This document shows, one piece after another, positions 1-64,000 of a stretch of DNA of 64,000 bases. Every line of letters begins with the position of its first letter. The first letter of the stretch is position 1. The notes under the pieces were generated by a model. The model was not told the origin of the DNA. It was given only the letters and a program-made list of their open reading frames with translations, and made no database searches. A program made the translations under genes and the position numbers. Source of the DNA: Clostridiales bacterium (GTDB lineage: Bacteria > Bacillota > Clostridia > Christensenellales > DUVY01); the NCBI GenBank assembly GCA_012840805.1, contig DUVY01000038.1, positions 1 through 64,000 of the forward strand, in the 5' to 3' direction.

Positions 1-102
1 AAGCCGATAAATCGCAATATTGAAAACATAATTCACTTTGTCGGTTTCGTCTTTTTGATCGGTCTGATTATTTTAATTGATTTGTTAAAGTTTATAAAGT
101 AA
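1..102 (+). CDS. rseP: RIP-type site-2 metalloprotease RseP, C-terminal end only
   Basis: The window opens inside a gene read in frame 1 that ends at TAA 100-102, leaving 33 residues. They begin with a KPINRNIE-like stretch and continue as one hydrophobic helix ending in a short basic tail. This matches the last transmembrane segment of RseP/YluC-type intramembrane metalloproteases, which cleave anti-sigma factors and signal-peptide remnants in the membrane. The position directly before ispG agrees with the usual dxr-rseP-ispG order. The HExxH active site lies outside the window, so the call rests on the tail and the context. Confidence 0.7.
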   Translation, partial: KPINRNIENIIHFVGFVFLIGLIILIDLLKFIK

Positions 103-111
103 AATGTTTTT

Positions 112-1158
112 ATGACCAAAAAAATTAATATAGGCGGCGTGGTAATTGGCGGCGGCTACCCTATAGCCATACAGTCAATGACCAACACAAAGACTTCGGA
201 TATTGACAGAACGGTTTTGCAGATTCAAAATCTCGCATTGGCGGGCTGTCATATCGCGCGAATGGCTGTAACTGATCAAAAAGACGCGCAATCCATAAAA
301 ACCATAAAACAAAAAGTTAAAATGCCGCTTGTGGCGGATATTCAATTTGATTACAGGCTTGCGATAGCTTCTATTGAAAATGGCATAGACAAAATCCGCA
401 TTAATCCGGGCAATATAGGCAATAAAGAAAAAGTAAAAGCGATAATAGATAGCGCCAAGGCGCACAAGGTTCCTATAAGAGTGGGCGTCAACAGCGGTTC
501 AATAGAAAAAGAGTTGTTACGAGAATATGGCAGAACGGCGCAAGCTTTGGCGCAAAGCGCTCTAAAGAGCGTCAGTCTTTTGGAAAGTTTTGGTTTTTAT
601 GACATTGTAGTATCCGTAAAGTCTTCCGAAGTCAAGACAATGATAGACGCTTGCAGGATAATTAACAAAAGCTGTCAATATCCGCAGCACCTAGGAGTGA
701 CGGAAGCGGGGCTTTTTGAGAGCGCGATTATAAAATCCGCAATCGGAATAGGCTCTTTGCTAATAGACAATATAGGGGATACCATTCGCGTTTCGGTTAC
801 CGGCGACCCCGTTGACGAAATAAAAGCCGCAAAATTAATATTAAGATATTCAGGCAAAGACAAAAACTTTGTGGAAATCGTTTCTTGCCCAACATGCGCT
901 AGATGTAATGTTGATTTGTATAACTTAGCGACTCAAGCCCAAGAAAGACTTAGTCATATTGCCAAACCCGTAAAAATCGCTATAATGGGATGCGCGGTCA
1001 ACGGTCCGGGCGAAGCCAAGGGCGCGGATTTTGGCATTACAGGGGGCAACGGCAAAGGTCTTATTTTTGAAAAAGGCAAATTAATCAAAACGGTGAATGA
1101 AAACGACCTAATTGACGAGTTGGTCAAAAAAGTAGAAGAGTTCGCTCAAAATCTTTAA
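112..1158 (+). CDS. ispG: 4-hydroxy-3-methylbut-2-enyl diphosphate synthase (flavodoxin type)
   Basis: IspG makes HMBDP from methylerythritol cyclodiphosphate in the MEP isoprenoid pathway and uses a 4Fe-4S cluster. The 348-residue protein is the usual bacterial length: a TIM barrel followed by a reductase-like domain. Cluster ligands are visible as SCPTCARC near residue 258 and MGCAVNGPGE near residue 294, with the conserved Glu of NGPGE. The start is the ATG at 112, because an ATG at 104 reaches a stop after two codons. Only 9 bases separate it from the preceding stop, so it is cotranscribed with rseP. ispA and dxs of the same pathway lie about 23-27 kb further on. Confidence 0.96.
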   Translation: MTKKINIGGVVIGGGYPIAIQSMTNTKTSDIDRTVLQIQNLALAGCHIARMAVTDQKDAQSIKTIKQKVKMPLVADIQFDYRLAIASIENGIDKIRINPGNIGNKEKVKAIIDSAKAHKVPIRVGVNSGSIEKELLREYGRTAQALAQSALKSVSLLESFGFYDIVVSVKSSEVKTMIDACRIINKSCQYPQHLGVTEAGLFESAIIKSAIGIGSLLIDNIGDTIRVSVTGDPVDEIKAAKLILRYSGKDKNFVEIVSCPTCARCNVDLYNLATQAQERLSHIAKPVKIAIMGCAVNGPGEAKGADFGITGGNGKGLIFEKGKLIKTVNENDLIDELVKKVEEFAQNL

Positions 1159-1193
1159 TACTTAATAGAGTTATAATCAAGAGGGATATAATA

Positions 1194-2726
1194 TTGGATA
1201 AACTTATAGAAGAAATTATTAAGATTAATCCTGCTTTTAAATATTTAAGGCTAAACACGCTGACATATTTTGCGGTGAGCGGTCATTGCAAAATAGAATT
1301 TTTATATCCCGATGAAGAGCCGTTTTTGACAAACGCGAAAAAATCTTTCGCTCAAATAAGAAAAATCGCAAGACAACTTACAGGTATAGAAACATATTGC
1401 GAATTTCATAAGGCTAACGCTTCCATCGAAAATGTGCTTTTGTCCGTTCAAACATTAGTTAAATCAGAGCTTAATATTAATAATTTTTTGTTAAAAAATA
1501 TTGAAATTCAAAACGGCAAGCCCAAAAAAGTCATAGTTAATATTGAAGAATTATATTATGATTACGCTTTGACAAAGCAGCTTGATAAACTTCTTGAAGA
1601 AAAGCTATCGGACACATATTGTGCAGATTTTGATGTTCAATTAACCAAGATTGATTCTAAAGTTGATTTGGAAGAAATTCTAAAGACCGAGCCTATAAAA
1701 GTCGTTAAAAAAATCAACAAAAGGCTTATACATCCGATAAGCGTTGACCACTTGATTGGAAAAAAAATAACCGAGCCCGCGATTTACATAAAAGATCTCA
1801 ATCTTTATTACGAGCAAGATGTGATTATTTGCGGCGTAATTAAAGGCCTGAAAAGAGCCACCTACAAATCCAAAAAAAATCCCGAAAGCGATAAAGAAAA
1901 AGTTTATTATAAATTTAGCTTAGAAGATTTTACGGGTCTAGTCAATTGCGTTTATTTTGCCTATAGTTCGTCCGTTCAAAAAGCTGATACGCTAAGGGAC
2001 GGGGCTGAGATAATACTGCAAGGCAAAGTCAAGCAGGGCAAGAATATGCTAGAAGTTATCGCGCGTTCGATAAGCTATTGCGAAATACCTAAAGATCTTG
2101 TTGAGATTAAGCATCGCAACCCTGTTCCTGAAAAATACGAATTAATATTTCCCGAAGATATAAAAATAACCGAACAGGCAAACTTTCTTATCAAAGACGA
2201 AATATCCGAACATATCAAAAAAAATATATATGTGGTATTTGACCTAGAAACCACAGGTATCGGCGAAAACGACCGCATAACAGAAATAGCGGCCGTAAAG
2301 ATAATAGACGGCAAAATTTGTCAATTATTTACCACGCTTATAAATCCAAATATGAAAATACCATCCGATGTCACAAAACTTACAGGCATTACTAACGAGA
2401 TGGTATCTATGAGTCCGACATTTGAACAAATCGCTGGGGATTTTTATAAGTTTTGCCACAACGCTATTTTGGTTGGGCATAATATAACTGATTTTGATTT
2501 GCCTTTTTTAAGTCGTTATTCTGACATAACGCACTATTACTATGACGAGCACAAAGTTGAGGATACGCTGCATATAGCGCAAGATAAATTAAAAGGCAAA
2601 ATATCTAATTTTAAGCTTTCAACAATTGCCAAATATTTTAATATTAATAATGTCATGGCGCATAGAGCGCAATTTGACGCTTTGACAACCGCCAAGGTCT
2701 TTTTAGAGCTTTCCAAACTGCCATAA
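1194..2726 (+). CDS. PolC-derived protein: N-terminal and OB domains plus DEDDh 3'-5' exonuclease, no polymerase
   Basis: The 510-residue product starts at TTG 1194 behind a GAGGG ribosome site. Residues about 1-190 resemble the PolC N-terminal domain and about 190-300 its OB fold. About 345-510 form a DnaQ-type exonuclease with FDLETTG (Asp/Glu near 350-352), GHNITDFD near 427 and the His/Asp of HRAQFDAL near 489-494. In normal PolC (about 1400 residues) the exonuclease sits inside a PHP domain and is followed by the polymerase core. Here the PHP segment that should separate OB and exonuclease is missing, and the protein ends straight after the exonuclease. The position between ispG and rimP is the standard polC locus. 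It probably has 3'-5' exonuclease activity on DNA or RNA; a partner polymerase cannot be seen here. Confidence 0.85.
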   Translation: MDKLIEEIIKINPAFKYLRLNTLTYFAVSGHCKIEFLYPDEEPFLTNAKKSFAQIRKIARQLTGIETYCEFHKANASIENVLLSVQTLVKSELNINNFLLKNIEIQNGKPKKVIVNIEELYYDYALTKQLDKLLEEKLSDTYCADFDVQLTKIDSKVDLEEILKTEPIKVVKKINKRLIHPISVDHLIGKKITEPAIYIKDLNLYYEQDVIICGVIKGLKRATYKSKKNPESDKEKVYYKFSLEDFTGLVNCVYFAYSSSVQKADTLRDGAEIILQGKVKQGKNMLEVIARSISYCEIPKDLVEIKHRNPVPEKYELIFPEDIKITEQANFLIKDEISEHIKKNIYVVFDLETTGIGENDRITEIAAVKIIDGKICQLFTTLINPNMKIPSDVTKLTGITNEMVSMSPTFEQIAGDFYKFCHNAILVGHNITDFDLPFLSRYSDITHYYYDEHKVEDTLHIAQDKLKGKISNFKLSTIAKYFNINNVMAHRAQFDALTTAKVFLELSKLP

Positions 2727-2740
2727 TTATTTAAAAAAGT

Positions 2741-2769
2741 TTGCATCATAGAGAAATTTTTGTTATAAT
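2741..2769 (+). promoter_or_regulatory. SigA-type promoter of the rimP-nusA-infB operon
   Basis: TTGCAT at 2741-2746 and TATAAT at 2764-2769 are separated by exactly 17 bases. The promoter lies in the gap after the PolC-like gene and upstream of the rimP leader hairpin. Confidence 0.8.
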
Positions 2770-2798
2770 AATCACAACACTATATTGATGACTAAACT

Positions 2799-2822
2799 AA
2801 GAGTGGGTATCTTCCCACTCTT
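2799..2822 (+). promoter_or_regulatory. Leader hairpin upstream of rimP
   Basis: The arms AAGAGTGGG (2799-2807) and CCCACTCTT (2814-2822) form a perfect 9-bp stem around TATCTT. It lies in the 5' leader between the promoter and the rimP ribosome site GAGGGG. No long T-run follows, so it is not a classical terminator. Similar GAGTGGG/CCCACTC stems precede rimP (ylxS) in many Firmicutes. A role in operon regulation is inferred. Confidence 0.65.
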
Positions 2823-2843
2823 GTTGTTTGAGGGGAATTAAAA

Positions 2844-3305
2844 ATGGATATTACGACTAAGGTCCAAAACGCCATTGCTAAGACCATTGAAGATCTAGGT
2901 TATGAGCTTGTGGAAGTGACTTACAAATATCAGCATAAGGCATGGCAACTGACTGTTTTTATTCACAAGACCGAGGGAATAGCTTTGTCTGATTGCGAAA
3001 AAGTCCATTACGCTATAGACGGAATTTTGGACGAACTTGACCCAACCAACGGCGCGCCCTATAATCTTAATGTTTCGTCGCTTGGATTGGACAGACCGAT
3101 GACTACCGATAAAGATTATAACCGTAATCTTAACAAAGAAGTAGAAGTCAATCTAAAAAACCCTATTGACAAAAAAAATGTCATAGAAGGATTTCTAAAA
3201 GGCTTTGACGAACAGTCTGTTTTGGTTGAGGAATTAAAAACAAAAAAAGAATACAAGCTTGAAAGAGATAACATCAAGCTTATGACATTATTAATAAAGT
3301 TTTGA
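2844..3305 (+). CDS. rimP: Ribosome maturation factor RimP
   Basis: RimP helps mature the 30S subunit. The 153-residue length fits the family: an N-terminal alpha/beta domain with the typical LGYELVEV and DCEKV segments, then a C-terminal SH3-like domain containing the NVSSLGLDRP motif region and a VEEL strand. The start ATG has GAGGGG 8 bases upstream. It is the first gene of the rimP-nusA-infB operon, with 19 bases to nusA. Confidence 0.95.
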   Translation: MDITTKVQNAIAKTIEDLGYELVEVTYKYQHKAWQLTVFIHKTEGIALSDCEKVHYAIDGILDELDPTNGAPYNLNVSSLGLDRPMTTDKDYNRNLNKEVEVNLKNPIDKKNVIEGFLKGFDEQSVLVEELKTKKEYKLERDNIKLMTLLIKF

Positions 3306-3324
3306 TAATTAAGGAGAAATTTAG

Positions 3325-4449
3325 ATGATCAACAAAGATTTCTTTCTGGCGCTAGATGAGTTGGAAGCCAGCAAAAAGATAAAAAAAGAAGCCTTTTTGG
3401 AAGCGTTAGAGAGCGCTTTGGTTTCGGCATACAAAAGACATTACGGCGAAGCCAACTCTATTCAAGTTAAGCTAAATCCCGCGCGTAACACTATCAGGAT
3501 TTTCGCTTATAAGACAGTGGTAGAAAATGTAATCAACAAAGACAAAGAGGTGTCTTTGGAAGAAGCGCGACAAATAAAAAAGACCGCCAAAATAGGCGAT
3601 ATAATAAGCAAAGAAATAACGCCCAAGGAATTTGGGCGCATAGCGGCCCAAACCGCGAAGCAAGTCGTTACCCAAAAGCTAAGGGATATGGAGACACAAA
3701 TAGCTTATGAAGAGCTTGCTGAAAAAGAAGACGAATTGACGGTATGCGTAATAAGGCGAATTGAGGGTAAAAATGTTTATGTTGATCTAGGGAAATTAGA
3801 AGCTGTTATGCTGCCGTCAGACCAAATACCCGATGAAAGATATAATGTCAATGACAAAATCAAAGTATATGTAAAAAAGGTCAAAGTTGGTCCAAAAGGC
3901 CCGCAGATTATGGTGTCACGTTCTTGCGAAGGCTTTGTAAAAAGATTGTTTGAGCAAGAAGTGCCCGAAATAGCGGCGGGCTTGGTAGTAATAAAAAACA
4001 TTGTCCGCGAAGCTGGATACCGCACAAAAATAGCGGTGTACTCCGAGGATTCTTCTATCGACCCTGTCGGCGCTTGCGTGGGCAATAGGGGAATGCGAAT
4101 TAATACTATTGTCGCCGAATTAAACGGCGAAAAAATTGATGTTATACCTTGGTGCTCGGATACATTAGAATACATCGCTAGAGCCCTAAGCCCCGCAAAA
4201 GTTTTGATGGTGCAAGTCAATGACGAGGACCGCACCGCCAAAGTAATTGTTCCCGACGATAAGTTGTCTTTGGCGATCGGAAAAAGAGGACAGAACGCTC
4301 GGCTTGCCGTAAGACTTACAGGTTGGAAGATTGATGTAAAATCTTTGAGCGCTAGTCAAAACATGGAAGAGTTTAAAGAAATAGAGGAGCATATACCCGA
4401 AGAAGATTTTGAGTTAGAAGACTTTAAGGCGGATTTGGGAGAATTGTAA
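3325..4449 (+). CDS. nusA: Transcription termination/antitermination factor NusA
   Basis: NusA binds RNA polymerase and nascent RNA and modulates pausing, termination and antitermination. The 374 residues hold an N-terminal polymerase-binding domain, an S1 domain (about 130-205, with VYVDLGKLEA) and two KH domains. The first KH domain carries DPVGACVGNRGMRI and the second LAIGKRGQNARLA. A short acidic tail ends the protein and there are no C-terminal AR repeats, as usual in Firmicutes. AAGGAG precedes the ATG. The stop lies 2 bases before rnpM. Confidence 0.97.
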   Translation: MINKDFFLALDELEASKKIKKEAFLEALESALVSAYKRHYGEANSIQVKLNPARNTIRIFAYKTVVENVINKDKEVSLEEARQIKKTAKIGDIISKEITPKEFGRIAAQTAKQVVTQKLRDMETQIAYEELAEKEDELTVCVIRRIEGKNVYVDLGKLEAVMLPSDQIPDERYNVNDKIKVYVKKVKVGPKGPQIMVSRSCEGFVKRLFEQEVPEIAAGLVVIKNIVREAGYRTKIAVYSEDSSIDPVGACVGNRGMRINTIVAELNGEKIDVIPWCSDTLEYIARALSPAKVLMVQVNDEDRTAKVIVPDDKLSLAIGKRGQNARLAVRLTGWKIDVKSLSASQNMEEFKEIEEHIPEEDFELEDFKADLGEL

Positions 4450-4451
4450 AA

Positions 4452-4718
4452 ATGAAAGTTCCTATCAGAACTTGTGTAGCGTGCAGACAGCCTCAACCCA
4501 AAAAGCAATTATTAAGGGTTGTAAAAACGCCCCAAGGCGAGATAAAGCTTGACTCTACGGGTCGCGCTAACGGGCGCGGAGCGTATATCTGCAATAGGGC
4601 GCAATGCGTTCAAGACGCTGTCAAAAAGAAACTATTTAATAGAAATTTTAAAATGAATATAGACGATTCAGTTTACACAAGACTGTTAGAAGAATACAAT
4701 GAACAAAAACAAAATTGA
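4452..4718 (+). CDS. rnpM: RNase P modulator RnpM (YlxR family)
   Basis: This is an 88-residue basic protein of the YlxR family. The signature PIRTCVACRQ near the N terminus, the GRGAYIC motif and a basic C terminus are visible. Family members bind RNA, and in B. subtilis the protein is reported to modulate RNase P. It follows nusA by 2 bases and its end overlaps the start of ylxQ by 20 bases, so translation is probably coupled. Confidence 0.93.
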   Translation: MKVPIRTCVACRQPQPKKQLLRVVKTPQGEIKLDSTGRANGRGAYICNRAQCVQDAVKKKLFNRNFKMNIDDSVYTRLLEEYNEQKQN

Positions 4719-5031
4719 CACATATATTAGATTCGCTATAAAAAGCCGAAAAATAATACACGGCTTAGACAAGATAAAATTACGGACTAAACAGATAAAG
4801 ATCATTATAGCTGACAAGACATTGTCCGATAACTCTTTGGAAAAAACCAAAATATTAAGCGATAGATTTAGAATACCTTTAATATTAAGCGAGGATGACT
4901 TGAATCATATATTAAACACTATTAATTGCAAGATTATAGGCATAACCGACGAGAGTTTGTCTAAGGCGATTTTGGACAATCTCGGCAACGGTTATTATTT
5001 GGCGGAGGGAGAATTAAATGGCAGAAATTAA
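4699..5031 (+). CDS. ylxQ: L7Ae/L30e-family RNA-binding protein YlxQ
   Basis: This 110-residue protein sits at the conserved ylxQ position between rnpM and infB and overlaps both neighbours. It has the alternating alpha/beta pattern of the L7Ae fold, with an early basic helix, a KIIIADKT strand and a later CKIIGITDESL strand-helix. The sequence is rather divergent: the usual glycine-rich RNA-contact loop is weak and replaced by HGLDKIKLRTKQ. Family members bind kink-turn RNAs. An OLE RNA, known elsewhere to carry a kink-turn bound by an L7Ae-family protein, is encoded 20 kb downstream, but a link is only a guess. Confidence 0.8.
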   Translation: MNKNKIDTYIRFAIKSRKIIHGLDKIKLRTKQIKIIIADKTLSDNSLEKTKILSDRFRIPLILSEDDLNHILNTINCKIIGITDESLSKAILDNLGNGYYLAEGELNGRN

Positions 5032-7462
5032 AAAAACAGAAGAAAGCGTTGATAAGATAAAGTTGCTCGCAAGTTTAAAAGAAGAGAAAAACTTGCCCAA
5101 ATTATTTAATGTTCTAAGAGAACAAAAAAAGCGGCTTGATCTTATAGCGCGCGCTTTAGACGATATTAACCGCAAAAAAGAGGAACAAGCTCTAGCCGAA
5201 ATGCTAGCGCAACAGCGCGAGCAAGAAGAGCTTTTAGCTCAGCAAGAATCTATAAAAGAACAAGATATAAAAGCCGATACGCAGACTGTTTCGCCTGAAA
5301 AAATTGACGAGCGTCAGCAAGCCGGTGAAGCGACCCAAAAACAAGAAGCTGTTGCCCACACAAAAGAACAAAAACAGGCAAAACCGCTCAAGCAAAAAGA
5401 ACAACCAAAAGCCAAAACAAGACAGGAAAAACCTCAAGAAACCAAAGCCCAAATTCCTGCCGACAAGCCTAGCTTAGTAGATGCAAAACCAAGCGCGCCT
5501 GTGGCGCCTGTGTCTATTTCTTCGCCGACCAAACAAAAAAGCCATGACAAAAAAGACAAAAAATTTGAAGAGAAAAAAAGCATGAACAAGCGCACTTTAA
5601 TAAGGCGCGGCTTTATTGACGATAGATTTGATGACGACGATTATAGTCCTAGACATAGAAAACCTAAGGCTAAGAAAACGCCCAAAAAACAAATTACTCC
5701 TATCAAGATAGAAAAGGCGGTTATTACCACCGATAACTTAACGGTCAAAATGCTGTCCGAAAAAATTGGCGTTCCCGCCCAAGATATACTCAAAAAACTT
5801 ATGATTTTGGGCGTTATGACCACTATAAACGGAGTAGTTGACTTTGATACTATGGAATTGGTCGCCGATGAGTTTGGCGTTAAACTAGAAAAGAAAATAG
5901 AAAAAACCAAAGAAGAAGTATTATCCGAATCCGTTTTGGAAGAAGATAATCCTGAAGATTTGGTAGAACGCCCCGCCATAGTAACGGTTATGGGCCATGT
6001 GGATCACGGCAAGACATCGCTTCTTGACGCCATAAGAAAAACCAATGTCATAGAAGGCGAGGCAGGGGGCATTACTCAACATATAGGCGCTTATACTGTC
6101 AATGTAAGGGACAAGAAGATTACCTTTATTGATACGCCGGGTCACGAGGCGTTTACCGCGATGCGCGCGCGCGGCGCGAAGGTAACGGATATCGCGATAA
6201 TAGTTGTCGCGGTTGACGACGGCGTAATGCCTCAAACAGCTGAGGCGATTAACCACGCAAAAGCGGCAAATGTTCCCATAATAATCGCTATCAACAAAAT
6301 AGACAAACCAAATACCAATCCACAAAGGATATTAGAGCAATTAACCGCGCATGAAGTGCTTTGCGAGGCGTGGGGCGGCGATTCTCCCGCTGTAGAGATT
6401 TCGGCCAAAACGGGCAAAAACATTGATAAACTTTTAGACACGATTTTGGATGTTGCCGAACTTCACGAATTTAAGGCAAATCCCAACAGAAAAGGATACG
6501 GAACGATAATTGAAGCCAAGCTAGACAAATCTAGAGGTCCTGTCGCCAATATCATAGTCCAAAATGGAACATTAAGAGTGGGCGACGCAATTGTTTCGGG
6601 CGTTACTTACGGTCATGTGCGGGCAATGCAAGACGACAAGGGCAGAAACATAAAAGAAGCAGGTCCTTCTATGCCCGTATCAGTTTTGGGCTTTTCCGAA
6701 GTGCCCGAGGCGGGAGAGCATATCTATGTTGTAGAAGACGAAAAACTCGCGAAACAAGTTGTATCAGAAAGAATTACCAAGCAAAGAACAGCCGAAAGCG
6801 CTGTAAGCAATATTGTCACTTTGAGCGATGTGTTTAACAAGATAAGCGAAGGTAAGATGAAAGACCTCAACTTAATTATAAAAGCCGATGTTCAAGGCTC
6901 TGTTGAAGCTTTGAAAGAGTCTTTGAGCAAATTAAGCAATGAAGAGGTTAAGGTCAATACTATTCATTGCGGAGTGGGCGCGGTCAAAAAGACCGATGTT
7001 ATGCTTGCAGAAGCGTCCAACGCGATAATTATAGGCTTTAATGTGCGCGCCGATGCCGAAAGCAAACAATTAGCCGAGAGCTCGGGCGTTGATATAAGAT
7101 ATTATCGTATAATATACGACGCGATTGACGATATCAACGCGGCTATTAAAGGAATGCTTACCCCTAAGTTTGAAGAAATTGTCAATGGTCAATGCGAAGT
7201 GCGCAACGTATTTAAGATTACGGGCGCGGGCATAGTAGCGGGTTGTTATGTTACCAGCGGCAAGATATTGCGAAACAGCAATGTAAGAGTATTAAGAGAT
7301 AATACCGTTGTTTATGACAGCACGATCGGCTCTTTAAAGCGAATTAAAGACGACGTCAAAGAAGTGGCTACGGGTTATGAATGCGGCGTTACTATCAGCG
7401 GTTTTTCCGACTTTAAGGTTGGAGATGTTTTGGAATCATACACTTTGGAGAAGATAGAATAA
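5018..7462 (+). CDS. infB: Translation initiation factor IF-2
   Basis: IF-2 is the GTPase that delivers initiator tRNA to the 30S subunit. The 814-residue protein starts with a charged, Lys/Glu/Gln-rich flexible region (about 1-230). An IF2N domain follows (about 235-290) and then the G domain from about residue 318: G1 GHVDHGKT, G2 GGITQHIG, G3 DTPGHEAF, G4 NKID and G5 SAKTG. The beta-barrel, C1 and C2 domains are complete to the C terminus. The start ATG follows GGAGGG and overlaps the ylxQ end by 14 bases. rbfA follows with no gap. Confidence 0.98.
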
Positions 7463-7828
7463 ATGGCAAATATAAGAATTAAACGTATTAATTCTGAAAT
7501 TCAGCGGAACTTGAGCGAAATACTTAACAAGCTCAAAAATCCAGCCATAACCGTTATGATAAGCGTTACTAGGGTTGAAACGACTAAGGATTTGAAGCAT
7601 AGCAAAATTTGGCTTAGTTTTTACGGAACAAAAGAACAATGCGATAGCGCTTATCAAGCTGTTTTACGCAGCAACGGCTATATCAGACGCGAACTTGCTT
7701 CTTTGATGAAAGACTTGCGCGTTATGCCTGAGCTGCACTTTTTGTATGACGATTCACAAGAATATTCGCAAAAGATAAACGAGCTTATTGAGCAAATTAA
7801 CACAGGGAAAAATGATGATCAATCTTAA
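7463..7828 (+). CDS. rbfA: Ribosome-binding factor A
   Basis: RbfA is a KH-type protein needed for 16S rRNA 5'-end maturation and growth in the cold. The 121-residue length and core features fit: RIKRINSEIQRNLSEIL at the N terminus, the VTRVETTKDLKHSKIWLS strand-helix region, and RRELASLMKDLRVMPELHF. It begins immediately after the infB stop and overlaps nrnA by 17 bases. Confidence 0.95.
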   Translation: MANIRIKRINSEIQRNLSEILNKLKNPAITVMISVTRVETTKDLKHSKIWLSFYGTKEQCDSAYQAVLRSNGYIRRELASLMKDLRVMPELHFLYDDSQEYSQKINELIEQINTGKNDDQS

Positions 7829-8756
7829 AGGAACTAAGAAAATAGCGTTATTCACCCATATTCGACCCGATGGAGATGCTTTGGGCTCTATGAACGGGCT
7901 TGCGTTGGCGCTAAGAAAAAAAGGCATTGAGGTTGACTGCTATTGCGATTCAGAAATCCCTAGCTTACTTAGCTTTTTACCAAACGCCGGTAGTATTCAA
8001 AACGGCGCGTTAAATAATTATTACGATATGATGATATCGGTTGATTGCGCCGATGAATTTCGTTTAGGAAAATATAAAGATATTTATTTAAAGCACGCTA
8101 ACACGGTTAATATTGACCACCATATGACTAATACAAGTTACGCCAAACATAATATAATAAAGAATTTGTCAAGCAGTTGCGAGCTAGTGTTTGAAGTAAT
8201 AAAATCTTTGAATATAAAAATGGACGATGAGATTGCGCTTAATCTTTATGTGGGCACTGTTACAGATACGGGACATTTTACTCAAGCCAACACGACAAGC
8301 GGGGCGCATTTGGCGGCCGCCGAATTAATCAAATATAATATTGACATAGAAGATTTATCACAAAAACTATTCAAAGAAATTTCCAAAGAAAAGTTAATGC
8401 TTATCAAAGATTGCATAACATATATGCGTTTTTTTAGTTTGGACAGAATATCTTTTATTGGAATTAATCAAGATATGTTACAAAAATACAATCTAGATAT
8501 AAACGAAACCGAAGGCATAATCAATTATGCCATTAATATTCAAGGCGTAATGATAGGCATTTGTCTGACAGAAAGCGCGAAAAACACGTATAAAGTAAGC
8601 CTAAGGTCCAAAAAAGGCGTCAATATCGCGGATATCGCGGCGATGTTTGGCGGAGGCGGGCATTTGCAAGCGGCGGGTTTTATGATTAACGGCTGCTACG
8701 AAGATGTTGTCGAGCGCATAATAAAAGAATGCGAAAAGGCGCTTGAGCTTGTATGA
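7812..8756 (+). CDS. nrnA: DHH-family oligoribonuclease/pAp phosphatase NrnA
   Basis: NrnA degrades nano-RNA and removes phosphate from pAp. About 314 residues carry the DHH/DHHA1 layout: HIRPDGDALGS (motif I) near the start, VDCAD, IDHHMTN, DTGHF, and the DHHA1 GGGGHLQAAG near the C terminus. I chose the ATG at 7812, preceded by CAGGGA; an upstream TTG at 7788 lies deep in rbfA and lacks a ribosome site. The gene overlaps the end of rbfA and the start of truB, as in the usual rbfA-nrnA-truB order. Confidence 0.93.
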   Translation: MMINLKGTKKIALFTHIRPDGDALGSMNGLALALRKKGIEVDCYCDSEIPSLLSFLPNAGSIQNGALNNYYDMMISVDCADEFRLGKYKDIYLKHANTVNIDHHMTNTSYAKHNIIKNLSSSCELVFEVIKSLNIKMDDEIALNLYVGTVTDTGHFTQANTTSGAHLAAAELIKYNIDIEDLSQKLFKEISKEKLMLIKDCITYMRFFSLDRISFIGINQDMLQKYNLDINETEGIINYAINIQGVMIGICLTESAKNTYKVSLRSKKGVNIADIAAMFGGGGHLQAAGFMINGCYEDVVERIIKECEKALELV

Positions 8757-9607
8757 CAGGTTTTGTTAATTTTTTGAAGCCACCCAAAATGTCTTCCGCG
8801 CAAGCTGTGGCTATTATCAAGAAGCTAAGTTCAGGCCAAAAATGCGGGCATATGGGAACTTTGGACCCGTTCGCTTGCGGCGTATTGCCAATCGCGCTTG
8901 GCAGAGCGACCAAACTATTTGACTATTTTATCCGTCAACCAAAAACATACCGCGCTGTTTTTAAATTTGGCGTTGAGACCAACACCTTGGATTTGGACGG
9001 CATTGTTACTAAAAAAGATGACAAGAAAATTATGTTGGAGCAAATAAAAGCAATTTTGCCTGAATTTTTGGGGATTATTTCGCAAGAGCCGCCCAAATAC
9101 AGCGCAAAAAGGATTAACGGCAAAAGAGCGTATGAGCTGGCAAGAAGCGGTCAAGAAGTGAATTTGAAACCTACCCCCGTAAAAATTTATAATATATCGG
9201 CGCAAGATTTGGGCGATAATGAGTTTATTTTTGATATTTGCTGTTCGGGCGGCACATATATTAGAAGTCTTTGCAGAGACATAGCTTACAAGCTTGGGAC
9301 ATGCTCCGTTATGACCTGTCTTATTAGACAAGCTTCGGGCAATTTTGATATTACGAACGCAAAAACGCTTGATGAACTGGAGAAAGATTTTGATATAATA
9401 GGTTGCCAAGATGTTTTGAAAGATTTTAATAAATGCGTAATACAAGACCAAAAAAATTATGTTTTGGCACTCAACGGCGCTGACTTTAAGGCAATGACTA
9501 ACTCAAACAAAACACAAGACTTAGCTTTTTATTATAATGATAAGCTATTAGGAATAGGACAAAAAACAACAGATGATTTTTATAAAATAAAAATCAGATT
9601 AATATAA
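8753..9607 (+). CDS. truB: tRNA pseudouridine(55) synthase TruB
   Basis: TruB converts U55 of the tRNA T-loop to pseudouridine. The 284-residue protein has the motif HMGTLDPFACGVL with the catalytic Asp, plus PKYSAKRINGKRAYELAR and the CSGGTYIRSLCRDI motif of the fold. The C-terminal part is short and PUA-like. Its ATG overlaps the nrnA stop by 4 bases, and ribF follows after 10 bases. Confidence 0.96.
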   Translation: MTGFVNFLKPPKMSSAQAVAIIKKLSSGQKCGHMGTLDPFACGVLPIALGRATKLFDYFIRQPKTYRAVFKFGVETNTLDLDGIVTKKDDKKIMLEQIKAILPEFLGIISQEPPKYSAKRINGKRAYELARSGQEVNLKPTPVKIYNISAQDLGDNEFIFDICCSGGTYIRSLCRDIAYKLGTCSVMTCLIRQASGNFDITNAKTLDELEKDFDIIGCQDVLKDFNKCVIQDQKNYVLALNGADFKAMTNSNKTQDLAFYYNDKLLGIGQKTTDDFYKIKIRLI

Positions 9608-9617
9608 ACGAACGCTA

Positions 9618-10523
9618 ATGATAGTTTATGATTTTGGACAAAAAATAAATAAAGAAATAGCCATCGCTCTTGGTTTTTTTGATAGCGTGCATATAGGTCA
9701 TAGAGCCGTTATCAGTAAAGCCATTCAATACGCTCAAGACAATAGCATAAAAAGCGCGGTAATAACTTATTCAAATAATCCTTTTGAGGCTTTAGGCGAG
9801 TATCAAAAACTTATTTTCACATTTGAAGAAAGGATAAAAAAATTCAAACAATTAGGCGTTGATATTGTTATCGCCCAAAAATTTGACAAGACTTTTATGC
9901 GAAAAGATAAAACAGAATTTATTGACGAATTACTCAACGCCTATAACATAAAATATACTGTTTGCGGTCAAGATTATCGTTTTGGCGAGGGCGGTCAAGG
10001 CGATGTAGATTATCTTAATAATTATCTTCAAAAGCGCAATATTAGATTTGAAGTTTTGGATTTTATCAAAGAAAACAATTTGAAAGTTTCAAGCACTAAC
10101 ATAAGAAAATTGATTGAAACAGGAGATATGAAAAAAGCCCAAAAGCTATTGGGCGAGCCGTTTTGTATAACAGGCGTAGTAATAAGCGGCAAGGGATGCG
10201 GCAAATCATTGGGGATTCCTACCGTCAATCTTGATTTTCTTCCCGATAAAGTCCGACCGCGCCAAGGCGTTTATATAACTAAGACAATATTTGACGTTCA
10301 AAGTTTTTTATCAATAACAAATATAGGCTCAAAACCGACATTTTCGGATAATCGTGAAAATATAGAAACGTATATTTTGGACTATGACGGCGATTTATAT
10401 AATCGCGAAATCAAGATTGAGTTTTATGATTTTTTGAGACCAACCAAAAGTTTTCAAACCAAAGAGCAGCTTATTAACCAGATAAATTATGACATACAAG
10501 CCGCAAAAGAATATACTTTTTAG
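9618..10523 (+). CDS. ribF: Bifunctional riboflavin kinase/FAD synthetase
   Basis: RibF phosphorylates riboflavin to FMN and adenylates FMN to FAD. In 301 residues the N-terminal nucleotidyltransferase shows ALGFFDSVHIGHRAVI, CGQDYRFGEGG and SSTNIRKLIE. The C-terminal flavokinase shows GKGCGKSLGIPTVNL, RQGVYIT, NIGSKPTF and the YDGDLYNREI region. It follows truB in the standard order and is the last of this translation/RNA set. Confidence 0.96.
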   Translation: MIVYDFGQKINKEIAIALGFFDSVHIGHRAVISKAIQYAQDNSIKSAVITYSNNPFEALGEYQKLIFTFEERIKKFKQLGVDIVIAQKFDKTFMRKDKTEFIDELLNAYNIKYTVCGQDYRFGEGGQGDVDYLNNYLQKRNIRFEVLDFIKENNLKVSSTNIRKLIETGDMKKAQKLLGEPFCITGVVISGKGCGKSLGIPTVNLDFLPDKVRPRQGVYITKTIFDVQSFLSITNIGSKPTFSDNRENIETYILDYDGDLYNREIKIEFYDFLRPTKSFQTKEQLINQINYDIQAAKEYTF

Positions 10524-10534
10524 GAGTAAAATTA

Positions 10535-11437
10535 ATGATACGATTTGGACCGGCGGGCAATTCAAAAAGTTTTTATAACGAGGGATTAAAGCATACGCAT
10601 CAAGCGCCAAAATGGCTCAAAGAAAGAGGACTTAACGCCTTTGAGTATTCATTCGGCCGTGGCGTTAGAATGTCCGACGAAACGGCTAAAACAATAGGGC
10701 GCGAGATGAAAGAATACGATATAGAAATGAGCGTGCACGCGCCTTATTATATCAACCTTGCCAATGAAGACGATAAAAAAGCTCAAAACTCTTTTAATTA
10801 TATAATACAGTCATTAGAAAAACTAAAACTTATGGGCGGAATAAGATGTATTATGCATAGCGGTTCGTTATCGGGCGCGGACAGAAAAGATGCTTTGACC
10901 CGAGTATATAAAAGAATGGACGAACTTTTGAATATCTTGAACAAAAAAGACTTAGACTCTATGATATTATGTCCCGAAACTATGGGCAAATACAGCCAAA
11001 TCGGCACTGTTGAGGAGATTTGCGCGTTATGCACGCTACATCCTATGTTGATACCTTGCCTTGATTTTGGGCATATTAACTCATATATGCAAGGCGCGCT
11101 AAAGACAAAGGACGATTACAAAAGACAAATTGACATTGTTTTTGAAATGTTAAAGGAAGAAAAAGCCAAATATATACATATTCATTTTTCCAAAATCAAA
11201 TACGGCCCCGCCGGCGAAATTCATCATTTTAATTTTTCCGACCCCGAAAGCGATCAATATGGACCGTCTTTTGAGCCTTTGGCTGAAGTTTTACATGAGT
11301 ATAAAATGTCGCCTGTAATTATCAGCGAATCTACGGACCATATGGCTGAAGACGCTATGACGATGAAATATATATATATGAAAAACTCTTTTGATAAAGC
11401 CGAAGATTGTGATAAAATAGAAAAATCAGAGGTGTAA
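10535..11437 (+). CDS. Apurinic/apyrimidinic endonuclease-family (Nfo/endonuclease IV-like) TIM-barrel protein
   Basis: The 300-residue protein has the metal-site pattern of the endonuclease IV family: SVHAPYYINLA, CIMHSGSL, CPETMGK, CLDFGHINS, IHIHFSK and IISES near the C terminus. These would supply His, Glu and Asp ligands for a zinc cluster. Endonuclease IV cuts DNA 5' of abasic sites. This sequence is of a divergent archaeal/clostridial subtype, so AP-endonuclease activity is likely but not certain; the wider family also includes sugar isomerases. TAGGAG precedes the ATG and the next gene starts 1 base after its stop. Confidence 0.82.
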   Translation: MIRFGPAGNSKSFYNEGLKHTHQAPKWLKERGLNAFEYSFGRGVRMSDETAKTIGREMKEYDIEMSVHAPYYINLANEDDKKAQNSFNYIIQSLEKLKLMGGIRCIMHSGSLSGADRKDALTRVYKRMDELLNILNKKDLDSMILCPETMGKYSQIGTVEEICALCTLHPMLIPCLDFGHINSYMQGALKTKDDYKRQIDIVFEMLKEEKAKYIHIHFSKIKYGPAGEIHHFNFSDPESDQYGPSFEPLAEVLHEYKMSPVIISESTDHMAEDAMTMKYIYMKNSFDKAEDCDKIEKSEV

Positions 11438-11438
11438 G

Positions 11439-12491
11439 ATGAAAAATACCCAAGCATTATTTGACGACTCTATAGACTGTTATTTTATAACCAGCCAAGA
11501 AAATAGGTTTTACTTTTCGGGTTTAAAAACATCTTTTGGCGGCATAATTTTAACTCAAAACCAAAAGTATTACATAACGGATTTTAGATATCAATATGCG
11601 GCAAAAGAAGCCTTGCCCGATTGGGAATTAAAATTTGTTAAATTTTCAGAATTTTATAATACCGTAAGAAGCATTTTGCAGGACTTAAGAGTTAAGACCG
11701 TGGCGTTTGAGGATAAATTTATAACTTATTCGGACTTTTTGAAGTTATCAGATATTTTAACGGGCTTTGAGTTAGTTCCAGGTTCGGATATGATTGAAAC
11801 TTGTCGTATGGTTAAGACCGAAGAAGAAATCCAATTTATCGCCACAGCGCAACAAATTACCGAAAAAGCTCTGAATGCGACCATAGAGCGCCTCAAACCA
11901 AAAATGAGCGAACGGGATGTTTGCGCCGAAATTATCTATAATATGTATCTAAACGGCGCTGATGGTTTAAGTTTTGAGCCAATAGTGGCTATGGGCGTCA
12001 ACACTTCCCAACCGCACCATAGCTTTTCGGATTATAGGCTAGAAAAAGACGACCTTATTACAATAGACATAGGCTGCAAATATAAAGGCTACTGTTCGGA
12101 TATGACACGAACATTTACTTTAGGCGAGCCTGATAAAAAACTTGAGGAAATTTATAACATTGTAAAAAAGGCGCAAGAATACGCTCTGTCAAGCATCAAA
12201 GCTGGCATGACAGGGCATGAAGCGGATTCTTTCGCCCGAGAATATATAACTGCCAATGGATACGGCGAGCTATTTGGGCATGGGCTTGGGCATTCGGTAG
12301 GGCTTTTTGTTCACGAAAATCCGCGCCTTGGCGTAGGTTCTAATACAGTGCTAAAAGAAAATATGGTTGTAACAATCGAGCCGGGCATTTATTTGCAAGG
12401 TTTGGGCGGAGTCAGGATAGAAGACCTAGTAGTCATTAAAAATGACGGCGTTGAGAACTTGACTCATTTTACAAAAAATTTGAGAATTTAA
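11439..12491 (+). CDS. M24-family Xaa-Pro aminopeptidase
   Basis: This 350-residue metallopeptidase removes residues N-terminal to proline in the cytoplasm. An N-terminal creatinase-like domain (about 1-115) is followed by a pita-bread domain. The metal ligands are visible in TIDIGCKYKGYCSDMTRTF (two Asp), GHGLGHSVGLFVHE (His), TIEPGIYL (Glu) and GGVRIEDLVVI (Glu). It lies directly upstream of efp, an arrangement common in Firmicutes, where an aminopeptidase of this type often precedes efp. GAGGTG precedes the ATG. Confidence 0.93.
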   Translation: MKNTQALFDDSIDCYFITSQENRFYFSGLKTSFGGIILTQNQKYYITDFRYQYAAKEALPDWELKFVKFSEFYNTVRSILQDLRVKTVAFEDKFITYSDFLKLSDILTGFELVPGSDMIETCRMVKTEEEIQFIATAQQITEKALNATIERLKPKMSERDVCAEIIYNMYLNGADGLSFEPIVAMGVNTSQPHHSFSDYRLEKDDLITIDIGCKYKGYCSDMTRTFTLGEPDKKLEEIYNIVKKAQEYALSSIKAGMTGHEADSFAREYITANGYGELFGHGLGHSVGLFVHENPRLGVGSNTVLKENMVVTIEPGIYLQGLGGVRIEDLVVIKNDGVENLTHFTKNLRI

Positions 12492-12503
12492 GGAGGATTT
12501 TTT

Positions 12504-13067
12504 ATGATATCGGCAGGCGAATTTCGCAAGGGTAGCACATTTGAGATGGACGGCAAAGTATATGTGGTGGTTGACTTTCAGCATGTAAAACCCGGCAAAG
12601 GCGCGGCTTTTGTAAGAACCAAGATAAGAAATGTCATAACAGGGCAAATTCTTGAAACTACATTCAGCCCTACTGACAAATATCCTGTCGCGGTTATCGA
12701 GCGCAAAGAAATGCAATACTCTTATAATGACGGCGATTTGTATTATTTTATGGATATGCAAACATATGAGCAACTTCCTCTTAACCGCGAACAAGTGGAA
12801 GAAGCCCTTAATTTTATTAAGGAAGAATCTATGGTTTTTATCTATTTTTACAAAGGTCAACCTTTTTCTGTTGAGCCGCCCAATTTTGTGGAGCTTGAAG
12901 TGACATTTACGGAGCCGGGCATCCAAGGCGACACAGCGAAAGCTGGCAACAAGCCCGCGACTCTTGAAACAGGCTATTCCATTATGGTGCCTTTATTTAT
13001 TAACCAAGGCGACATAATCCGCGTTGATACTCGCGACGGAACATATATAGAGCGTATTAATAAATAA
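12504..13067 (+). CDS. efp: Elongation factor P
   Basis: EF-P rescues ribosomes stalled on polyproline. It is 187 residues long with three barrel domains. The tip loop [14 protein letters not shown] carries a Lys at the usual modification site, and the C-terminal part has the [16 protein letters not shown] signature with ending [12 protein letters not shown] very strong AAGGAGG ribosome site lies 7 bases upstream. The short gap to the peptidase gene suggests one operon. Confidence 0.98.
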
Positions 13068-13084
13068 TTATATTTTGAGGGGGA

Positions 13085-13747
13085 AATAATACTTTTAAAA
13101 TAGAAATAGGGCAAACAAAGCCTGAAAATTTTTCTATAACCTATCAAGGTCAATACGATATCTTTTCCCATTATGAATTTGCGGCGGGTATCCCTCACGC
13201 GCTTTTCGCGATATCTACGCTCAAAGAACATGATTTGCCCAATATAGCCTTTCATTCTTGGAGTTGTTTTCAAGGCGACAAAGACGGATATTTTGCAATT
13301 TTGAGCGGACTAGGGACGCATACGCATACCTATCAAAATATCTTAAGAACAAAAGAGTTTTGTATTAATTTTTTGTCTTTACGCTATTATGATAATATAA
13401 TAAAAACCATACATAATAATCATTTGGATAAAGACGAATTTTTGATAGGCGGATTTACTCAAGAAAAGGCGTCGATTGTAAGTTGCCCCAGAATAGCTCA
13501 AAGCTTTTTGTCATTTGAATGCAAATGCGAAAAAGTTATGGATATTTCAGGCGCGGGGATAAACGCTTTGGTAATAGGGCGAGTAGTCAATATGGCTTGC
13601 CAAAAAGAATACGCTCTAGGGCTTGACAAAAAATATACCAAAGAAGGTTTTATGTATAACATTCATTCTCCCAAAAATCTGTTTACAGGTGAAGACGATT
13701 ATACAGCCATCGCGGCCTTAAAACCTGTAAAAATTATTAAAGAATAG
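13085..13747 (+). CDS. Flavin reductase-like FMN-binding protein, no canonical start codon
   Basis: The reading frame is open from 13079 (TGA at 13076) to TAG 13745-13747 and encodes about 220 residues of a flavin reductase-like FMN-binding split-barrel protein. Family-like segments are FKIEIGQTKPENFSITYQG at the N terminus, FHSWSCFQGD, INFLSLRYYD and CKCEKVMDISGAGINALVIG. They show that the true protein begins near 13085-13100. There is no ATG, GTG or TTG in frame before a TTG at 13235, which would remove about 50 conserved residues. A GAGGGGG ribosome site at 13077-13083 points to a start at about 13088-13092. Either ATA or another rare start is used, or one base is wrong. The substrate is unknown. 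Confidence 0.7.
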   Translation, partial: NNTFKIEIGQTKPENFSITYQGQYDIFSHYEFAAGIPHALFAISTLKEHDLPNIAFHSWSCFQGDKDGYFAILSGLGTHTHTYQNILRTKEFCINFLSLRYYDNIIKTIHNNHLDKDEFLIGGFTQEKASIVSCPRIAQSFLSFECKCEKVMDISGAGINALVIGRVVNMACQKEYALGLDKKYTKEGFMYNIHSPKNLFTGEDDYTAIAALKPVKIIKE

Positions 13748-13774
13748 ATATATAAAAATATAATATTTTTTACT

Positions 13775-13807
13775 AACAACTTCAAAAAATTGAAGTTGTT
13801 TTTTTAT
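13775..13807 (+). terminator. Rho-independent terminator after the efp/flavin-reductase unit
   Basis: The arms 13775-13785 and 13790-13800 form a perfect 11-bp stem with an AAAA loop, followed directly by a T-run. It separates the upstream operon from spoIIIA. Confidence 0.9.
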
Positions 13808-13876
13808 TGCTTGTCCTAACATATTTTATAAAAAATTTTAATATTAATATTTAGAGATAACTTATAGGACAAGTAT

Positions 13877-14794
13877 ATGATAGAAAAAATTTTGCCCGAG
13901 TTTTTGACGGATATTCTAAAAAACAAATTGGACTATAACTATGTTTACGAAATACGAATAAGAAGCCAGTTGCCCATCATCGTAAATTATGGCGGAAGAT
14001 ATTATTATCTCAATTCTGAAGGCGTAGGGGGACGCGATGACGGCAGCATCGTAACAGACCGCAAAATGCTGGAGGCAATTATTTATAGGGCGGCCGATTA
14101 TTCTATGTATGCGGTTAATAACCAGTTAAAGCATTCTTTTATTACCGTAACAGGCGGAATAAGAATAGGTATATGCGGCGAATTAGTCATTGAAGACCAA
14201 AAAATCAAAAGCGTAAAAAATTTTACCTCGCTTGTTATTAGAATCCCGCACGAAGTTAACAATTGCGCATTGACAGCTTATCACTTCATCGCGCAAGACG
14301 AAATATATAACTCATTGATAATCTCGCCGCCGGGTTGCGGCAAGACTACATTTTTGAGAGATATAGCGAGACTTCTTTCCCAAAGCGATTTTATAAGAAA
14401 CACGCTTATTATTGACGAACGATACGAAATAGCCTCTTGTTACAATGGCATACCTCAGCTAAATGTGGGGAAATTTACCGATGTGATAAGCAACTGCGAC
14501 AAACTATATGGATTTGAGCAAGGAATAAGGGCGATGAAGCCCGATGTAATTATTACCGACGAACTTGCCAATCAAAGCGATTTGGACGCTGTAATATACG
14601 CGGCGGGTTGCGGCGTAAAGATTATCGCATCGGCGCACGCATATGACCATACCGACCTTATTAATAAACCGGGTTTTGATAATATTATCAAAAAAAGATT
14701 GTTTGAAAGATTTGTCGTTTTATCCAACAAAAGAGGACCGGGAACATACGAAGGCGTATATGATAATCAATTTAATAAAATTTATATACCATAA
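13877..14794 (+). CDS. spoIIIAA: Stage III sporulation ATPase SpoIIIAA
   Basis: SpoIIIAA is the cytoplasmic secretion-type ATPase of the SpoIIIA-SpoIIQ channel built by the mother cell around the forespore. The 305 residues contain GGIRIGICGE, Walker A SPPGCGKTTFLRD near residue 155, a Walker B-like IITDELA, and a conserved ASAHAY segment. It is the first gene of an eight-gene operon (AA to AH). In B. subtilis the operon is SigE-controlled. I could not define a SigE promoter in the AT-rich 80 bases upstream. Confidence 0.97.
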   Translation: MIEKILPEFLTDILKNKLDYNYVYEIRIRSQLPIIVNYGGRYYYLNSEGVGGRDDGSIVTDRKMLEAIIYRAADYSMYAVNNQLKHSFITVTGGIRIGICGELVIEDQKIKSVKNFTSLVIRIPHEVNNCALTAYHFIAQDEIYNSLIISPPGCGKTTFLRDIARLLSQSDFIRNTLIIDERYEIASCYNGIPQLNVGKFTDVISNCDKLYGFEQGIRAMKPDVIITDELANQSDLDAVIYAAGCGVKIIASAHAYDHTDLINKPGFDNIIKKRLFERFVVLSNKRGPGTYEGVYDNQFNKIYIP

Positions 14795-14802
14795 GGAAAT
14801 TT

Positions 14803-15309
14803 ATGTGGTTTTTAAAATTAATTAGTTTTTTGGCAATGACAGGCGGTGGCGCGTATTTAGGTCATAAAAAAAGCAGCTATTATAAAATTAGAGAAAAAAT
14901 ATTAAACGAAATAATCAGGTTATGCGACATCATGATCAACGATATTACATATTTTCAACCAACAGTCCAAGAAATGCTAAAAAACCGCCTCAATAATTTC
15001 AGCGCGCTTGCGTCGTCGTTATCTAATTATATTGATTTGCTAGAAAATAACGAGGTCATTAGTATTGAAGCATTAAAAAACAAAATTGCCAAAGGACCGT
15101 TGACCGAAGATGAGTTTATCCTCTTTATACAATTATTAGACATTTTAGGAAAAAGCGATTCCCATTCTCAAAGGGGAGGAATAACAAGCATAAAAGAGGC
15201 ATTTTTGATAAAGCACCAAATAGCTTTGGAAGAGTGCTAAAAATACGGGGGATTGTATTTTAAATTGGGCGTTTTGGGAGGCTTGGCGGCGGGAGTGATA
15301 ATTTTATGA
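14803..15309 (+). pseudogene. spoIIIAB: Stage III sporulation protein SpoIIIAB, interrupted by an in-frame TAA
   Basis: SpoIIIAB is a type II secretion F-like membrane component of the SpoIIIA channel. Codons 1-145 encode an N-terminal helix with GGGAYLGHKKS and the helical body ending IALEEC. A TAA at 15238-15240 then stops translation. The same frame continues with 22 more codons reading KYGGLYFKLGVLGGLAAG and on to TGA 15307-15309. This is exactly the conserved C-terminal end and membrane helix of SpoIIIAB, and the total of about 168 codons equals the family length. A single A-to-T change (AAA to TAA) would explain it. It could be a true nonsense mutation, readthrough or a sequencing error. 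The rest of the operon is intact. Confidence 0.85.
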
Positions 15310-15377
15310 CCCATTATTATGCCTATTAAGAAAAATCATGCGCCAATTATTTTATAACAGCCCAAAAGGAATGTGCA

Positions 15378-15605
15378 ATGCAGATAGGGGTAGAAATAAT
15401 ATTTAGAATAGCGGCAATAGGTATTTTAACCGCGGTAGTGACTCAAATATTAAAAAAAGCCGAAAAAGACGAGATAGCTACATTGGTCACGCTAGCGGGA
15501 CTTGTTATTGTGCTGCTTATGGTTATTAATATGATAAGCCAACTTTTTGACGCGGTAAAACAGCTTTTTAATTTATACAGGGTATTAAAAATTACATGGA
15601 TATAA
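15378..15605 (+). CDS. spoIIIAC: Stage III sporulation protein SpoIIIAC
   Basis: This is a small membrane protein of 75 residues with two hydrophobic helices. The family-typical core includes IFRIAAIGILTAVVTQILKK, a KDEIATLVTLAG turn and the FDAVKQLFNLY ending. It has about 8 residues more than usual at the C terminus because the stop lies inside the start of spoIIIAD, which it overlaps by 10 bases. An AAAAGGA ribosome site precedes the ATG. SpoIIIAC and SpoIIIAD are related subunits of the channel. Confidence 0.93.
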   Translation: MQIGVEIIFRIAAIGILTAVVTQILKKAEKDEIATLVTLAGLVIVLLMVINMISQLFDAVKQLFNLYRVLKITWI

Positions 15606-15982
15606 TCAAAATCATAGCGATAGGCTTTACTTCTGCAGTCACATATTCATTACTCAAAGAAAATAAGCCTGAAATTGCGTATTTGGCGTTGTTAGCGGGA
15701 TCGGTAATTGTCTTTATGATAGTTATTGACATGCTGGTTAAAATTGTGTCAACTATTAACGGACTAGCGCAAAAGACAGGGCTGAATATATCTATAATCG
15801 CTAGTATTCTTAAGATAATTGGCATAGGATATTTGACGGAGTTTGCGGCGGGGATTTGCGAAGATATGGGCGCAAAGAGCATGTCGGACAAGGTATTATT
15901 TGGGGGAAAGGTAATAATTATGTTTTTGAGTTTGCCAATAATTGTCGCTTTGATAGAGTTAATTATTGCCATATTGCCATAA
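15596..15982 (+). CDS. spoIIIAD: Stage III sporulation protein SpoIIIAD
   Basis: This is a 128-residue polytopic membrane protein. The first half repeats the SpoIIIAC-like pair of helices and the second half carries the conserved KIIGIGYLTEFAAGICEDMG motif followed by a last helix. Its start overlaps spoIIIAC and its stop lies 1 base before the spoIIIAE ATG, so translation is probably coupled across AC, AD and AE. Confidence 0.95.
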   Translation: MDIIKIIAIGFTSAVTYSLLKENKPEIAYLALLAGSVIVFMIVIDMLVKIVSTINGLAQKTGLNISIIASILKIIGIGYLTEFAAGICEDMGAKSMSDKVLFGGKVIIMFLSLPIIVALIELIIAILP

Positions 15983-15983
15983 A

Positions 15984-17198
15984 ATGAAAATCAAATCATA
16001 TAAAAACCAAATAAAGTTATTAATTTTAGCGGCTTTATTTTTGCTGATTTTTTGGACAAGCATTTGCCCTTGTTATGTATTGTCCAAAGAAATGACCGAA
16101 GAAGAAGCCGGACAGAAATTACAAGAATCAATAGATGAGCAACTAAACAGTATGGATTTTTGGGAATTAGAACAGTTAATTAACTCTATGGACGAAAACC
16201 AAAAAAAAATATTTGGCGGCTCAAGTTTTTTGGATAGAATAAGGCAATTGCTTGACGGGAAATACAAAAGCAACAATATTTTCAGCGCGATTTTTTTTCT
16301 GTTAATTGGCGATATAACTTTGTTTTTGCCTTTATTAGCTACCATAATAGGCATTTCGGTTTTGTGTTCTATTTTGAGCAATCTTCAGTTTAATTCATCC
16401 AACAAAGGCGTGAGCAATGTAATATATTTTGCGTGTTACGGCGTTGTGATTTTGTCTGTTTCGGTATCTGTTTTTTATTTGATAACGCTGACCAAAACGG
16501 CAGTCCAGTCTATGCAAAACCAAATAAATTTAATTTTTCCCATTTTATTAGGGGTGCTGACAGCTATAGGCGGAACCACTTCGGTAGCGGTTTATCAGCC
16601 TATGGTCAGCGTGTTGTCCGTTGTGATAACTCAACTTATGGTTAATATCATATTGCCATTATTTATTTTCGGATATGTGTTTAATATTATTGGCAATTTA
16701 TCGTCCACTTTAAAATTAAACAAGTTTAGCGCGTTTACTTCCAGCCTTTCAAAATGGTTCATAGGAATTGTTTTTACGGTATTTACGGCTTTTTTATCAA
16801 TACAGGGCATAACGGCGTCCGTGCATGACGGAGTTTCTATAAGGACGGCAAAATTCGCCATAAGCCATTATATACCTATAATCGGAGGATATTTGTCGGA
16901 CGGTTTTAACTTAATTATGGCTGGAAGCGTGCTTATAAAAAACGCTGTAGGGGTTGCGGGATTGTTTTTGTTAGCGTCAACCGTGTTAGCGCCTGTAATT
17001 AAGATAGCGATAATGATGTTGACTTTGAAGCTTACAGCGGCGATTTTGGAGCCTTTGGCGCCTCAAGGATTTTCTGACTTTGTGAGCGGCGCCGCAAAAA
17101 GTATCTCTATGCTTATCGCAATAATCTTAAGCGTAGCATTTATGTATTTTATAATGCTGTTGCTTGTGGTTTGCACGGGCAATTTTATATGGGGGTAA
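15984..17198 (+). CDS. spoIIIAE: Stage III sporulation protein SpoIIIAE
   Basis: The protein has 404 residues from the ATG at 15984; an in-frame codon at 15966 lies inside spoIIIAD and is unlikely. It has an N-terminal signal/anchor (LLILAALFLLIFWTSI), a soluble segment and then a series of about seven hydrophobic helices. Family-like segments include GGTTSVAVYQPM, SVHDGVSIRTAKFAISHYIPIIGGYLSDG and a DFVSGAAKSI segment before the last helix. It is a membrane subunit of the SpoIIIA channel. spoIIIAF follows after 6 bases. Confidence 0.95.
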   Translation: MKIKSYKNQIKLLILAALFLLIFWTSICPCYVLSKEMTEEEAGQKLQESIDEQLNSMDFWELEQLINSMDENQKKIFGGSSFLDRIRQLLDGKYKSNNIFSAIFFLLIGDITLFLPLLATIIGISVLCSILSNLQFNSSNKGVSNVIYFACYGVVILSVSVSVFYLITLTKTAVQSMQNQINLIFPILLGVLTAIGGTTSVAVYQPMVSVLSVVITQLMVNIILPLFIFGYVFNIIGNLSSTLKLNKFSAFTSSLSKWFIGIVFTVFTAFLSIQGITASVHDGVSIRTAKFAISHYIPIIGGYLSDGFNLIMAGSVLIKNAVGVAGLFLLASTVLAPVIKIAIMMLTLKLTAAILEPLAPQGFSDFVSGAAKSISMLIAIILSVAFMYFIMLLLVVCTGNFIWG

Positions 17199-17204
17199 GG
17201 ATTG

Positions 17205-17678
17205 ATGAGCATGATATCAAAATGGATAATGGGCGTTGTAGGCGCTGCGGTTTTGTGCTTGCTTGTTGATTTGATAATGCCCGAAGGAAGCACAAAAAAA
17301 CACATAAGAAGCATTATGGCGATAATTACGTTGTTTATTATTTTGTCGCCTTTGCCCTCGTTGCTTAACCAAAATTGGGAAATTGATAATATTTTTGGAA
17401 GCAATAATATAAAGCCTGATAATAGAATAGTTGATAATGTTCATACCCAGCAGATAACTCTTTTGGAAGAATCTTTGGAAAACAAATTAAGCGAAGACGG
17501 ATATAACGACTCAAAAGTGATAATATCAGCCTATTCAAAAGAGAATGTAATAAAAATCAAGGCTGTCAGCGTTGATTTATCGCTGTGCGGCGTAACCGCA
17601 TCTGATTACGAAAAAGTAAAACAAAAGGTCCAAATTTATCTTGACGATAATAATATCTTGGTGGTTGTCTATGGATAA
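17205..17678 (+). CDS. spoIIIAF: Stage III sporulation protein SpoIIIAF
   Basis: The 157-residue protein has two N-terminal membrane helices (about 3-20 and 38-53, with RSIMAIITLFIILSPLP) and a soluble C-terminal domain. That domain shows the ring-building beta-alpha pattern of SpoIIIAF (SKVIISAYSKENVIKIKAVSVDL, then DYEKVKQKVQIYL). The start is ATG 17205 behind GGGGGTAAGG; a TTG one codon earlier is possible. It overlaps spoIIIAG by 8 bases. Confidence 0.92.
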   Translation: MSMISKWIMGVVGAAVLCLLVDLIMPEGSTKKHIRSIMAIITLFIILSPLPSLLNQNWEIDNIFGSNNIKPDNRIVDNVHTQQITLLEESLENKLSEDGYNDSKVIISAYSKENVIKIKAVSVDLSLCGVTASDYEKVKQKVQIYLDDNNILVVVYG

Positions 17679-18477
17679 AAAAATCATAAAGCAAGTTTAT
17701 GTATCAAGTTATCAAAAAAACGATAGTCAAATACCGAACAACAACTCAGCGCCTTTTAAATCAAATAATTTGGATCGCCCAAAACAAGATATAGCTTCTT
17801 TACCCAATGAAAAAATACAACAAAGCCAAAACGATATAAAACAATCCAATTCAGCACAAATTTTATTGACTGACAGCAGTTTTTCAAGCACGCAAGACAA
17901 AACCAAAACCAACAAAAAACCATCTAAAATATTAGATAAAATCGTCCAAAAAATAAAGAGCATAAAAAATTTTGAAATTTATATTGCCTTGATATTTGTA
18001 ATAATTGTTTTATTTATATATTTTGGCTCTAACTTTTCATGTTCTTCAGACAAAAAGGCCAAAGATGAAGAAACATATCAATCAGCTTATGATTATTGCC
18101 AGCATGTCGAAAAAAAGCTTTCAAAGATTTTGTCGTCTATAAAAAACGCAGGTAGAGTTGACGTTATGATTACCTTTGAAAGCACGCCTGAGAGAGTAAT
18201 CGCTTATATAACTAGTTCATCTTCTAACATTTCAAGCGGCGGCAACGGCGTATATAATGAAAACACCTCCAACACTTCAAGCCCTCAAGTTATTTATGTA
18301 AAAGGCGATCAGATCCCGCTGATATTAAAAGAAGTGTCGCCCAAAGTCATAGGCGTTGTGATTGTGGCTGAAGGCGGGGACGATATAAAAGTCAAACTGG
18401 ATATAATCAACGCTGTTTCGGTTTTGCTTGACTTAAATGCCGATCAAATAAAAGTATTAACCATGAATAAAGAGTAA
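17671..18477 (+). CDS. spoIIIAG: Stage III sporulation ring protein SpoIIIAG
   Basis: From ATG 17671 the protein has 268 residues. It has a long polar, Gln/Ser/Lys-rich N-terminal region (about 1-95), one membrane helix near 105-125 (YIALIFVIIVLFIYFGS), and a ring-building domain with GRVDVMITFESTPERVIAY and EVSPKVIGVVIVAEGG. The last helix DIINAVSVLLDLNADQIKVL is typical of the family. SpoIIIAG forms a large ring in the intermembrane space. The cytoplasmic part seems longer than in B. subtilis. Confidence 0.93.
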   Translation: MDKKIIKQVYVSSYQKNDSQIPNNNSAPFKSNNLDRPKQDIASLPNEKIQQSQNDIKQSNSAQILLTDSSFSSTQDKTKTNKKPSKILDKIVQKIKSIKNFEIYIALIFVIIVLFIYFGSNFSCSSDKKAKDEETYQSAYDYCQHVEKKLSKILSSIKNAGRVDVMITFESTPERVIAYITSSSSNISSGGNGVYNENTSNTSSPQVIYVKGDQIPLILKEVSPKVIGVVIVAEGGDDIKVKLDIINAVSVLLDLNADQIKVLTMNKE

Positions 18478-18528
18478 TTGTCGCTAATAAATATAATATA
18501 TACAAAATAATTGGAGGAAAATTTCTTA

Positions 18529-18999
18529 ATGCTTAGCAAAAAAAAGAAAATATTTATATTAGCAGGCATGCTTGTGTTATTGATTATAACCGGGGTATTA
18601 AATGTCGTTTTAAATCAAACCACAAAGCACAACGACCCTACGCCTGTGGCGGCAGGCAACTTTTTTGACACATTTAGAAGCGATAGATTAGAAACACGCA
18701 GTCAGACCATAGTGTATCTAGACGCGATTATCAACAGCCCGGCTTCAAGCCAAGAAGACATCTCGGCGGCTCAAGCTGAAAAACTCAAAATCGCTACCGC
18801 AATGGAGCAAGAGTTAGTCATAGAAGGGCTTATAAAAGCGCAGGGATTTGAAGACTGTGTGGTAACCACAGGGGCGAAAATCAATGTAATTGTGCAAGCG
18901 CAGTCGCTCACAGAAGACGAATTAATTCAAATTTTATACATTGTAACGGAAGAGACAGGAAAACACCCTTCAGAAGTCGAGGTGATTCCTATATCATAA
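18529..18999 (+). CDS. spoIIIAH: Stage III sporulation protein SpoIIIAH
   Basis: The 156 residues start from ATG 18529, with GGAGG about 12 bases upstream; a TTG at 18511 overlaps that ribosome site and is rejected. A short basic N terminus is followed by one membrane helix (about 8-28) and a ring domain. The ring domain contains RSQTIVYLDAIINSPASS, KLKIATAMEQELVIEGLIKAQGF and a C-terminal HPSEVEVIPIS. In the family this domain binds forespore SpoIIQ across the septum. It is the last gene of the operon. Confidence 0.94.
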   Translation: MLSKKKKIFILAGMLVLLIITGVLNVVLNQTTKHNDPTPVAAGNFFDTFRSDRLETRSQTIVYLDAIINSPASSQEDISAAQAEKLKIATAMEQELVIEGLIKAQGFEDCVVTTGAKINVIVQAQSLTEDELIQILYIVTEETGKHPSEVEVIPIS

Positions 19000-19011
19000 A
19001 TTAACAAACCC

Positions 19012-19040
19012 TTGTGTTTATAATTGATATATGCTAAAAT
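19012..19040 (+). promoter_or_regulatory. SigA-type promoter of asp23-amaP-nusB
   Basis: TTGTGT (19012-19017) and TAAAAT (19035-19040) are 17 bases apart, 26 bases upstream of the asp23 ATG. It separates the housekeeping operon from the sporulation operon. Confidence 0.65.
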
Positions 19041-19066
19041 GTTTATACCAATGATTAGGAGCAAAA

Positions 19067-19387
19067 ATGAGCGGCAAAAACCTGCAACAAGACCGCACAG
19101 GTAGCGCCATTTACGGCAAAAATGTAATTTTGTCTATCATTACGCTTGCGACCAAAGAGATAACAGGCGTAGTATCCTTGCAGGGCAGGGGCGTAAAAAT
19201 TGATATTGATGAAGACAATAACATTTTTGTCGATGTATTTATAAAAATTCTTTACGGGCATAGCGTTGCGGATGTCGCTTTTCGTGTGCAAGAAAACATA
19301 AAGCGAAGCGTTGAAACAATGTCCGTTTATAGAGTTAAAAATATCAATGTAAATGTCTTGGAAGTGGGTTTTGAAGAGGAAGTTTAA
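19067..19387 (+). CDS. Asp23/Gls24-family envelope stress protein
   Basis: This is a 106-residue Asp23/Gls24 family protein. The typical elements are SAIYGKNVILSIITLATKEI, GVVSLQGRGVKI, DIDEDNNIFVDVFIKILYGHSVADVAF and a late NVNVLEVGFEEE. Asp23 proteins are tethered at the membrane by AmaP in Staphylococcus, and an AmaP-like gene follows directly. The order asp23-amaP-nusB is usual in Clostridia (B. subtilis yqhY-nusB). TTAGGAGC precedes the ATG. Confidence 0.92.
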   Translation: MSGKNLQQDRTGSAIYGKNVILSIITLATKEITGVVSLQGRGVKIDIDEDNNIFVDVFIKILYGHSVADVAFRVQENIKRSVETMSVYRVKNINVNVLEVGFEEEV

Positions 19388-19402
19388 CATTAGATGAGCC
19401 AG

Positions 19403-19429
19403 GCCTTCATAATACTTATTTATGAAGGC
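19403..19429 (+). promoter_or_regulatory. Hairpin between asp23 and amaP
   Basis: The arms GCCTTCATAA (19403-19412) and TTATGAAGGC (19420-19429) form a perfect 10-bp stem with a 7-base loop. No T-run follows, so it is more likely a processing or stability element, or a weak attenuator, than a strong terminator. Confidence 0.55.
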
Positions 19430-19449
19430 TACTCTAAACGGAGGAATTT

Positions 19450-20835
19450 GTGAAAAGACCTATAGAGAAAATATTAATTATTCTCAATTCATTAATAGGT
19501 TTGATATTTATTGGTAGCGTAGTCATATCCAAAATACCGCTGTTTAAACTGAATATATTGGACAAATATTTCAGCCTTGATTTCTTAAACGGCTGGATTT
19601 TGATTTCCGCCTATATTTTGGCGGGCATATTTTTGGTTATCAGCGTCTTGCTGATAGCAAACAGACCAAAATTTTCTAATAATTCTATCTATGTTTATGG
19701 CGATGTTTCCGCAAAAGTTTCATCCAGCGACATCAAAAAAATCGCCAAAACAATAGCCAAAGAGACCGAAGGCGTCAAGTCCGCCAAAATAGAAATCCAA
19801 TTAGGCGAGTTTGGCAATTGTCTGGCGCTTAATATGAAGATTCAAGACGGCTATGATTTTCAATCTTTAGTCGCCAAAATGCGTCCGCGATTAGAAGAGG
19901 CGATTACTAATAGTTTAGGAATAAAATTTCCTTCTTATAAGTTTGCGGACGGCAATGTATTGTTCGAGTTTGGGGCGCCTTACGCTGGCGTGGGCATCGA
20001 TTTGGAAACTTCCGAACAAAAATCCGAGACTACCTTATATGAAGAACCCGAAAAAGTTGACACTCTTGAAAGAGTTTATGAAGACCCTTATGACGATCTG
20101 GAACAATCCATACAAAAAGATATTTATCCCGAAGTTGATTTTACGCCCGAACAGCTTGATAATATTGACGAGCGACCTGTCATAGAAGAAGAGCCACTTT
20201 TGGAACCTGAAGAATATTCAATACCCTATACCGATTCAACTAGAAAAATGGGCGCAAGAGAATCAAGACCTACAGAGTTTGAGGATATATTTGGACCCAA
20301 GCCCGCTCCCAAGAAAACTCCGTCTCATTACAAATCTTTTGAGCAAGATGAGTTTGGGCAACAAGAAAAGCAAGCTCCTTTTCAAGCTGCTTACGAGAAT
20401 ATCAATAGAGAAATTCAAAAACAAACAATTTCTCCGACAAGTTCTTTTGACATGAGAGAACCCTCAAGATCTGAAAAAATAGCGCCTCAACCTCAAATGC
20501 CGAGGCAGGCGCAGCCTAATGTTCAAAACATAAGACAAACTCAACAACAGCAACAATCTCTTCAAAGCTATGAGCAACAATCACGACCGGCTCAACAAGC
20601 CACTCAAAGCGCGTTTAGAAGACCTTATCCTCAAAGACCTATGGGCGTGCGACCTACTACTCAAAGTTCAAGTATGCCTATTAATCAAACCGCAACCACC
20701 GCTCAACAGGGCGTTGCGGGCAAAAGACCTTCCCAAAGACCAAGCGGGACAAGAATATCCAAAGAAGACATATACGCTAAGATCAACGCAATATTAAATA
20801 AATACTCTAAGCTGGACGACGATAATAACCAATGA
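19450..20835 (+). CDS. amaP: AmaP-like alkaline shock membrane anchor with long Gln/Pro-rich tail
   Basis: The start is GTG 19450, 4 bases after GGAGGAATT. Residues about 7-30 and 50-73 are two membrane helices. About 80-170 form the AmaP/Asp23-like domain (YVYGDVSAKVSSSDIKKIAK, then LGEFGNCLALNMKIQDG). The last roughly 280 residues are unusual: an acidic, Glu/Asp/Tyr-rich stretch to about 260, then a Gln/Pro/Arg/Ser-rich low-complexity stretch to about 435. The end is a short predicted helix (ISKEDIYAKINAILNKYSKL). Typical AmaP proteins are under 200 residues. It presumably anchors the Asp23 protein of the preceding gene. Its stop overlaps nusB by 4 bases. Confidence 0.8.
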   Translation: MKRPIEKILIILNSLIGLIFIGSVVISKIPLFKLNILDKYFSLDFLNGWILISAYILAGIFLVISVLLIANRPKFSNNSIYVYGDVSAKVSSSDIKKIAKTIAKETEGVKSAKIEIQLGEFGNCLALNMKIQDGYDFQSLVAKMRPRLEEAITNSLGIKFPSYKFADGNVLFEFGAPYAGVGIDLETSEQKSETTLYEEPEKVDTLERVYEDPYDDLEQSIQKDIYPEVDFTPEQLDNIDERPVIEEEPLLEPEEYSIPYTDSTRKMGARESRPTEFEDIFGPKPAPKKTPSHYKSFEQDEFGQQEKQAPFQAAYENINREIQKQTISPTSSFDMREPSRSEKIAPQPQMPRQAQPNVQNIRQTQQQQQSLQSYEQQSRPAQQATQSAFRRPYPQRPMGVRPTTQSSSMPINQTATTAQQGVAGKRPSQRPSGTRISKEDIYAKINAILNKYSKLDDDNNQ

Positions 20836-21242
20836 GCAGAATACAAGCCCGAGAAAAAGCTTTTTTATTGATTTTTGAATATCTTTTTCATCGCAATAAA
20901 AGTGAGATAACCCTGAACAATATCGTTCAGGATTTATCATTTACAGACGATGACAGGCAATATATCAAAACCGTATATGAAGGCGTGATAGCCAATTACG
21001 AAAGATTAGAAAACATTATAGCGCAATATTCCGAAGGATTTGCGATTAATAGAATATTCAGGATTGATTTGGGTATTTTGCTTTTGGCGTTGTATGAGTT
21101 GCTTTATATGGACGATATTCCGGTATCGGTAACATGTAATGAAGCGGTCAATCTTACCAAAGCATATTCTACCGAAAAGAGCCCGTCGTATGTCAATGGA
21201 ATCTTGGCCAATATAATAAAAAAAGAAGGTATAAATAAATGA
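20832..21242 (+). CDS. nusB: Transcription antitermination factor NusB
   Basis: NusB binds boxA RNA with NusE for rRNA antitermination. The 136-residue all-helical protein shows SRIQAREKAFLLIFEYLF at the start and, near the C terminus, DIPVSVTCNEAVNLTKAYSTEKSPSYVNGILANI (continuous in the protein), the family's most conserved region. It overlaps amaP and folD by 4 bases on each side, so translation is coupled. Confidence 0.96.
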   Translation: MSRIQAREKAFLLIFEYLFHRNKSEITLNNIVQDLSFTDDDRQYIKTVYEGVIANYERLENIIAQYSEGFAINRIFRIDLGILLLALYELLYMDDIPVSVTCNEAVNLTKAYSTEKSPSYVNGILANIIKKEGINK

Positions 21243-22087
21243 GCGCCTTTATTTTAGACGGAAAAGCTATTGCGGCTGCAATAAAACAAGAAATCAAAGA
21301 CGAGATTGAGTCAAAAAACATCAAATGCGGGCTTGCGGTTGTTTTGGTAGGAGATGACGAGGCAAGCAAAGTATATGTCAAAAACAAAATCAAAGCTTGT
21401 TCTCAAACGGGCATTAAGTCTTACGCCTATTATCTTCAGCCCACAGCTGAAGAAAATGAATTATTGCAACTTATTGACGCGCTCAACAATGATTCAAATA
21501 TTCACGGAATATTAGTCCAATTGCCGCTTCCTTCCCATATCAGCCCGAATAAAGTCATATCGGCGATTAACCCTAAAAAAGATGTTGACGGTTTTTGCGC
21601 TCAAAATATGGGCAAATTGTTTTTGGGCGAGACAGACATGCTTGCGCCTTGCACGCCTTCAGGGATTATAGAAATTTTGAAAAGAAGCAATATAGAAATC
21701 AGCGGCAAAAACGCTGTTATTGTAGGCAGAAGCAATATTGTGGGCAAGCCTATAGCTTTGATGATGCTTAGAGAAAACGCTACTGTAACAATAACTCACA
21801 GCAAAACAAAAGATTTAAAGTCTATTACGTCTTTGGCGGATATTTTGATTGTTGCAGCGGGCAAGCGAGAATTAATTGACGCATCTATGGTAAAAAAAGG
21901 CGCGGTAGTAGTAGATGTGGGCATTCACAGAACCGAACAAGGTCTAAAGGGCGATGTAAAATTTGACGAAGCGTCAAAAATAGCGCAGGCTATAACTCCC
22001 GTTCCGGGCGGAGTGGGGCCTATGACTATTGCTATGCTACTCAAAAATACTTTAAAAGCCGCTAAAGACCTTTTGGAAATACAATGA
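21239..22087 (+). CDS. folD: Bifunctional methylene-THF dehydrogenase/cyclohydrolase FolD
   Basis: FolD interconverts methylene-, methenyl- and formyl-tetrahydrofolate. The 282-residue protein has the substrate-domain segments VYVKNKIKAC (catalytic Tyr-Lys), GILVQLPLPSHI and PKKDVDGF. Its NADP-binding domain carries VGRSNIVGKPIALMML and VVDVGIHR, with the C-terminal TPVPGGVGPMTIAMLL. The nusB-folD-xseA-xseB-ispA order is the usual Firmicutes one. Confidence 0.98.
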   Translation: MSAFILDGKAIAAAIKQEIKDEIESKNIKCGLAVVLVGDDEASKVYVKNKIKACSQTGIKSYAYYLQPTAEENELLQLIDALNNDSNIHGILVQLPLPSHISPNKVISAINPKKDVDGFCAQNMGKLFLGETDMLAPCTPSGIIEILKRSNIEISGKNAVIVGRSNIVGKPIALMMLRENATVTITHSKTKDLKSITSLADILIVAAGKRELIDASMVKKGAVVVDVGIHRTEQGLKGDVKFDEASKIAQAITPVPGGVGPMTIAMLLKNTLKAAKDLLEIQ

Positions 22088-23238
22088 GAACATACAGCGT
22101 TTTTCAAGTAACTTCATATCTTAAAAATGTTATTGACAGCGAAGAGCTTTTAAAAAATATAATTATCTGCGGAGAAATCAGTAATTTTAAAGTAACAGGT
22201 CCAAACGCGTATTTTACTTTAAAAGACGAGCAAGCTCAGATTCCTTGTGTATTTTTTGAATATGTTCCTCAATTTTTGATAAAAGAAGGCGATAAAGTAT
22301 ATTGCCAAGGCTCTCCCTCGTTTTATATAAGAGGCGGTAGGTTAAGTTTTATCGTAAATAAAATTGATGTCGCGGGCGAAGGCGAAGAATATCTCAAACT
22401 TTTAAGACTCAAAGAAAAACTCAAAAATGAGGGTTTGTTTGATTTAAAGATCCCGTTTCCAAAACATATAAAAAAAATAGGCGTTATAACCAGCGCGGAA
22501 GGCGCGGCTATTTATGATATTATAAGCGTTGTCCAAAGAAGAGACAAAAGCGTCAATATAGCGGTTTATCCTGTGAGAGTTCAGGGCATAGGCGCGGAAT
22601 ATGAGATTGTGGACGCGATAAAACAACTTGAAAATTATGAATCAATAGATTGTATTTTGGTTGCGAGAGGGGGAGGATCTTACGAGGACCTTTCAGCGTT
22701 TAATACTGAAGAAGTCGCGAGAGCTGTGGCTATGTGCAAAAAATTTGTGGTTTCGGCTGTTGGGCACGAAACGGATTATACGCTTTGCGACTTCTCTGCG
22801 GATTTGAGAGCGCCGACTCCCAGCGCAGCTGCCGAAGTATTAACCAAAAACACTCAAGAAATAGTTAATAATATCAAACAAAAAATAAAATACCTTGCTA
22901 AATCTTTGTCTGAGTTTTATAGCTATAATTACACAAAATTAAATTATAGTTTTTTAAGGCTTGGTTCGGCTGCAGAAAGCAAATTATATCGTATTCGCGA
23001 CAAAATTTTAAGCAAAGTTAATAAGCTTCAAAGCATTTCATTTTTTAATGATAAGCATAATCTATATAATCAAGCATTTTCAAGACTAAAATCAAACAAC
23101 CCAAAAAAAATATTATCTTTGGGTTACGCAAAAGTATATAAAGACGGAAAAAGCGTTAACTCCGCTCGCGATGTTCGCAAAGGCGATGAAGTCACAATGT
23201 TCTTTAAAGACGGAAAAGTTAACGCGGACATATTATAA
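22084..23238 (+). CDS. xseA: Exodeoxyribonuclease VII large subunit
   Basis: XseA is the catalytic subunit of the ssDNA exonuclease VII. In 384 residues there is an N-terminal OB fold (VICGEISNFK-like start, then GPNAYFTLKDEQAQIPCVFF) and the catalytic region with ITSAEGAAIYDII, VARGGGSYEDLSAFNTEEVARA, SAVGHETDYTLCDFSADLRAPTPSAAAE (one stretch). A coiled-coil C-terminal part follows. It starts 4 bases before the folD stop. Confidence 0.96.
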   Translation: MRTYSVFQVTSYLKNVIDSEELLKNIIICGEISNFKVTGPNAYFTLKDEQAQIPCVFFEYVPQFLIKEGDKVYCQGSPSFYIRGGRLSFIVNKIDVAGEGEEYLKLLRLKEKLKNEGLFDLKIPFPKHIKKIGVITSAEGAAIYDIISVVQRRDKSVNIAVYPVRVQGIGAEYEIVDAIKQLENYESIDCILVARGGGSYEDLSAFNTEEVARAVAMCKKFVVSAVGHETDYTLCDFSADLRAPTPSAAAEVLTKNTQEIVNNIKQKIKYLAKSLSEFYSYNYTKLNYSFLRLGSAAESKLYRIRDKILSKVNKLQSISFFNDKHNLYNQAFSRLKSNNPKKILSLGYAKVYKDGKSVNSARDVRKGDEVTMFFKDGKVNADIL

Positions 23239-23267
23239 TATAATCAAAAGGCGGTTATAAAAAAACT

Positions 23268-23480
23268 ATGAAATTTGAAGAAGCAATGGACAATCTCAAT
23301 TCCATTATCGAAAAGCTTGAGAATAAAGACACTCAATTAGATGAGGGGATTGAGTTGTATCAAAAAGGCTTAGAGCTCGCGAGGCTTTGTTTAAGTTCGT
23401 TAGAGGAGGCAAAAGGCAAGATTACTCTTATCAAAAAAGAGTTTTCAAAATTGACCGAGGAGCCTTTTGGGCAAGAGTAA
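23268..23480 (+). CDS. xseB: Exodeoxyribonuclease VII small subunit
   Basis: This 70-residue helical protein begins MKFEEAMDNLNSIIEKLEN and has DTQLDEGIELYQKGLELARLC, the XseB signature. Several copies wrap the XseA coiled coil. The start ATG is 29 bases after xseA, with AGGCGG upstream. ispA begins 4 bases after its stop. Confidence 0.95.
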   Translation: MKFEEAMDNLNSIIEKLENKDTQLDEGIELYQKGLELARLCLSSLEEAKGKITLIKKEFSKLTEEPFGQE

Positions 23481-23484
23481 TATT

Positions 23485-24327
23485 ATGGTTATACTTTGGG
23501 ATGGTTTTGAAAAAGATTTTAGGGAATTTGAGCAATACCAAAAACTATATTTTTTGGAGCATTTCGGATCAGATGATTTTTCTAATATAACAGGTTATAG
23601 CCTTATAGACATAGGCGGCAAACGCATTCGTCCGTTATTGTTAATAAAAATCGCGCAATGCTCTAACGCGACCGATATCGAAACCGCTTATAAATTAGGG
23701 ATTGCGCTTGAGTGCATTCATACTTATTCGCTTATTCACGATGATTTGCCGTGTATGGATAATGACAAATATAGGCGCGGTTTTTTGAGCGCTCACGCCA
23801 AATATGGCGAGGCTTTGGCGATTTTGAGCGGCGACGCTTTGCTTAATTTTGCTTATGAGACTATATTAGATAACGATTTATCCCAAACTCATATTTTAAA
23901 CGCCGCAAGGTTAATTAGCCGATTTGCCGGGAATAAGGGAATGATAAAAGGTCAAGTTTTGGATATGGATTTGACAAAGGACAAATCGCCCGACCAAAAG
24001 CAAAACATATATGACATTTATCTTAACAAAACCGCGGCGTTATTTAGAGCGGCGATTAACGCCGGCGCGATATTAGGCAATGTTAGCGATAACGAATTAA
24101 AATGTCTTGACAGCTTTGCCCAAAATTTTGGAATTTATTATCAGATATTAGACGATATAAACGATTTTGAGTCTGAAGAAGATAAATTGACATATCCTAA
24201 GATATTTGGGCTTGAACAGGCTTTGAGTATGGCGCAAGAATACAAAAAACAAGCTCAAAATTGCTTAAAAGATTTGGAAAATAAATATCATTTTTTGGAA
24301 CAGTTTTTATCTAAATTAAAATTTTAA
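23485..24327 (+). CDS. ispA: Polyprenyl (farnesyl/geranyl) diphosphate synthase
   Basis: This is a trans-prenyltransferase that condenses IPP with allylic diphosphates. The 280 residues start from ATG 23485; a TTG at 23467 inside xseB lacks support. The first Asp-rich motif is HDDLPCMDND, in the short-chain synthase form with two residues between the aspartates (FARM). The second is the QILDDINDFES region. GGKRIRPLLL and GQVLDMDL are also typical. It is the last protein gene before the OLE RNA, as in other OLE-bearing genomes. Confidence 0.96.
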   Translation: MVILWDGFEKDFREFEQYQKLYFLEHFGSDDFSNITGYSLIDIGGKRIRPLLLIKIAQCSNATDIETAYKLGIALECIHTYSLIHDDLPCMDNDKYRRGFLSAHAKYGEALAILSGDALLNFAYETILDNDLSQTHILNAARLISRFAGNKGMIKGQVLDMDLTKDKSPDQKQNIYDIYLNKTAALFRAAINAGAILGNVSDNELKCLDSFAQNFGIYYQILDDINDFESEEDKLTYPKIFGLEQALSMAQEYKKQAQNCLKDLENKYHFLEQFLSKLKF

Positions 24328-24374
24328 AAGTATCATTTACTATATATTGTTAATATATATTTATAAACTTGCGT

Positions 24375-24403
24375 TTGAAATTAATATATTTATATGCTAT
24401 AAT
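24375..24403 (+). promoter_or_regulatory. SigA-type promoter of the OLE RNA
   Basis: TTGAAA (24375-24380) and a perfect TATAAT (24398-24403) are separated by 17 bases. Transcription would begin near 24410, just before the first base of the closing helix of the RNA. The RNA can therefore be made independently of ispA read-through. Confidence 0.8.
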
Positions 24404-24412
24404 AAAATCAGT

Positions 24413-24991
24413 TTAGAGGTGCAGTATCCTAGTCAGGATCTGTCAATCGAAGACGAAGTTAAAAGGTCGTCAGAGGCATATCGATGAAGCTTCTTGTGAT
24501 GGCTTCCGTTGCCCAAACGGGGGCTGTTGCTGGAAGATAGGATAGTGGGCGTTCTGTAACGGCATACAGAGTCCGACCCAATATCCGTTGAGGTCACCTA
24601 AGGTAGCAAAGTTAGATTTTGTTACTTTTTGTGAATTAAACCTGCTATGCGGTAGAAATGCTGTGTACAGTGTAGCCAGCCTTGAGTGTTGCGGGCGGAT
24701 TCGAGGATCTACATTTGATTAAGCTGGCCAACTTATTCAAATGATTGCCTTATGAAACCCGTGATGCAAAAGAGGATAAGATTGATAGTGAATGTTAAAG
24801 GAAAGCTTCTAGGCTGCAAACCAGGCATATTAAGGATTATAGTGTGAACTAATAGGCGATTCAGTTTTCCGTCTGGCAACAACGGAATGCGAGGTTTAAA
24901 AGGAAACTGTCTCTTCGGCAACGAGAGGTACCGCGCAGGGAAATCCTACTGAACCTTAAGTCGCAAGGTTTACTTAATATGCCACCTCTAA
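24413..24991 (+). ncRNA. ole: OLE RNA (ornate large extremophilic RNA)
   Basis: This roughly 580-base stretch has no reading frame and is visibly G/C-richer and more structured than its surroundings. TTAGAGGTG at 24413-24421 pairs with CACCTCTAA at 24983-24991, closing the whole element. Many internal stems are easy to see, such as CTTCCGTTGCCC with GGGGGC nearby, GTAACGGCATAC, and CTCTTCGGCAACGAGAG around 24911-24927. The location between ispA and an OapA-like membrane protein gene followed by dxs is exactly that of the OLE RNA of Halalkalibacterium (Bacillus) halodurans and many anaerobic Firmicutes. Known OLE RNAs are about 600 bases. They associate with the membrane through OapA and affect tolerance to cold, short alcohols and magnesium. 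Identification is by context, size and structure; I could not run a covariance model. Confidence 0.88.
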
Positions 24992-25014
24992 CAACTTAAA
25001 ATATTTCTTATATA

Positions 25015-25076
25015 GGACGGCGAAATATATGTAGCTTACACTATTTTTAGTTGAGTAGTCATATATTTCGCCGTCC
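25015..25076 (+). promoter_or_regulatory. 17-bp hairpin between OLE RNA and oapA
   Basis: The arms 25015-25031 and 25060-25076 are perfectly complementary over 17 bases and enclose a 28-base loop. There is no T-run, so simple Rho-independent termination is not indicated. It sits 23 bases after the OLE closing helix and 37 bases before oapA. It may be a processing site defining the OLE 3' end, or a barrier that sets oapA expression. Confidence 0.65.
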
Positions 25077-25113
25077 AAATAGTAATACTAAGTAAATAAA
25101 AAGGTTTTTATAA

Positions 25114-25719
25114 GTGGAAGAAGACGATAGTAACCTTAAAACCATAACGCCAAAAAAACAAAACGATATCGATCAAAGACAAAAAAAGAAAACAAAAAAA
25201 AACGGGCCAAGATATTGGTCTTTGAAAGCTTTTTTTATAACTATATTGCTTTCGGTAATATTTAATATATTGTCATCAATAGCGATGACGGGCGCCGGTA
25301 TTGCGGTAATAGTATCTGTAATAATAGTTTTGATAATTATAGGCGCTATATTTGACATGATAGGAATGGCAGTAGCGTCTTGCGATGAAAAACCTTTTTA
25401 CGCTATGGCGGCAAAAAAGGTCAAAGGCGCTAAGGTCAGTTTAAAACTAATAAAAAACAGCGATATAGTAGGAAGCGTATGCTCGGACATTATTGGCGAT
25501 ATTTGCAATATTATAAGCGGAACGGCGAGCGCGTCGCTTATACTAATAATCACCATTAATTCCGATAGTTTAATAAAATCTATTATTTCTATAGCGATCG
25601 GCGCTGTTGTGGCAGCCGTAACCGTAGGATTGAAAGCTGTATTTAAGAAATTCGCTGTAACAAAGAGCATTGAAATCGTATCAGCAGTTGGAAAAATGTT
25701 GTCGGTTTTTTCTCGCTGA
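25114..25719 (+). CDS. oapA: OLE-associated membrane protein OapA
   Basis: The 201-residue protein starts at GTG 25114. Residues 1-35 are polar with a strongly basic run (RQKKKTKK), suited to RNA contact. Predicted membrane helices lie at about 36-58, 61-82, 127-148 and 153-174. Between helices 2 and 3 is a conserved-looking segment (FDMIGMAVASCDEKPFYAMA, then KKVKGAK), followed by a C-terminal basic amphipathic tail. In known species OapA is a four-helix protein of about 21 kDa encoded directly downstream of OLE RNA that carries the RNA to the membrane. The call rests on topology plus position. dxs follows after 5 bases. Confidence 0.85.
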   Translation: MEEDDSNLKTITPKKQNDIDQRQKKKTKKNGPRYWSLKAFFITILLSVIFNILSSIAMTGAGIAVIVSVIIVLIIIGAIFDMIGMAVASCDEKPFYAMAAKKVKGAKVSLKLIKNSDIVGSVCSDIIGDICNIISGTASASLILIITINSDSLIKSIISIAIGAVVAAVTVGLKAVFKKFAVTKSIEIVSAVGKMLSVFSR

Positions 25720-25724
25720 TAAAA

Positions 25725-27572
25725 ATGGAAAAAAATATTATGCCGATAATTGATAAAATAAAAGACCCAAACGATGTAAGATTATTATCCCTGCCTCAAT
25801 TGCGTCAATTAAGCGAGGAAATCAGAAAATATTTGATTGAAACCATATCAATTACAGGCGGGCATCTTGCGTCAAATTTGGGCGTTGTCGAATTGACTTT
25901 GGCATTATATTATGTGTTTGAACCGCCCAAAGATAAATTTATTTGGGATGTGGGGCATCAAGCTTATGTTCACAAAATTTTGACAGGCCGCAAAGAGCAA
26001 TTAAATTTAATTCGCTCATTAGGCGGTATCAGCGGATTTCCAAGCATAGAAGAAAGCAAGTATGATGTTTTTAACACAGGGCACGCGAGCACCTCAATCT
26101 CGGCGGGACTTGGTTTGGCGCGCGCTAGAGACTTAAAAAATGAAGACTATAAAATCATCTCTATAATAGGCGACGGCGCATTGACCGGGGGAATGGCATT
26201 TGAGGCGCTAAATGATTTGGGCGTGTCAAAAACCAAAATGATAATAGTTCTTAACGATAACAATATGTCTATTTCACCCAATATTGGCGGCATTAATAAT
26301 TATTTGTCTAAAATAAGAGTCAGCAAAAAATACGCCGCATTAAAATTTAAAACTCAAAAAATTATCAATCAATTGCCTATTATAGGAAAACCCTTAATTG
26401 ATGTATTGGAAAAAGTAAGAAACAACCTAAAGTTCGCTCTTGTAAGCGGAAAGATGTTTGAGCAGTTTGGGCTAAAATATATTGGTCCGATAGACGGGCA
26501 TAGTTTGGAAGACTTGATAGACTTTTTGTCCCATGTAAAAAATCTTGACGAGCCTGTTTTGTTACATGTTGTTACCCAAAAAGGCAAAGGATTGCCATGC
26601 GCAGAAAAAAACCCTACCGAATATCACGGCGTAAATTCCGCTAATAACAATGGCAACGGGCATTCGTTTTCAAAGACATTGGGACAAACGCTGAGTCTTT
26701 TGGCGGATGAAAACCAATCAATTGTGGCAATTACCGCGGCAATGGCGGATGGCACAGGTCTTGAGGTTTTCAAGGACAAACATAATGACAGATTTTTTGA
26801 TGTGGCGATTTGCGAATCTCACGCTGTTACTATGGCGGCTGGTTTGGCAATTTCAGGTTTAAAACCATATGTCGCTATTTATTCTACGTTCTTGCAGCGA
26901 AGTTTTGACCAAATTTTACATGATGTATGCCTTATGAAGCTGCCTGTCACTTTTTGTATTGATAGGGCGGGCGTTGTGGGCGCGGACGGCGTCACGCATC
27001 AAGGCATATATGACTTATCTTATTTGTCCTTGATGCCTGACATTACTATAATCTCGCCCAAAGATATACAAGAGTTTAAAATGATGTTAAAATGGTCTTT
27101 GGACTATAATAAGCCCTTAGCGATAAGATATCCTAAAGACAGCGTTTTGGAGTTTGATGTACATACCCCCATTGAATACGGCAAATGGGAAATTATCAAT
27201 TCTTGCCAGTCCAATATTTATATAATAGCTACAGGCGGACGTATGTTAAAACTAGGCATTGAAACATCAAAAATATTTAAAAACCATAAAATCAATATTA
27301 TTAACGCGCGGTTTATTAAACCTCTAGATTATGTTTTTTTAGATAACTTAGCTGATAATTCTTATATTATTACTATGGAAGATAATGTTCTTCACGGCGG
27401 CTTAGGGATGTCTATAGCTAATTATTTATTAAAACGGAACAAAAAATTTAAAATAAAGCATATCGCTATGCCAGAAAAGGTTACGATTATAGGAGAAATA
27501 GAAGAAGTTTTTAAAAAACTTGGCTTAACGCCCCAAAAACTATCAAAAGAAATATCTGATTTTATCCAATAA
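25725..27572 (+). CDS. dxs: 1-deoxy-D-xylulose-5-phosphate synthase
   Basis: Dxs joins pyruvate and glyceraldehyde-3-phosphate in the first MEP step, using thiamine diphosphate. The 615 residues include GGHLASNLGVVELTLAL, WDVGHQAYVHKILTGR, the ThDP motif IGDGALTGGMAFEALND ending LNDNNMS, and the transketolase part with ESHAVTMAAGLA, DRAGVVGADG and THQG. A second ATG 15 bases on is also possible. It is the last gene of this operon, and a converging regulator gene ends 3 bases away. Confidence 0.97.
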   Translation: MEKNIMPIIDKIKDPNDVRLLSLPQLRQLSEEIRKYLIETISITGGHLASNLGVVELTLALYYVFEPPKDKFIWDVGHQAYVHKILTGRKEQLNLIRSLGGISGFPSIEESKYDVFNTGHASTSISAGLGLARARDLKNEDYKIISIIGDGALTGGMAFEALNDLGVSKTKMIIVLNDNNMSISPNIGGINNYLSKIRVSKKYAALKFKTQKIINQLPIIGKPLIDVLEKVRNNLKFALVSGKMFEQFGLKYIGPIDGHSLEDLIDFLSHVKNLDEPVLLHVVTQKGKGLPCAEKNPTEYHGVNSANNNGNGHSFSKTLGQTLSLLADENQSIVAITAAMADGTGLEVFKDKHNDRFFDVAICESHAVTMAAGLAISGLKPYVAIYSTFLQRSFDQILHDVCLMKLPVTFCIDRAGVVGADGVTHQGIYDLSYLSLMPDITIISPKDIQEFKMMLKWSLDYNKPLAIRYPKDSVLEFDVHTPIEYGKWEIINSCQSNIYIIATGGRMLKLGIETSKIFKNHKINIINARFIKPLDYVFLDNLADNSYIITMEDNVLHGGLGMSIANYLLKRNKKFKIKHIAMPEKVTIIGEIEEVFKKLGLTPQKLSKEISDFIQ

Positions 27573-27575
27573 TTT

Positions 27576-28154
27576 TTAATATTTTTTCATTGTTGACCAA
27601 AGAATAACGGCAATTTGAACGGGCGCACCCAGAATGAAAATTAACCAAATTTTATATTCAAAAAATTGCAAATAAAAACTAGCCAGCGCGCTCCAAACTA
27701 ATATAGATATAAACCAGAAAGTGTATTTTCTCTTACCCCAAATACTATTAAAAACTATCGCAACAATCATAGAAAAAGGTATGGCCCAGATAAATACTTG
27801 CCAGAAATTATATTCAAATATCAAATTAGAATACACGAAAATAATAGTAGCCAAAAACCATACCAAAGATATCGCCAAAAGCGAGATTGTAAGTTTGTTT
27901 TCGCGCTCTTTTTTGGTCATAAAAGCGCGTTTTTCTTGCATAGAACCTTCTCTAATAAGATACTCAAAAGATACGCCGTATAAATCAGCTATTTGGCATA
28001 ATACATCAATATCAGGCATTGTTTCGCCTTGTTCCCATCTAGAAATAGCCTTGTCGGAGTAATTAAGTTTTTCGCCTAATTCCATTTGAGTTAATTTATG
28101 AAATTTTCTTAATTCTACAAGATTTTTCGCGATAATTTGTTTTACAGACTTCAT
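27576..28154 (-). CDS. XRE-family helix-turn-helix membrane regulator
   Basis: The 192 residues start from the ATG at 28154. Residues about 8-60 are a Cro/CI helix-turn-helix (LRKFHKLTQMELGEKLNYSD, then AISRWEQGE). About 90-190 hold four predicted membrane helices rich in Trp and Phe. DNA-binding proteins fused to a small membrane domain are common in Firmicutes; what they sense is mostly unknown. A consensus promoter ends only 7 bases before the ATG and no ribosome site is present, so the message may be leaderless. A longer start at 28190 would lie inside the promoter. Confidence 0.82.
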   Translation of the reverse strand: MKSVKQIIAKNLVELRKFHKLTQMELGEKLNYSDKAISRWEQGETMPDIDVLCQIADLYGVSFEYLIREGSMQEKRAFMTKKERENKLTISLLAISLVWFLATIIFVYSNLIFEYNFWQVFIWAIPFSMIVAIVFNSIWGKRKYTFWFISILVWSALASFYLQFFEYKIWLIFILGAPVQIAVILWSTMKKY

Positions 28155-28161
28155 AACAATA

Positions 28162-28190
28162 ATTATATAGAATAATCTTATATTTTTCAA
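28162..28190 (-). promoter_or_regulatory. SigA-type promoter of the XRE regulator gene
   Basis: On the minus strand TTGAAA (28190-28185) and TATAAT (28167-28162) are separated by 17 bases. The -10 box ends 7 bases before the ATG at 28154, so transcription would start at or within a base or two of the ATG. Confidence 0.78.
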
Positions 28191-28302
28191 GTTATTTTCT
28201 CTTAATTCTATTATTTGTAGAGTTGCATTTTATGGTGAATTATATTAGAATGCAATCTCAGGTTATGTCCAAAAAGTGTATAGTTTTACCAACGATATTA
28301 TC

Positions 28303-28332
28303 TTGACTTTAATTATAAGCCCTCTTTAAACT
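28303..28332 (+). promoter_or_regulatory. Possible promoter of the glycosyltransferase operon
   Basis: TTGACT (28303-28308) lies 18 bases before TAAACT (28327-28332). The -10 box is imperfect. It is 38 bases upstream of the chosen ATG. Confidence 0.4.
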
Positions 28333-28369
28333 AGTATTGTTCTTATTATTTTTTTATAGAGGTTTTATA

Positions 28370-29728
28370 ATGATTAACACACTTTTGGATTTATCGTTTT
28401 ATGCTTTTTTGGCGCTTTGTGTTCTTTTAATTATTTATTACATCCCAAGATTGCGAGGATGGTTTGCTTCTTTCAAAACGCAAAAAAGACTTTATAATAA
28501 CAAAAAAAATAACATAGCCATATTGATACCCGCTCGCGATGAAAGCAAAGTAATAGGACAACTTCTAGCAAGTATAAATAATCAAACATATCCCAAAAAA
28601 CATTTTGGCGTCCATATTATTGTCAAAGAACACGACGACCCTACGATAGAATTAGCCAAACAAGTTAACGGCGTGATTCATATCGCTCCTAATCAAACAT
28701 GCAAAGGTGATGCTTTGGATGTATGCCTAAAAGAATTATTGGCGCATAATCCAGACAAATATGACGCTTATTTGATAATTGACGCCGATTGTATGTTGAC
28801 AGATACATTCTTAGAAGAAATGAACAACGCTCTCGCAAGCGGCAAACAGGTCATTCAAGGAAAAAAAATCGTCAAAAATTATCATATTAAAGATAAAAAG
28901 GCCAATAGCTTAGCAAGTAGCTGCAATGGCCTTATTTGGACAATCATTGACGATATGGGCAACAGATATAAAGCAGACAATAACATTACCCAAATGACTA
29001 TTGGGACAGGATTGATGTTAAGAAGCGATGTTATAAAAATGCTAGGCGGCTGGCCCTATAAAAAGACATTGACGGAAGATATTGAGTTAATGTTTGATTG
29101 CATGGTCAAAAAGATAAGCACTTATTATTATTCTTACGCTGTATTTTATATGGAAGAGTCCACAAGCCTTAAAGTCACTAACAAAAGAAGAACACGATGG
29201 CTAACAGGCGTTGTTGACAGCAAAAGATTATACAAAAAACAAGTCAAACTTGCCGCAAAGACCAAAGAGGACAAGCGCAATAAGTATTATGTGCTTGCGT
29301 TATGGCCTGTGTTTTATTTTATTGGCGCTTGCGTTATTTTTTCAGGCTCACAATTTTTGTCGGCTATATTATTGTTTGTGTTTAAAAATGATTTATGGAT
29401 GAAGTCATTTTTATACGCCGCAATTGGCATAGGGATAATTTATTTTTCATTTTTCTTATTAACATTAATGTGCTTGATTGTTGAAAGAAAAAATATGCCT
29501 ATCTCAATTTTTAAAAAAATTATTTTATTGTTCGTTCATCCAATTTTTTATATGGGATATATCCCTATTATCTCAAAGGCTTTGTTTACTAAGAAAAATA
29601 GAGGTTGGGAAGTTATTGATAGAATAGACTTCAAAATGCAAATTCCTCAGACTAAAATTGACGAAGAAATTACAGTAGAAAGAATACCTGATGAAGAAGG
29701 AGAATTTGTATGCCAGCTCCAAGATTAG
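28370..29728 (+). CDS. Family 2 glycosyltransferase, membrane-bound
   Basis: The 452 residues start from ATG 28370 behind an AGAGG site. An N-terminal helix (about 5-27) is followed by a GT2 domain: IAILIPARDESKVIGQLLASI, then IIDADCMLTD as the DxD metal site, a TIGTGLMLR acceptor loop and a LTEDIELMFD motif. A KRRTRWLTG motif (the RxxRW-like element of processive enzymes) and at least three C-terminal helices complete it. It is the first of three overlapping or closely spaced genes with an acyltransferase and a CrtO-like protein, which suggests synthesis of an acylated glycolipid. The substrate is unknown. Confidence 0.85.
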   Translation: MINTLLDLSFYAFLALCVLLIIYYIPRLRGWFASFKTQKRLYNNKKNNIAILIPARDESKVIGQLLASINNQTYPKKHFGVHIIVKEHDDPTIELAKQVNGVIHIAPNQTCKGDALDVCLKELLAHNPDKYDAYLIIDADCMLTDTFLEEMNNALASGKQVIQGKKIVKNYHIKDKKANSLASSCNGLIWTIIDDMGNRYKADNNITQMTIGTGLMLRSDVIKMLGGWPYKKTLTEDIELMFDCMVKKISTYYYSYAVFYMEESTSLKVTNKRRTRWLTGVVDSKRLYKKQVKLAAKTKEDKRNKYYVLALWPVFYFIGACVIFSGSQFLSAILLFVFKNDLWMKSFLYAAIGIGIIYFSFFLLTLMCLIVERKNMPISIFKKIILLFVHPIFYMGYIPIISKALFTKKNRGWEVIDRIDFKMQIPQTKIDEEITVERIPDEEGEFVCQLQD

Positions 29729-30510
29729 ATGTTTTGGAAAAAATCAAATTATTAGAAAGCAAAGGAAAATTTGACCAACATATAAACCCTATTGATTATG
29801 ATATCGCTATTTCGATAGATAGTTTTAATTATATTAAAAAAGGCTTTGAACGCATAAAGATATTTTTTCAAAATACCTTTATTATCAAACCTTACACACT
29901 ATACCTTAACAAAAAAATTACAAAAACCAAAGTTTTGGGAAGGCATCATCTAAAGGGAATCGATTCGGCAATAGTTACTTGCAACCATGTTTATATATAT
30001 GATTGTCTAGTGGCAAAATACGGACTCAGAGGGCACAGACTCAAAATAACGGCGGCAGAATTTAATAACAGAAAAGGATTTTTGGGCGAGATGATGCGAG
30101 CCGGCGGGATGATGCCTTTTAGCTCAAAATATGAGAATATGAAAAGATTTAACTACGCTATGAAATATTATCTTGAGAGAAAAAATTATATATTGTTTTA
30201 TCCCGAACAAGCTATGTGGCATATGTATGACAAGCCAAGGCCTTACAAAAAGGGCGCCTTTCACTACGCGGTTAAATTTGGCGTGCCCGTGATTCCAATG
30301 TTTATTACTTTTAGGAATTCAGGCAAGATAAACCAAGAGGGTATGGAAGATAAATATTTTACTTTACATATTATGAAACCGATTTTCGCCCAAGAAGACC
30401 TAAACGCGAAACAAAATATTGAATATATGCGTCAAAAAAACTATCAAATGTGTTGCGAAAAATATCAAGAAGTTTACGGAAAAAAACTTGAATACTATCA
30501 AAACAGTTAA
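29710..30510 (+). CDS. PlsC-like lysophospholipid/glycolipid acyltransferase
   Basis: This is a 266-residue acyltransferase of the AGPAT fold. Motif I is NHVYIYD (HX4D, in TCNHVYIYDCL) near residue 97. The motif III-like YPEQAMW replaces the usual FPEG. The GAFHYAVKFGVPVIPMFI region is the typical motif IV. No membrane helix is obvious, so it is probably peripheral. It starts 19 bases before the stop of the glycosyltransferase gene, so the two are coupled. A Gln at the FPEG glycine position could mean a special acceptor. Confidence 0.82.
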   Translation: MPAPRLDVLEKIKLLESKGKFDQHINPIDYDIAISIDSFNYIKKGFERIKIFFQNTFIIKPYTLYLNKKITKTKVLGRHHLKGIDSAIVTCNHVYIYDCLVAKYGLRGHRLKITAAEFNNRKGFLGEMMRAGGMMPFSSKYENMKRFNYAMKYYLERKNYILFYPEQAMWHMYDKPRPYKKGAFHYAVKFGVPVIPMFITFRNSGKINQEGMEDKYFTLHIMKPIFAQEDLNAKQNIEYMRQKNYQMCCEKYQEVYGKKLEYYQNS

Positions 30511-30526
30511 AAGGGGAGAAAGACTA

Positions 30527-31117
30527 ATGTTTGCTTATCTTTTTATAATATTTTTTAGTATGGCTTTGATTTCGGTTGTTAACATATTTTTTACTATGAC
30601 AGCTTTTGATCTGACGATTTTTAGCGTTGTTTTTACAGTGTTTATAGCGTCATTTATTGTCTTTTTGATTGACGCTGTAGTGGCGTTTGTAATACATAAA
30701 TTGCCTAATAAATGGTTTAATCCTTACAAAAAAATATATCATGTTTTTGGATTTGAGAGAAATTTTTATGAAAGCATAGGCATAAAAAAGTGGAAAGACC
30801 GTATTCCTGAAATGGGACAGTTATGTAACTTCAAAAAAGACAAAATCGCGGATATTAATAATAATGAATATGTATTCAAATTTTTAGAAGAAACATGTTA
30901 CGCTGAGGTTCTTCATTTATTTTCAGCGTTTTTAGGATTTTTGGTAATATTATTTTTCCCAATAAAATACGCGTTCTGGATTACGGGCCCCGTGGCGGTT
31001 GTAAATTTGTTTTTGCAAATTTTACCCGTTTTTATTCAAAGATATACGCGTCCAAAACTGATGAAAATTTATGAAAGAAATATCAGAATATCTAAAATAT
31101 CTCAAAGCGTTAATTAA
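30527..31117 (+). CDS. CrtO-like membrane protein (glycosyl-diaponeurosporenoate acyltransferase family)
   Basis: The 196 residues start from ATG 30527, with AAGGGGAG upstream. There are two N-terminal helices (about 1-60), a soluble loop with NPYKKIYHVFGFERNFYES, GIKKWKDRIPEMG and FLEETCYAEVLHLFS, and one or two C-terminal helices. The KKWKDxxP, ETCxAExxH pattern resembles the CrtO acyltransferases of the staphyloxanthin pathway. No carotenoid genes (crtM, crtN) are nearby, so the acceptor is probably a different glycolipid made by the two preceding genes. The family call is moderate and the function inferred. Confidence 0.65.
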   Translation: MFAYLFIIFFSMALISVVNIFFTMTAFDLTIFSVVFTVFIASFIVFLIDAVVAFVIHKLPNKWFNPYKKIYHVFGFERNFYESIGIKKWKDRIPEMGQLCNFKKDKIADINNNEYVFKFLEETCYAEVLHLFSAFLGFLVILFFPIKYAFWITGPVAVVNLFLQILPVFIQRYTRPKLMKIYERNIRISKISQSVN

Positions 31118-31139
31118 AAAAATCTACTATAAATATTTT

Positions 31140-31168
31140 AAAATCTGCTAAAATAAGCAGATTTTTTT
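31140..31168 (+). terminator. Rho-independent terminator of the glycolipid-type operon
   Basis: AAAATCTGCT (31140-31149) pairs with AGCAGATTTT (31156-31165) around a 6-base loop, and the stem runs into seven Ts. Confidence 0.9.
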
Positions 31169-31236
31169 ATATCAATTTTTCAAAATTTAATAATCATACC
31201 TTATGTGCGATAGTCACTTAAATTAGGGCTGTTATC

Positions 31237-31265
31237 TTGATTGCATTAATTTTCAATGCTACAAT
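31237..31265 (+). promoter_or_regulatory. SigA-type promoter of the superoxide dismutase gene
   Basis: TTGATT (31237-31242), a 17-base spacer and TACAAT (31260-31265) lie 36 bases upstream of the sod ATG, which has an AAAGGAG ribosome site. Confidence 0.7.
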
Positions 31266-31301
31266 ACAATTACCAAAATATTAAAAAAGGAGAATCTAAA
31301 A

Positions 31302-31928
31302 ATGTATGAACAAGTTAAATTAAGATATAATTATAACGCTCTTGAACCTTATATTGACGAATTGACTATGATCACCCATTACAGCAAGCACCATGCGGCT
31401 TATACTAAAAGTTTTAACGACGCCGTGGAGAAGGCGCGACTTACAAGCAAAACCGCCGAAGAAATCTTAGCTTCGCTTGACCAAGTTCAGGATTCTACGC
31501 TAAGAACTCAATTATTAAATAATGGAGGCGGCTATTATAACCATAACTTGTATTTTTCTATAATGTCGCCCAATCCTCAAAAAACGCCCGAGGGCGAGCT
31601 AAAAGAAAAAATTGACGCTACCTTTGGCAGTTTTGAGGCGCTAAAAGAACAACTAACTCAGGCTGCTTCTACTAGGTTTGGCTCTGGCTGGGCATGGCTT
31701 TCAGCCGATAGCCAAGGCAATCTTCAAGTAAGCTCTACTCCCAATCAAGATAACCCAATAACCCAATCTCAAGGTAAATGGACGCCTATTTTGGGCATTG
31801 ATGTATGGGAACACGCCTATTATCTAAAATACAAAAATCTTAGAGGCGATTATATAATAGAGTTTTTCAATGTCTTAGATTGGGACGAAGTAGGCAAGCT
31901 CTACAAAAAAATCGTTAACTCAGACTAA
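31302..31928 (+). CDS. sod: Superoxide dismutase (Fe/Mn family)
   Basis: The enzyme dismutates superoxide in the cytoplasm. The 208 residues carry the four metal ligands: His26 (in ITHYSKHH), His81 (in YYNHNLYF), Asp167 and His171 (in DVWEHAYY). GGG at 75-77 and Gln149 in NQDNP are the Mn-type pattern, so manganese or cambialistic use is more likely than iron only. It is monocistronic with its own promoter and terminator. It fits an oxygen-defence set with the flavodiiron protein, rubredoxin and rubrerythrin genes nearby. Confidence 0.96.
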   Translation: MYEQVKLRYNYNALEPYIDELTMITHYSKHHAAYTKSFNDAVEKARLTSKTAEEILASLDQVQDSTLRTQLLNNGGGYYNHNLYFSIMSPNPQKTPEGELKEKIDATFGSFEALKEQLTQAASTRFGSGWAWLSADSQGNLQVSSTPNQDNPITQSQGKWTPILGIDVWEHAYYLKYKNLRGDYIIEFFNVLDWDEVGKLYKKIVNSD

Positions 31929-31971
31929 ATTCCTCTCTTACTAGTTAATAACATAAATTTCTTTCTTTAGC

Positions 31972-32018
31972 GCATAAAAGGTCTTTGATTCTCACGAGAC
32001 CTTTTATGCTTTTTTTTA
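31972..32018 (+). terminator. Rho-independent terminator of sod
   Basis: A perfect 13-bp stem, 31972-31984 with 31997-32009, is followed by nine Ts. Confidence 0.93.
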
Positions 32019-32037
32019 ATAATTTAGAGGTATTTTC

Positions 32038-32066
32038 TTGTAAACAAATTGATTAAATGTTATTAT
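32038..32066 (+). promoter_or_regulatory. SigA-type promoter of the ABC transporter genes
   Basis: TTGTAA (32038-32043), 17 bases and TATTAT (32061-32066) lie 32 bases before the ATG at 32099, which has TTGGAGGA upstream. Confidence 0.6.
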
Positions 32067-32098
32067 GAAAAATGTATAAAAGCGTTTTGGAGGATAAT

Positions 32099-32839
32099 AT
32101 GCTCAGGATTTTTTCCGCAAGCAAATCATATGCAAAAAGCACATTTAAGGCTGTTGATAATTTGACTCTGCATGTAAAAAAAGGCGTTATTTACGGCTTT
32201 ATAGGCCCTAACGGCGCGGGCAAGACCACAACTATTAAAATGCTAACAGGAATACTACCGTTTGAGGAAGGCAATATAGAAATAAACGGATTTGATATTA
32301 AGCGCGACCCAATCAACGCCAAAAAAAGTATTGGATTTGTGCCCGATAATCACGTAATTTATGAAAAATTAACAGGAAGAGAATATATTAATTTTATGGC
32401 GGATATATATAGAGTTGATTTGGCTGAACGAAAAAGACGCGCTGAAAAATATCTTGAAATGTTTAACTTAACTAAAGATGTAGATTCTCAAATATCCTCC
32501 TATTCGCACGGTATGAAACAAAAAATATGCGTAATCGGCGCGTTAATTCATAATCCGCCTTTATGGGTATTGGATGAGCCTTTGACCGGGCTTGACCCTC
32601 AATCTTCATTTGAATTAAAAAACCTAATGCGCGAGCATACCAAACAGGGCAATACGGTGTTCTTTTCCACTCATGTTTTGGAAGTTGCCGAGAAATTGTG
32701 CGACCGCATAGGAATTATTAATAAAGGAAAATTAATCCTCGAAGGCACTATGGACGAAATAAAGGCAATGGGTGGCAAAGACGAATCCCTAGAACAAATC
32801 TTCATAAAGATTACCAACCAACAAAACATTCAAATCTAA
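32099..32839 (+). CDS. ABC transporter ATP-binding protein
   Basis: The 246 residues start from ATG 32099; an upstream in-frame ATG at 32072 lacks a ribosome site. Walker A is GPNGAGKTT, the signature is SYSHGMKQK, Walker B is LWVLDEPLTGLDP, and the H-loop is STHVLEVAE. It is of the ABC-2 exporter class with one permease gene 16 bases downstream. The substrate cannot be told from sequence. Confidence 0.92.
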   Translation: MLRIFSASKSYAKSTFKAVDNLTLHVKKGVIYGFIGPNGAGKTTTIKMLTGILPFEEGNIEINGFDIKRDPINAKKSIGFVPDNHVIYEKLTGREYINFMADIYRVDLAERKRRAEKYLEMFNLTKDVDSQISSYSHGMKQKICVIGALIHNPPLWVLDEPLTGLDPQSSFELKNLMREHTKQGNTVFFSTHVLEVAEKLCDRIGIINKGKLILEGTMDEIKAMGGKDESLEQIFIKITNQQNIQI

Positions 32840-32855
32840 TAAAGGTAAAATAATT

Positions 32856-34562
32856 ATGACAGATATCTTTTTGTTAATTAAAATCTTTTTAAAAAACGGA
32901 TTGCGTCCCGACCGAACGAAAACAAAAAAGAGCAGCCTTATAGGCATATATATCGTGTTAGGCATTACTTATTTAATGCTTATGTCGGGCGGCGTTTTAA
33001 TAATTGTCTTTATGGCGCCGTTTGTTCAGCAAAATAATTTATTGACCGAATTCGTTACAATGATATATTTGCTTGGCATTGGGCTAATTATTATATTTGG
33101 TATCGTGTCGCTTTTGACCTATGTTTATTTTAATAAAGACGCCGAATTTACAGCGTCCTTGCCTATCAAGCCGGGCAAAGTTTTTTTGGCGAAATTAGTC
33201 ATAGTTTATCTATATGAGCTTGTCGCGTTTGCGGCTATTGTCATTCCGCTATTAATAGCGTTAGGCGTAGCCACATCGCAAGGTTTTGTATATTATCTTT
33301 CAATTTTATTAGGCTTTATTTTAACTCCTGCTTTTCCTTTAGCGCTTGCGAGCATTATCGCCATACCAATAATGTATTTGGTATCGTTTTTTAGAAATAA
33401 AGACGCGTTCACAACAGTATTCTTGCTGATATTATATGCCGTAATATTTGGAGCGTATTTTTATGGCGTAATGTCATTACAAACAAGAGCTGAAGAAATC
33501 GCCAATAATATGGACGCTATTCTTGCCAGCCTTTCTAATGTCGCTCAAATCATATCCAAAGTATTTTATCCTCTTTACGCCATAGCGTGTCTTGCGACCA
33601 ATAAGGCGTTATACGGCTTAAGCGTTCCATTAAGCGGTCTCGTAAATCTAGCTATAGCGGTATTTTCATTATTAATATTGATAATAATAGCTTATTTTAT
33701 CTCAAACGCGGTTTATCAACAAAGCACAATAAGACAAAATGAAAGCGCGAAAGCGTTAAGCGTTAAAAATCAGAAAACTGAATTCAGGTCTCATTTAAAA
33801 GCCCTAATGATAAAGGAATTTAAAGACATTACAAGAACGGCGGCGTTTGGTTTTCAATGCCTTGCCGGCGTCATAATATTGCCGCTCATTCTTGTCTTAA
33901 TGAATATAAACGCTTATGCTTTGCAAGAAGCGGATTTATCTGCGGGCTTGGTCCGCAATATCTATTATGGCGTTTCTTTTGGTATGTTATTGATGCTAGG
34001 TAGCGGTATGAATATCGCGTCTACTACGGCAATCAGCCGCGAGGGCAAACTTTTTTATCTTTCAAAAGTTATTCCCGTTGACTATACTACCCAAATAAAC
34101 GCTAAGGTTTATATATCCTTAATACTCAATTATATAACCATATTTTTAGGTTATTTGATTTCTATTTTCGTATATAAATTAGGCGTTTTAGAGATTATAT
34201 TTTTCCCTATAACATTAGGATTATATAGTTATGGCTACGCGTATTCCACTGTAAGATTTGACTTAAAGGAACCCAAACTTAATTGGACCACTCCCAACGA
34301 AGCGGTCAAAAACAACAAAAGAGCGACCATACCGACTCTTATTAATATGGGCGTGAGTTTTGTAATAATGATGCTGATGTCAATGATGTATAGTTTTTTG
34401 GGAGTCGCTTCCCAACATGCGTATTTACCAAACAACATCATTGTTTTGATAAAAATCAGCGTATGGTTATTGATAACAATAGGCGTTTTTGCTTTTGCTT
34501 TTATATCAAGAAACCGTTTATACGGCAGCGTAAACGCTTTATATGAAGAAATAGAGGTTTAA
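32856..34562 (+). CDS. ABC-2-type transporter permease, about 12 helices
   Basis: This 568-residue membrane protein has two halves of about six hydrophobic helices each. A conserved-type cytoplasmic segment near residue 95 (KDAEFTASLPIKPGKVFLAK) is followed in the second half by a similar one near 390-410 (SREGKLFYLSKVIPVDY). It pairs with the ATPase gene upstream to form an exporter. Large permeases of this layout are common in Clostridia and their cargo is mostly unknown. A stem-loop follows the stop. Confidence 0.85.
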   Translation: MTDIFLLIKIFLKNGLRPDRTKTKKSSLIGIYIVLGITYLMLMSGGVLIIVFMAPFVQQNNLLTEFVTMIYLLGIGLIIIFGIVSLLTYVYFNKDAEFTASLPIKPGKVFLAKLVIVYLYELVAFAAIVIPLLIALGVATSQGFVYYLSILLGFILTPAFPLALASIIAIPIMYLVSFFRNKDAFTTVFLLILYAVIFGAYFYGVMSLQTRAEEIANNMDAILASLSNVAQIISKVFYPLYAIACLATNKALYGLSVPLSGLVNLAIAVFSLLILIIIAYFISNAVYQQSTIRQNESAKALSVKNQKTEFRSHLKALMIKEFKDITRTAAFGFQCLAGVIILPLILVLMNINAYALQEADLSAGLVRNIYYGVSFGMLLMLGSGMNIASTTAISREGKLFYLSKVIPVDYTTQINAKVYISLILNYITIFLGYLISIFVYKLGVLEIIFFPITLGLYSYGYAYSTVRFDLKEPKLNWTTPNEAVKNNKRATIPTLINMGVSFVIMMLMSMMYSFLGVASQHAYLPNNIIVLIKISVWLLITIGVFAFAFISRNRLYGSVNALYEEIEV

Positions 34563-34602
34563 AAAAAAGTTATAAAAAATACAAAACATAAAAAAATTTT
34601 AT

Positions 34603-34628
34603 TAAGGCGGCTACTAATAGCCGCCTTA
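34603..34628. terminator. Stem-loop between convergent ABC permease and flavodiiron genes
   Basis: TAAGGCGGCT (34603-34612) pairs with AGCCGCCTTA (34619-34628) in a perfect 10-bp stem with a 6-base loop. On the minus strand it is followed by AATAAAATTTTTTT, so it best serves the flavodiiron gene. It lies within 4 bases of that gene's stop and 41 bases after the permease stop, and may work in both directions. Confidence 0.7.
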
Positions 34629-34631
34629 TCG

Positions 34632-35807
34632 CTATAGTTTTTCAGCTAGTATTTTAGCTGTTTGGGATATCATTTGGTAGTCGTCTTGAGTCGGGGCGAA
34701 TAAAAATCTCAAATATGGGCTGCCTATGGCAAAGCCAAGGCTTTTTAGCCTAGCTTCTAGATTAGGACAAGCCTCTCCGCTCCAACCGTATGAGCCAAAC
34801 GCGAAAGCGGTTTTGCCTTTGATTGTAATTGGACTAATAAGCGACAAAATATCCCAAACAGGTTTTAGCGCGTCTTTATTAACAGTAGGCGATCCAATAA
34901 GCGTAAGCTTAGAGCGTTCAATAGCGGACAAGATGTCTTGCGGCGAAGAATGTATAATATCAAAAATATATGTTTTAACTCCCAGATCATTCAATTCTTT
35001 CTCAAAAGCTTGCGCGATCTTTTTTGTGTAACCGTATGCAGAAACATAGGCAATCGTCGCTGATTTTGGCTCAAGCGTATCTTGACTCCATTCTCTATAT
35101 AGATTAATTACATAGTCTTTGTATTTTTTCAATATCGGACCGTGTGAAGTCGCGATAATATCAATATCTAATTCCTGAAGTTTATCAAGCCCCTTAATGA
35201 TCCAAGGTTTGAAAGGGCTCATTACTGCGTCAAAATAATCTTTAATGACCGAAAAATATTTGTCAGGGTATTTCAAATCTTTATCAATTATATCTTCTTC
35301 AGCGTAATGCGACCCCAAAAAATCGCAAGTAAATACTATTTTTTGTTCTTTTATATAAGTAAACATAGAATCAGGCCAATGCAGATTAGGCGCTGAAATA
35401 AATTTTAATTTATTGTTTCCCAAATCTAATTCATCGCCGTCTTTTACCGCTATGGATTTAAAGGGCTTATTGATAATTTGCGTTATATTTCTTATTCCAG
35501 CGGCGGACGCCACAATAGTGATATCAGGATTTAATTCCAATAATTTTGAAATACTGCCTGTATGGTCGGGCTCAGTATGATTGCATATCAAATATTTTAT
35601 TGAAGAAATAGGCGCGACCTTTGCAATATTTTGAATATAATTATCAGAAAATTTTTCTAAAACCGCTTCTATTAACGCGTTATTTTTGTCCTTAATCAAA
35701 TAGGCGTTATATGTCGTACCATATTTTGTCTCCATTACGACATCAAAAATTCTTAATGTCGGGTTGCAAACCCCCGCAAAATAAATATTCTCAGCAATCT
35801 TTTTCAT
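34632..35807 (-). CDS. fprA: Flavodiiron protein (A-type flavoprotein, oxygen/NO reductase)
   Basis: The protein reduces oxygen to water, or NO to N2O, in anaerobes. The 391 residues hold an N-terminal beta-lactamase-fold diiron domain with NHTEPDHTGS (ligands His77, Glu79, Asp81, His82), LHWPDSMF and TCDFLGSHY, then ATSHGPIL. A C-terminal flavodoxin domain has YVSAYGYTKKIAQ for FMN binding and GSPTVNKDALKP. TTAGGAG precedes the ATG. A rubredoxin gene, the usual electron donor, lies directly upstream on the same strand. Confidence 0.96.
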   Translation of the reverse strand: MKKIAENIYFAGVCNPTLRIFDVVMETKYGTTYNAYLIKDKNNALIEAVLEKFSDNYIQNIAKVAPISSIKYLICNHTEPDHTGSISKLLELNPDITIVASAAGIRNITQIINKPFKSIAVKDGDELDLGNNKLKFISAPNLHWPDSMFTYIKEQKIVFTCDFLGSHYAEEDIIDKDLKYPDKYFSVIKDYFDAVMSPFKPWIIKGLDKLQELDIDIIATSHGPILKKYKDYVINLYREWSQDTLEPKSATIAYVSAYGYTKKIAQAFEKELNDLGVKTYIFDIIHSSPQDILSAIERSKLTLIGSPTVNKDALKPVWDILSLISPITIKGKTAFAFGSYGWSGEACPNLEARLKSLGFAIGSPYLRFLFAPTQDDYQMISQTAKILAEKL

Positions 35808-35840
35808 ATTTTTCTCCTAAAGACTATATTAATCAAAAGA

Positions 35841-35857
35841 CGGTTTATTTTAAACCG
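35841..35857 (-). terminator. Weak stem-loop between rubredoxin and flavodiiron genes
   Basis: On the minus strand CGGTTTA pairs with TAAACCG in a 7-bp stem with a 3-base loop, followed by TCTTTTGATT. It may partly terminate the rubredoxin transcript and allow some read-through to the flavodiiron gene. Confidence 0.5.
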
Positions 35858-35868
35858 CCTTTTTGGTG

Positions 35869-36030
35869 TTATTCTTCTAGTAATGTAAAAGCGGATTTAT
35901 CCAAACCGCATTGCGGACAAACCCAATCATCAGGAAGATCTTCAAATTTTGTGCCAGGCGCGATATCATTATCGGTATCGCCAATTGCCTCATCATAAAT
36001 ATACCCGCAAACGCATTCGTATTTTTTCAT
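35869..36030 (-). CDS. Rubredoxin
   Basis: This 53-residue iron-sulfur electron carrier starts at ATG 36030 behind GGAGG. The Fe(Cys)4 site is seen as CVCGYIYDE near the N terminus and [11 protein letters not shown] near the C terminus, with the aromatic core residues Tyr and Trp (DDWVCPQC). It probably passes electrons to the flavodiiron protein next to it and to rubrerythrin (46.5 kb). Confidence 0.97.
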
Positions 36031-36058
36031 AAAAAACCTCCATATATTGATAAAAATC

Positions 36059-36086
36059 ATTATATATTAATTATATATTTTTTCAA
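36059..36086 (-). promoter_or_regulatory. SigA-type promoter of rubredoxin-flavodiiron genes
   Basis: On the minus strand TTGAAA (36086-36081) and TATAAT (36064-36059) are 16 bases apart, 28 bases before the rubredoxin ATG. Confidence 0.65.
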
Positions 36087-36154
36087 AGTGAATAAGTCAC
36101 GCTTAGGTTATTTAAAATTATTATGTTATAATATATAAAAAACAGGAGGCAATT

Positions 36155-36649
36155 ATGTTAAAAGAATTTGATTTGAAAACTCTTAATAAAAACCCGTTTG
36201 ATTTGATAGGCAAGCAATGGATGCTTATTTCAGCGGGCGATAATAAAAAACATAATATGATGACGGCAAGCTGGGGGACTTTGGGCGTTCTTTGGAATAA
36301 AAATATAGCAATAATATTTGTCAGACCTACTAGATATACTTTTGAGTTTCTTGAAAAACATGATCACTTTTCGCTCAATTTCCCTATTGATTCAAAGGTC
36401 CACGATATATGCGGTAGCAGATCGGGGCGGGAGATTGACAAGACAAAAGCATGTAATTTAACGCCTGTTTATTCGGATGGAACTGTGTATTTTGGAGAGT
36501 CTGAAATGGTGATAATTTGTAAAAAAATATACCAAACAAATATTGACCCTGATATGTTTTTAGATAGCGAGATTCAAAAACATTATCCATTAAAAGACTA
36601 TCACAAAGTTTATATTGGAGAGATTATAAAAGCGTATAAAAAATCCTAG
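36155..36649 (+). CDS. Flavin reductase-family FMN-binding protein
   Basis: The 164-residue split-barrel protein contains GKQWMLISAGD, HNMMTASWGTLGVLWNK, FVRPTRYTFEFLEKHDHFSLNF and an HKVYIGEIIKAY ending. These match the flavin reductase-like domain that binds FMN. In anaerobes such proteins serve as flavoredoxins. An ACAGGAGG ribosome site precedes the ATG and a TATAAT lies about 22 bases further up. Its end overlaps the convergent sigK gene by 4 bases. The partner is unknown, but the neighbouring rubredoxin makes a redox role plausible. Confidence 0.88.
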   Translation: MLKEFDLKTLNKNPFDLIGKQWMLISAGDNKKHNMMTASWGTLGVLWNKNIAIIFVRPTRYTFEFLEKHDHFSLNFPIDSKVHDICGSRSGREIDKTKACNLTPVYSDGTVYFGESEMVIICKKIYQTNIDPDMFLDSEIQKHYPLKDYHKVYIGEIIKAYKKS

Positions 36650-37344
36650 TTAAAATTGCATTTGGCAAACTCATTGCGCACTTTGGCAAGGGCTTTTTTT
36701 TCTATTCTTGAAATATAAGAACGGGATATTCCCAATATTGACGCGACCTCGCGTTGCGTTAAGCTTTTTTGTTCGCCCAAAGAATACCGCAGTTTGATTA
36801 TTGTGTATTCTCTTTTGTCCAATACTTTTTTGATAATTTCCATTATTTTATCCAATAAAATATTGGTTTCAACTTGATCTACAACGCTATCTTCTTTTAC
36901 AAATAATAAGTCCATCAAGGTAATTTCGTTTCCTTCTCTATCTATGCCTACGGTATCCGCTAACGACAAATTAGTTCGGTGCTTTTTATTGGCGCGTATG
37001 TACATTAATATTTCGTTTTCAATGCACTTAGCGGCATAAGTGGCTAGCTGCGTGCCTTTATCGTGCGAATATGTATTAATAGCTTTTATCAGCCCTATAC
37101 TGCCTACCGAAATCATATCGTCAACTTCGGCGGCGTTATTAAATTTTTTTACTATATGCGCCACAAGCCTTAGGTTGTGTCGTATTAATATGTCTTTGGC
37201 TTCGGCATCCCCGTTTTTGCACAAAATAAGATATTTTTTTTCTTCCTCTTGGGATAACGGTTTAGGAAAAGTGCCTTTGTTATTAACATAAGAAGTGAAA
37301 AAAAAGATTTTGCTTAAAAATGTAAAAAGATTTTCAACTATCAT
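36646..37344 (-). CDS. sigK: Sporulation sigma factor SigK (pro-form)
   Basis: SigK directs late mother-cell transcription. The 232-residue protein begins with a hydrophobic pro-sequence (about 1-19, ending near FFFTSYV) and the SigK-type segment FPKPLSQEEEKKYL. Region 2 follows with NLRLVAHIVKKF, then DDMISVGSIGLIKAI, GTQLATYAAKCIENEILMYIR, and region 4 with QREVASILGISRSYISRIEKKA. SigK rather than SigE is favoured by the short pro-sequence and the SYVxNN...FPxPLS block. The gene is intact, with no skin-type prophage inside. It is divergent from the glucan synthase gene, with 127 bases between them. Confidence 0.92.
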   Translation of the reverse strand: MIVENLFTFLSKIFFFTSYVNNKGTFPKPLSQEEEKKYLILCKNGDAEAKDILIRHNLRLVAHIVKKFNNAAEVDDMISVGSIGLIKAINTYSHDKGTQLATYAAKCIENEILMYIRANKKHRTNLSLADTVGIDREGNEITLMDLLFVKEDSVVDQVETNILLDKIMEIIKKVLDKREYTIIKLRYSLGEQKSLTQREVASILGISRSYISRIEKKALAKVRNEFAKCNFN

Positions 37345-37471
37345 ACTACCGCCAAAAGATTATTTCATAAAAAACGGGCTATACATATATATGAAAATTT
37401 TTGTCGAAAATTGCCTGTCCAAAAAAGCCAAGCTGTTTAAGATATATTATCTTAGGACATAATAATTCAAT

Positions 37472-40400
37472 ATGCACTATTTAATTTGGATAGTAATAAT
37501 CGCAATAATATCAGGTTTAATAATCAAAATAATCGCATGGCGCGGCGACCCTTACTTTGAAATAGGAGTTAATATCAATTATGAAGAACTCAAGGAAAGG
37601 GTAAGAAGTCTCTCAATTTTTCATAAACACACAAAACTAAAAATCGGGTCAATGGATATAAGCGTGATTGCTTCCAAAATCAGAAAAGCGTATAAGTTTA
37701 TAGGCCAAAAAAATCAAAAAGGTTATCAGTTATTGGAATTTGAGAGATGGTTATACGAAAATAATTATTATTTGGAAAGCGTTTTGGATGAAGCTACTAA
37801 AAAACTTCAAAATCTCCCCAAACTGCCGCATATCAACGACAGACCGCGAATTTATGAAATTATTAGCTTTATTTTACGCCATAACGGTTATATATCTAAT
37901 CATCATTTAAGCCAGTTGTTAAAAATTTATCAAGAAGAATGCTCGTTAACTTTTGATGAATGCAATAATATTAAATTGTTTTTAGATTATTGTCTTTTGG
38001 AATTTGCCGCGATAATCTCAATGAAAAGCATAACAATAAATACTAATATTTTCAAAGCATGCTCCAACCGTTACAAACGTAATCTTGAAAACAACTTAAA
38101 AAATAACAGTTTTATATACGGTATCAACCTTTGTCAAGACAGGCAAAAGATTGACCAAATAACCAGATATTGCTATAAATTAGGCTTTAGTTTTTCCGAC
38201 CGCCTTGATAGCTTTAACCGTCAAATAATCAAATATAATATTTTGATTGCCAATACAATAAACTCATTAAGAACTTTTAATGAATATGTCAATACCAAAT
38301 TTATTCTTGATATATGTCCGATTAATGAAATATTTCAAAAAGAAGAAGCTGGCGTTTATCAAAGCAGCGCTGATATCAGCAAATTATATTATTTGCAAAA
38401 ATTATCGCGAATCGCTCAAAAAAAGAATTTAAACGAACTATATCTGGCAAGGCATATTGTCGCCTTAAGTAACGCGAAAAAAAGCCATATCGCCCGAGCG
38501 CTTTTCAAAAGAGAATATAAAAGCGCCAGGGCGTTACTTTATGTTTTGAGTATAACGCTTATAGCTGTCGCCGCCAACACATTGATAAGTTGGATGTTTT
38601 TTGATAGGTTATGGCAGTCAATTTTATATTGGTTAATATCCATGCCTATTTATATTTATATATCAACATCTATAATAGATAAAATCTTGAGCATGACTGT
38701 CAAACACAAACCGCTTTTAAGATTGCATTTTTCCCAAGGCGTTCCTCAAGAATATCGCACGATGGTTGTGGTTTCTCAATTAATATGCGATAAAGCCGAG
38801 TTAGAAAAATCGATTGAAAACCTAAAAAGATTAAAAGCCGCTAATAATTATAGCAATATAAGGTTTTGTCTATTGGTGGATTTTTTGGCTTCGGATAAAG
38901 CAATGACCAAAGAAGATGAGGAACTATTGCGCTATGCCAAAAAGTTATTTTACCAAAAACTAAACCCAAATGACTATAATATTTTTTGGCGTAAAAGAAG
39001 TTATATCCCGTCCGAAAAAAAATACTTGGGCGAAGAAAGAAAAAGGGGCGCGTTTTCCAAATTAGTATCTTATTTGTGCGGCGAGAATGTTCATGATTAT
39101 TTTTGCTTAATCTTAGGGCAAACAACTTCCACAATCAAGTATTTAATAGCGCTAGACAGCGATTCTTTTACTATGCAATGTAGAGAAATCATTGAAACGA
39201 TGGCGCATCCTCAAAATTTAAAATACGACCTTATGAGTTTTGTGATTCGCGCAAATCCTATATCAAGCGTAAAAACGCCTTTTTCTTACGCGTTTGCGGG
39301 CGGCAGGGGATATGATGTGTATTCAATACAGGGCAAAAGCATCGGCTCAGATGTCTTTGACCAAGGGTTATTTTGCGGAAAATGCATTATAGACATTCAA
39401 AGATTTAACCAAAAACTCAAAAACAAATTACCTAAAAATTGGATATTAAGCCATGACATTATTGAGGGAGCGTTGCTTAACACCATAGACAGCGATGCGT
39501 TTTTATACGAAAACGCGCCCAACAACATAAAAACTTATATCTCTCGCTCAACTAGATGGACTAGGGGAGATTGGCAAAACATAATTTATCTCAAAAACAA
39601 AGTTAAAGATGAAAACAATATCAAAATAAAAAATCATGTCAATTTGCTAACCAAATGGCGCATCATAAATAATATTAATTTTAGTCTTATATATATAAGC
39701 GCGCTTTTGCTTTTGTTTTTGTCAGTTTTTTTGGGCGCTGTTCCTTTGATAACAATGGGTATAATTTTAAGCTTTGATTTTTTTCTTACTTTATATTCAT
39801 TGATTTATAATTCATTTCAAAATAGATTTACTTACGCTTTTTTGAGAGAGTCAAAGCAAGCGTTATTGCGGGCAATTATTTTTGCCGTCAGCCTTCCATA
39901 CATTTCATTTAATTTGTTAAAAGCCATATGCCAATCAGTTTATCGCATGACTATATCAAAAAAGAATTTGCTAAAATGGAATACCTTCGCGCATTCATAT
40001 AACGAATCCAAAAATTCAATGGACTTTTGGTTTAAAGAACTTTTATTGCCTTGTTTGGCGGTTATTTTGATTTACTCAAGCTTGACGCTTTGGGTACTGG
40101 GCATAAGCGCTTATTATTATAGTTTATTTAGTCTGCTGTTTTTATCTTCTATTCCCATAGCTTATTATTCATCTCGCAAACATCCAAAAACTCATAAAAT
40201 AAGCGATGACGACCAAAAAATGCTTCTTGATATCGCCCAAAAGACCTATCAATACTTTATTGATTTTGGATATAACACTCAGAATCGGCTTGTTTGCGAT
40301 AACTATCAAGAAGATTTTATAAATGACAGCGCTAAGCGCACTTCTCCAACCAATATTGGATATCAGATATTGAGCGCTGTTTGCGCTTATGATTTGAAAA

Positions 40401-43400
40401 TAATTGATTATTCAGAGCTTTATAATACCTTATCGGGAATTATAGATGTCGTAAGCAAATTAAAAAAATGGCATGGCAATTTATATAATTGGTACGATAC
40501 TCTAAGTCTAAAGATATTAAGATGCTATGTCTCAACAGTTGATAACGGAAATTTACTAGCGGCATTAATAGTGGCGCGACAGACATTAAAAAAGAAAGAT
40601 GTTTTACACACAAGAATCCAAAGATTAATAGAAAAGATGGATTTGTCAAAATTATATGACAGTAGCAAAAAACTTTTTTATATAGGCACTGACACCAAAA
40701 CATTTGACAAAATTCATTATGATCTGATGGCAAGCGAAGCTATGCTCACAAGCTTTTTAGCTGTAGCGTTAGGCAAAGTTCCCAAAGAGCATTGGAATCA
40801 TTTATCGCGAGCGCCCGTTAAATATGACGGTTATGCGTTATTTTCTTGGACCGGTGGAATGTTTGAATACTTAATGCCGTTTTTGTTCTTGAAGATATAC
40901 GAAGGGTCTATGCTGTATCAATCATGCGTTAACAGCATAAACTCTCAGATTAAGTATGCTAACGATTTAGGGTTTGATATTTGGGGCATATCAGAATCGC
41001 AGTATTTCGCGCTAGACGACCAAAAAAACTATCAATATAAGGCGTTTGGAACGCCGTATTTGGCGTTAAAAAACATGAACGACAATTTTATTATATCGCC
41101 ATATTCCTCGGCGTTAGCGTTGTTATTCGCGCCCAAAAAAGCCTTGAAAAATATCAATAGGCTAATATCTCAAGGACTTATGGGCGATTATGGCTTATAT
41201 GAATCATTGGATTTGACCCAAAGCGCGCATATAAATAAAACTTATATGGCGCATCACCTCGGTATGACATTGTGCGCGATTAATAATCTATTAAATAATG
41301 ACATTATTATAGAAAGGCTTATGTCCGTTACTGAAATCAAGGCTTTTGATTTTATACTGTTTGAACCTATGATAGATTACGCTCAAAAGAAAAAAATATA
41401 TAAGCAATTGCCCGTTTTTGGTCTGGAGCCTATAACTAAAGTCATTACCCAAAAGCCCGCCTTGCCCGCATACAACCTAATGACAAACGGACGCTATTAT
41501 CTCGCGTTGGACGACGAGGGAAACGGTTCCGCGGTATTAAATGGCATCACGCTAAATAAAGAATGCAATTTTTGTAATGGCGTCAATTTGTTTTTGGACG
41601 GTCAAGTGATTAAGCTGATGACAAATCCTCTCACGGTAATTCAAAATAGTTCTTACAGCCATTATAAATATAAACATAACAATATTACTTTTGAATTAAA
41701 AATAGCCGTTATGCAGGATTATGACGGCGAAATAAGAAGCTTGATTATCGTAAATGACGGGTCCGAAAAAGTGTCGTGTAAGGTAGCGTTTTTTATTGAG
41801 CCTGTTTTGACCTTTGATGAAAGGTATTACGCGCATCCGGTATTTAACAATATGGTAGTCAAAACAGAAAAATTGACTGACAATATAATATACGCTTATC
41901 GCAATAATGAGCAAAACCCTATTTATTTGGCGGCTTCAATATGCGAGGGCAAGGCGTTATATGAGTCCAATAGGTTTAATTTTCATTCAAGGGACGGTTT
42001 GGGATGGACCAGAATAAAAAACGAGAGAGCCGACAGCTTTGGCGAAATACTTGAGCCTGTTTTGGGCGCGATAAAAGATTTGACGTTAAGCCCAATGAGT
42101 CAAACAACGATAAATTATATTATAACGGCAAGCAAAAGTCTGGATGTAATAAAAGACGCTATATGTTCTTATTCATGCGACAAGGCGATTGATAAAGCAA
42201 TTGACACATCTACAATTTATCTTAAACAGCTTTGGACTGCATTTTCGCCTGAAAAAAATCTTATGGAAAAAATTATGGCTATGTATAGCCGCATAAAAAC
42301 ATGCGCGATAACATATGACGGCGATTATACTGACTTGCAAGACGATATAAGCCTATTATTTAAAAATGGCATATTTGCGACGCGTCCAATAATCAGCTTT
42401 TATTATAGAGACGGCAATTTAAACGAGTTATTAAAAGTAGTTGAAATTTTTAAATATTTGTCTTCCTGCGGACTTAAAATAATTTTAGTATTGATGTATT
42501 CAGAGCCTGAGATGTATATCAATCCTTTATTAGACGATATCAACACCGCGATAGACAGATTGTCATTGCGGAATATGGTATCTGAAAATAAAATTAAGAT
42601 AATTAATCTAACAAGAACGGACCAAAACTTTGTCAATATCTTAAAAAGAGTATCACAGTATTATTTTGACAGCGTTTTCAAAATTGACGACATCCAATCA
42701 ATAGCGTATCCCATAATAAAAACATCAAAAGTCAAAACTATGCCTTCACAGCCTTTAAAGGTCAAAGATTTGGATATGGAACTTGGAGTTGGCGGATTTT
42801 TGGACGATAGCGCGTATTATATTGATCTTTCAAAAGAAAATACGCCTTTGCCTTGGAGCAATATTATGGCGACCAAAAACTTTGGAACATTAATAACCGA
42901 AAAAGGCGGCGGCTATACATGGTCCAAAAACTCAAGAGAATACAAATTGACCGCATGGCAAAACGATGTGATTTTTGATAGGTGTTCGGAAGAAATTATA
43001 TTAAGAGATGAGAATACTAGAGTATGTTGGAAAATAACCAAAGACATTGAAAATCCTGATGCTCAATACGCAGTAACGCATAATTTGGGCGAAACAATTT
43101 TTGAAACATCTTATAACGGCATTATTTCTATTTGTTCGCAGTTTTTAGATATAGACAATGACGCCAAAATATTAAATATCAGCTTAAACAATAACTCTAA
43201 TACGGAAAGAGTATTAAGTCTAACAGTCAATCTAGAGATAGTGTTAGGAGTTAATAATTATGAACGCGGTGATAAGTTATATTTTAAAAAAGAGAACAAC
43301 TGGGTATTCGGATTCAACGCGTCCAATAAAGTCAGCGTATATTTAGGAACAGACCAAAATGACTTTGAATGCGCGTTTTCGTCGCGGGATTTTGAATATT

Positions 43401-45046
43401 GGAAAAACGGCGGCGATTGGATTAATTTGAGTTGTTCCCGTCCTAGCTTAGCGTTAAAAACAAAACACAAATTAGCGCCCAATCAAGCCAAAGAAATTAA
43501 TTTTTGGTTATCAGACAAAAAATACGAAGTTATTGATGCCAATGCTGTAAGAAAAAAATGCTTGGAGTATTTTAAATCTTTATCTTGCGTCAAAATAAGT
43601 ACGCCTTCAAAAGAACTAGACAAATTAATCAATAGACTTCCTTATCAAGTCTTATGCTCTAGGTTTTATGGCAGATGCGGATATTATCAAGCGGGCGGCG
43701 CTTACGGCTTTAGGGATCAATTGCAAGACTGTTTGGCTGTGTTATATATCGATCCGCAAGCCGTCAAAGAGCATATATTGCTTTGTGCGGCGCATCAATA
43801 TGAAGAAGGCGATGTCCAGCATTGGTGGCATCCCGAGCGAATAGGCACTAGAACGATAATGACAGACGACTTATTGTTTTTGCCGTTATTGGTAACGGAG
43901 TATATCAAATATACGGGCGATTTTGGAATCCTAGACGAAAAAGCGCCGTATTTGCGTTCGCCCTCGCTTGCCAAAAATGAGTATAGCCGATACGAAAATC
44001 CCGATGTTTCGCCTATAAGCGATACTATCTATATGCATTGCGTAAAAGCGCTGGAATTGGCTATTTTAAAGCGAAGCCATCGGGGATTGGCATTAATAGG
44101 CGGTGGCGATTGGAACGACGCGTTGGATAAAGTCGGACACAAAGGCGAAGGAGAGAGCGTTTGGTTGAGCATGTTTTTGTGTTATTGCCTAAACGAATTC
44201 CTGCCGCTTATTAGGTCTTCGGCGCTGATAACCGAATACAAAAATGAAATAATTGAGCTAAAAAAAGCCGTCAATAAATTTGGATGGGACGGCGAATGGT
44301 ACCGGCGCGCGTATTTTGACAATGGATACCCTTTGGGAAGTATAGAAAGCAAAGAATGTAAGATAGATATTTTGAGTCAAGCTTGGGCTGTTATATCCAA
44401 AATAGGCGATGAAGAAAGAGCAAAAACAGCGTTAAAGTCTGCCGAAGATAGACTTGTGGATTACAAATATCGAATAGTTAAGCTTATGGACCCGCCCATA
44501 AAAGAATTGCCCGCGGGATATATCAGAAATTATCCAAAAGGCGTTAGGGAAAACGGCGGTCAATACACGCACGCCGCCGTATGGTATGTATTAGCTTTGA
44601 TAAAAAGCGGTCAAAAGGAAAAGGCGTATAAGACATTAGAATTAATTAATCCTATTAGTTATTGCTTGACCAGAGAACAGGTAGAAAGATACAAAGGCGA
44701 ACCTTATGTTGTGCCCGCCGATGTTTATTCAAATGAATTGTTTTATGGGCGCGCAGGATGGACATATTACACAGGTTCAGCGGCTTGGATGTATAAAGTG
44801 ACAATAGAATATATATTAGGAATAAAACGGCGCGGGCGAAAACTAATTATCGAGCCTAATTTGCCTTCGTCTTGGGATAAGTGTGAGATTAGTTATGATT
44901 ATAACGGTAGTCAGATAAATATTACCATTTTAAACAAAGGTCTAAAGGAGCCCATTTTGAACATCGACGGTATAAAGTATCACAACATCAATTATATAAC
45001 GCTAAACAAATCTTTATCCTCAAGTCAAATAGTTGTTGAAGTGTAA
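37472..45046 (+). CDS. Cyclic beta-1,2-glucan synthase-like protein (GT84 + glucoamylase-like + GH94), 2524 residues
   Basis: This is the largest gene of the window, with no frame break. An N-terminal helix (1-23) and a soluble helical region precede two helices near 350-405. The GT84 domain runs about 415-700 (GVPQEYRTMVVVSQL, a DSDS metal site in ALDSDSFTM near 560, TRWTRGDWQ near 692). More membrane helices lie near 730-830 and 855-905. A glucoamylase-like domain runs about 915-1300 (RTSPTNIGYQILS, GLYESLDLT). Then come GH94 beta-sandwich parts (NGRYYLALDDEG near 1336, GGYTWSKNSREYKLT near 1810). The GH94 catalytic barrel carries GFRDQLQD with the likely acid Asp near 2080, HWWHPE, GGGDWNDALD near 2210 and GRAGWTYYTGSAAW near 2430. 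This is the NdvB/Cgs architecture. It probably makes and trims beta-1,2-glucan at the membrane. No exporter like NdvA is adjacent. Confidence 0.9.
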   Translation: MHYLIWIVIIAIISGLIIKIIAWRGDPYFEIGVNINYEELKERVRSLSIFHKHTKLKIGSMDISVIASKIRKAYKFIGQKNQKGYQLLEFERWLYENNYYLESVLDEATKKLQNLPKLPHINDRPRIYEIISFILRHNGYISNHHLSQLLKIYQEECSLTFDECNNIKLFLDYCLLEFAAIISMKSITINTNIFKACSNRYKRNLENNLKNNSFIYGINLCQDRQKIDQITRYCYKLGFSFSDRLDSFNRQIIKYNILIANTINSLRTFNEYVNTKFILDICPINEIFQKEEAGVYQSSADISKLYYLQKLSRIAQKKNLNELYLARHIVALSNAKKSHIARALFKREYKSARALLYVLSITLIAVAANTLISWMFFDRLWQSILYWLISMPIYIYISTSIIDKILSMTVKHKPLLRLHFSQGVPQEYRTMVVVSQLICDKAELEKSIENLKRLKAANNYSNIRFCLLVDFLASDKAMTKEDEELLRYAKKLFYQKLNPNDYNIFWRKRSYIPSEKKYLGEERKRGAFSKLVSYLCGENVHDYFCLILGQTTSTIKYLIALDSDSFTMQCREIIETMAHPQNLKYDLMSFVIRANPISSVKTPFSYAFAGGRGYDVYSIQGKSIGSDVFDQGLFCGKCIIDIQRFNQKLKNKLPKNWILSHDIIEGALLNTIDSDAFLYENAPNNIKTYISRSTRWTRGDWQNIIYLKNKVKDENNIKIKNHVNLLTKWRIINNINFSLIYISALLLLFLSVFLGAVPLITMGIILSFDFFLTLYSLIYNSFQNRFTYAFLRESKQALLRAIIFAVSLPYISFNLLKAICQSVYRMTISKKNLLKWNTFAHSYNESKNSMDFWFKELLLPCLAVILIYSSLTLWVLGISAYYYSLFSLLFLSSIPIAYYSSRKHPKTHKISDDDQKMLLDIAQKTYQYFIDFGYNTQNRLVCDNYQEDFINDSAKRTSPTNIGYQILSAVCAYDLKIIDYSELYNTLSGIIDVVSKLKKWHGNLYNWYDTLSLKILRCYVSTVDNGNLLAALIVARQTLKKKDVLHTRIQRLIEKMDLSKLYDSSKKLFYIGTDTKTFDKIHYDLMASEAMLTSFLAVALGKVPKEHWNHLSRAPVKYDGYALFSWTGGMFEYLMPFLFLKIYEGSMLYQSCVNSINSQIKYANDLGFDIWGISESQYFALDDQKNYQYKAFGTPYLALKNMNDNFIISPYSSALALLFAPKKALKNINRLISQGLMGDYGLYESLDLTQSAHINKTYMAHHLGMTLCAINNLLNNDIIIERLMSVTEIKAFDFILFEPMIDYAQKKKIYKQLPVFGLEPITKVITQKPALPAYNLMTNGRYYLALDDEGNGSAVLNGITLNKECNFCNGVNLFLDGQVIKLMTNPLTVIQNSSYSHYKYKHNNITFELKIAVMQDYDGEIRSLIIVNDGSEKVSCKVAFFIEPVLTFDERYYAHPVFNNMVVKTEKLTDNIIYAYRNNEQNPIYLAASICEGKALYESNRFNFHSRDGLGWTRIKNERADSFGEILEPVLGAIKDLTLSPMSQTTINYIITASKSLDVIKDAICSYSCDKAIDKAIDTSTIYLKQLWTAFSPEKNLMEKIMAMYSRIKTCAITYDGDYTDLQDDISLLFKNGIFATRPIISFYYRDGNLNELLKVVEIFKYLSSCGLKIILVLMYSEPEMYINPLLDDINTAIDRLSLRNMVSENKIKIINLTRTDQNFVNILKRVSQYYFDSVFKIDDIQSIAYPIIKTSKVKTMPSQPLKVKDLDMELGVGGFLDDSAYYIDLSKENTPLPWSNIMATKNFGTLITEKGGGYTWSKNSREYKLTAWQNDVIFDRCSEEIILRDENTRVCWKITKDIENPDAQYAVTHNLGETIFETSYNGIISICSQFLDIDNDAKILNISLNNNSNTERVLSLTVNLEIVLGVNNYERGDKLYFKKENNWVFGFNASNKVSVYLGTDQNDFECAFSSRDFEYWKNGGDWINLSCSRPSLALKTKHKLAPNQAKEINFWLSDKKYEVIDANAVRKKCLEYFKSLSCVKISTPSKELDKLINRLPYQVLCSRFYGRCGYYQAGGAYGFRDQLQDCLAVLYIDPQAVKEHILLCAAHQYEEGDVQHWWHPERIGTRTIMTDDLLFLPLLVTEYIKYTGDFGILDEKAPYLRSPSLAKNEYSRYENPDVSPISDTIYMHCVKALELAILKRSHRGLALIGGGDWNDALDKVGHKGEGESVWLSMFLCYCLNEFLPLIRSSALITEYKNEIIELKKAVNKFGWDGEWYRRAYFDNGYPLGSIESKECKIDILSQAWAVISKIGDEERAKTALKSAEDRLVDYKYRIVKLMDPPIKELPAGYIRNYPKGVRENGGQYTHAAVWYVLALIKSGQKEKAYKTLELINPISYCLTREQVERYKGEPYVVPADVYSNELFYGRAGWTYYTGSAAWMYKVTIEYILGIKRRGRKLIIEPNLPSSWDKCEISYDYNGSQINITILNKGLKEPILNIDGIKYHNINYITLNKSLSSSQIVVEV

Positions 45047-45063
45047 GCATTTTATGCTATAAT
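45036..45063 (+). promoter_or_regulatory. SigA-type promoter of rarA
   Basis: TTGAAG (45036-45041), 16 bases and TATAAT (45058-45063). The -10 box ends 6 bases before the rarA ATG, so the transcript would begin at about the A of the ATG. The -35 lies in the end of the glucan synthase gene. Confidence 0.65.
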
Positions 45064-45069
45064 CAACAT

Positions 45070-46374
45070 ATGGATTTATTCAGTATGTCTGCCAGAACTA
45101 TGGCGCCTTTATATGAAAGAGTAAGACCCGAAACTTTGTCCGAGTTTGTCGGGCAAAAACATATTGTAGGTCCAAATTCATTACTTCGTAGGGCGATAGC
45201 GGCTGATAAGTTGGGTAGCTGTATTTTTTATGGTCCGCCTGGCACAGGCAAAACAACTTTAGCAAACATCATAGCCCATTCCTCAAACGCGTATTTTGAA
45301 AAGCTAAACGCCGTATCTAGCGGCGTCGCGGACGCAAAAAGAGTTATTGAAGAGGCTGAAAACCGTCTAAAGCTTTATTCCCAAAAAACTTATCTGTTAC
45401 TTGACGAGTGCCACCGCTGGAACAAAGCGCAATCAGACAGCGTTTTGGCCGCGATAGAAAAGGGCATAATAATTTTTATTGGCAGCACTACTGAAAACCC
45501 GTATGTCTCAATGACGCGAGCGATAGTGTCCAGATGTCGTATTTTTGAGTTTTTGCCGATTGAGGAAAACGATATTATAGAGTTTTTAAAACGCGCGGTG
45601 TCAAGCCCAAAGGGTTTTGGCAAGCTCAAAATTAATATAGACGAGCAAGCCTACAAGCATTGGGTATGGGCTAGCGCGGGAGATTTGAGAACAGCGCTTA
45701 ACGCGTTGGAACTTGCGGTTATTACAACGCCTCCTAATAAAGACGGTTGCGTTAAAATTGACAAAACTATCGCGGAGCAATCCATTCAAACAAAAGCTTT
45801 GTCCATAGACCAATCAATTTATTATGATTTTTTGAGCGCGTTTTGCAAATCTTTGAGAGGATCAGATCCAAACGCGGCTTTGTATTGGGCTAATAGATTG
45901 ATAGACGCTGGTTGCGACCCGTTGGTAGTAGCCAGAAGATTAGTCGTTCACGCAAGCGAAGATGTGGGACTTGCCGATTCGCGCGCATTGTCATTGGCGG
46001 TCAACGCTTATTTGGCTTTGGAAAGACTAGGCTTGCCCGAGGGTAATATACCTCTGACGCACGCGATTATTTATGTTTGCCTTGCTCCAAAATCTAATTC
46101 TGTTGTCAAAGCGATGAGCGCCGCAAAAGAAGCCGTCAGTTCCACAAAAGACGACAATGTCCCGCATTATTTAAGAGACAGAAGTTATCCTCATATAATT
46201 GACGATAACTCAATATATAAATACCCGCATGATTATGGCGGATATATCAAACAACAATATCTGCCCGATAGTTTAAAAGACGCTAATTTTTATAGTCCGT
46301 CAAATAACGGCGAGGAGTCCTTGTTGATTGAAAGACTAAAAAAAGAGATTAATAAACCTAAAGACAATAAGTAA
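45070..46374 (+). CDS. rarA: Replication-associated recombination protein RarA (MgsA)
   Basis: This AAA+ ATPase acts at stalled replication forks. The 434 residues contain APLYERVRPETLSEFVGQKHI, Walker A FYGPPGTGKTT, Walker B LLLDECHRW, sensor-1 FIGSTTENPYVS, and the RarA tetramerization part with RRLVVHASEDVGLAD and a DRSYPHIIDDNS region near the C terminus. The protein starts at ATG 45070. No ribosome site is visible and the promoter lies immediately upstream. It is monocistronic by appearance. Confidence 0.95.
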   Translation: MDLFSMSARTMAPLYERVRPETLSEFVGQKHIVGPNSLLRRAIAADKLGSCIFYGPPGTGKTTLANIIAHSSNAYFEKLNAVSSGVADAKRVIEEAENRLKLYSQKTYLLLDECHRWNKAQSDSVLAAIEKGIIIFIGSTTENPYVSMTRAIVSRCRIFEFLPIEENDIIEFLKRAVSSPKGFGKLKINIDEQAYKHWVWASAGDLRTALNALELAVITTPPNKDGCVKIDKTIAEQSIQTKALSIDQSIYYDFLSAFCKSLRGSDPNAALYWANRLIDAGCDPLVVARRLVVHASEDVGLADSRALSLAVNAYLALERLGLPEGNIPLTHAIIYVCLAPKSNSVVKAMSAAKEAVSSTKDDNVPHYLRDRSYPHIIDDNSIYKYPHDYGGYIKQQYLPDSLKDANFYSPSNNGEESLLIERLKKEINKPKDNK

Positions 46375-46479
46375 GGAGCGCCTAACATTTTGATAATTTT
46401 TTGATATGCTGTTTTACTTATAATTTTATATTTAGTATGTATATAATAAATAACTATATAATAAATAAAGGAGATTATT

Positions 46480-47016
46480 ATGAAAGACTTAAAAGGCACT
46501 CAAACCGAAAAGAACTTGCAAGAAGCGTTTGCCGGCGAATCAATGGCTAGAACAAAATACACTTTTTTTGCTTCTGTAGCTAAAAAGGAAGGTTATGAAC
46601 AAATAGCTGAAATATTCTTGGAAACCGCGCAAAACGAAAAAGAACATGCCGAGCTTTGGTATAAGGCTTTAGGGTTAATAGGCGACACCGCAGAAAATCT
46701 TGTTTCAGCGGCAGCGGGCGAAAATTATGAATGGACTACAATGTATGCCGAATTTGCCAAAACGGCAAGAGAAGAGGGTTTCCCTGAAATCGCGGCAAGA
46801 ATGGAAATGGTAGCGAAAATAGAAAAAGAACATGAAGAACGCTATAAAAAACTTCTTGAAAATATTAAAAACAACAAAGTGTTTGAAAGAGAAGAAGAGC
46901 AAGTTTGGATTTGCCGCAATTGCGGGCATATTTTCAGAGGCAAAAAGGTCCCCAAAGAATGTCCCGTATGCGCGCATCCCAGAGCTTATTTTGAACTAAG
47001 AGCGGAAAATTATTAA
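46480..47016 (+). CDS. rbr: Rubrerythrin
   Basis: Rubrerythrin is a peroxide-reducing diiron protein of anaerobes. In 178 residues the N-terminal ferritin-like domain has Glu/His iron ligands in [36 protein letters not shown] and [10 protein letters not shown]. The C-terminal rubredoxin domain has WICRNCGH and [19 protein letters not shown] precedes the ATG. The 105 bases upstream hold several TATAAT-like boxes but no good -35. A terminator follows. It fits with the rubredoxin, flavodiiron and sod genes. Confidence 0.97.
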
Positions 47017-47041
47017 TAAAAAATCTTATCAATTGATTGCC

Positions 47042-47072
47042 AAAATGCCACTCTATAAGAGTGGTATTTTTT
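47042..47072 (+). terminator. Rho-independent terminator of rubrerythrin
   Basis: CCACTCT (47048-47054) pairs with AGAGTGG (47058-47064) around ATA, extended by weaker A-T and G-T pairs, and runs into a T-run. The 237 bases from here to spoIIAA are AT-rich and hold no gene that I can see. Confidence 0.82.
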
Positions 47073-47309
47073 ATGTATTTTATAATTGCCCAATATGAAC
47101 ATCAAAACGTTTATTTGGTCTTTAACAATTTTTAGAAGTATTTAAATTTTTTTAATAATCTTATTATTAAATGCGTAGCGTAATAAGTTTTTTAAGACGA
47201 TTTTTTACCTTTGGATATAATTTTTCTACAAAATAGTTTAAAAACACAAAAAATGTTCAATAATCCTATATGGCAAAGTCTATACACTTTTATAAGGGAG
47301 TTTTGAAAA

Positions 47310-47618
47310 ATGAGAATTGAAAACAAATTATTTAACAATACGCTTTATATTGCCATATATGGCGAATTGGACGAATATACGGCAGTTTATACCAGAAACG
47401 AGCTTGACAAGCTGATAACCCAAAACGAAATGAAAAGAGTGGTCGTGGATTTGTCAGAGCTTACATTTATGGACAGCACCGGAGTGGGAATTATGATTGG
47501 ACGGTTTAAAAAACTAAAAGCCAAGAATATACCGATTTTTATTGCCAATCCTAGCAAAACAGTCGATAAAATTTTTACAATGACCGGGCTATACGAAATA
47601 ATGCCCAAAATTGGTTAA
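47310..47618 (+). CDS. spoIIAA: Anti-sigma-F factor antagonist SpoIIAA
   Basis: This STAS-domain protein in its dephosphorylated form frees SigF from SpoIIAB. The 102 residues show the phosphorylation site segment VVVDLSELTFMDSTGVGIMIGR with the conserved Ser of DSTGVG, and a YGELDEYTA start. AAGGGAG precedes the ATG. It is first in the three-gene operon spoIIAA-spoIIAB-sigF. In B. subtilis this operon is SigH-driven; I could not identify a SigH promoter here. Confidence 0.96.
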   Translation: MRIENKLFNNTLYIAIYGELDEYTAVYTRNELDKLITQNEMKRVVVDLSELTFMDSTGVGIMIGRFKKLKAKNIPIFIANPSKTVDKIFTMTGLYEIMPKIG

Positions 47619-47635
47619 GTCAAGGAGCATAAATT

Positions 47636-48061
47636 ATGAAAGTTGATAATGAAATGATACTTACAATTCCCGCTCTTTCAAAAAACGAATCTTTTGCGAG
47701 AAGCGCGGTCGCAGCCTTTGCCGTAGAAATGGACCCTAGCCTAGAAGAGATTAACGATATAAAAACAGCCGTATGCGAAGCCGTAACTAATAGTATTGTG
47801 CACGGTTATGACAGGCAAGAAGGGTTTATTACTATCAGAGCTAAAATTATGGGCAAAACGCTACATATAGAAATAAGCGACAACGGCGTAGGTATAAACG
47901 ACATATCCAAAGCAAGACAGCCGTATTTTACGACTAAGCCCGAAGAAGAAAGAACGGGTATGGGGTTTACCGTAATGGAAACATTTATGGATTCTTTGGA
48001 AGTCGCGCCAAATGAAAACGGCGGCGTCAAAGTGATAATGAGAAAAACAATAAAAGGTTAA
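47636..48061 (+). CDS. spoIIAB: Anti-sigma F factor/serine kinase SpoIIAB
   Basis: SpoIIAB is a GHKL-fold kinase that binds SigF and phosphorylates SpoIIAA. The 141 residues contain the N-box EAVTNSIVHGY, the G1 box ISDNGVGI and a TGMGFTVMETFMDSLEV G2 region. AAGGAG lies upstream, 17 bases after spoIIAA. Confidence 0.97.
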   Translation: MKVDNEMILTIPALSKNESFARSAVAAFAVEMDPSLEEINDIKTAVCEAVTNSIVHGYDRQEGFITIRAKIMGKTLHIEISDNGVGINDISKARQPYFTTKPEEERTGMGFTVMETFMDSLEVAPNENGGVKVIMRKTIKG

Positions 48062-48100
48062 TTTTTTATACTCCTATTAATAATATTGGAGAAATTTTAA

Positions 48101-48844
48101 GTGCTTGAACATAATGAGACAATTGAATTAATAGCCAAAGCTCAAAAAGGCGATGAAGAAGCAAAAACTAAGCTGTTAGTTCATAATTCGCCGTTAATAA
48201 AGAGCATAATCAGGCGTTATATAAATAAGGGCGTGGATTATGATGACTTATATCAATTAGGTTCTATGGGTTTTTTGAAAGCGATAAAAAACTTTGACAC
48301 TTCATATAATGTAAAATTTTCTACTTACGCCGTTCCTATGATAGCGGGAGAGGTCAAAAGGTTTTTAAGGGATGACGGATATATCAAGGTTTCTAGAACA
48401 TTAAAGATTTTATCAAACAAGATTAATCAATTTATAGAAAATTATAAAAAAAATCACGCTACCGATCCCAGCATAGAATTACTATCAAAAGAATTTAATC
48501 TGGAGCCGCAAGAAATTGTTTTCGCTATGGATTCCTCAAAATTTCCTATATCTCTTTATGAAAAAAACGACGATTCTGATTCTTCTAGCCTTATTGACAA
48601 AATTTCCAGCGAAAACGAAAATACTGACGATATTTTGGATAGATTAATTTTGGCGGATATAATCAATGAATTAAGCGATAGAGAAAAAAAGATAATAATT
48701 ATGAGATATTACAGGGATAAAACCCAAAGCGAAGTCGCTACGATGCTGGGCGTTAGTCAAGTTCAAGTTTCAAGACTGGAAAGTAAGATTATAGAAAAGA
48801 TTAAAAACAAATTCTTTCCCAGAAATCAAGAAAATGACTTGTAA
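48101..48844 (+). CDS. sigF: Forespore sigma factor SigF
   Basis: SigF is the first forespore-specific sigma factor. The 247 residues start at GTG 48101 behind TTGGAGAAA. Region 2 includes DYDDLYQLGSMGFLKAIKNFD and KFSTYAVPMIAGEVKRFLRDDG, where the latter is SigF/SigG-typical. Region 4 has REKKIIIMRYYRDKTQ and EVATMLGVSQVQVSRLESKII. The position after spoIIAB separates it from SigG. A promoter for the serS leader overlaps its stop codon. Confidence 0.95.
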   Translation: MLEHNETIELIAKAQKGDEEAKTKLLVHNSPLIKSIIRRYINKGVDYDDLYQLGSMGFLKAIKNFDTSYNVKFSTYAVPMIAGEVKRFLRDDGYIKVSRTLKILSNKINQFIENYKKNHATDPSIELLSKEFNLEPQEIVFAMDSSKFPISLYEKNDDSDSSSLIDKISSENENTDDILDRLILADIINELSDREKKIIIMRYYRDKTQSEVATMLGVSQVQVSRLESKIIEKIKNKFFPRNQENDL

Positions 48845-48867
48845 ATGCTATGAAAAATGTATATAAT
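48839..48867 (+). promoter_or_regulatory. SigA-type promoter of the serS T-box transcript
   Basis: TTGTAA (48839-48844), 17 bases and TATAAT (48862-48867). The -35 box includes the sigF stop codon. Confidence 0.8.
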
Positions 48868-48890
48868 ATATTTCAAATATATAATAATAC

Positions 48891-49117
48891 GTGATGAAAA
48901 AGCTGTGACCAAAAAAATCTTTTTCAGAGAGACGATGTTTGGTGCGAATCGTCAAAGATATTTGGTCTTATCCACTTTTGAGCGGTAAGGCGTAATGCCT
49001 TAAGGGATGGCGTCCTTTATAAGCGCTAGCGAGGCGGTCGTTTGCGTATAACGGCAACTTGGGTGGCAACGCGGAATCCTTCCGTCCCAAATTGGTAGGG
49101 ATAGGAAGGTTTTTTTA
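48891..49117 (+). promoter_or_regulatory. T-box leader of serS, specifier TCC (Ser)
   Basis: The leader contains the T-box sequence AACTTGGGTGGCAACGCGG near 49056-49074 and a terminator stem of about 49077-49117 that ends in a T-run. Stem I pairs GACCAAA with TTTGGTC, and below it AAAAG with CTTTT. The loop between them holds TCC at 48971-48973 followed by A, a serine codon. The distal part has the GACGATG...GGTGCGAATCGTC element typical of T-boxes. Uncharged serine tRNA should allow read-through into serS. Confidence 0.93.
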
Positions 49118-49143
49118 TAAAAACATATAAAAGGAGTGAGATT

Positions 49144-50433
49144 ATGATTGATATCAAATTATTGCGCAATAGTCCCGAATTTGTCAAAGAAAATATTAAG
49201 AAAAAGTTTCAAGATGAAAAACTTCCATTGGTGGATGAAGTTGTTAAACTTGACGAAGAATATAGGACAGTAAAGACAAGGGCGGATACGCTAAGAAGCC
49301 GCCGAAATTCTATAAGCAAAGAGATAGGCGCATTTTTGGCTAAAGGACAAAAAGAACAAGCCATTGAAGCGAAAAAACAAGTTGAAGCTATCGCGCAAGA
49401 ACTTGAAGCTCTCAAAGAGCAAGAAAATAGTCTCTTTGCAAGAATTAATGAAATAATGCTTATTATTCCCAATATTATTGACGAAAGCGTTCCTATTGGC
49501 AAAGACGAAACAGAAAATGTTGAGATTGAGCGAATAGGCGAGCCCGTTGAGCCAGACTTTGAGATACCGTATCATATAGACATAATGGAAAGGCTAAATG
49601 GCATTGATCTTGAAAGCGCGAGAAAAACAAGCGGAAACGGGTTTTATTATCTTTGCGGCGATATAGCGAGATTGCATTCTGCGATATTGACATACGCTCG
49701 CGATTTTATGATTGATAGAGGCTTTACCTATTATATCCCGCCTTTTATGATTCGCGGAAATGTGGTAAACGGCGTTATGAGCTTTGATGAAATGCAAAAT
49801 ATGATGTATAAAGTTGAGGGCGAAGATTTATATTTGATAGGAACAAGCGAACATTCTATGATAGGAAAGTTCATTGATTCAATACTGCCTGAAGAAGAAC
49901 TGCCGTATAAATTAACCAGTTATTCGCCCTGTTTCAGAAAAGAAGTAGGCGCGCACGGAATTGAGGAAAGAGGCGTTTATAGAACGCATCAATTCGAAAA
50001 ACAAGAAATGGTAATTGTATGCAAACCCGAAGAGAGCATGAACTGGTTTAAAATACTTTATCAAAACGCTGTGGAATTTTTTAGGTCTTTAGATATTCCC
50101 GTAAGGGTGTTAGAATGTTGTTCGGGGGACTTAGCGGACTTAAAAGTTAAAAGCGTGGATGTTGAAGCGTGGTCGCCCCGTCAAAAGAAATATTTTGAAG
50201 TAGGTAGCTGTTCCAATTTGGGAGATGCTCAAGCTAGAAGACTAGGCATTAGAGTAAAAAGCGCCAATAAAGGCAATTATTATCCTCACACCTTAAATAA
50301 CACGGTAGTAGCGCCGCCTAGAATGCTTATAGCGTTTTTGGAAAACAATCTAAACCCGGATGGGTCTGTCAGAATACCCAAACCTTTAAAAACATATATG
50401 GGCTCAAAAGAAAAAATCGAACCAAATGGCTAA
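49144..50433 (+). CDS. serS: Seryl-tRNA synthetase
   Basis: This is a class II synthetase of 429 residues. It has the N-terminal coiled-coil arm (about 25-110) and the catalytic domain with motif 1 region IDRGFTYYIPPFMIRG, motif 2 FRKEVGAHGIEERGVYRTHQFEKQE (one stretch) and motif 3 NTVVAPPRMLIAFLEN. GGAGTGAG precedes the ATG, and the T-box leader lies upstream. Confidence 0.98.
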   Translation: MIDIKLLRNSPEFVKENIKKKFQDEKLPLVDEVVKLDEEYRTVKTRADTLRSRRNSISKEIGAFLAKGQKEQAIEAKKQVEAIAQELEALKEQENSLFARINEIMLIIPNIIDESVPIGKDETENVEIERIGEPVEPDFEIPYHIDIMERLNGIDLESARKTSGNGFYYLCGDIARLHSAILTYARDFMIDRGFTYYIPPFMIRGNVVNGVMSFDEMQNMMYKVEGEDLYLIGTSEHSMIGKFIDSILPEEELPYKLTSYSPCFRKEVGAHGIEERGVYRTHQFEKQEMVIVCKPEESMNWFKILYQNAVEFFRSLDIPVRVLECCSGDLADLKVKSVDVEAWSPRQKKYFEVGSCSNLGDAQARRLGIRVKSANKGNYYPHTLNNTVVAPPRMLIAFLENNLNPDGSVRIPKPLKTYMGSKEKIEPNG

Positions 50434-50455
50434 ATTAGATTTTAGCCATTTTTTA
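50424..50455. terminator. Terminator of serS, possibly bidirectional
   Basis: AAATGGCTAAA (50424-50434) pairs with TTTAGCCATTT (50441-50451) and is followed by Ts. The left arm contains the serS stop codon. On the other strand it can also end the converging broken gene at 50453-50858. Confidence 0.88.
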
Positions 50456-50858
50456 TGTGTTTTGCGCGTCCATAATAGGCATAATTGGTCGCGGTCTTTT
50501 TTGAACGGGCTTTTGTATTTCATTAATAATATTTTTTAACGGTTGAATTTTATATTCGTTAATTTCTTCCGAACTTATATTATCAGTTTGATAGTCTTTT
50601 TCCAAAATATTATAATCTTTTGGATTATAAGCCGCATTATCTTCTGGAGTAATTAAAATTTTACCTTGTTTCACGCTTTTGATAAGATTACCGTTTTGAT
50701 TATATAAGGAATATTCAACATAAGAAACAATATATTGGTCATTATTGGTCATTCTGTTCTACAACGCCGTCCGCGCGCGCATTATTTTTGATATGTACAC
50801 CTGGCAAAAGCGATATTACAAGCCCTAAAGATAAACACAACATAAAAATCCTTTTCAT
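50453..50858 (-). pseudogene. Small secreted protein gene broken by a 10-bp tandem duplication
   Basis: From ATG 50858, behind a perfect AGGAGG, the frame encodes a signal peptide (MKRIFMLCLSLGLV..., cleavage expected after NNARA) and then DGVVEQNDQ before TAA at 50744-50742. The next frame, open from 50752 to 50453, starts MTNNDQYIVSYVEYSLYN. The 10-mer ATTGGTCATT (plus strand) occurs twice in a row at 50734-50753. Removing one copy joins the two frames into one protein of about 130 residues (EQNDQYIVSYVEY). The mature part is polar, and I do not recognise a family. It may be a pseudogene, a phase-variable gene or an assembly error. Confidence 0.72.
50734..50753. repeat. Tandem duplication of a 10-bp unit (ATTGGTCATT x2)
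   Basis: Two identical adjacent copies lie at 50734-50743 and 50744-50753. They cause the frameshift in the signal-peptide gene. Confidence 0.9.
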
Positions 50859-50962
50859 TATTTGTTATCCTCCTATAAAGATATTTTTTGCAAATTTTGG
50901 AAAATTATTATTTTTTTTAATATTAGACGCTACAGTTATTGTTTGTTTTTATCTAATAGCAA

Positions 50963-50993
50963 TGAATATTAATGCAAAATTTATGAGATATTA
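50963..50993 (+). promoter_or_regulatory. Possible SigG promoter of the spoVA genes
   Basis: TGAATA (50963-50968) and GATATTA (50987-50993) are 18 bases apart. The SigG consensus is about GnATA and CATnnTA; the -10 differs by one base. The position, 23 bases before a small ORF and the spoVAC gene, fits the known SigG control of spoVA in B. subtilis. Confidence 0.4.
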
Positions 50994-51015
50994 ATATCAA
51001 AAGAGAGGTGCGTTA

Positions 51016-51135
51016 ATGAAAAAATATAAAGATAAACAAAGGATATATTTTAATATTGAAGACAATGAAACAATAATAAAAACCCCGTATGAAGAGGAAA
51101 AAAATCATGGACATGCCGACAGGAGATCAATTTAA
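51016..51135 (+). CDS. Small 39-residue open frame overlapping the start of spoVAC
   Basis: ATG 51016 has a good ribosome site (AGAGAGGTG). The product is polar and charged (MKKYKDKQRIYFNIEDNE... through HGHADRRSI), with no membrane helix. It overlaps spoVAC by 29 bases in another frame, so it could be a small spore protein or a leader peptide that couples translation to spoVAC. I know no family for it. Confidence 0.45.
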   Translation: MKKYKDKQRIYFNIEDNETIIKTPYEEEKNHGHADRRSI

Positions 51136-51589
51136 ACAACAGAATAAAGTAAGAAATAAAAAATATACGGACTATGTAGAGCTTGTATCGCCCAAACAAA
51201 CGACTTGGAAATCATTGCTTAACGCGTTTTGGATTGGCGGCGTTATTTGTTTGCTGGGTCAAGTTCTGTTTGATTTAGCGAAAATTCTTTTTTCCTTATC
51301 GGACGATATAGCGCAAACCATTGCTTTGATAGCGCTAATATTTATAACGGCATTGCTGACAGGCATTGGTGTTTTTGATAAAATCGCGTATTATGGCGGT
51401 GGCGGCTCGTTTTTGCCAATTACGGGTTTTGCCAACGCTATTTCAAGCGCCGCCATAGAGTTTAAGTCCGAAGGAATTATTTTTGGATTAAGTAGCAAAT
51501 TTTACACCATCGCAGGACCTGTTATTGTCAACGGAATCTTGTCGTCCTTTATTGTGGGGTTAATATATTATATTATCGGGTTGTTTTAG
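51107..51589 (+). CDS. spoVAC: Stage V sporulation protein SpoVAC
   Basis: SpoVAC is a membrane protein of the SpoVA channel that moves dipicolinic acid into the forespore and out on germination. I start it at ATG 51107, 9 bases after GAGG; an ATG at 51089 is an alternative, giving 166 residues. A polar N terminus is followed by four to five helices with FWIGGVICLLGQVLFDL, GIGVFDKIAYYGGGGSFLPITGFANAISSAA and AGPVIVNGI. The order spoVAC-AD-AE follows. Confidence 0.93.
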   Translation: MDMPTGDQFKQQNKVRNKKYTDYVELVSPKQTTWKSLLNAFWIGGVICLLGQVLFDLAKILFSLSDDIAQTIALIALIFITALLTGIGVFDKIAYYGGGGSFLPITGFANAISSAAIEFKSEGIIFGLSSKFYTIAGPVIVNGILSSFIVGLIYYIIGLF

Positions 51590-51597
51590 GTGAAAAT

Positions 51598-52683
51598 ATG
51601 AGGTTATTTGATTTTGGCGTAGAAATAGACCTTAATCTGACTAAAGGCGTCAAAACCTTAAAAAGAACAAAAAACAAAAACTCAAAAAAAATAGGCAAAC
51701 AGACATTTGTATTTCAAAATGAGCCAAAGATTTTTAGCAGCTATTCTATAGTGTCACAAAAAGAAAAAGACGGGCCGTTTTCAGAATATTTTTATGATGT
51801 TTTAAGCGACACAAAGTTTGATGAAAAAACATTTGAAAAAGCCGAAAGCAAGATGTTCGTTTATACTTTGCATAACGCTATCAAAAAGGCGGGGATTAAG
51901 CCCAATGAGATAGATATATTGTTCTCGGGCGATTTATTAGACCAAATAATATCGTCGAGTTATTGCGCTAGACTGTTTGATATTTCTTATATGGGTATTT
52001 ATGGCGCATGCTCGACAATGGTCGAAGGGCTTATATTTTCGGCTATATGCATAGACGGGGGATTTGGCGAAGTAGGGGCATGTGTGACGGGAAGCCATTA
52101 CGCTACAGCGGAACGACAATTTAGAGGACCGTTAGAACTCGGCGCGCAAAAACAAAAATATTCGCAACATACGGCAACAGCCGCCGCCGCGGTTATAGTC
52201 GGGCTTGTAAGTCAAGGAATAAAAATCACTAAAGCGTGTATAGGAAAAGTCGAAGATTACGGCGTAACAGATTCGGCTAATATGGGTGCGGCAATGGCGC
52301 CAGCGGCAATGAGTACTTTAGTTCAATTTTTTATAGATACTAATACCAAAGCAGATGATTATGATTTGATAGTAACAGGGGATTTGGGCAAATTAGGTAG
52401 CGATCTATTAAGAATCTTAATGGATGAAAAAGGTTATCACTTGGGGCAAAATTATATGGACTGCGGAGCGTCAATTTATCATCACGACCAATATACCTCA
52501 GAAGGCGGGAGCGGTTGCGGTTGCGCCGCGGCAGTCTTGGACGCGTTTATATTGCGCAAAATGGAACAAGGTCAGTATAAAAAAGTTATCTTTATAGCCA
52601 CTGGGGCGTTATTGAGCACTATCATAGTTCAGCAAGGCGAAAGCATACCCTGTGTCGCGCATTTGGTTTTATTGGAGAAGTGA
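51598..52683 (+). CDS. spoVAD: Stage V sporulation protein SpoVAD
   Basis: SpoVAD is a thiolase-fold protein that binds dipicolinic acid at the spore inner membrane. The 361 residues have DVLSDTKFDEKTFEKAES, the central YGACSTMVEGLIF with the conserved Cys region, TGSHYATAERQFRGPLE, NMGAAMAPAA and a YDLIVTGDLGKLGSDLL segment near 260. The end has GGSGCGCAAAVL and HLVLLEK. It starts 8 bases after spoVAC and is followed by spoVAE after 3 bases. Confidence 0.96.
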   Translation: MRLFDFGVEIDLNLTKGVKTLKRTKNKNSKKIGKQTFVFQNEPKIFSSYSIVSQKEKDGPFSEYFYDVLSDTKFDEKTFEKAESKMFVYTLHNAIKKAGIKPNEIDILFSGDLLDQIISSSYCARLFDISYMGIYGACSTMVEGLIFSAICIDGGFGEVGACVTGSHYATAERQFRGPLELGAQKQKYSQHTATAAAAVIVGLVSQGIKITKACIGKVEDYGVTDSANMGAAMAPAAMSTLVQFFIDTNTKADDYDLIVTGDLGKLGSDLLRILMDEKGYHLGQNYMDCGASIYHHDQYTSEGGSGCGCAAAVLDAFILRKMEQGQYKKVIFIATGALLSTIIVQQGESIPCVAHLVLLEK

Positions 52684-52686
52684 TTT

Positions 52687-53052
52687 ATGGAAACATTTTT
52701 GATGTATATTAAAGTTTTTATAATAGGCGGCTTGCTATGCGTATTGGCCGAAATATTAATCATAAAAACAAAACTAACTTCAGCTAGAATTTTGGTAATT
52801 TTTTTGATTGTCGGCGTTATATTGGAAGCGATAGGCGTATTTAAGTATTTAAAAGAGTTCGCGGGGGCGGGATTTACCGTTCCTATTATCGGATTTGGAA
52901 GTTCTTTAGCAAAAGGGGCAATTGAAGCCGTAAATAAAGAAGGTTTTTTGGGAATGTTTAGCGGAGGGATTTTTAAAACCGCCGCGGGACTTGGCGCTGT
53001 GACCGTGTTTTCATATCTCTCGGCGTTAATATTTAGCCCAAAAAGCAAATAA
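52687..53052 (+). CDS. spoVAE: Stage V sporulation protein SpoVAE (SpoVAEb)
   Basis: This is a 121-residue membrane protein with four hydrophobic helices. It contains YIKVFIIGGLLCVLAEILI, a FKYLKEFAGAGFTVPIIGFG loop and LAKGAIEAVNKEGFLGMFSGG, which match SpoVAEb. It completes the core spoVAC-D-E set needed for dipicolinate transport. It has the helix-turn layout of SpoVAC, and the two are paralogous in the family. Confidence 0.94.
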   Translation: METFLMYIKVFIIGGLLCVLAEILIIKTKLTSARILVIFLIVGVILEAIGVFKYLKEFAGAGFTVPIIGFGSSLAKGAIEAVNKEGFLGMFSGGIFKTAAGLGAVTVFSYLSALIFSPKSK

Positions 53053-53093
53053 TTTTGTTAACAGGCATGCGAAAAAAAACATATATATTATAG

Positions 53094-53771
53094 ATGTTGG
53101 AAGTTTATGTTTCGCCGCCTAAAAAATCTAAATTTAAGAAAAGATTTATAATAATTTCAATTTTATTAGCCATTATTCTTTTTGTATATATTTTTTTTCA
53201 GCGTAATGTAAACCCTGTAATAATCGCTATATCACAAAAACAAATTGAAGCGATGACAAATATGGCGGTCTCGCAAGCTATTAGCGAAATATACTCGCAA
53301 AATATATATTATACAGATTTGATAAACATTATATACGATGAACACGGCAAAGTAAGTTTAATTTTGGCTAATTCGACAAAAATCAATCAAGTAACTCAAA
53401 GCGTAGCGCAAAAAACATATTATCATATTGAGCAATTGGGTAAAGACGGCATAAAAATTGCGTTGGGAACATTAACAGGTATGCCAATTCTTACAGAAAA
53501 AGGCCCGCAAGTCGCTTTTGAGATATTGCCTGTGGGGTCTGTTCAATGCGATTTGAAATCAAGTTTTGACTCCGCCGGCATTAACCAAACGCATCATAAA
53601 ATTTATGTGTCTGTCAATACGGATGTTGTCGTTGTTATACCGGGACTTAAGGACAAAAAAATAAAAGCTAGTTCTATCGCTTTGCTCGCTGAAAGCATTA
53701 TAATAGGCGAAGTTCCCAAAACATATTTGGCGTTTAATAGTATGCACTCAATGCTGGATTTAACGCCTTAA
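53094..53771 (+). CDS. yunB: Sporulation protein YunB
   Basis: The 225-residue protein has one N-terminal helix (about 20-38) and an extracytoplasmic domain. The NPVIIAISQKQIEAMTNMAVSQAI segment, the GKVSLILANSTKINQVTQ region, the TGMPILTEKGPQV strand and VNTDVVVVIPGL match YunB of B. subtilis, a SigE-controlled sporulation protein of unknown biochemistry. No ribosome site is visible ahead of the ATG, and AT-rich boxes directly precede it. Confidence 0.9.
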   Translation: MLEVYVSPPKKSKFKKRFIIISILLAIILFVYIFFQRNVNPVIIAISQKQIEAMTNMAVSQAISEIYSQNIYYTDLINIIYDEHGKVSLILANSTKINQVTQSVAQKTYYHIEQLGKDGIKIALGTLTGMPILTEKGPQVAFEILPVGSVQCDLKSSFDSAGINQTHHKIYVSVNTDVVVVIPGLKDKKIKASSIALLAESIIIGEVPKTYLAFNSMHSMLDLTP

Positions 53772-53797
53772 AAAATTTTTATGCAATCATTAAAACA

Positions 53798-53826
53798 TTG
53801 ATTAAATAATTTTTTTATGTTATCAT
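53798..53826 (+). promoter_or_regulatory. SigA-type promoter of the pheST T-box transcript
   Basis: TTGATT (53798-53803), 17 bases and TATCAT (53821-53826) lie just before the leader. Confidence 0.55.
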
Positions 53827-53850
53827 AATACAAAATAAAATTACAAAAAA

Positions 53851-54087
53851 CTATGACCGCTTGATTATTAAGTTATTGAGCAGAGTTTTTGACAGAGAAA
53901 ACGGTCCACGGGCTGAAAGGCCGTTAAAAACTTCAATAACGAATTTCGCAAGCGAGAGTTTCCTGTCAAAAAAACAGGACGCATAAGATAGCGTTAAAAT
54001 TATAGAGTCTGTCATTTATACCATTAATAATGGCAGAAAACTAAGGTGGTACCACGGTATATCCGTCCTTTACAGGGCGGTTTTTTT
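53851..54087 (+). promoter_or_regulatory. T-box leader of pheST, specifier TTC (Phe)
   Basis: The T-box sequence AACTAAGGTGGTACCACGG lies near 54039-54057. A terminator, CCGTCCT (54063-54069) with AGGGCGG (54074-54080) and a seven-T tail, follows. In stem I, GTTATT (53872-53877) pairs with AATAAC (53935-53940). The loop above it holds TTC at 53932-53934 followed by A, a phenylalanine codon. A second TTC about 13 bases on is outside stem I. Regulation is by uncharged phenylalanine tRNA. Confidence 0.92.
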
Positions 54088-54106
54088 ATAGGAGGACATA
54101 ATAATT

Positions 54107-55141
54107 ATGGAGCAAAAGCTAAATGAATTAGTGGAAAATTGCATATCAAAATTAAAAGATTGTCAAAACCTAAATTCTTTAAATTCTTTAAAAATTGAAC
54201 TTTTAGGCAAAAACGGCGAGCTTACTCAAATTTTACGCGGCCTAAAAGATTTGCCGCCGCAAGAGAGACCGCAAGCGGGTAAAATAATAAACAAAACTAG
54301 AGAGCAAATAGAAAAATTAATTAATGAAAAAGAAATTGTTTTAATCGAGCTTGAACTCAAAAACAAGCTAGAACAAGAGCGCATAGATATTACGCTTCCC
54401 GCGGCAAAAGTTTCGCGAGGCGGGCTTCATCCCCAAACAATCGTTAGAAATAGAATTATTGAAATTTTTACTTCTATGGGTTATTCGATAGAAGACGGGC
54501 CAGAAATTGAAACCGAATATTATAACTTTGAAGCCCTTAATATACCCGACGACCATCCTGCTAAAGACATGCAAGACACATTTTTTATAACCGATAATTT
54601 TAAGCATAATATCATTTTGAGGTCTCAAACTTCCAATACTCAAATACGAGTAATGGAAAAAACCAAACCGCCTATCAAAATGCTTAATCCGGGCAGGGTT
54701 TATCGTTGCGACGATATTGACGCGACCCATTCGCCTATGTTCCATCAAATAGAAGGTTTGGTAGTAGATAAAGGAATCAGCATGTGCGACCTTAACGGCA
54801 CCCTAAGCGCCTTTATAAAAGAGCTGTTTGGCGAAAAAACGCGCGCTAGACTGCGCCCTTCGTTTTTCCCGTTTACCGAGCCAAGCGTGGAAGCCGATGC
54901 GTCTTGTCCTTTTTGCGACAGTGAAGGCTGTAAAATTTGCAAAGGCGTAGGCTGGATAGAAATTTTGGGCGCGGGCATGGTTAACCCCAAAGTATTGGAA
55001 AATTGCGATATAGACCCCGATGTTTATACGGGTTTCGCTTTTGGTTTGGGAATAGACCGCATAACCAATATTCTGTATGGAATAACTGATTTGCGAATAC
55101 CTTTTGAGAATGATATTAGATTTTTAAAGCAATTTAGATAA
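54107..55141 (+). CDS. pheS: Phenylalanyl-tRNA synthetase alpha subunit
   Basis: The 344-residue alpha subunit has an N-terminal coiled coil and the class II core with HPQTIVRNRIIEIFTSMGY, DHPAKDMQDTFF, LRSQTSNTQIRVM, YRCDDIDATHSPMFHQIEGL (phenylalanine-binding motif 2) and GFAFGLGIDRI (motif 3). A CPFCDSEGCKICKG Cys cluster in the middle is typical of Firmicutes. GGAGGA precedes the ATG. Confidence 0.98.
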   Translation: MEQKLNELVENCISKLKDCQNLNSLNSLKIELLGKNGELTQILRGLKDLPPQERPQAGKIINKTREQIEKLINEKEIVLIELELKNKLEQERIDITLPAAKVSRGGLHPQTIVRNRIIEIFTSMGYSIEDGPEIETEYYNFEALNIPDDHPAKDMQDTFFITDNFKHNIILRSQTSNTQIRVMEKTKPPIKMLNPGRVYRCDDIDATHSPMFHQIEGLVVDKGISMCDLNGTLSAFIKELFGEKTRARLRPSFFPFTEPSVEADASCPFCDSEGCKICKGVGWIEILGAGMVNPKVLENCDIDPDVYTGFAFGLGIDRITNILYGITDLRIPFENDIRFLKQFR

Positions 55142-55159
55142 GACAGGAGAGTAAAGTAG

Positions 55160-57550
55160 ATGAAAGTTCCTTTAAGTTGGTTAAAAGATTTTGTGGATAT
55201 TAGCGATATATCGCCCGAAGACTTGGCGGAAAAATTAACTAATATAGGTTTTGAAATTGAGGAAATCCAATATTTAGGCCAAAATATTGAAAATGTATTT
55301 ACGGGCAAAATAACAAAAATAAAAAAACACCCTAACGCCGACAAATTAGTCGTTTGCGATTTGGATATGGGTAAACAAACGCTTACCATAGTAACGGGCG
55401 CTGATAACATAAAAGAAGGCGATATAGTGCCTGTAGCGACTGACGGCGCGATATTGCCTTGCGGCAAAAAAATCAAAAGCAGCGCGCTAAGAGGCGTGAC
55501 ATCTCAAGGGATGCTTTGCTCAGGCGAAGAGCTTTGTATTGACGACAGCGTTATTGAGGGCGCCGAGGTTGATGGAATCTTGATTTTACCGCACGAAACT
55601 GAGTTAGGGCAAGATATAAAGACCGTTATGGGTTTGGACGATTATGTTTTTGATGTTTCTGTAACTCCCAATAGACCCGATTGTAACAGCATATATGGGA
55701 TAGCGCGCGAAGTTGGCGCTGTTTTGGGCAAGAAAGTTAATTCGCCTTCATTAAAATATGAAATTAATAACACTATTAATAACGACATAAAGGTTAATGT
55801 GTCTAATTTTGATTTGTGCCCAAGATATATGGCAAGCCGTATAAAAAACGCGCAAATTATGCCTTCGCCCAAATGGATGCGCGATAGGTTAAGAAAGGTA
55901 GGCATTAGAGCTATCAACAACTTTGCGGATATTACCAACTATGTTTTGATTGAGATAGGGCAACCTATGCACGCTTTTGACTATCGCAATATAGAAGGAA
56001 AAACTATCAATGTCAGAATGGCCAAAACAAGCGAAAAAATTACGGCTTTGGACGAAAAATCATATTCTCTCAAACCCGACCATCTAGTAATTGCGGACGG
56101 AAAAAAACCAATAGCGATAGCTGGCATTATGGGCGGAGAGTATAGTTCTATTGCGCTTGACACAAACGATGTAATCTTTGAGTCGGCGATCTTCGCGCGA
56201 GGCAACGTCCGAACAACTTCTAGAAATCTAGGCTTATCGTCTGAATCAAGCGTTAGGTTTACCAAAGGCGTAGATTATTGGTCTTGCGAAACTGGCATGA
56301 AAAGAGCGCTTGCGCTTGTTTGGGAATTGGGATGCGGAAAGATTGTAGGGGGCATAATAGACATCAAACAAAAAGAAGAAAAAGAAAAAGTTATTGATGT
56401 TTCAATTAATAAGATAAACAGCTTGCTAGGAATTGAAATTCCTTCTCAAAAAATAGCTGAAATTTTAAACCGCCTAGAAATAAAGACCAAAATAAAAGGG
56501 GACACCTTGTCTTGCGTGATACCCTTATTTAGAACTGATCTAGAAAATCACGCCGATATAGCAGAAGAAATAATAAGATATTATGGCTATGATAAGGTTG
56601 GCTTTACTTTGCCTGATACTAGTTCTAGTATCAAAATTGGCGTTAACAAATTTTATAAAGCTGTCGAACAAACCATGCAAACATTGGTAGGTCTAGGTTT
56701 ATATGAAATCTTAACATATTCCTTTATCAATAAAAATTGGTTGATTAAACTTAATTTTGATAAGGATGATTATAGACTAAACACTATTGATCTTCTCAAT
56801 CCATTGAGCGAAGAATATGGCTCAATGAGAACAACGCTTATACCTAACCTGCTCAGCGTAGCGGCTTATAATCTTAACCATAAAAATAACGAGTTTAGGT
56901 TGTTTGAGCTGTCAAGAGTATATTTACCCAAAAAGTTGCCGCTTAAAGATTTGCCGCAAGAATCTAATTATTTGGGCGCGGTCATTTGCAATGAAAAAGA
57001 CGATTTTCTTACCGTAAAAGCTATTGTGGAAAATGTTTTAAGAGATTTTGGTCTAAACGCTTCTTATGAAAGTTCAAAAGAGCCTTTCTTGCATCCTGGT
57101 ATTAGCGCCGATGTAAAAATAAACGGTCAAAAGATTGGCTTTTTGGGCGCTGCTCATCCAAGCGTTTTGAAAAATTACGATATAGACAAAACTTTGTATA
57201 TATTAGAATTGGATTATGATAAAATATGGCAACACAAAAAATCAATAACATTTAAGCCGTTATCAAAATTCCAAGCTATAGAAAGGGACTTAGCTTTTTT
57301 AGTAAAAGAAGAAGTGCCCGCGCAAGAACTTATTGATCATATACAGCGAAGCGGGGGAGAAAATCTTGAATCCGTTGAATTGTTTGATGTTTATAAAGGC
57401 GCTCAAATACAAAAAGGTTATAAAAGCATGGCGTTTTCTTTGGTGTTTAGGTCTCATGATACAACTTTAAAAGACGAGGATATCTCCAAAAATATTGACA
57501 AAATAATAAGAGGCCTAAAATACAAATATAACGCGGAATTACGCTCATAA
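55160..57550 (+). CDS. pheT: Phenylalanyl-tRNA synthetase beta subunit
   Basis: The 796 residues show the domains in order: tRNA-binding OB fold (NADKLVVCDLDMGKQTLTIVTGA), the B3/B4 editing domain (VTPNRPDCNSIYGIAREV, VLIEIGQPMHAFDYRNI), B5 (NHADIAEEIIRYYGYD), the class II-like core (LNPLSEEYGSMRTTLIPNLL), and the C-terminal anticodon-like domain (QAIERDLAFLV, LVFRSHDTTLKDEDI). It follows pheS after 18 bases. Confidence 0.98.
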   Translation: MKVPLSWLKDFVDISDISPEDLAEKLTNIGFEIEEIQYLGQNIENVFTGKITKIKKHPNADKLVVCDLDMGKQTLTIVTGADNIKEGDIVPVATDGAILPCGKKIKSSALRGVTSQGMLCSGEELCIDDSVIEGAEVDGILILPHETELGQDIKTVMGLDDYVFDVSVTPNRPDCNSIYGIAREVGAVLGKKVNSPSLKYEINNTINNDIKVNVSNFDLCPRYMASRIKNAQIMPSPKWMRDRLRKVGIRAINNFADITNYVLIEIGQPMHAFDYRNIEGKTINVRMAKTSEKITALDEKSYSLKPDHLVIADGKKPIAIAGIMGGEYSSIALDTNDVIFESAIFARGNVRTTSRNLGLSSESSVRFTKGVDYWSCETGMKRALALVWELGCGKIVGGIIDIKQKEEKEKVIDVSINKINSLLGIEIPSQKIAEILNRLEIKTKIKGDTLSCVIPLFRTDLENHADIAEEIIRYYGYDKVGFTLPDTSSSIKIGVNKFYKAVEQTMQTLVGLGLYEILTYSFINKNWLIKLNFDKDDYRLNTIDLLNPLSEEYGSMRTTLIPNLLSVAAYNLNHKNNEFRLFELSRVYLPKKLPLKDLPQESNYLGAVICNEKDDFLTVKAIVENVLRDFGLNASYESSKEPFLHPGISADVKINGQKIGFLGAAHPSVLKNYDIDKTLYILELDYDKIWQHKKSITFKPLSKFQAIERDLAFLVKEEVPAQELIDHIQRSGGENLESVELFDVYKGAQIQKGYKSMAFSLVFRSHDTTLKDEDISKNIDKIIRGLKYKYNAELRS

Positions 57551-58137
57551 CACAAAAAATTCTAGCGCATTATTAATAAGAATTGCTAGCATTATATGTA
57601 ACCATAATCAACGCCCATAAATATTATGGGCGTTGAAGGCGTTTACTGCTTAAGATTTATGAATTATTTGAGATTTTAACCCATACAAAATGAATTCAAA
57701 TATCATTACACCATATTAAAGGGATATATAAAATTTTATGCAAATAACATTATTACCATATTGGTCTTGATAGGCGAAAGAGGCCTTAAAAGAAGCGAAA
57801 ATAGCAAAAAACACTACGAATATATAATACTTTGCCTAATAGAGTAATGCGTGAAAACAATTTTAACTGCTTAAAAATTGTTTATTATCCTTCAAAAACG
57901 AGCAGTTATTCAAATATAAGTATTGAATAATTCTCTAATTTGAATCTTTTACAAAACGAATTTATCTTAACACACCTTTTATAAAGCTAATTAATAATGA
58001 TTAAAAACCTTTACTATATTAATCTTGTGTTATTGGATTTTACAGACTATAATAAAAAAGAAATATTTGATATTATTAATAACGGCAATATGAAAAAGTT
58101 TTATACAAAAAGAGAGTAATTATTTTACGGAGCTAAA
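57551..58137 (+). other. Gene-free AT-rich gap between pheT and mutS2
   Basis: There is no convincing gene over 587 bases. It holds a perfect 12-bp hairpin at 57609-57635 (CAACGCCCATAA and TTATGGGCGTTG, ATA loop) with no T-run, and a mutS2 promoter at 58025-58053. A 55-codon stretch without stops (57680-57847) and a 40-codon frame (57997-58119) are not supported as genes. It may be a decayed gene. Confidence 0.55.
58025..58053 (+). promoter_or_regulatory. SigA-type promoter of mutS2
   Basis: TTGTGT (58025-58030), 17 bases and TATAAT (58048-58053) lie 84 bases before the mutS2 ATG. Confidence 0.7.
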
Positions 58138-60534
58138 ATGGCTTCAAAAAATACTTTAAATGTAATTGAGTTTGATAAAATATTAAATTTAGTTTCGTCT
58201 TACGCGATATCTAATATAGGCAAAGAGCATTTGTTAAAGATTGCGCCTACAAACGATGTTGACGCCGCAAATAACGCCCTTGATTTGACTTATGAAGCGT
58301 TTTGCGTTTTATTTGAGAAGGCTATAGACCCTTTAGATTATTTTGACGATATAGAACATTTAATCCAAAAAGCCCAAATTAACGCTATTTTAAGCTGCGG
58401 CGAGTTATTAAAAATTGGTCGCGCGATAAAAGCCGCGCATACCGCTTTTTACAAATTAAAGCCTTTATCGGAATTTGACAAGCTACAACAAATCATAAAT
58501 AAGATTACGCCTTTAAAAAAACTATCTGATAATATCCAGATTTCAATTTTGGATGAAAACGAAGTAAGCGACAAAGCTTCCGAAAAACTAGCCTCTATAA
58601 GACGGAAAATTACAAACTGTAAAGCGAACATAAAAGAAAAATTAAACAACTATATAAAATCGCCGACTTATTCAAAATACCTTCAAGATAATATAATAAC
58701 CGTCCGTAACGAGCGCTTTGTTATTCCGGTCAAAATGGAATTTAAAAATGAGATAAAAGGACTATTGCACGACCAATCAGCCAGCAAAGCTACGGCCTTT
58801 ATAGAACCGATGCAAGTTGTTGAACTTAACAACCAATTAAAATCATTGTTGATTGACGAACAAATTGAGATTGAAAGAATATTAATACAATTAACATCCA
58901 AGATAAATAATTACGCTGACTCGTTGCTTCAAAATCAAGAAGCGCTTATTCTCTTAGATATAGTTTTTGCCAAAGCGCGATACGCAGAGCTGACAAAAGC
59001 GACCAAACCAAACATTACACAAGACTATTACATCAATATAAAAAAAGGAAGACATCCTCTAATACCTCAAGACAAAGTTGTACCCATAGATATAGAGATA
59101 GGGAGCAAACACAAAGTTTTGATTATATCCGGACCTAACACAGGCGGAAAAACCGTATCATTAAAAACCGTAGGCTTGTTTTCCATTATGGCCGCCAGCG
59201 GTTTTATGCTTCCAGCGCTAGAAGTCACAATCCCAATATTTAAAAAAATATTTTGCGATATAGGTGATTTTCAAAGCATTGAAAACTCTTTGAGCACTTA
59301 TTCTTCCCATATAAAAAATCTGGCTGATATTACTAATAACCTAACTCAAGGTAGCCTGATTTTGATTGACGAAATCGGCGTCGGGACCGATCCTACTGAG
59401 GGCGCGGCTTTAGCGATAGGGATTATAAAGTATTTATTGAAGTTTGATGTCTTGGCGATCATTACGACGCATTATTCCGAGTTAAAAGAGTTTTCTTTAA
59501 CTCATCACAATATACGCAACGCGTCTATGGAATTTGACTACAAAACCTTATTGCCGACTTATAAGGTTATGATGGATTTGCCCGGCACCAGCAACGCTTT
59601 GACCATAGCGGGACATTTGGGTCTTAACCAAGAGATTTTGAAAGAAGCCAAAAAGGCTATTAATCAAGAAAAACATAATTATGAAAATGTATTAAGATTG
59701 GCGCGCTCATTAAAATCTCAGGCAGAGAAAGAATACGAACAAGCGCGATTAGAACGCGAGCAACTTCAACAAAAAATTAAAGAAGTTATAAAAGAAAAAG
59801 AAGAACTTGCCAAGATTAAAGAAAAAATTCAGTCAACAGCCGATAGGGAAGCAAAGGCAATAATCCAGAAAAAAACTGAACAAGCCAACGAATATATAGA
59901 ACAGATATCCCAAATATTAAAACAAGCGGAACTAGATGAGAGCCAATTGCTTAAAGCCAAACAACTGCGAACAGCGCTCAAGAAGCAATTATATAAATCC
60001 AATATTGAACAAATCGGATATTTGGAAGATATAAAAGATTTACAGGTAGAGGATATAAAAGTTGGTATGAACGCCTATTTAAAAAATCTTAATAAAGAAT
60101 GCGTTATTTTGACTTTGCCCGACAAGAAAAATCAATTTGATGTAAGCGTCGGCAATATGAAAATTAAAGTAAAAACAAGCGATTTGGGCGTTTTAAAAGA
60201 TACGGCGATAAGCCCCCCCGAAAAAAAAGAACACAAAACAATAAATAAAGTCTTAAATACCTCTATAATTTCAATACCTGAAAAAATATCGCCCGAGATA
60301 AATATTTTGGGACATACAGTTGACGAGGCGATAGTAAAATTAGATATTTTTATAGATAACGCGCTAAGGAATAGTATGTCAGAGATAAAAATCGTGCATG
60401 GAAAAGGAACGGGCGCGTTAAGACTCGGAGTTCATGAGTATCTAAAAACCAACACAGCGGTATCAAGTTTTAGGCTAGGCATATACAATGAAGGCGGAAG
60501 CGGAGTTACGATTGTTAGTTTAAAAACTGTATGA
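58138..60534 (+). CDS. mutS2: Endonuclease MutS2 (RqcU)
   Basis: The 798-residue MutS2 acts on recombination intermediates, and in Bacillus on collided ribosomes. The core has a clamp region (FVIPVKMEFKNEIKGLLHDQSASKAT, one stretch), Walker A ISGPNTGGKTVSLKT near 335, and DEIGVGTDPTEGAALAIGI with THYSELKEF. A long coiled coil (about 500-620) and a KOW-like segment follow. The C-terminal Smr nuclease domain has LGHTVDEAIVKLDIF, KIVHGKGTGALRLGVHEYL and GGSGVTIVSL. There is no N-terminal mismatch-recognition domain, as normal for MutS2. ACGGAG precedes the ATG. Confidence 0.96.
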   Translation: MASKNTLNVIEFDKILNLVSSYAISNIGKEHLLKIAPTNDVDAANNALDLTYEAFCVLFEKAIDPLDYFDDIEHLIQKAQINAILSCGELLKIGRAIKAAHTAFYKLKPLSEFDKLQQIINKITPLKKLSDNIQISILDENEVSDKASEKLASIRRKITNCKANIKEKLNNYIKSPTYSKYLQDNIITVRNERFVIPVKMEFKNEIKGLLHDQSASKATAFIEPMQVVELNNQLKSLLIDEQIEIERILIQLTSKINNYADSLLQNQEALILLDIVFAKARYAELTKATKPNITQDYYINIKKGRHPLIPQDKVVPIDIEIGSKHKVLIISGPNTGGKTVSLKTVGLFSIMAASGFMLPALEVTIPIFKKIFCDIGDFQSIENSLSTYSSHIKNLADITNNLTQGSLILIDEIGVGTDPTEGAALAIGIIKYLLKFDVLAIITTHYSELKEFSLTHHNIRNASMEFDYKTLLPTYKVMMDLPGTSNALTIAGHLGLNQEILKEAKKAINQEKHNYENVLRLARSLKSQAEKEYEQARLEREQLQQKIKEVIKEKEELAKIKEKIQSTADREAKAIIQKKTEQANEYIEQISQILKQAELDESQLLKAKQLRTALKKQLYKSNIEQIGYLEDIKDLQVEDIKVGMNAYLKNLNKECVILTLPDKKNQFDVSVGNMKIKVKTSDLGVLKDTAISPPEKKEHKTINKVLNTSIISIPEKISPEINILGHTVDEAIVKLDIFIDNALRNSMSEIKIVHGKGTGALRLGVHEYLKTNTAVSSFRLGIYNEGGSGVTIVSLKTV

Positions 60535-60540
60535 TATAAT
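60512..60540 (+). promoter_or_regulatory. Promoter for the membrane protein/cysteine desulfurase/thiI genes
   Basis: TTGTTA (60512-60517), 17 bases and TATAAT (60535-60540). The -35 lies in the last codons of mutS2 and the -10 starts on the base after its stop. Confidence 0.72.
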
Positions 60541-60565
60541 TATTAAAAATATAAACGGTGATTTG

Positions 60566-61147
60566 ATGATAGAAACATATTTTGAGCAATCCAATTCTTG
60601 CGAAAATCCAAATGCCAATAAAGGCAAAAAAATTTTTTTTAGAATTTTATATTATCTATTTATAGTTTTGGGCATATTTTTGATTTTAATGACGCTATAT
60701 TTGCCTTTGCCAGAAAACGCGACTTGGTATCAAGTTTTGATTTATATTTTGCTTTGGCTTTTGATGCCAGTTTCTTTGTTTTTTGGCTCGTTTTTTATAA
60801 AAAAGATATTAAACAATATTAACCCCGTTTTTGACTATGTTCTCAACGGTAGGGAATTTTATATCCTAAGAATTTACGATAATTCAAAAAGAAAAAAGTT
60901 TTTGCAGATTAATGTATCACAAATGGCAGCAATCGGCAAAATATCTTTGGACAGCTATACGCGATATGCCGCGGACCCAAACATCAAAAAAATTTACGCT
61001 TTGACAAATCCGCAAAACGAAGATAATATCTATTATATGTTTTTTAACGATGGAATAAAAAAATCATTATTGCATTTTGAGCCCAATCAAGAATGCCTTA
61101 TGAATATCCATCGCACAATAGGAAGAGATATTGTTTCAAGAACATAA
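60566..61147 (+). CDS. Uncharacterised two-helix membrane protein
   Basis: From ATG 60566 there are 193 residues. There is a polar start with a KGKK basic segment, then two strong helices (about 25-45 and 56-80), then a soluble domain of about 110 residues. I do not recognise a named family. It lies between a promoter and cysteine desulfurase, whose ATG is 26 bases after its stop, so the three genes including thiI may share a transcript. A link to sulfur transfer is not shown. Confidence 0.75.
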   Translation: MIETYFEQSNSCENPNANKGKKIFFRILYYLFIVLGIFLILMTLYLPLPENATWYQVLIYILLWLLMPVSLFFGSFFIKKILNNINPVFDYVLNGREFYILRIYDNSKRKKFLQINVSQMAAIGKISLDSYTRYAADPNIKKIYALTNPQNEDNIYYMFFNDGIKKSLLHFEPNQECLMNIHRTIGRDIVSRT

Positions 61148-61173
61148 AAAAAGCTATAAAGAGTAGTGATAAA

Positions 61174-62295
61174 ATGATATATCTAGATAACGCAGCCACT
61201 ACAAAAATGTATGAGGAGTTGGTGGATGTTTATAAAGAATATGGATGCGATAAGTTTTTTAACCCTTCCTCTTTGTATAAAAAATCTTTAGAAATAGCGT
61301 TAGATATCCGTAAAGCAAAAGCCGAATTAGCGGAGTTTTTTGGCAGCGACGCGGGCGAGATTGTTTTTACAGGCAGCGCGACTGAATCCAATAATTTGGC
61401 GATAAGAGGCGCTGTCAAAAAAAATTCCAAATTAGTCATTTCCGCTGGCGAGCATCCCTCTGTGCATAATACAATAATGGCATTAAAAAACAACGGCATT
61501 GAATGCGAGATTATTCCTTTGCAAAAAAACGGTCTTGTGGACGACCAAAAGTTATATGATTATGTGTCCAAAAATAAAGATGTTCGTCTGGTGTCTATCA
61601 TTCATGTAAGCAATGAGACCGGGGCTATCAATAATATAAAAGAACTTGCCCAAAATATTAAAAGAATAAACCCTTCTATTTTGTTTCACAGCGACGGCGT
61701 GCAAGCCTTTGCCAAAATTGATATCAAAAATTTGGGCGTGGATTTGTATAGTTTTTCCGCGCATAAAATAAAAGGTCCTAAGGGGATAGGCGCGTTATTT
61801 ATTAAAAAAGGCGTTCGTTTAAATCCTGTAATCACGGGAGGAGGGCAGGAAAATAATTTAAGAGGCGGAACTGAGAATGTGGCTAATATAATCGCTTTTT
61901 CTAAAGCCGCCAAGTTATTTAGCCAAGACTATAACTATGACCAAATGTTAGAGTATAAGACAACATTTTTGGATGTTTTAAGGGAAAAAGTCAAAGATAT
62001 AATCATTTCGATAGAAGATAATTATAATACTGCGCCACACATAATATCTTTAATTGTGCCCGAAATTAAGGGCGAAACCTTGCTTCATATATTAGAAAGC
62101 AAGGATATTTTAATCGGATTAGGTTCCGCATGTTCGTCCAACAGTAAGACAAACCGCATATTGAAGTCTTTGGGATACTCATCAAAAATGGCCCAAAACT
62201 CGATAAGAATAAGTTTTTCGCCTGACAACACCCTAGAACAAATTAAAACCGCCGCGCAAACTTTGGCTTCTGTAATATTGGAATTAAAAAAATAA
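61174..62295 (+). CDS. Cysteine desulfurase (NifS/IscS family) for ThiI
   Basis: This PLP enzyme moves sulfur from cysteine to its own Cys. The 373 residues start at ATG 61174 (MIYLDNAATTKMYEE); a longer start at 61093 is inside the preceding gene. Key parts are TGSATESNNLAIRG, SAGEHPSVHNT, HVSNETGAINNI, the PLP lysine in SFSAHKIKGPKGIG, GGGQENNLRGGTENV and the active Cys in GLGSACSSNSKTN. It lies 9 bases before thiI, as in the NifZ-ThiI pair of B. subtilis, and so probably supplies sulfur for 4-thiouridine. Confidence 0.94.
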   Translation: MIYLDNAATTKMYEELVDVYKEYGCDKFFNPSSLYKKSLEIALDIRKAKAELAEFFGSDAGEIVFTGSATESNNLAIRGAVKKNSKLVISAGEHPSVHNTIMALKNNGIECEIIPLQKNGLVDDQKLYDYVSKNKDVRLVSIIHVSNETGAINNIKELAQNIKRINPSILFHSDGVQAFAKIDIKNLGVDLYSFSAHKIKGPKGIGALFIKKGVRLNPVITGGGQENNLRGGTENVANIIAFSKAAKLFSQDYNYDQMLEYKTTFLDVLREKVKDIIISIEDNYNTAPHIISLIVPEIKGETLLHILESKDILIGLGSACSSNSKTNRILKSLGYSSKMAQNSIRISFSPDNTLEQIKTAAQTLASVILELKK

Positions 62296-62304
62296 GGATA
62301 AGTT

Positions 62305-63447
62305 ATGAAAAAAGCAATTATTATAAGATATGGAGAAATACACCTAAAAGGCGCTAACAGAAGCTACTTTGAAAGGCTTCTAGCTGATAACATCAAATAC
62401 GCGCTAAAGAATTACCAATATGAGCTCAAAATTATAAGAGGGCGTTATATTATTACAGGCTTTGATGAAGAAGACGCGATAATTGCCAAGCTTTCCAAAG
62501 TGTTTGGAATACATTCTTATAGTTTAGGTTATATGATCCCTACAGATTTGCAGACCATAAAACAAACAGCGCTAAATATTCTTGAGCATTGTCGCTCTTT
62601 TAAAGTCAGCACCAATAGAGCGGACAAAACATTTCCCAAAAACTCTCAACAAATCAGCGCAGAGGTGGGAGCGTTTATATTAACAAACAAACCCGAGTTG
62701 AAAGTAGATTTGCATAATCCCGATATGACGGTCTTTTTGGATTTGAGAGAGGACGGCAATACTTATGTCTATTCCAGCAGCATATCCGGGCTTGGCGGTT
62801 TGCCAGTCGGATGTAGCGGAAAAGGCATGCTTATGCTATCGGGCGGGATTGACAGCCCTGTGGCGGGATTTATGATGGCAAAAAGAGGTCTTAAACTTAA
62901 CGGCGCGCATTTTTTTAGTTTCCCATATACAAGCGAATTGGCAAAAGATAAGGTTATCCAATTATCTAAAATCTTATCTGAATATAACAACGGCTTTGAT
63001 TTGTATATTGTGCCTTTTACCAAAATCCAAGAAAAAATTAACAGTCTTAACACCTCTTATACAGTTATATTAATGCGAAGATATATGATGCGCATTGCCA
63101 ACATTTTGGCGCAAAAATTTGGTTGCAAAGCGGTGATAACAGGAGAGAGTTTAGGGCAAGTGGCGAGTCAAACATTGGAAAGTTTGGCTGTTACCGATCA
63201 TATTTCTAAGCTTCCTGTTTTTAGACCGTTAATAGGGATGGATAAAGCCGAGATAATAGAAATAAGTCAAAAGATAGAGACATACGATGTGTCTATTTTG
63301 CCTTATGACGATTGCTGCACTATTTTTATTCCAAAGCATCCTGTAACAAAACCTAGTTTAAAATCCATAGAAAAAATTGAAAAAATCTTAGAACTTGACG
63401 ACTTAATTATAGAGTCTATCAATAATACCGAGTTAATAAAAATCTAA
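62305..63447 (+). CDS. thiI: tRNA 4-thiouridine synthase ThiI
   Basis: ThiI thiolates U8 of tRNA. The 380 residues hold an N-terminal ferredoxin-like region with RYGEIHLKGANRSYFE, a THUMP domain (KTFPKNSQQISAEVGAFIL), then a PP-loop ATPase with MLSGGIDSPVAGFMMAKRG. TGESLGQVASQT and YDDCCTIFIPKHPVT follow. The C-terminal rhodanese domain of E. coli ThiI is absent, as in Firmicutes, so a cysteine desulfurase must supply sulfur more directly. It overlaps the convergent penicillin-binding protein gene by 4 bases. Confidence 0.97.
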   Translation: MKKAIIIRYGEIHLKGANRSYFERLLADNIKYALKNYQYELKIIRGRYIITGFDEEDAIIAKLSKVFGIHSYSLGYMIPTDLQTIKQTALNILEHCRSFKVSTNRADKTFPKNSQQISAEVGAFILTNKPELKVDLHNPDMTVFLDLREDGNTYVYSSSISGLGGLPVGCSGKGMLMLSGGIDSPVAGFMMAKRGLKLNGAHFFSFPYTSELAKDKVIQLSKILSEYNNGFDLYIVPFTKIQEKINSLNTSYTVILMRRYMMRIANILAQKFGCKAVITGESLGQVASQTLESLAVTDHISKLPVFRPLIGMDKAEIIEISQKIETYDVSILPYDDCCTIFIPKHPVTKPSLKSIEKIEKILELDDLIIESINNTELIKI

Positions 63448-64000
63448 TAATTAGTCGCTTTTTGACTTTTAGTTTTTTTACTTTTTATCAATTCAATCAT
63501 TATTTCCATAAATGATTTTTTCTTGCTATTCAAGCTATCAGCTTTTGATTTAATTTCCCATTTTATATTAATGGCGCGTGGCGGCAAGTTATTAATAGAA
63601 AAAATCTCGCGCTTTTTATATCTTGGCGCGGACAGCGCGTTTGCCAAAACCAAATTTTGATTTTTATTATATTCAACCAAATCAATATCGGCATAAACTA
63701 TAGTCTTAGGTCTAACAAAATCGTGCGGGGGGTTATCCTTATACAAGGAGTTATTTATATTTTTTGTAATCATAGTGGGATATGTTCCGCCTGTTACATT
63801 GCGTGCCAACGCGCCTTTTTCGTCATTGGAAAGATTACCAAGCCAAATCCCGATTGTATGCTTTGAAGTATAAGAAACGCAATACGCATCGTTATTTTGC
63901 GAAGATTTCATATAACTATTTGTGCCAGTTTTTGCAGCTATTTGATAAGGGCAATCCCTAAGCCGCTTAGCCGTACCTTCTTTTGCGGCGGTCTGAAGCA
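63444..64000 (-). CDS. Class A penicillin-binding protein, C-terminal part (continues past the window)
   Basis: The gene is read on the minus strand and is open to the right edge at 64000. About 185 residues are visible. A GTAKRL segment is followed by AAKTGTNSY, which is the transpeptidase KTG motif, then a WLGNLSND strand region, TYPTMITKNIN and a basic Lys-rich tail ending KSQKATNY. These fit the end of a penicillin-binding transpeptidase domain that crosslinks peptidoglycan. The glycosyltransferase domain and SxxK lie outside, so class A rather than B is only probable. Confidence 0.83.
   Translation of the reverse strand, partial: LQTAAKEGTAKRLRDCPYQIAAKTGTNSYMKSSQNNDAYCVSYTSKHTIGIWLGNLSNDEKGALARNVTGGTYPTMITKNINNSLYKDNPPHDFVRPKTIVYADIDLVEYNKNQNLVLANALSAPRYKKREIFSINNLPPRAINIKWEIKSKADSLNSKKKSFMEIMIELIKSKKTKSQKATNY

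Follow-up and report, generated by a model that had tools for sequence, protein, structure and literature searches.

Domain organization of a short PolC form

What does a polC gene do once it encodes no polymerase, and which enzyme then copies the chromosome? The question is raised by the window analysed here, a stretch of 64,000 nucleotides from a member of the Christensenellales, in which the polC place is occupied by a gene for a protein of 510 amino acids. In the rest of this order and of its class, PolC is as a rule full length. In the window protein, Pfam recognizes an OB domain at residues 210-293 and an RNase_T exonuclease at residues 347-503, and neither PHP nor polymerase domains. 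The C-family polymerase core (PF07733 and the finger domain) is absent from this protein as well as from the other short forms scanned. The top NCBIfam match is PolC, across the exonuclease stretch, and the domains stand in the PolC order of N-terminal domain (NTD), OB and DEDDh exonuclease (Table 1). Against the solved structure of PolC 9qpc, a profile made from 17 orthologues matches in collinear fashion, positions 5-295 falling on PolC 30-345 (NTD and OB) and positions 339-502 on PolC 440-604 (exonuclease), and HMM-HMM comparison shows the NTD to be homologous to those of full PolCs of the same order. An AlphaFold2 model (window protein plus one relative) has a pLDDT of 38.7 and is set aside here except for its predicted secondary structure, which over residues 1-153 runs helix-strand-strand-helix-strand, twice.

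The OB and exonuclease domains are separated by 43 residues as compared with 94 in PolC 9qpc, which indicates that the N-terminal piece of the PHP domain is missing. In full PolCs, the segment at this place is that N-terminal PHP part (VELHLHTQMS...ITDHG...). It is gone from the aligned short forms, in which a linker of about 43 residues stands instead, and no PHP part follows their exonuclease. The window polypeptide ends about 7 residues past the exonuclease domain and does not have the C-terminal clamp motif of PolC, QLSLF. Pfam, NCBIfam, the 9qpc alignment and hhalign thus agree with the initial annotation of the locus, which had described an NTD-OB-exonuclease protein at the polC place with neither PHP nor polymerase and had argued that more than a 3' truncation was involved.

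Table 1. Features of the polC locus, by position in the window (aa, residues of the 510-aa protein)
Feature	Position	Strand	Evidence
ispG, upstream neighbour conserved for polC and the short form alike	112..1158	+	PF04551; synteny
PolC-derived stand-alone NTD-OB-exonuclease gene, 510 aa, TTG start	1194..2726	+	ORF, Pfam, NCBIfam, synteny, 9qpc alignment
PolC-type N-terminal domain (NTD), aa 1-185	1194..1748	+	hhalign against full PolC NTDs 98%, E 1.1e-12; 9qpc alignment
OB domain, aa ~195-298	1776..2087	+	Pfam PF01336; collinear with PolC 9qpc and 3f2b
Linker in place of the PolC PHP N-terminal piece, aa 301-343	2094..2222	+	Short forms aligned with full PolCs; column counts
QANFL, pentapeptide resembling a clamp-binding motif, aa 328-332	2175..2189	+	Q328 invariant in 17 aligned orthologues
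DEDDh 3'-5' exonuclease domain, aa 344-508, D350 E352 D435 H490 D495 intact	2223..2717	+	PF00929 E 2e-28; catalytic columns
rimP, conserved downstream neighbour	2844..3305	+	PF02576/PF17384; synteny
nusA, downstream of rimP	3325-4449		
infB, downstream of nusA	5018-7462		

Conservation and distribution of the short form

Most of the loci fetched have the order ispG-short form-rimP-nusA-infB, to the extent that the contig continues and the adjoining genes were detected, and in other families a full PolC lies at the same ispG-rimP place. Since the orthologues terminate at the same point and rimP comes next in other families too, neither a frameshift nor a read-through accounts for the short frame. 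Homologues in relatives running on into a normal PolC, which the initial annotation had named as the outcome that would overturn it, do not occur inside the clade; full PolC is found only in more distant families of the order. We sampled 200 genomes of the order, taking counts from the matches listed. The short form, an open frame with OB and exonuclease that is mostly 500-600 amino acids long, is present in at least 96 of them, spread over many families, and at least 41 have the exonuclease inside a frame of PolC size; the rest include some with other exonucleases or with no match. Two frames differ in length, one of 714 amino acids (G118) that is extended only by upstream open frame and one that is cut short (G117). 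Outside the order, no relative spanning the full length turned up in searches of 391 genomes from the class and 249 from the phylum.

One might suspect a PolC fragment in decay, or an artefact of assembly, given that the gene is a truncated form of a known one and that the active site is dead in some lineages. We give this explanation almost no weight, as length and ends are similar in the 96 genomes among the matches listed, the place is the same wherever the neighbours were read, and a newly acquired motif is conserved (see below). The orthologue of a member of the same genus is 72% identical, and one pair of congeners yields a dN of 0.109, a dS of 1.6 and a dN/dS of about 0.07, the mark of purifying selection. 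An assembly artefact in particular is ruled out by the same short form at the same locus in relatives.

Some loci deviate from this pattern. One genome (G030, L072, family f30) has at the polC place a 466-aa version with an intact exonuclease and without a recognizable OB alignment or clamp motif. In two others (G012 and G040; L191 and L192; family f13), ispG is followed by a gene other than PolC, and three PF07733 pieces together with only a weak exonuclease match suggest a relocated PolC without exonuclease.

Polymerase content of the genomes

PF07733 matches DnaE once and PolC twice, and at least three pieces are expected in a genome with both. Among the matches listed, three or more were found in 38 of the 41 full-PolC genomes as against none of the 96 short-form genomes, of which 86 have one piece, eight have two and two have none. 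No full PolC was found among the matches listed for these 96, and each has one DnaE except the two in which none was detected. In the genome of the window, the single PF07733 polymerase is a complete DnaE1-type enzyme that scores above the NCBIfam cut-off. This DnaE is the only replicative polymerase found in the assembly, which is 94% complete, and the genome thus has the DnaE1-only content of a single DnaE1-type alpha subunit without PolC. The check proposed in the initial annotation, a search for a full PolC, an exonuclease-less PolC or DnaE only, accordingly returned the last.

These counts bear on the idea that PolC has been split, with its polymerase half encoded elsewhere, which the initial annotation had raised beside a repurposed exonuclease. 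The only C-family polymerase of the window's genome is a complete DnaE1, and the extra matches in the eight two-match genomes are of three sorts. In G087 a DnaE is divided between contigs, in G064 and G084 a thumb insert interrupts the DnaE match, and in G096, G127, G136, G177 and G187 a complete DnaE is accompanied by a DnaE-like fragment of 280-370 amino acids. With a second polymerase or a PolC half elsewhere ruled out by the PF07733 content of the genomes examined, we regard a split PolC as extremely improbable; of the two original interpretations, only the repurposed exonuclease stands.

The five DnaE-like fragments (L212, L213, L215, L216 and L211 in the order of genomes given above; families f3, f24 and f32) resemble the palm region, with the catalytic PDxDxD stretch replaced (for example by MPFSFFV in G096), and possibly represent a pseudo-polymerase conserved across genera. 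No such fragment was found in the window's own genome. Another genome (G085, L207, family f17) has a second, divergent DnaE-like polymerase in an 802-aa open frame, about 25% identical to chromosomal DnaEs and perhaps phage-borne or foreign DNA.

DnaE1 and the descent of the short form

The PHP metal site of DnaE1 is complete in PolC-less genomes as in full-PolC ones, one full-PolC genome differing at one extra position. An inactive DnaE PHP as the reason for keeping the exonuclease is thereby ruled out. The intact site also means that PHP proofreading could still operate in PolC-less genomes, and DnaE1 may proofread for itself, the PolC-derived exonuclease being redundant. The thumb segment of DnaE measures 59-62 amino acids in 22 full-PolC genomes versus 61-90 in 29 PolC-less genomes; variable thumb insertions of up to 30 residues are seen in the DnaE of the window's genome (L041:1918-5502) and in other DnaEs of the clade. 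In Escherichia coli, epsilon is wedged between the clamp and the thumb, with its clamp motif just beside the catalytic domain (PMC4703070). A longer thumb fits an epsilon-like placement of the short form and is suggestive, though the two features are not independently correlated because the thumb change is a single event on the tree.

In a DnaE tree of these 51 genomes, a single branch with an SH-aLRT support of 100 separates the 22 with full PolC from the 29 without, a distribution that takes one change. Given this single partition, PolC was most likely dismantled once, in the common ancestor of a large clade within the order. Family f17 is nested within the PolC-less clade. Absence of the gene from this family was ruled out by inspection of the ispG-rimP interval, which holds a diverged copy with a dead exonuclease at the same place.

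A putative clamp-binding motif in the linker

Mean identity in the linker is 23%, and within it 58 of 71 proteins share a pentapeptide of the form Qxx[LMIF][FLVY] at one aligned position; the other 13 do not have it. Leaving out the divergent 466-aa version, 54 of the 61 proteins with an intact active site have it; the expectation for the motif anywhere in shuffled linkers is 8.7%. Invariant columns number 24 in a 17-row alignment and include Q328. Examples include QLDLF (G053), QFSLF (G095), QTELF (G091) and QDDLF (G142), the third position being mostly N, D or S, and in the window's QANFL the final two residues are reversed relative to the consensus LF. The pentapeptide matches the bacterial clamp-binding consensus, given in two reports as QL[S/D]LF or QxxLF (PMC3919608, PMC12309361), and is predicted to bind the clamp. 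Most full PolCs of the order carry such a motif at the extreme C-terminus, in the part that the short form has lost. Most simply, the original clamp tether was lost and another was later acquired afresh.

Conservation and loss of the exonuclease site

Of the 71 proteins, 62 have the complete set of five DEDDh residues, and the exonuclease is the best-conserved domain, with a mean pairwise identity of 44% versus 17-27% for the others. Such conservation speaks against a mainly structural protein, that is, a clamp or clamp-loader adaptor that stabilizes DnaE1 on DNA and in which the exonuclease is secondary. We consider such a protein improbable, despite the nine dead sites and the finding that E. 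coli epsilon strengthens the contact between polymerase and clamp (PMC4703070). The gene was kept after loss of catalytic residues in family f17, in two genera of family f19 (g21 and g85) and in genus g83 of family f32. As distinct families are involved, there were at least three separate losses. Where the flanking genes were read, in f17 and G069, the dead-site copies lie at the usual locus, and a motif-like peptide persists in those of g21 and g83. In the f17 copies (L190, L193, L194, L196), the active site is fully degenerate; they lie after ispG and, where rimP was found, before it. Retention of a protein whose exonuclease is dead points to a structural role as well, and by analogy with epsilon, which bridges polymerase and clamp, the short form probably has one in addition.

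A reassignment of the exonuclease to DNA repair or another clamp-dependent task, such as end processing or mismatch repair, would take it out of the replicase altogether. DnaE1 has its own intact PHP proofreading site, repair enzymes carry clamp motifs too (PMC12309361), and several lineages have dispensed with catalysis. Even so, we think such a reassignment unlikely: the PolC NTD and OB domain are retained in nearly all lineages examined, the clostridial protein that normally bears this exonuclease is a replicase, the sampled clade has kept the short form and lost PolC, and the 510-aa protein is the sole RNase_T-family exonuclease in the window's genome.

Comparison with known replicases

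The short form shares with PolC its genomic place, the NTD-OB-exonuclease order and homologous domains; it differs in having no PHP, palm, fingers, HhH or C-terminal clamp motif and in its new motif between the OB and exonuclease domains. E. coli DnaQ (epsilon) is likewise a separate DEDDh exonuclease with a clamp motif by the catalytic domain, in a cell where DnaE1 is the only replicase. The window protein and 62 of the 71 orthologues are, in the same way, separate polypeptides with an intact DEDDh site, and in the 58 proteins with a motif it adjoins the catalytic domain on the N-terminal side, whereas the epsilon motif comes after that domain. In contrast to epsilon, the short form is nearest to the PolC exonuclease in sequence, carries the PolC NTD and OB domain, and has no C-terminal tail of the kind that binds the DnaE PHP domain. 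It is epsilon-like in its predicted working, falls outside the epsilon family by sequence and is no longer a PolC polymerase. In Bacillus subtilis, DnaE recruits PolC and the primer end becomes exposed to the PolC exonuclease, which corrects DnaE errors in trans (PMC5627055), as we propose for the short form. Bacillus subtilis has a full PolC and a DnaE3 with a defective PHP, whereas the short-form genomes have no PolC polymerase and a DnaE1 with an intact PHP.

Published polymerase sets comprise DnaE1 only, PolC with DnaE1, and PolC with DnaE3 (PMC3919608, PMC12926913), and the earlier survey, of 2013, lists both Clostridia that have DnaE1 alone and clostridial PolCs that lack the exonuclease (PMC3919608). 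The DnaE1-only and PolC-DnaE1 sets and the exonuclease-less clostridial PolCs have in common with our clade, variously, DnaE1 as the only polymerase, membership of the Clostridia and a modular PolC. A stand-alone PolC exonuclease is not described in the accessible text of either survey. The 2013 survey discarded fragments lacking an intact polymerase site, so the short form would have been removed, and the 2026 survey (PMC12926913) is based on complete genomes. The open-access literature searched held nothing relevant on a split, truncated or stand-alone PolC.

A probable proofreader derived from PolC

In our judgement the short form is quite likely a stand-alone, epsilon-like proofreader derived from PolC, which would be tethered to the clamp and act in trans for DnaE1. 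Comparison of the domains shows that PolC lost its PHP and polymerase domains, most likely in the ancestor of the clade, and along with them the C-terminal clamp motif; gene content shows DnaE1 as the only replicative polymerase left in the genomes examined. The NTD-OB-exonuclease remnant would then have gained the linker motif observed just before the exonuclease, through which it is predicted to hold on to the clamp. Sitting on the sliding clamp beside DnaE1, it could remove mispaired 3' ends in trans, in the way that epsilon serves DnaE in E. coli. The PolC NTD is related to domain V of tau, and a contact with the clamp loader has been proposed for it in PolC (PMC3919608); the PolC-type NTD may therefore dock the remnant to tau as a second anchor. 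Three or more lineages have since lost the active site and retained the protein, probably in a structural role. Points against this reading are the intact PHP site of DnaE1, the nine dead active sites, the 13 proteins without the motif and the reversed ending of the window's QANFL. Cells of this large group of uncultured Clostridia thus probably copy their DNA with DnaE and use the remnant of PolC as a detachable proofreader.

We lean towards regarding this arrangement as a fourth kind of bacterial replicase, in which DnaE1 alone is served by a clamp-tethered proofreader carved from PolC: a convergent counterpart of epsilon that would have arisen a single time, when the polymerase was lost and a clamp motif gained, and later have become a catalytically dead accessory in at least three lineages. 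If this is true, it adds a fourth state to DnaE1, PolC with DnaE1 and PolC with DnaE3, one in which a two-polymerase replisome has collapsed to a single polymerase and retained the PolC proofreader. It bears on the respective jobs of PolC and DnaE1 in Clostridia, as DnaE1 evidently replicates the whole genome in the PolC-less clade, and it provides a natural experiment on the parts of PolC that proofreading in trans requires. Ibezapolstat and other PolC inhibitors are also predicted to have no target in bacteria of this clade.

Follow-up and report, generated by a model that had tools for sequence, protein, structure and literature searches.

A full-length OLE RNA gene at the ispA-oapA-dxs locus of a Christensenellales genome, and related oapA genes without ole

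The ispA-ole-oapA-dxs locus

The window, the whole stretch of 64,000 nucleotides analysed here (contig DUVY01000038.1 of a Clostridiales bacterium, order Christensenellales), carries an OLE RNA gene between ispA and a predicted oapA gene that is followed by dxs. OLE is a large bacterial RNA that acts at the cell membrane together with partner proteins. The features of the locus, in window coordinates and with the evidence in brackets, are:

23485..24327, + strand, ispA, polyprenyl synthetase (PF00348, E 1.6e-45)
24375..24403, + strand, promoter-like site TTGAAA-17-TATAAT with TG extension (11/12 consensus matches)
24400..25004, + strand, OLE RNA gene, full length, given as the Rfam model extent (RF01071, 440 bits)
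24413..24421, + strand, closing helix, 5' strand, conserved core 24415-24421 (reverse complementarity, covariation)
24461..24464, + strand, AAAA within the loop of the first hairpin, counterpart of the A-rich P4 loop in the dimer contact as published (RF01071 alignment)
24725..24730, + strand, TGGCCA, self-complementary, in the apical loop of P9, counterpart of the loop-loop dimer contact as published (RF01071 alignment)
24983..24991, + strand, closing helix, 3' strand, conserved core 24983-24989 (reverse complementarity, covariation)
25015..25076, + strand, hairpin between ole and oapA with 17 uninterrupted stem pairs and no T run (folding energy)
25114..25719, + strand, predicted oapA, 201 aa, GTG start (position by OLE; sub-cut-off CNNM match)
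25725..27572, + strand, dxs (PF13292, E 4.2e-119)

The Rfam OLE covariance model matched positions 24400-25004 of the plus strand with 440 bits (cut-off 50) and an E value of 6.8e-126, and the RF01071 alignment spans all model positions (1-616), which marks the OLE as full-length. An earlier sequence-only reading had placed an OLE RNA at 24413-24991 and had proposed this very search as its check, which the call passed by a wide margin. A genome-wide search with the OLE model found a single OLE in the source genome, and the mature RNA probably extends over about 24410-24991. With a probability of about 0.96, 24400-25004 is a complete, full-length OLE RNA gene giving an RNA of about 580 nt, with OapA as its partner; OLE identity, closing helix, locus and partner genes are established here by sequence.

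The gene order, spoIIIA genes and then xseA-xseB-ispA-ole-oapA-dxs, is canonical and recurs in the genus mate G003; oapA starts 109 bp past the end of the RF01071 match, and an upstream folD-like ORF was named from its translation alone. The same reading had named ispA upstream and a membrane protein followed by dxs downstream, in agreement with the PF00348 and PF13292 matches and with a protein of 201 aa between OLE and dxs, for which the model is a helical bundle. Its description of the organism as endospore-forming also agrees with the gene content: since relatives of spoIIIAA-AG lie upstream, at 13.9-18.5 kb (E 1.4e-6 to 1.3e-79, all under the NCBI curated cut-offs), and a Spo0A relative is encoded in the source genome, the organism is likely to form spores. 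Of the six genomes of the window's family, five gave an OLE match, and in the remaining one the contig ends within OLE. The genus mate G004 was ruled out as an OLE-negative genome, its contig beginning inside the 3' end of OLE.

The novelty that had been implied for an OLE outside obvious extremophiles did not hold, as OLE was previously reported from thousands of Bacillota genomes, uncultured gut microbes among them (PMC11332333). The window OLE adds a member to a well-studied class that anaerobic Bacillota were already known to carry, and in this respect the finding is an ordinary one. Whole-length sequence and structure, gene neighbours, closing helix, palindromic P9 loop, A-rich loop and partner protein genes are common to the window RNA and to OLE (RF01071) of Halalkalibacterium halodurans, Clostridium acetobutylicum and C. 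botulinum, and nothing of substance differs in the RNA. OLE variants 1 and 2 of the TANB77 and RF39 clades (PMC11332333) belong to the same family, but they shorten or lack P7-P9 and the hairpins of the 3' domain, which the window RNA has. Our literature search found no work on OLE together with Christensenellales, and the locus contributes a complete OLE sequence, from a family of metagenome-assembled genomes that has been sampled sparsely.

A conserved closing helix

Positions 24413-24421 (TTAGAGGTG) are the exact reverse complement of 24983-24991 (CACCTCTAA). The inner seven pairs (24415-24421 with 24983-24989) were examined in 75 OLE RNAs of the same order: 97.5% of cells, where cells count sequences and not independent events, hold a standard pair, and there are 45 two-sided changes. 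In 500 partner shuffles, pairing averaged 89.6% (at most 91.2%) and two-sided changes averaged 13.5 (at most 21), and when partners were slid by 1 to 3 columns, pairing reached at most 89.4% and two-sided changes at most 11. The two outer pairs, from 24413-24414, are specific to some lineages, as they are formed in only 43 and 50 of the 75 RNAs. Thus, of the 9-bp terminal helix that had been proposed, the exact complementarity and the conservation of the inner seven pairs stand, whereas conservation does not extend to the outer two. The RF01071 model draws both RNA ends unpaired, without a closing helix, while the published OLE model puts P1 in a domain made by both RNA ends (PMC12265935); we infer that the closing helix is this P1.

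Dimer-contact loops and the P9 arm

OLE dimer contacts through an A-rich P4 loop and a P9 loop-loop interaction have been published (PMC12286853, PMC12265935), and the window RNA has counterparts of both, AAAA and TGGCCA. In 58 of the 75 aligned RNAs the predicted P9 apical loop contains a self-complementary stretch of 4 nt or more, and in 15 it does not, as judged from single-sequence folds of which some are doubtful; such a stretch appeared in 38% of shuffled P9 loops. The remaining two RNAs have lost the upper P9 arm. These belong to the window's own family (L004/L060 of genome G002 and L005/L059 of genome G001), where the P9 dimer-contact loop went with the arm and oapA was kept. Two other OLE matches, of 831 bases (L080, G034:C13:9146-9976) and 789 bases (L118, G186:C151:20250-21038), are about 200 bases longer than usual and probably carry an insert. 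Genome G194 has two OLE matches (G194:C36:9303-9738 and G194:C5:73984-74292), one short overall and one partial.

Transcription of ole

The sigma-70-type promoter-like site ends at 24403, just ahead of the closing helix, and ole transcription would probably start just downstream of 24375-24403. A site with at least 9/12 matches ending 4-14 nt before the helix was found in 44 of 74 relatives (shuffles: mean 2.9, at most 10), a suggestive order-wide excess and not a calibrated test, given that the shuffles preserve base composition only, not dinucleotides, and that the rows are related. This probable private promoter sets the window apart from the ole cluster of H. halodurans, which was reported to be polycistronic (PMC12265935); because of that report, private and shared transcription of ole may coexist. 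Downstream, 25005-25113 folds at -35.8 kcal/mol (z -7.0), and the hairpin at 25015-25076 might be a processing site. A similar hairpin is present at locus L023. A dispersed repeat was rejected as an origin of this hairpin: the only other match in the window, 12548-12564, lies inside an ORF (12504-13067).

Partner proteins

The 201-aa protein is taken as OapA mainly from its position and from its relatives, which follow OLE directly in 70 of 80 loci. A search against NCBIfam assigned it to no family. Its match to CNNM (PF01595), 21.8 bits, falls below the Pfam cut-off of 28.4, and its AlphaFold model, a helical bundle, is fairly confident (pLDDT 85.9). The best PDB matches of the model are weak, namely chains of MtCorB with E values of 0.018 and 0.020 and TM scores of 0.43-0.52, none reaching E 0.001. 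OapA shows a weak resemblance to the membrane domain of the MpfA/CorB (CNNM) Mg2+ transporters in sequence and perhaps in fold; in contrast to these transporters, OapA has 201 aa and adjoins OLE, and the Pfam scan detected neither a CBS nor a CorC domain in it. A search with the KOW model for OapB returned only L24 and NusG in the source genome, and OapB was then located by gene order as a relative between map and infA that matches PDB 7k9b (4.9e-9). An OapC relative lies ahead of rpsL and matches YbxF (2.8e-9), and a bS21 relative is encoded as well. Genes for both OapB and OapC are a common, not a universal, trait of OLE genomes.

In this organism, OLE RNA would be transcribed, probably from its own promoter, be closed by the terminal helix, dimerise through the A-rich P4 loop, the L5.1/L6.1 loops and the palindromic P9 loop, and bind, at the membrane, the OapA encoded by the adjoining gene, with relatives of OapB, OapC and bS21 encoded elsewhere in the genome. 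Dimerisation, membrane location and a role in metal-ion and stress physiology are transferred here from work on Clostridium and H. halodurans.

A different reading would make the element part of the oapA-dxs mRNA, as a long leader with structure, or a spacer that is not translated, with a role in cis only. Its place directly upstream of oapA would suit such a leader, as would the polycistronic cluster reported for H. halodurans (PMC12265935), and the terminator scan called no intrinsic terminator between ole and oapA. However, the element matches the whole model of a family that is known to be a discrete RNA, its closing helix is conserved, and genomes of families f14 and f30 lack oapA within 1.5 kb downstream of OLE, with OapA, where found, on another contig; we consider a purely cis-acting leader very improbable. 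Decay of an OLE gene that has lost its function might be read from the several non-standard pairs that P8 and the upper P9 show relative to the Rfam structure. Yet the conserved loops and the closing helix are intact, the promoter-like site is present, oapA is intact and OLE is retained across the family, and we give decay even less credence than the leader. A complete, full-length OLE RNA gene is the reading that we retain.

OLE, OapA and CNNM proteins across the order

In a census of 200 genomes of the same order, OLE was present in 100 and OapA in 124, and 114 had a CNNM match at E 1e-8. Weak CNNM matches in two genomes (G069, G170) were taken as OapA itself and excluded before tabulation. 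OapA was found in 98 of the 100 OLE-bearing genomes. Of the genomes with OLE, 29 of 100 had a CNNM protein, compared with 83 of the 100 lacking OLE (p 8e-15 by Fisher's test, uncorrected for kinship), which repeats the published anticorrelation (PMC11332333). No MpfA or other CNNM protein besides OapA was found in the source genome; this absence is provisional, as the assembly is 94% complete, and the genus mate G004 carries a CNNM protein (MpfA). We infer that OLE and OapA may jointly do a job that other bacteria assign to MpfA.

oapA genes without ole

At six loci of family f6 and two of family f8, xseA, ispA, oapA and dxs follow each other in order with no OLE between them, and in genome G136 (family f24) xseA, ispA and oapA are in order with OLE missing; G074, of the same genus as genome G136, carries OLE. 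In these nine loci (L138-L144, L156, L157) no N letters were found. The ispA-oapA gap, from ORF tables with the first start codon, measures 33 bp in L138, 91 in L143, 66 in L157 and 39 in L141; the remaining ole-free loci were placed by tblastn only. No divergent OLE was detected beside ole-free oapA genes in 19 loci at E 0.01 with lax filters, and none elsewhere in the genomes with ole-free loci (f6, f8, G136, f28) at E 0.1. In f28 (L145-L152), an oapA relative stands without OLE, ispA or dxs adjoining, and G055 and G137 hold both an f28-type oapA and an OLE-linked copy. An L20-leader match under the Rfam gathering score lies near four f28 loci.

In 70 OLE-linked OapAs, the residues conserved at 80% or more include P94 (96%) and M98 (97%). 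Neither occurs in any of the 16 proteins of f6, f8 and f28, a set that includes L152, the second copy of the OLE-bearing genome G055; as both residues were chosen after the alignment had been seen, this contrast gives a lead rather than a test. D81, D125, G128, D129, G136, K174 and K178 are unchanged in the 16 proteins, and the DxxxD core is intact. The OapA of genome G136 keeps P94 and M98, and this genome appears to have lost ole recently. On the OapA tree, the ole-free label has to change three times; since the well-supported branches force only one change, independent losses of ole are likely, not proven. This post hoc comparison of metagenome-assembled genomes suggests that P94 and M98 mark an RNA-coupling loop of OapA. 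The fuller proposal, in which OapA and OLE are separable, ole was lost repeatedly from between ispA and oapA while oapA was kept, and the P94/M98 loop then decayed because its job was RNA coupling, is tentative, with slightly less than an even chance of being right.

It was suggested that ole and oapA perhaps never occur apart (PMC11332333), and lineages in which the ole site still has oapA but no ole argue against this suggestion. These oapA genes are the part of the analysis that a specialist may not expect: the loci name OapA residues whose mutation would probe the coupling of OapA to RNA, and relatives that retained the partner protein after loss of the RNA could help to reveal the role of OLE.

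Elsewhere in the window, a T-box leader (RF00230) matches at 48885-49092 with 102.6 bits versus 93, and an ORF of 2,524 aa spans 37472-45046.
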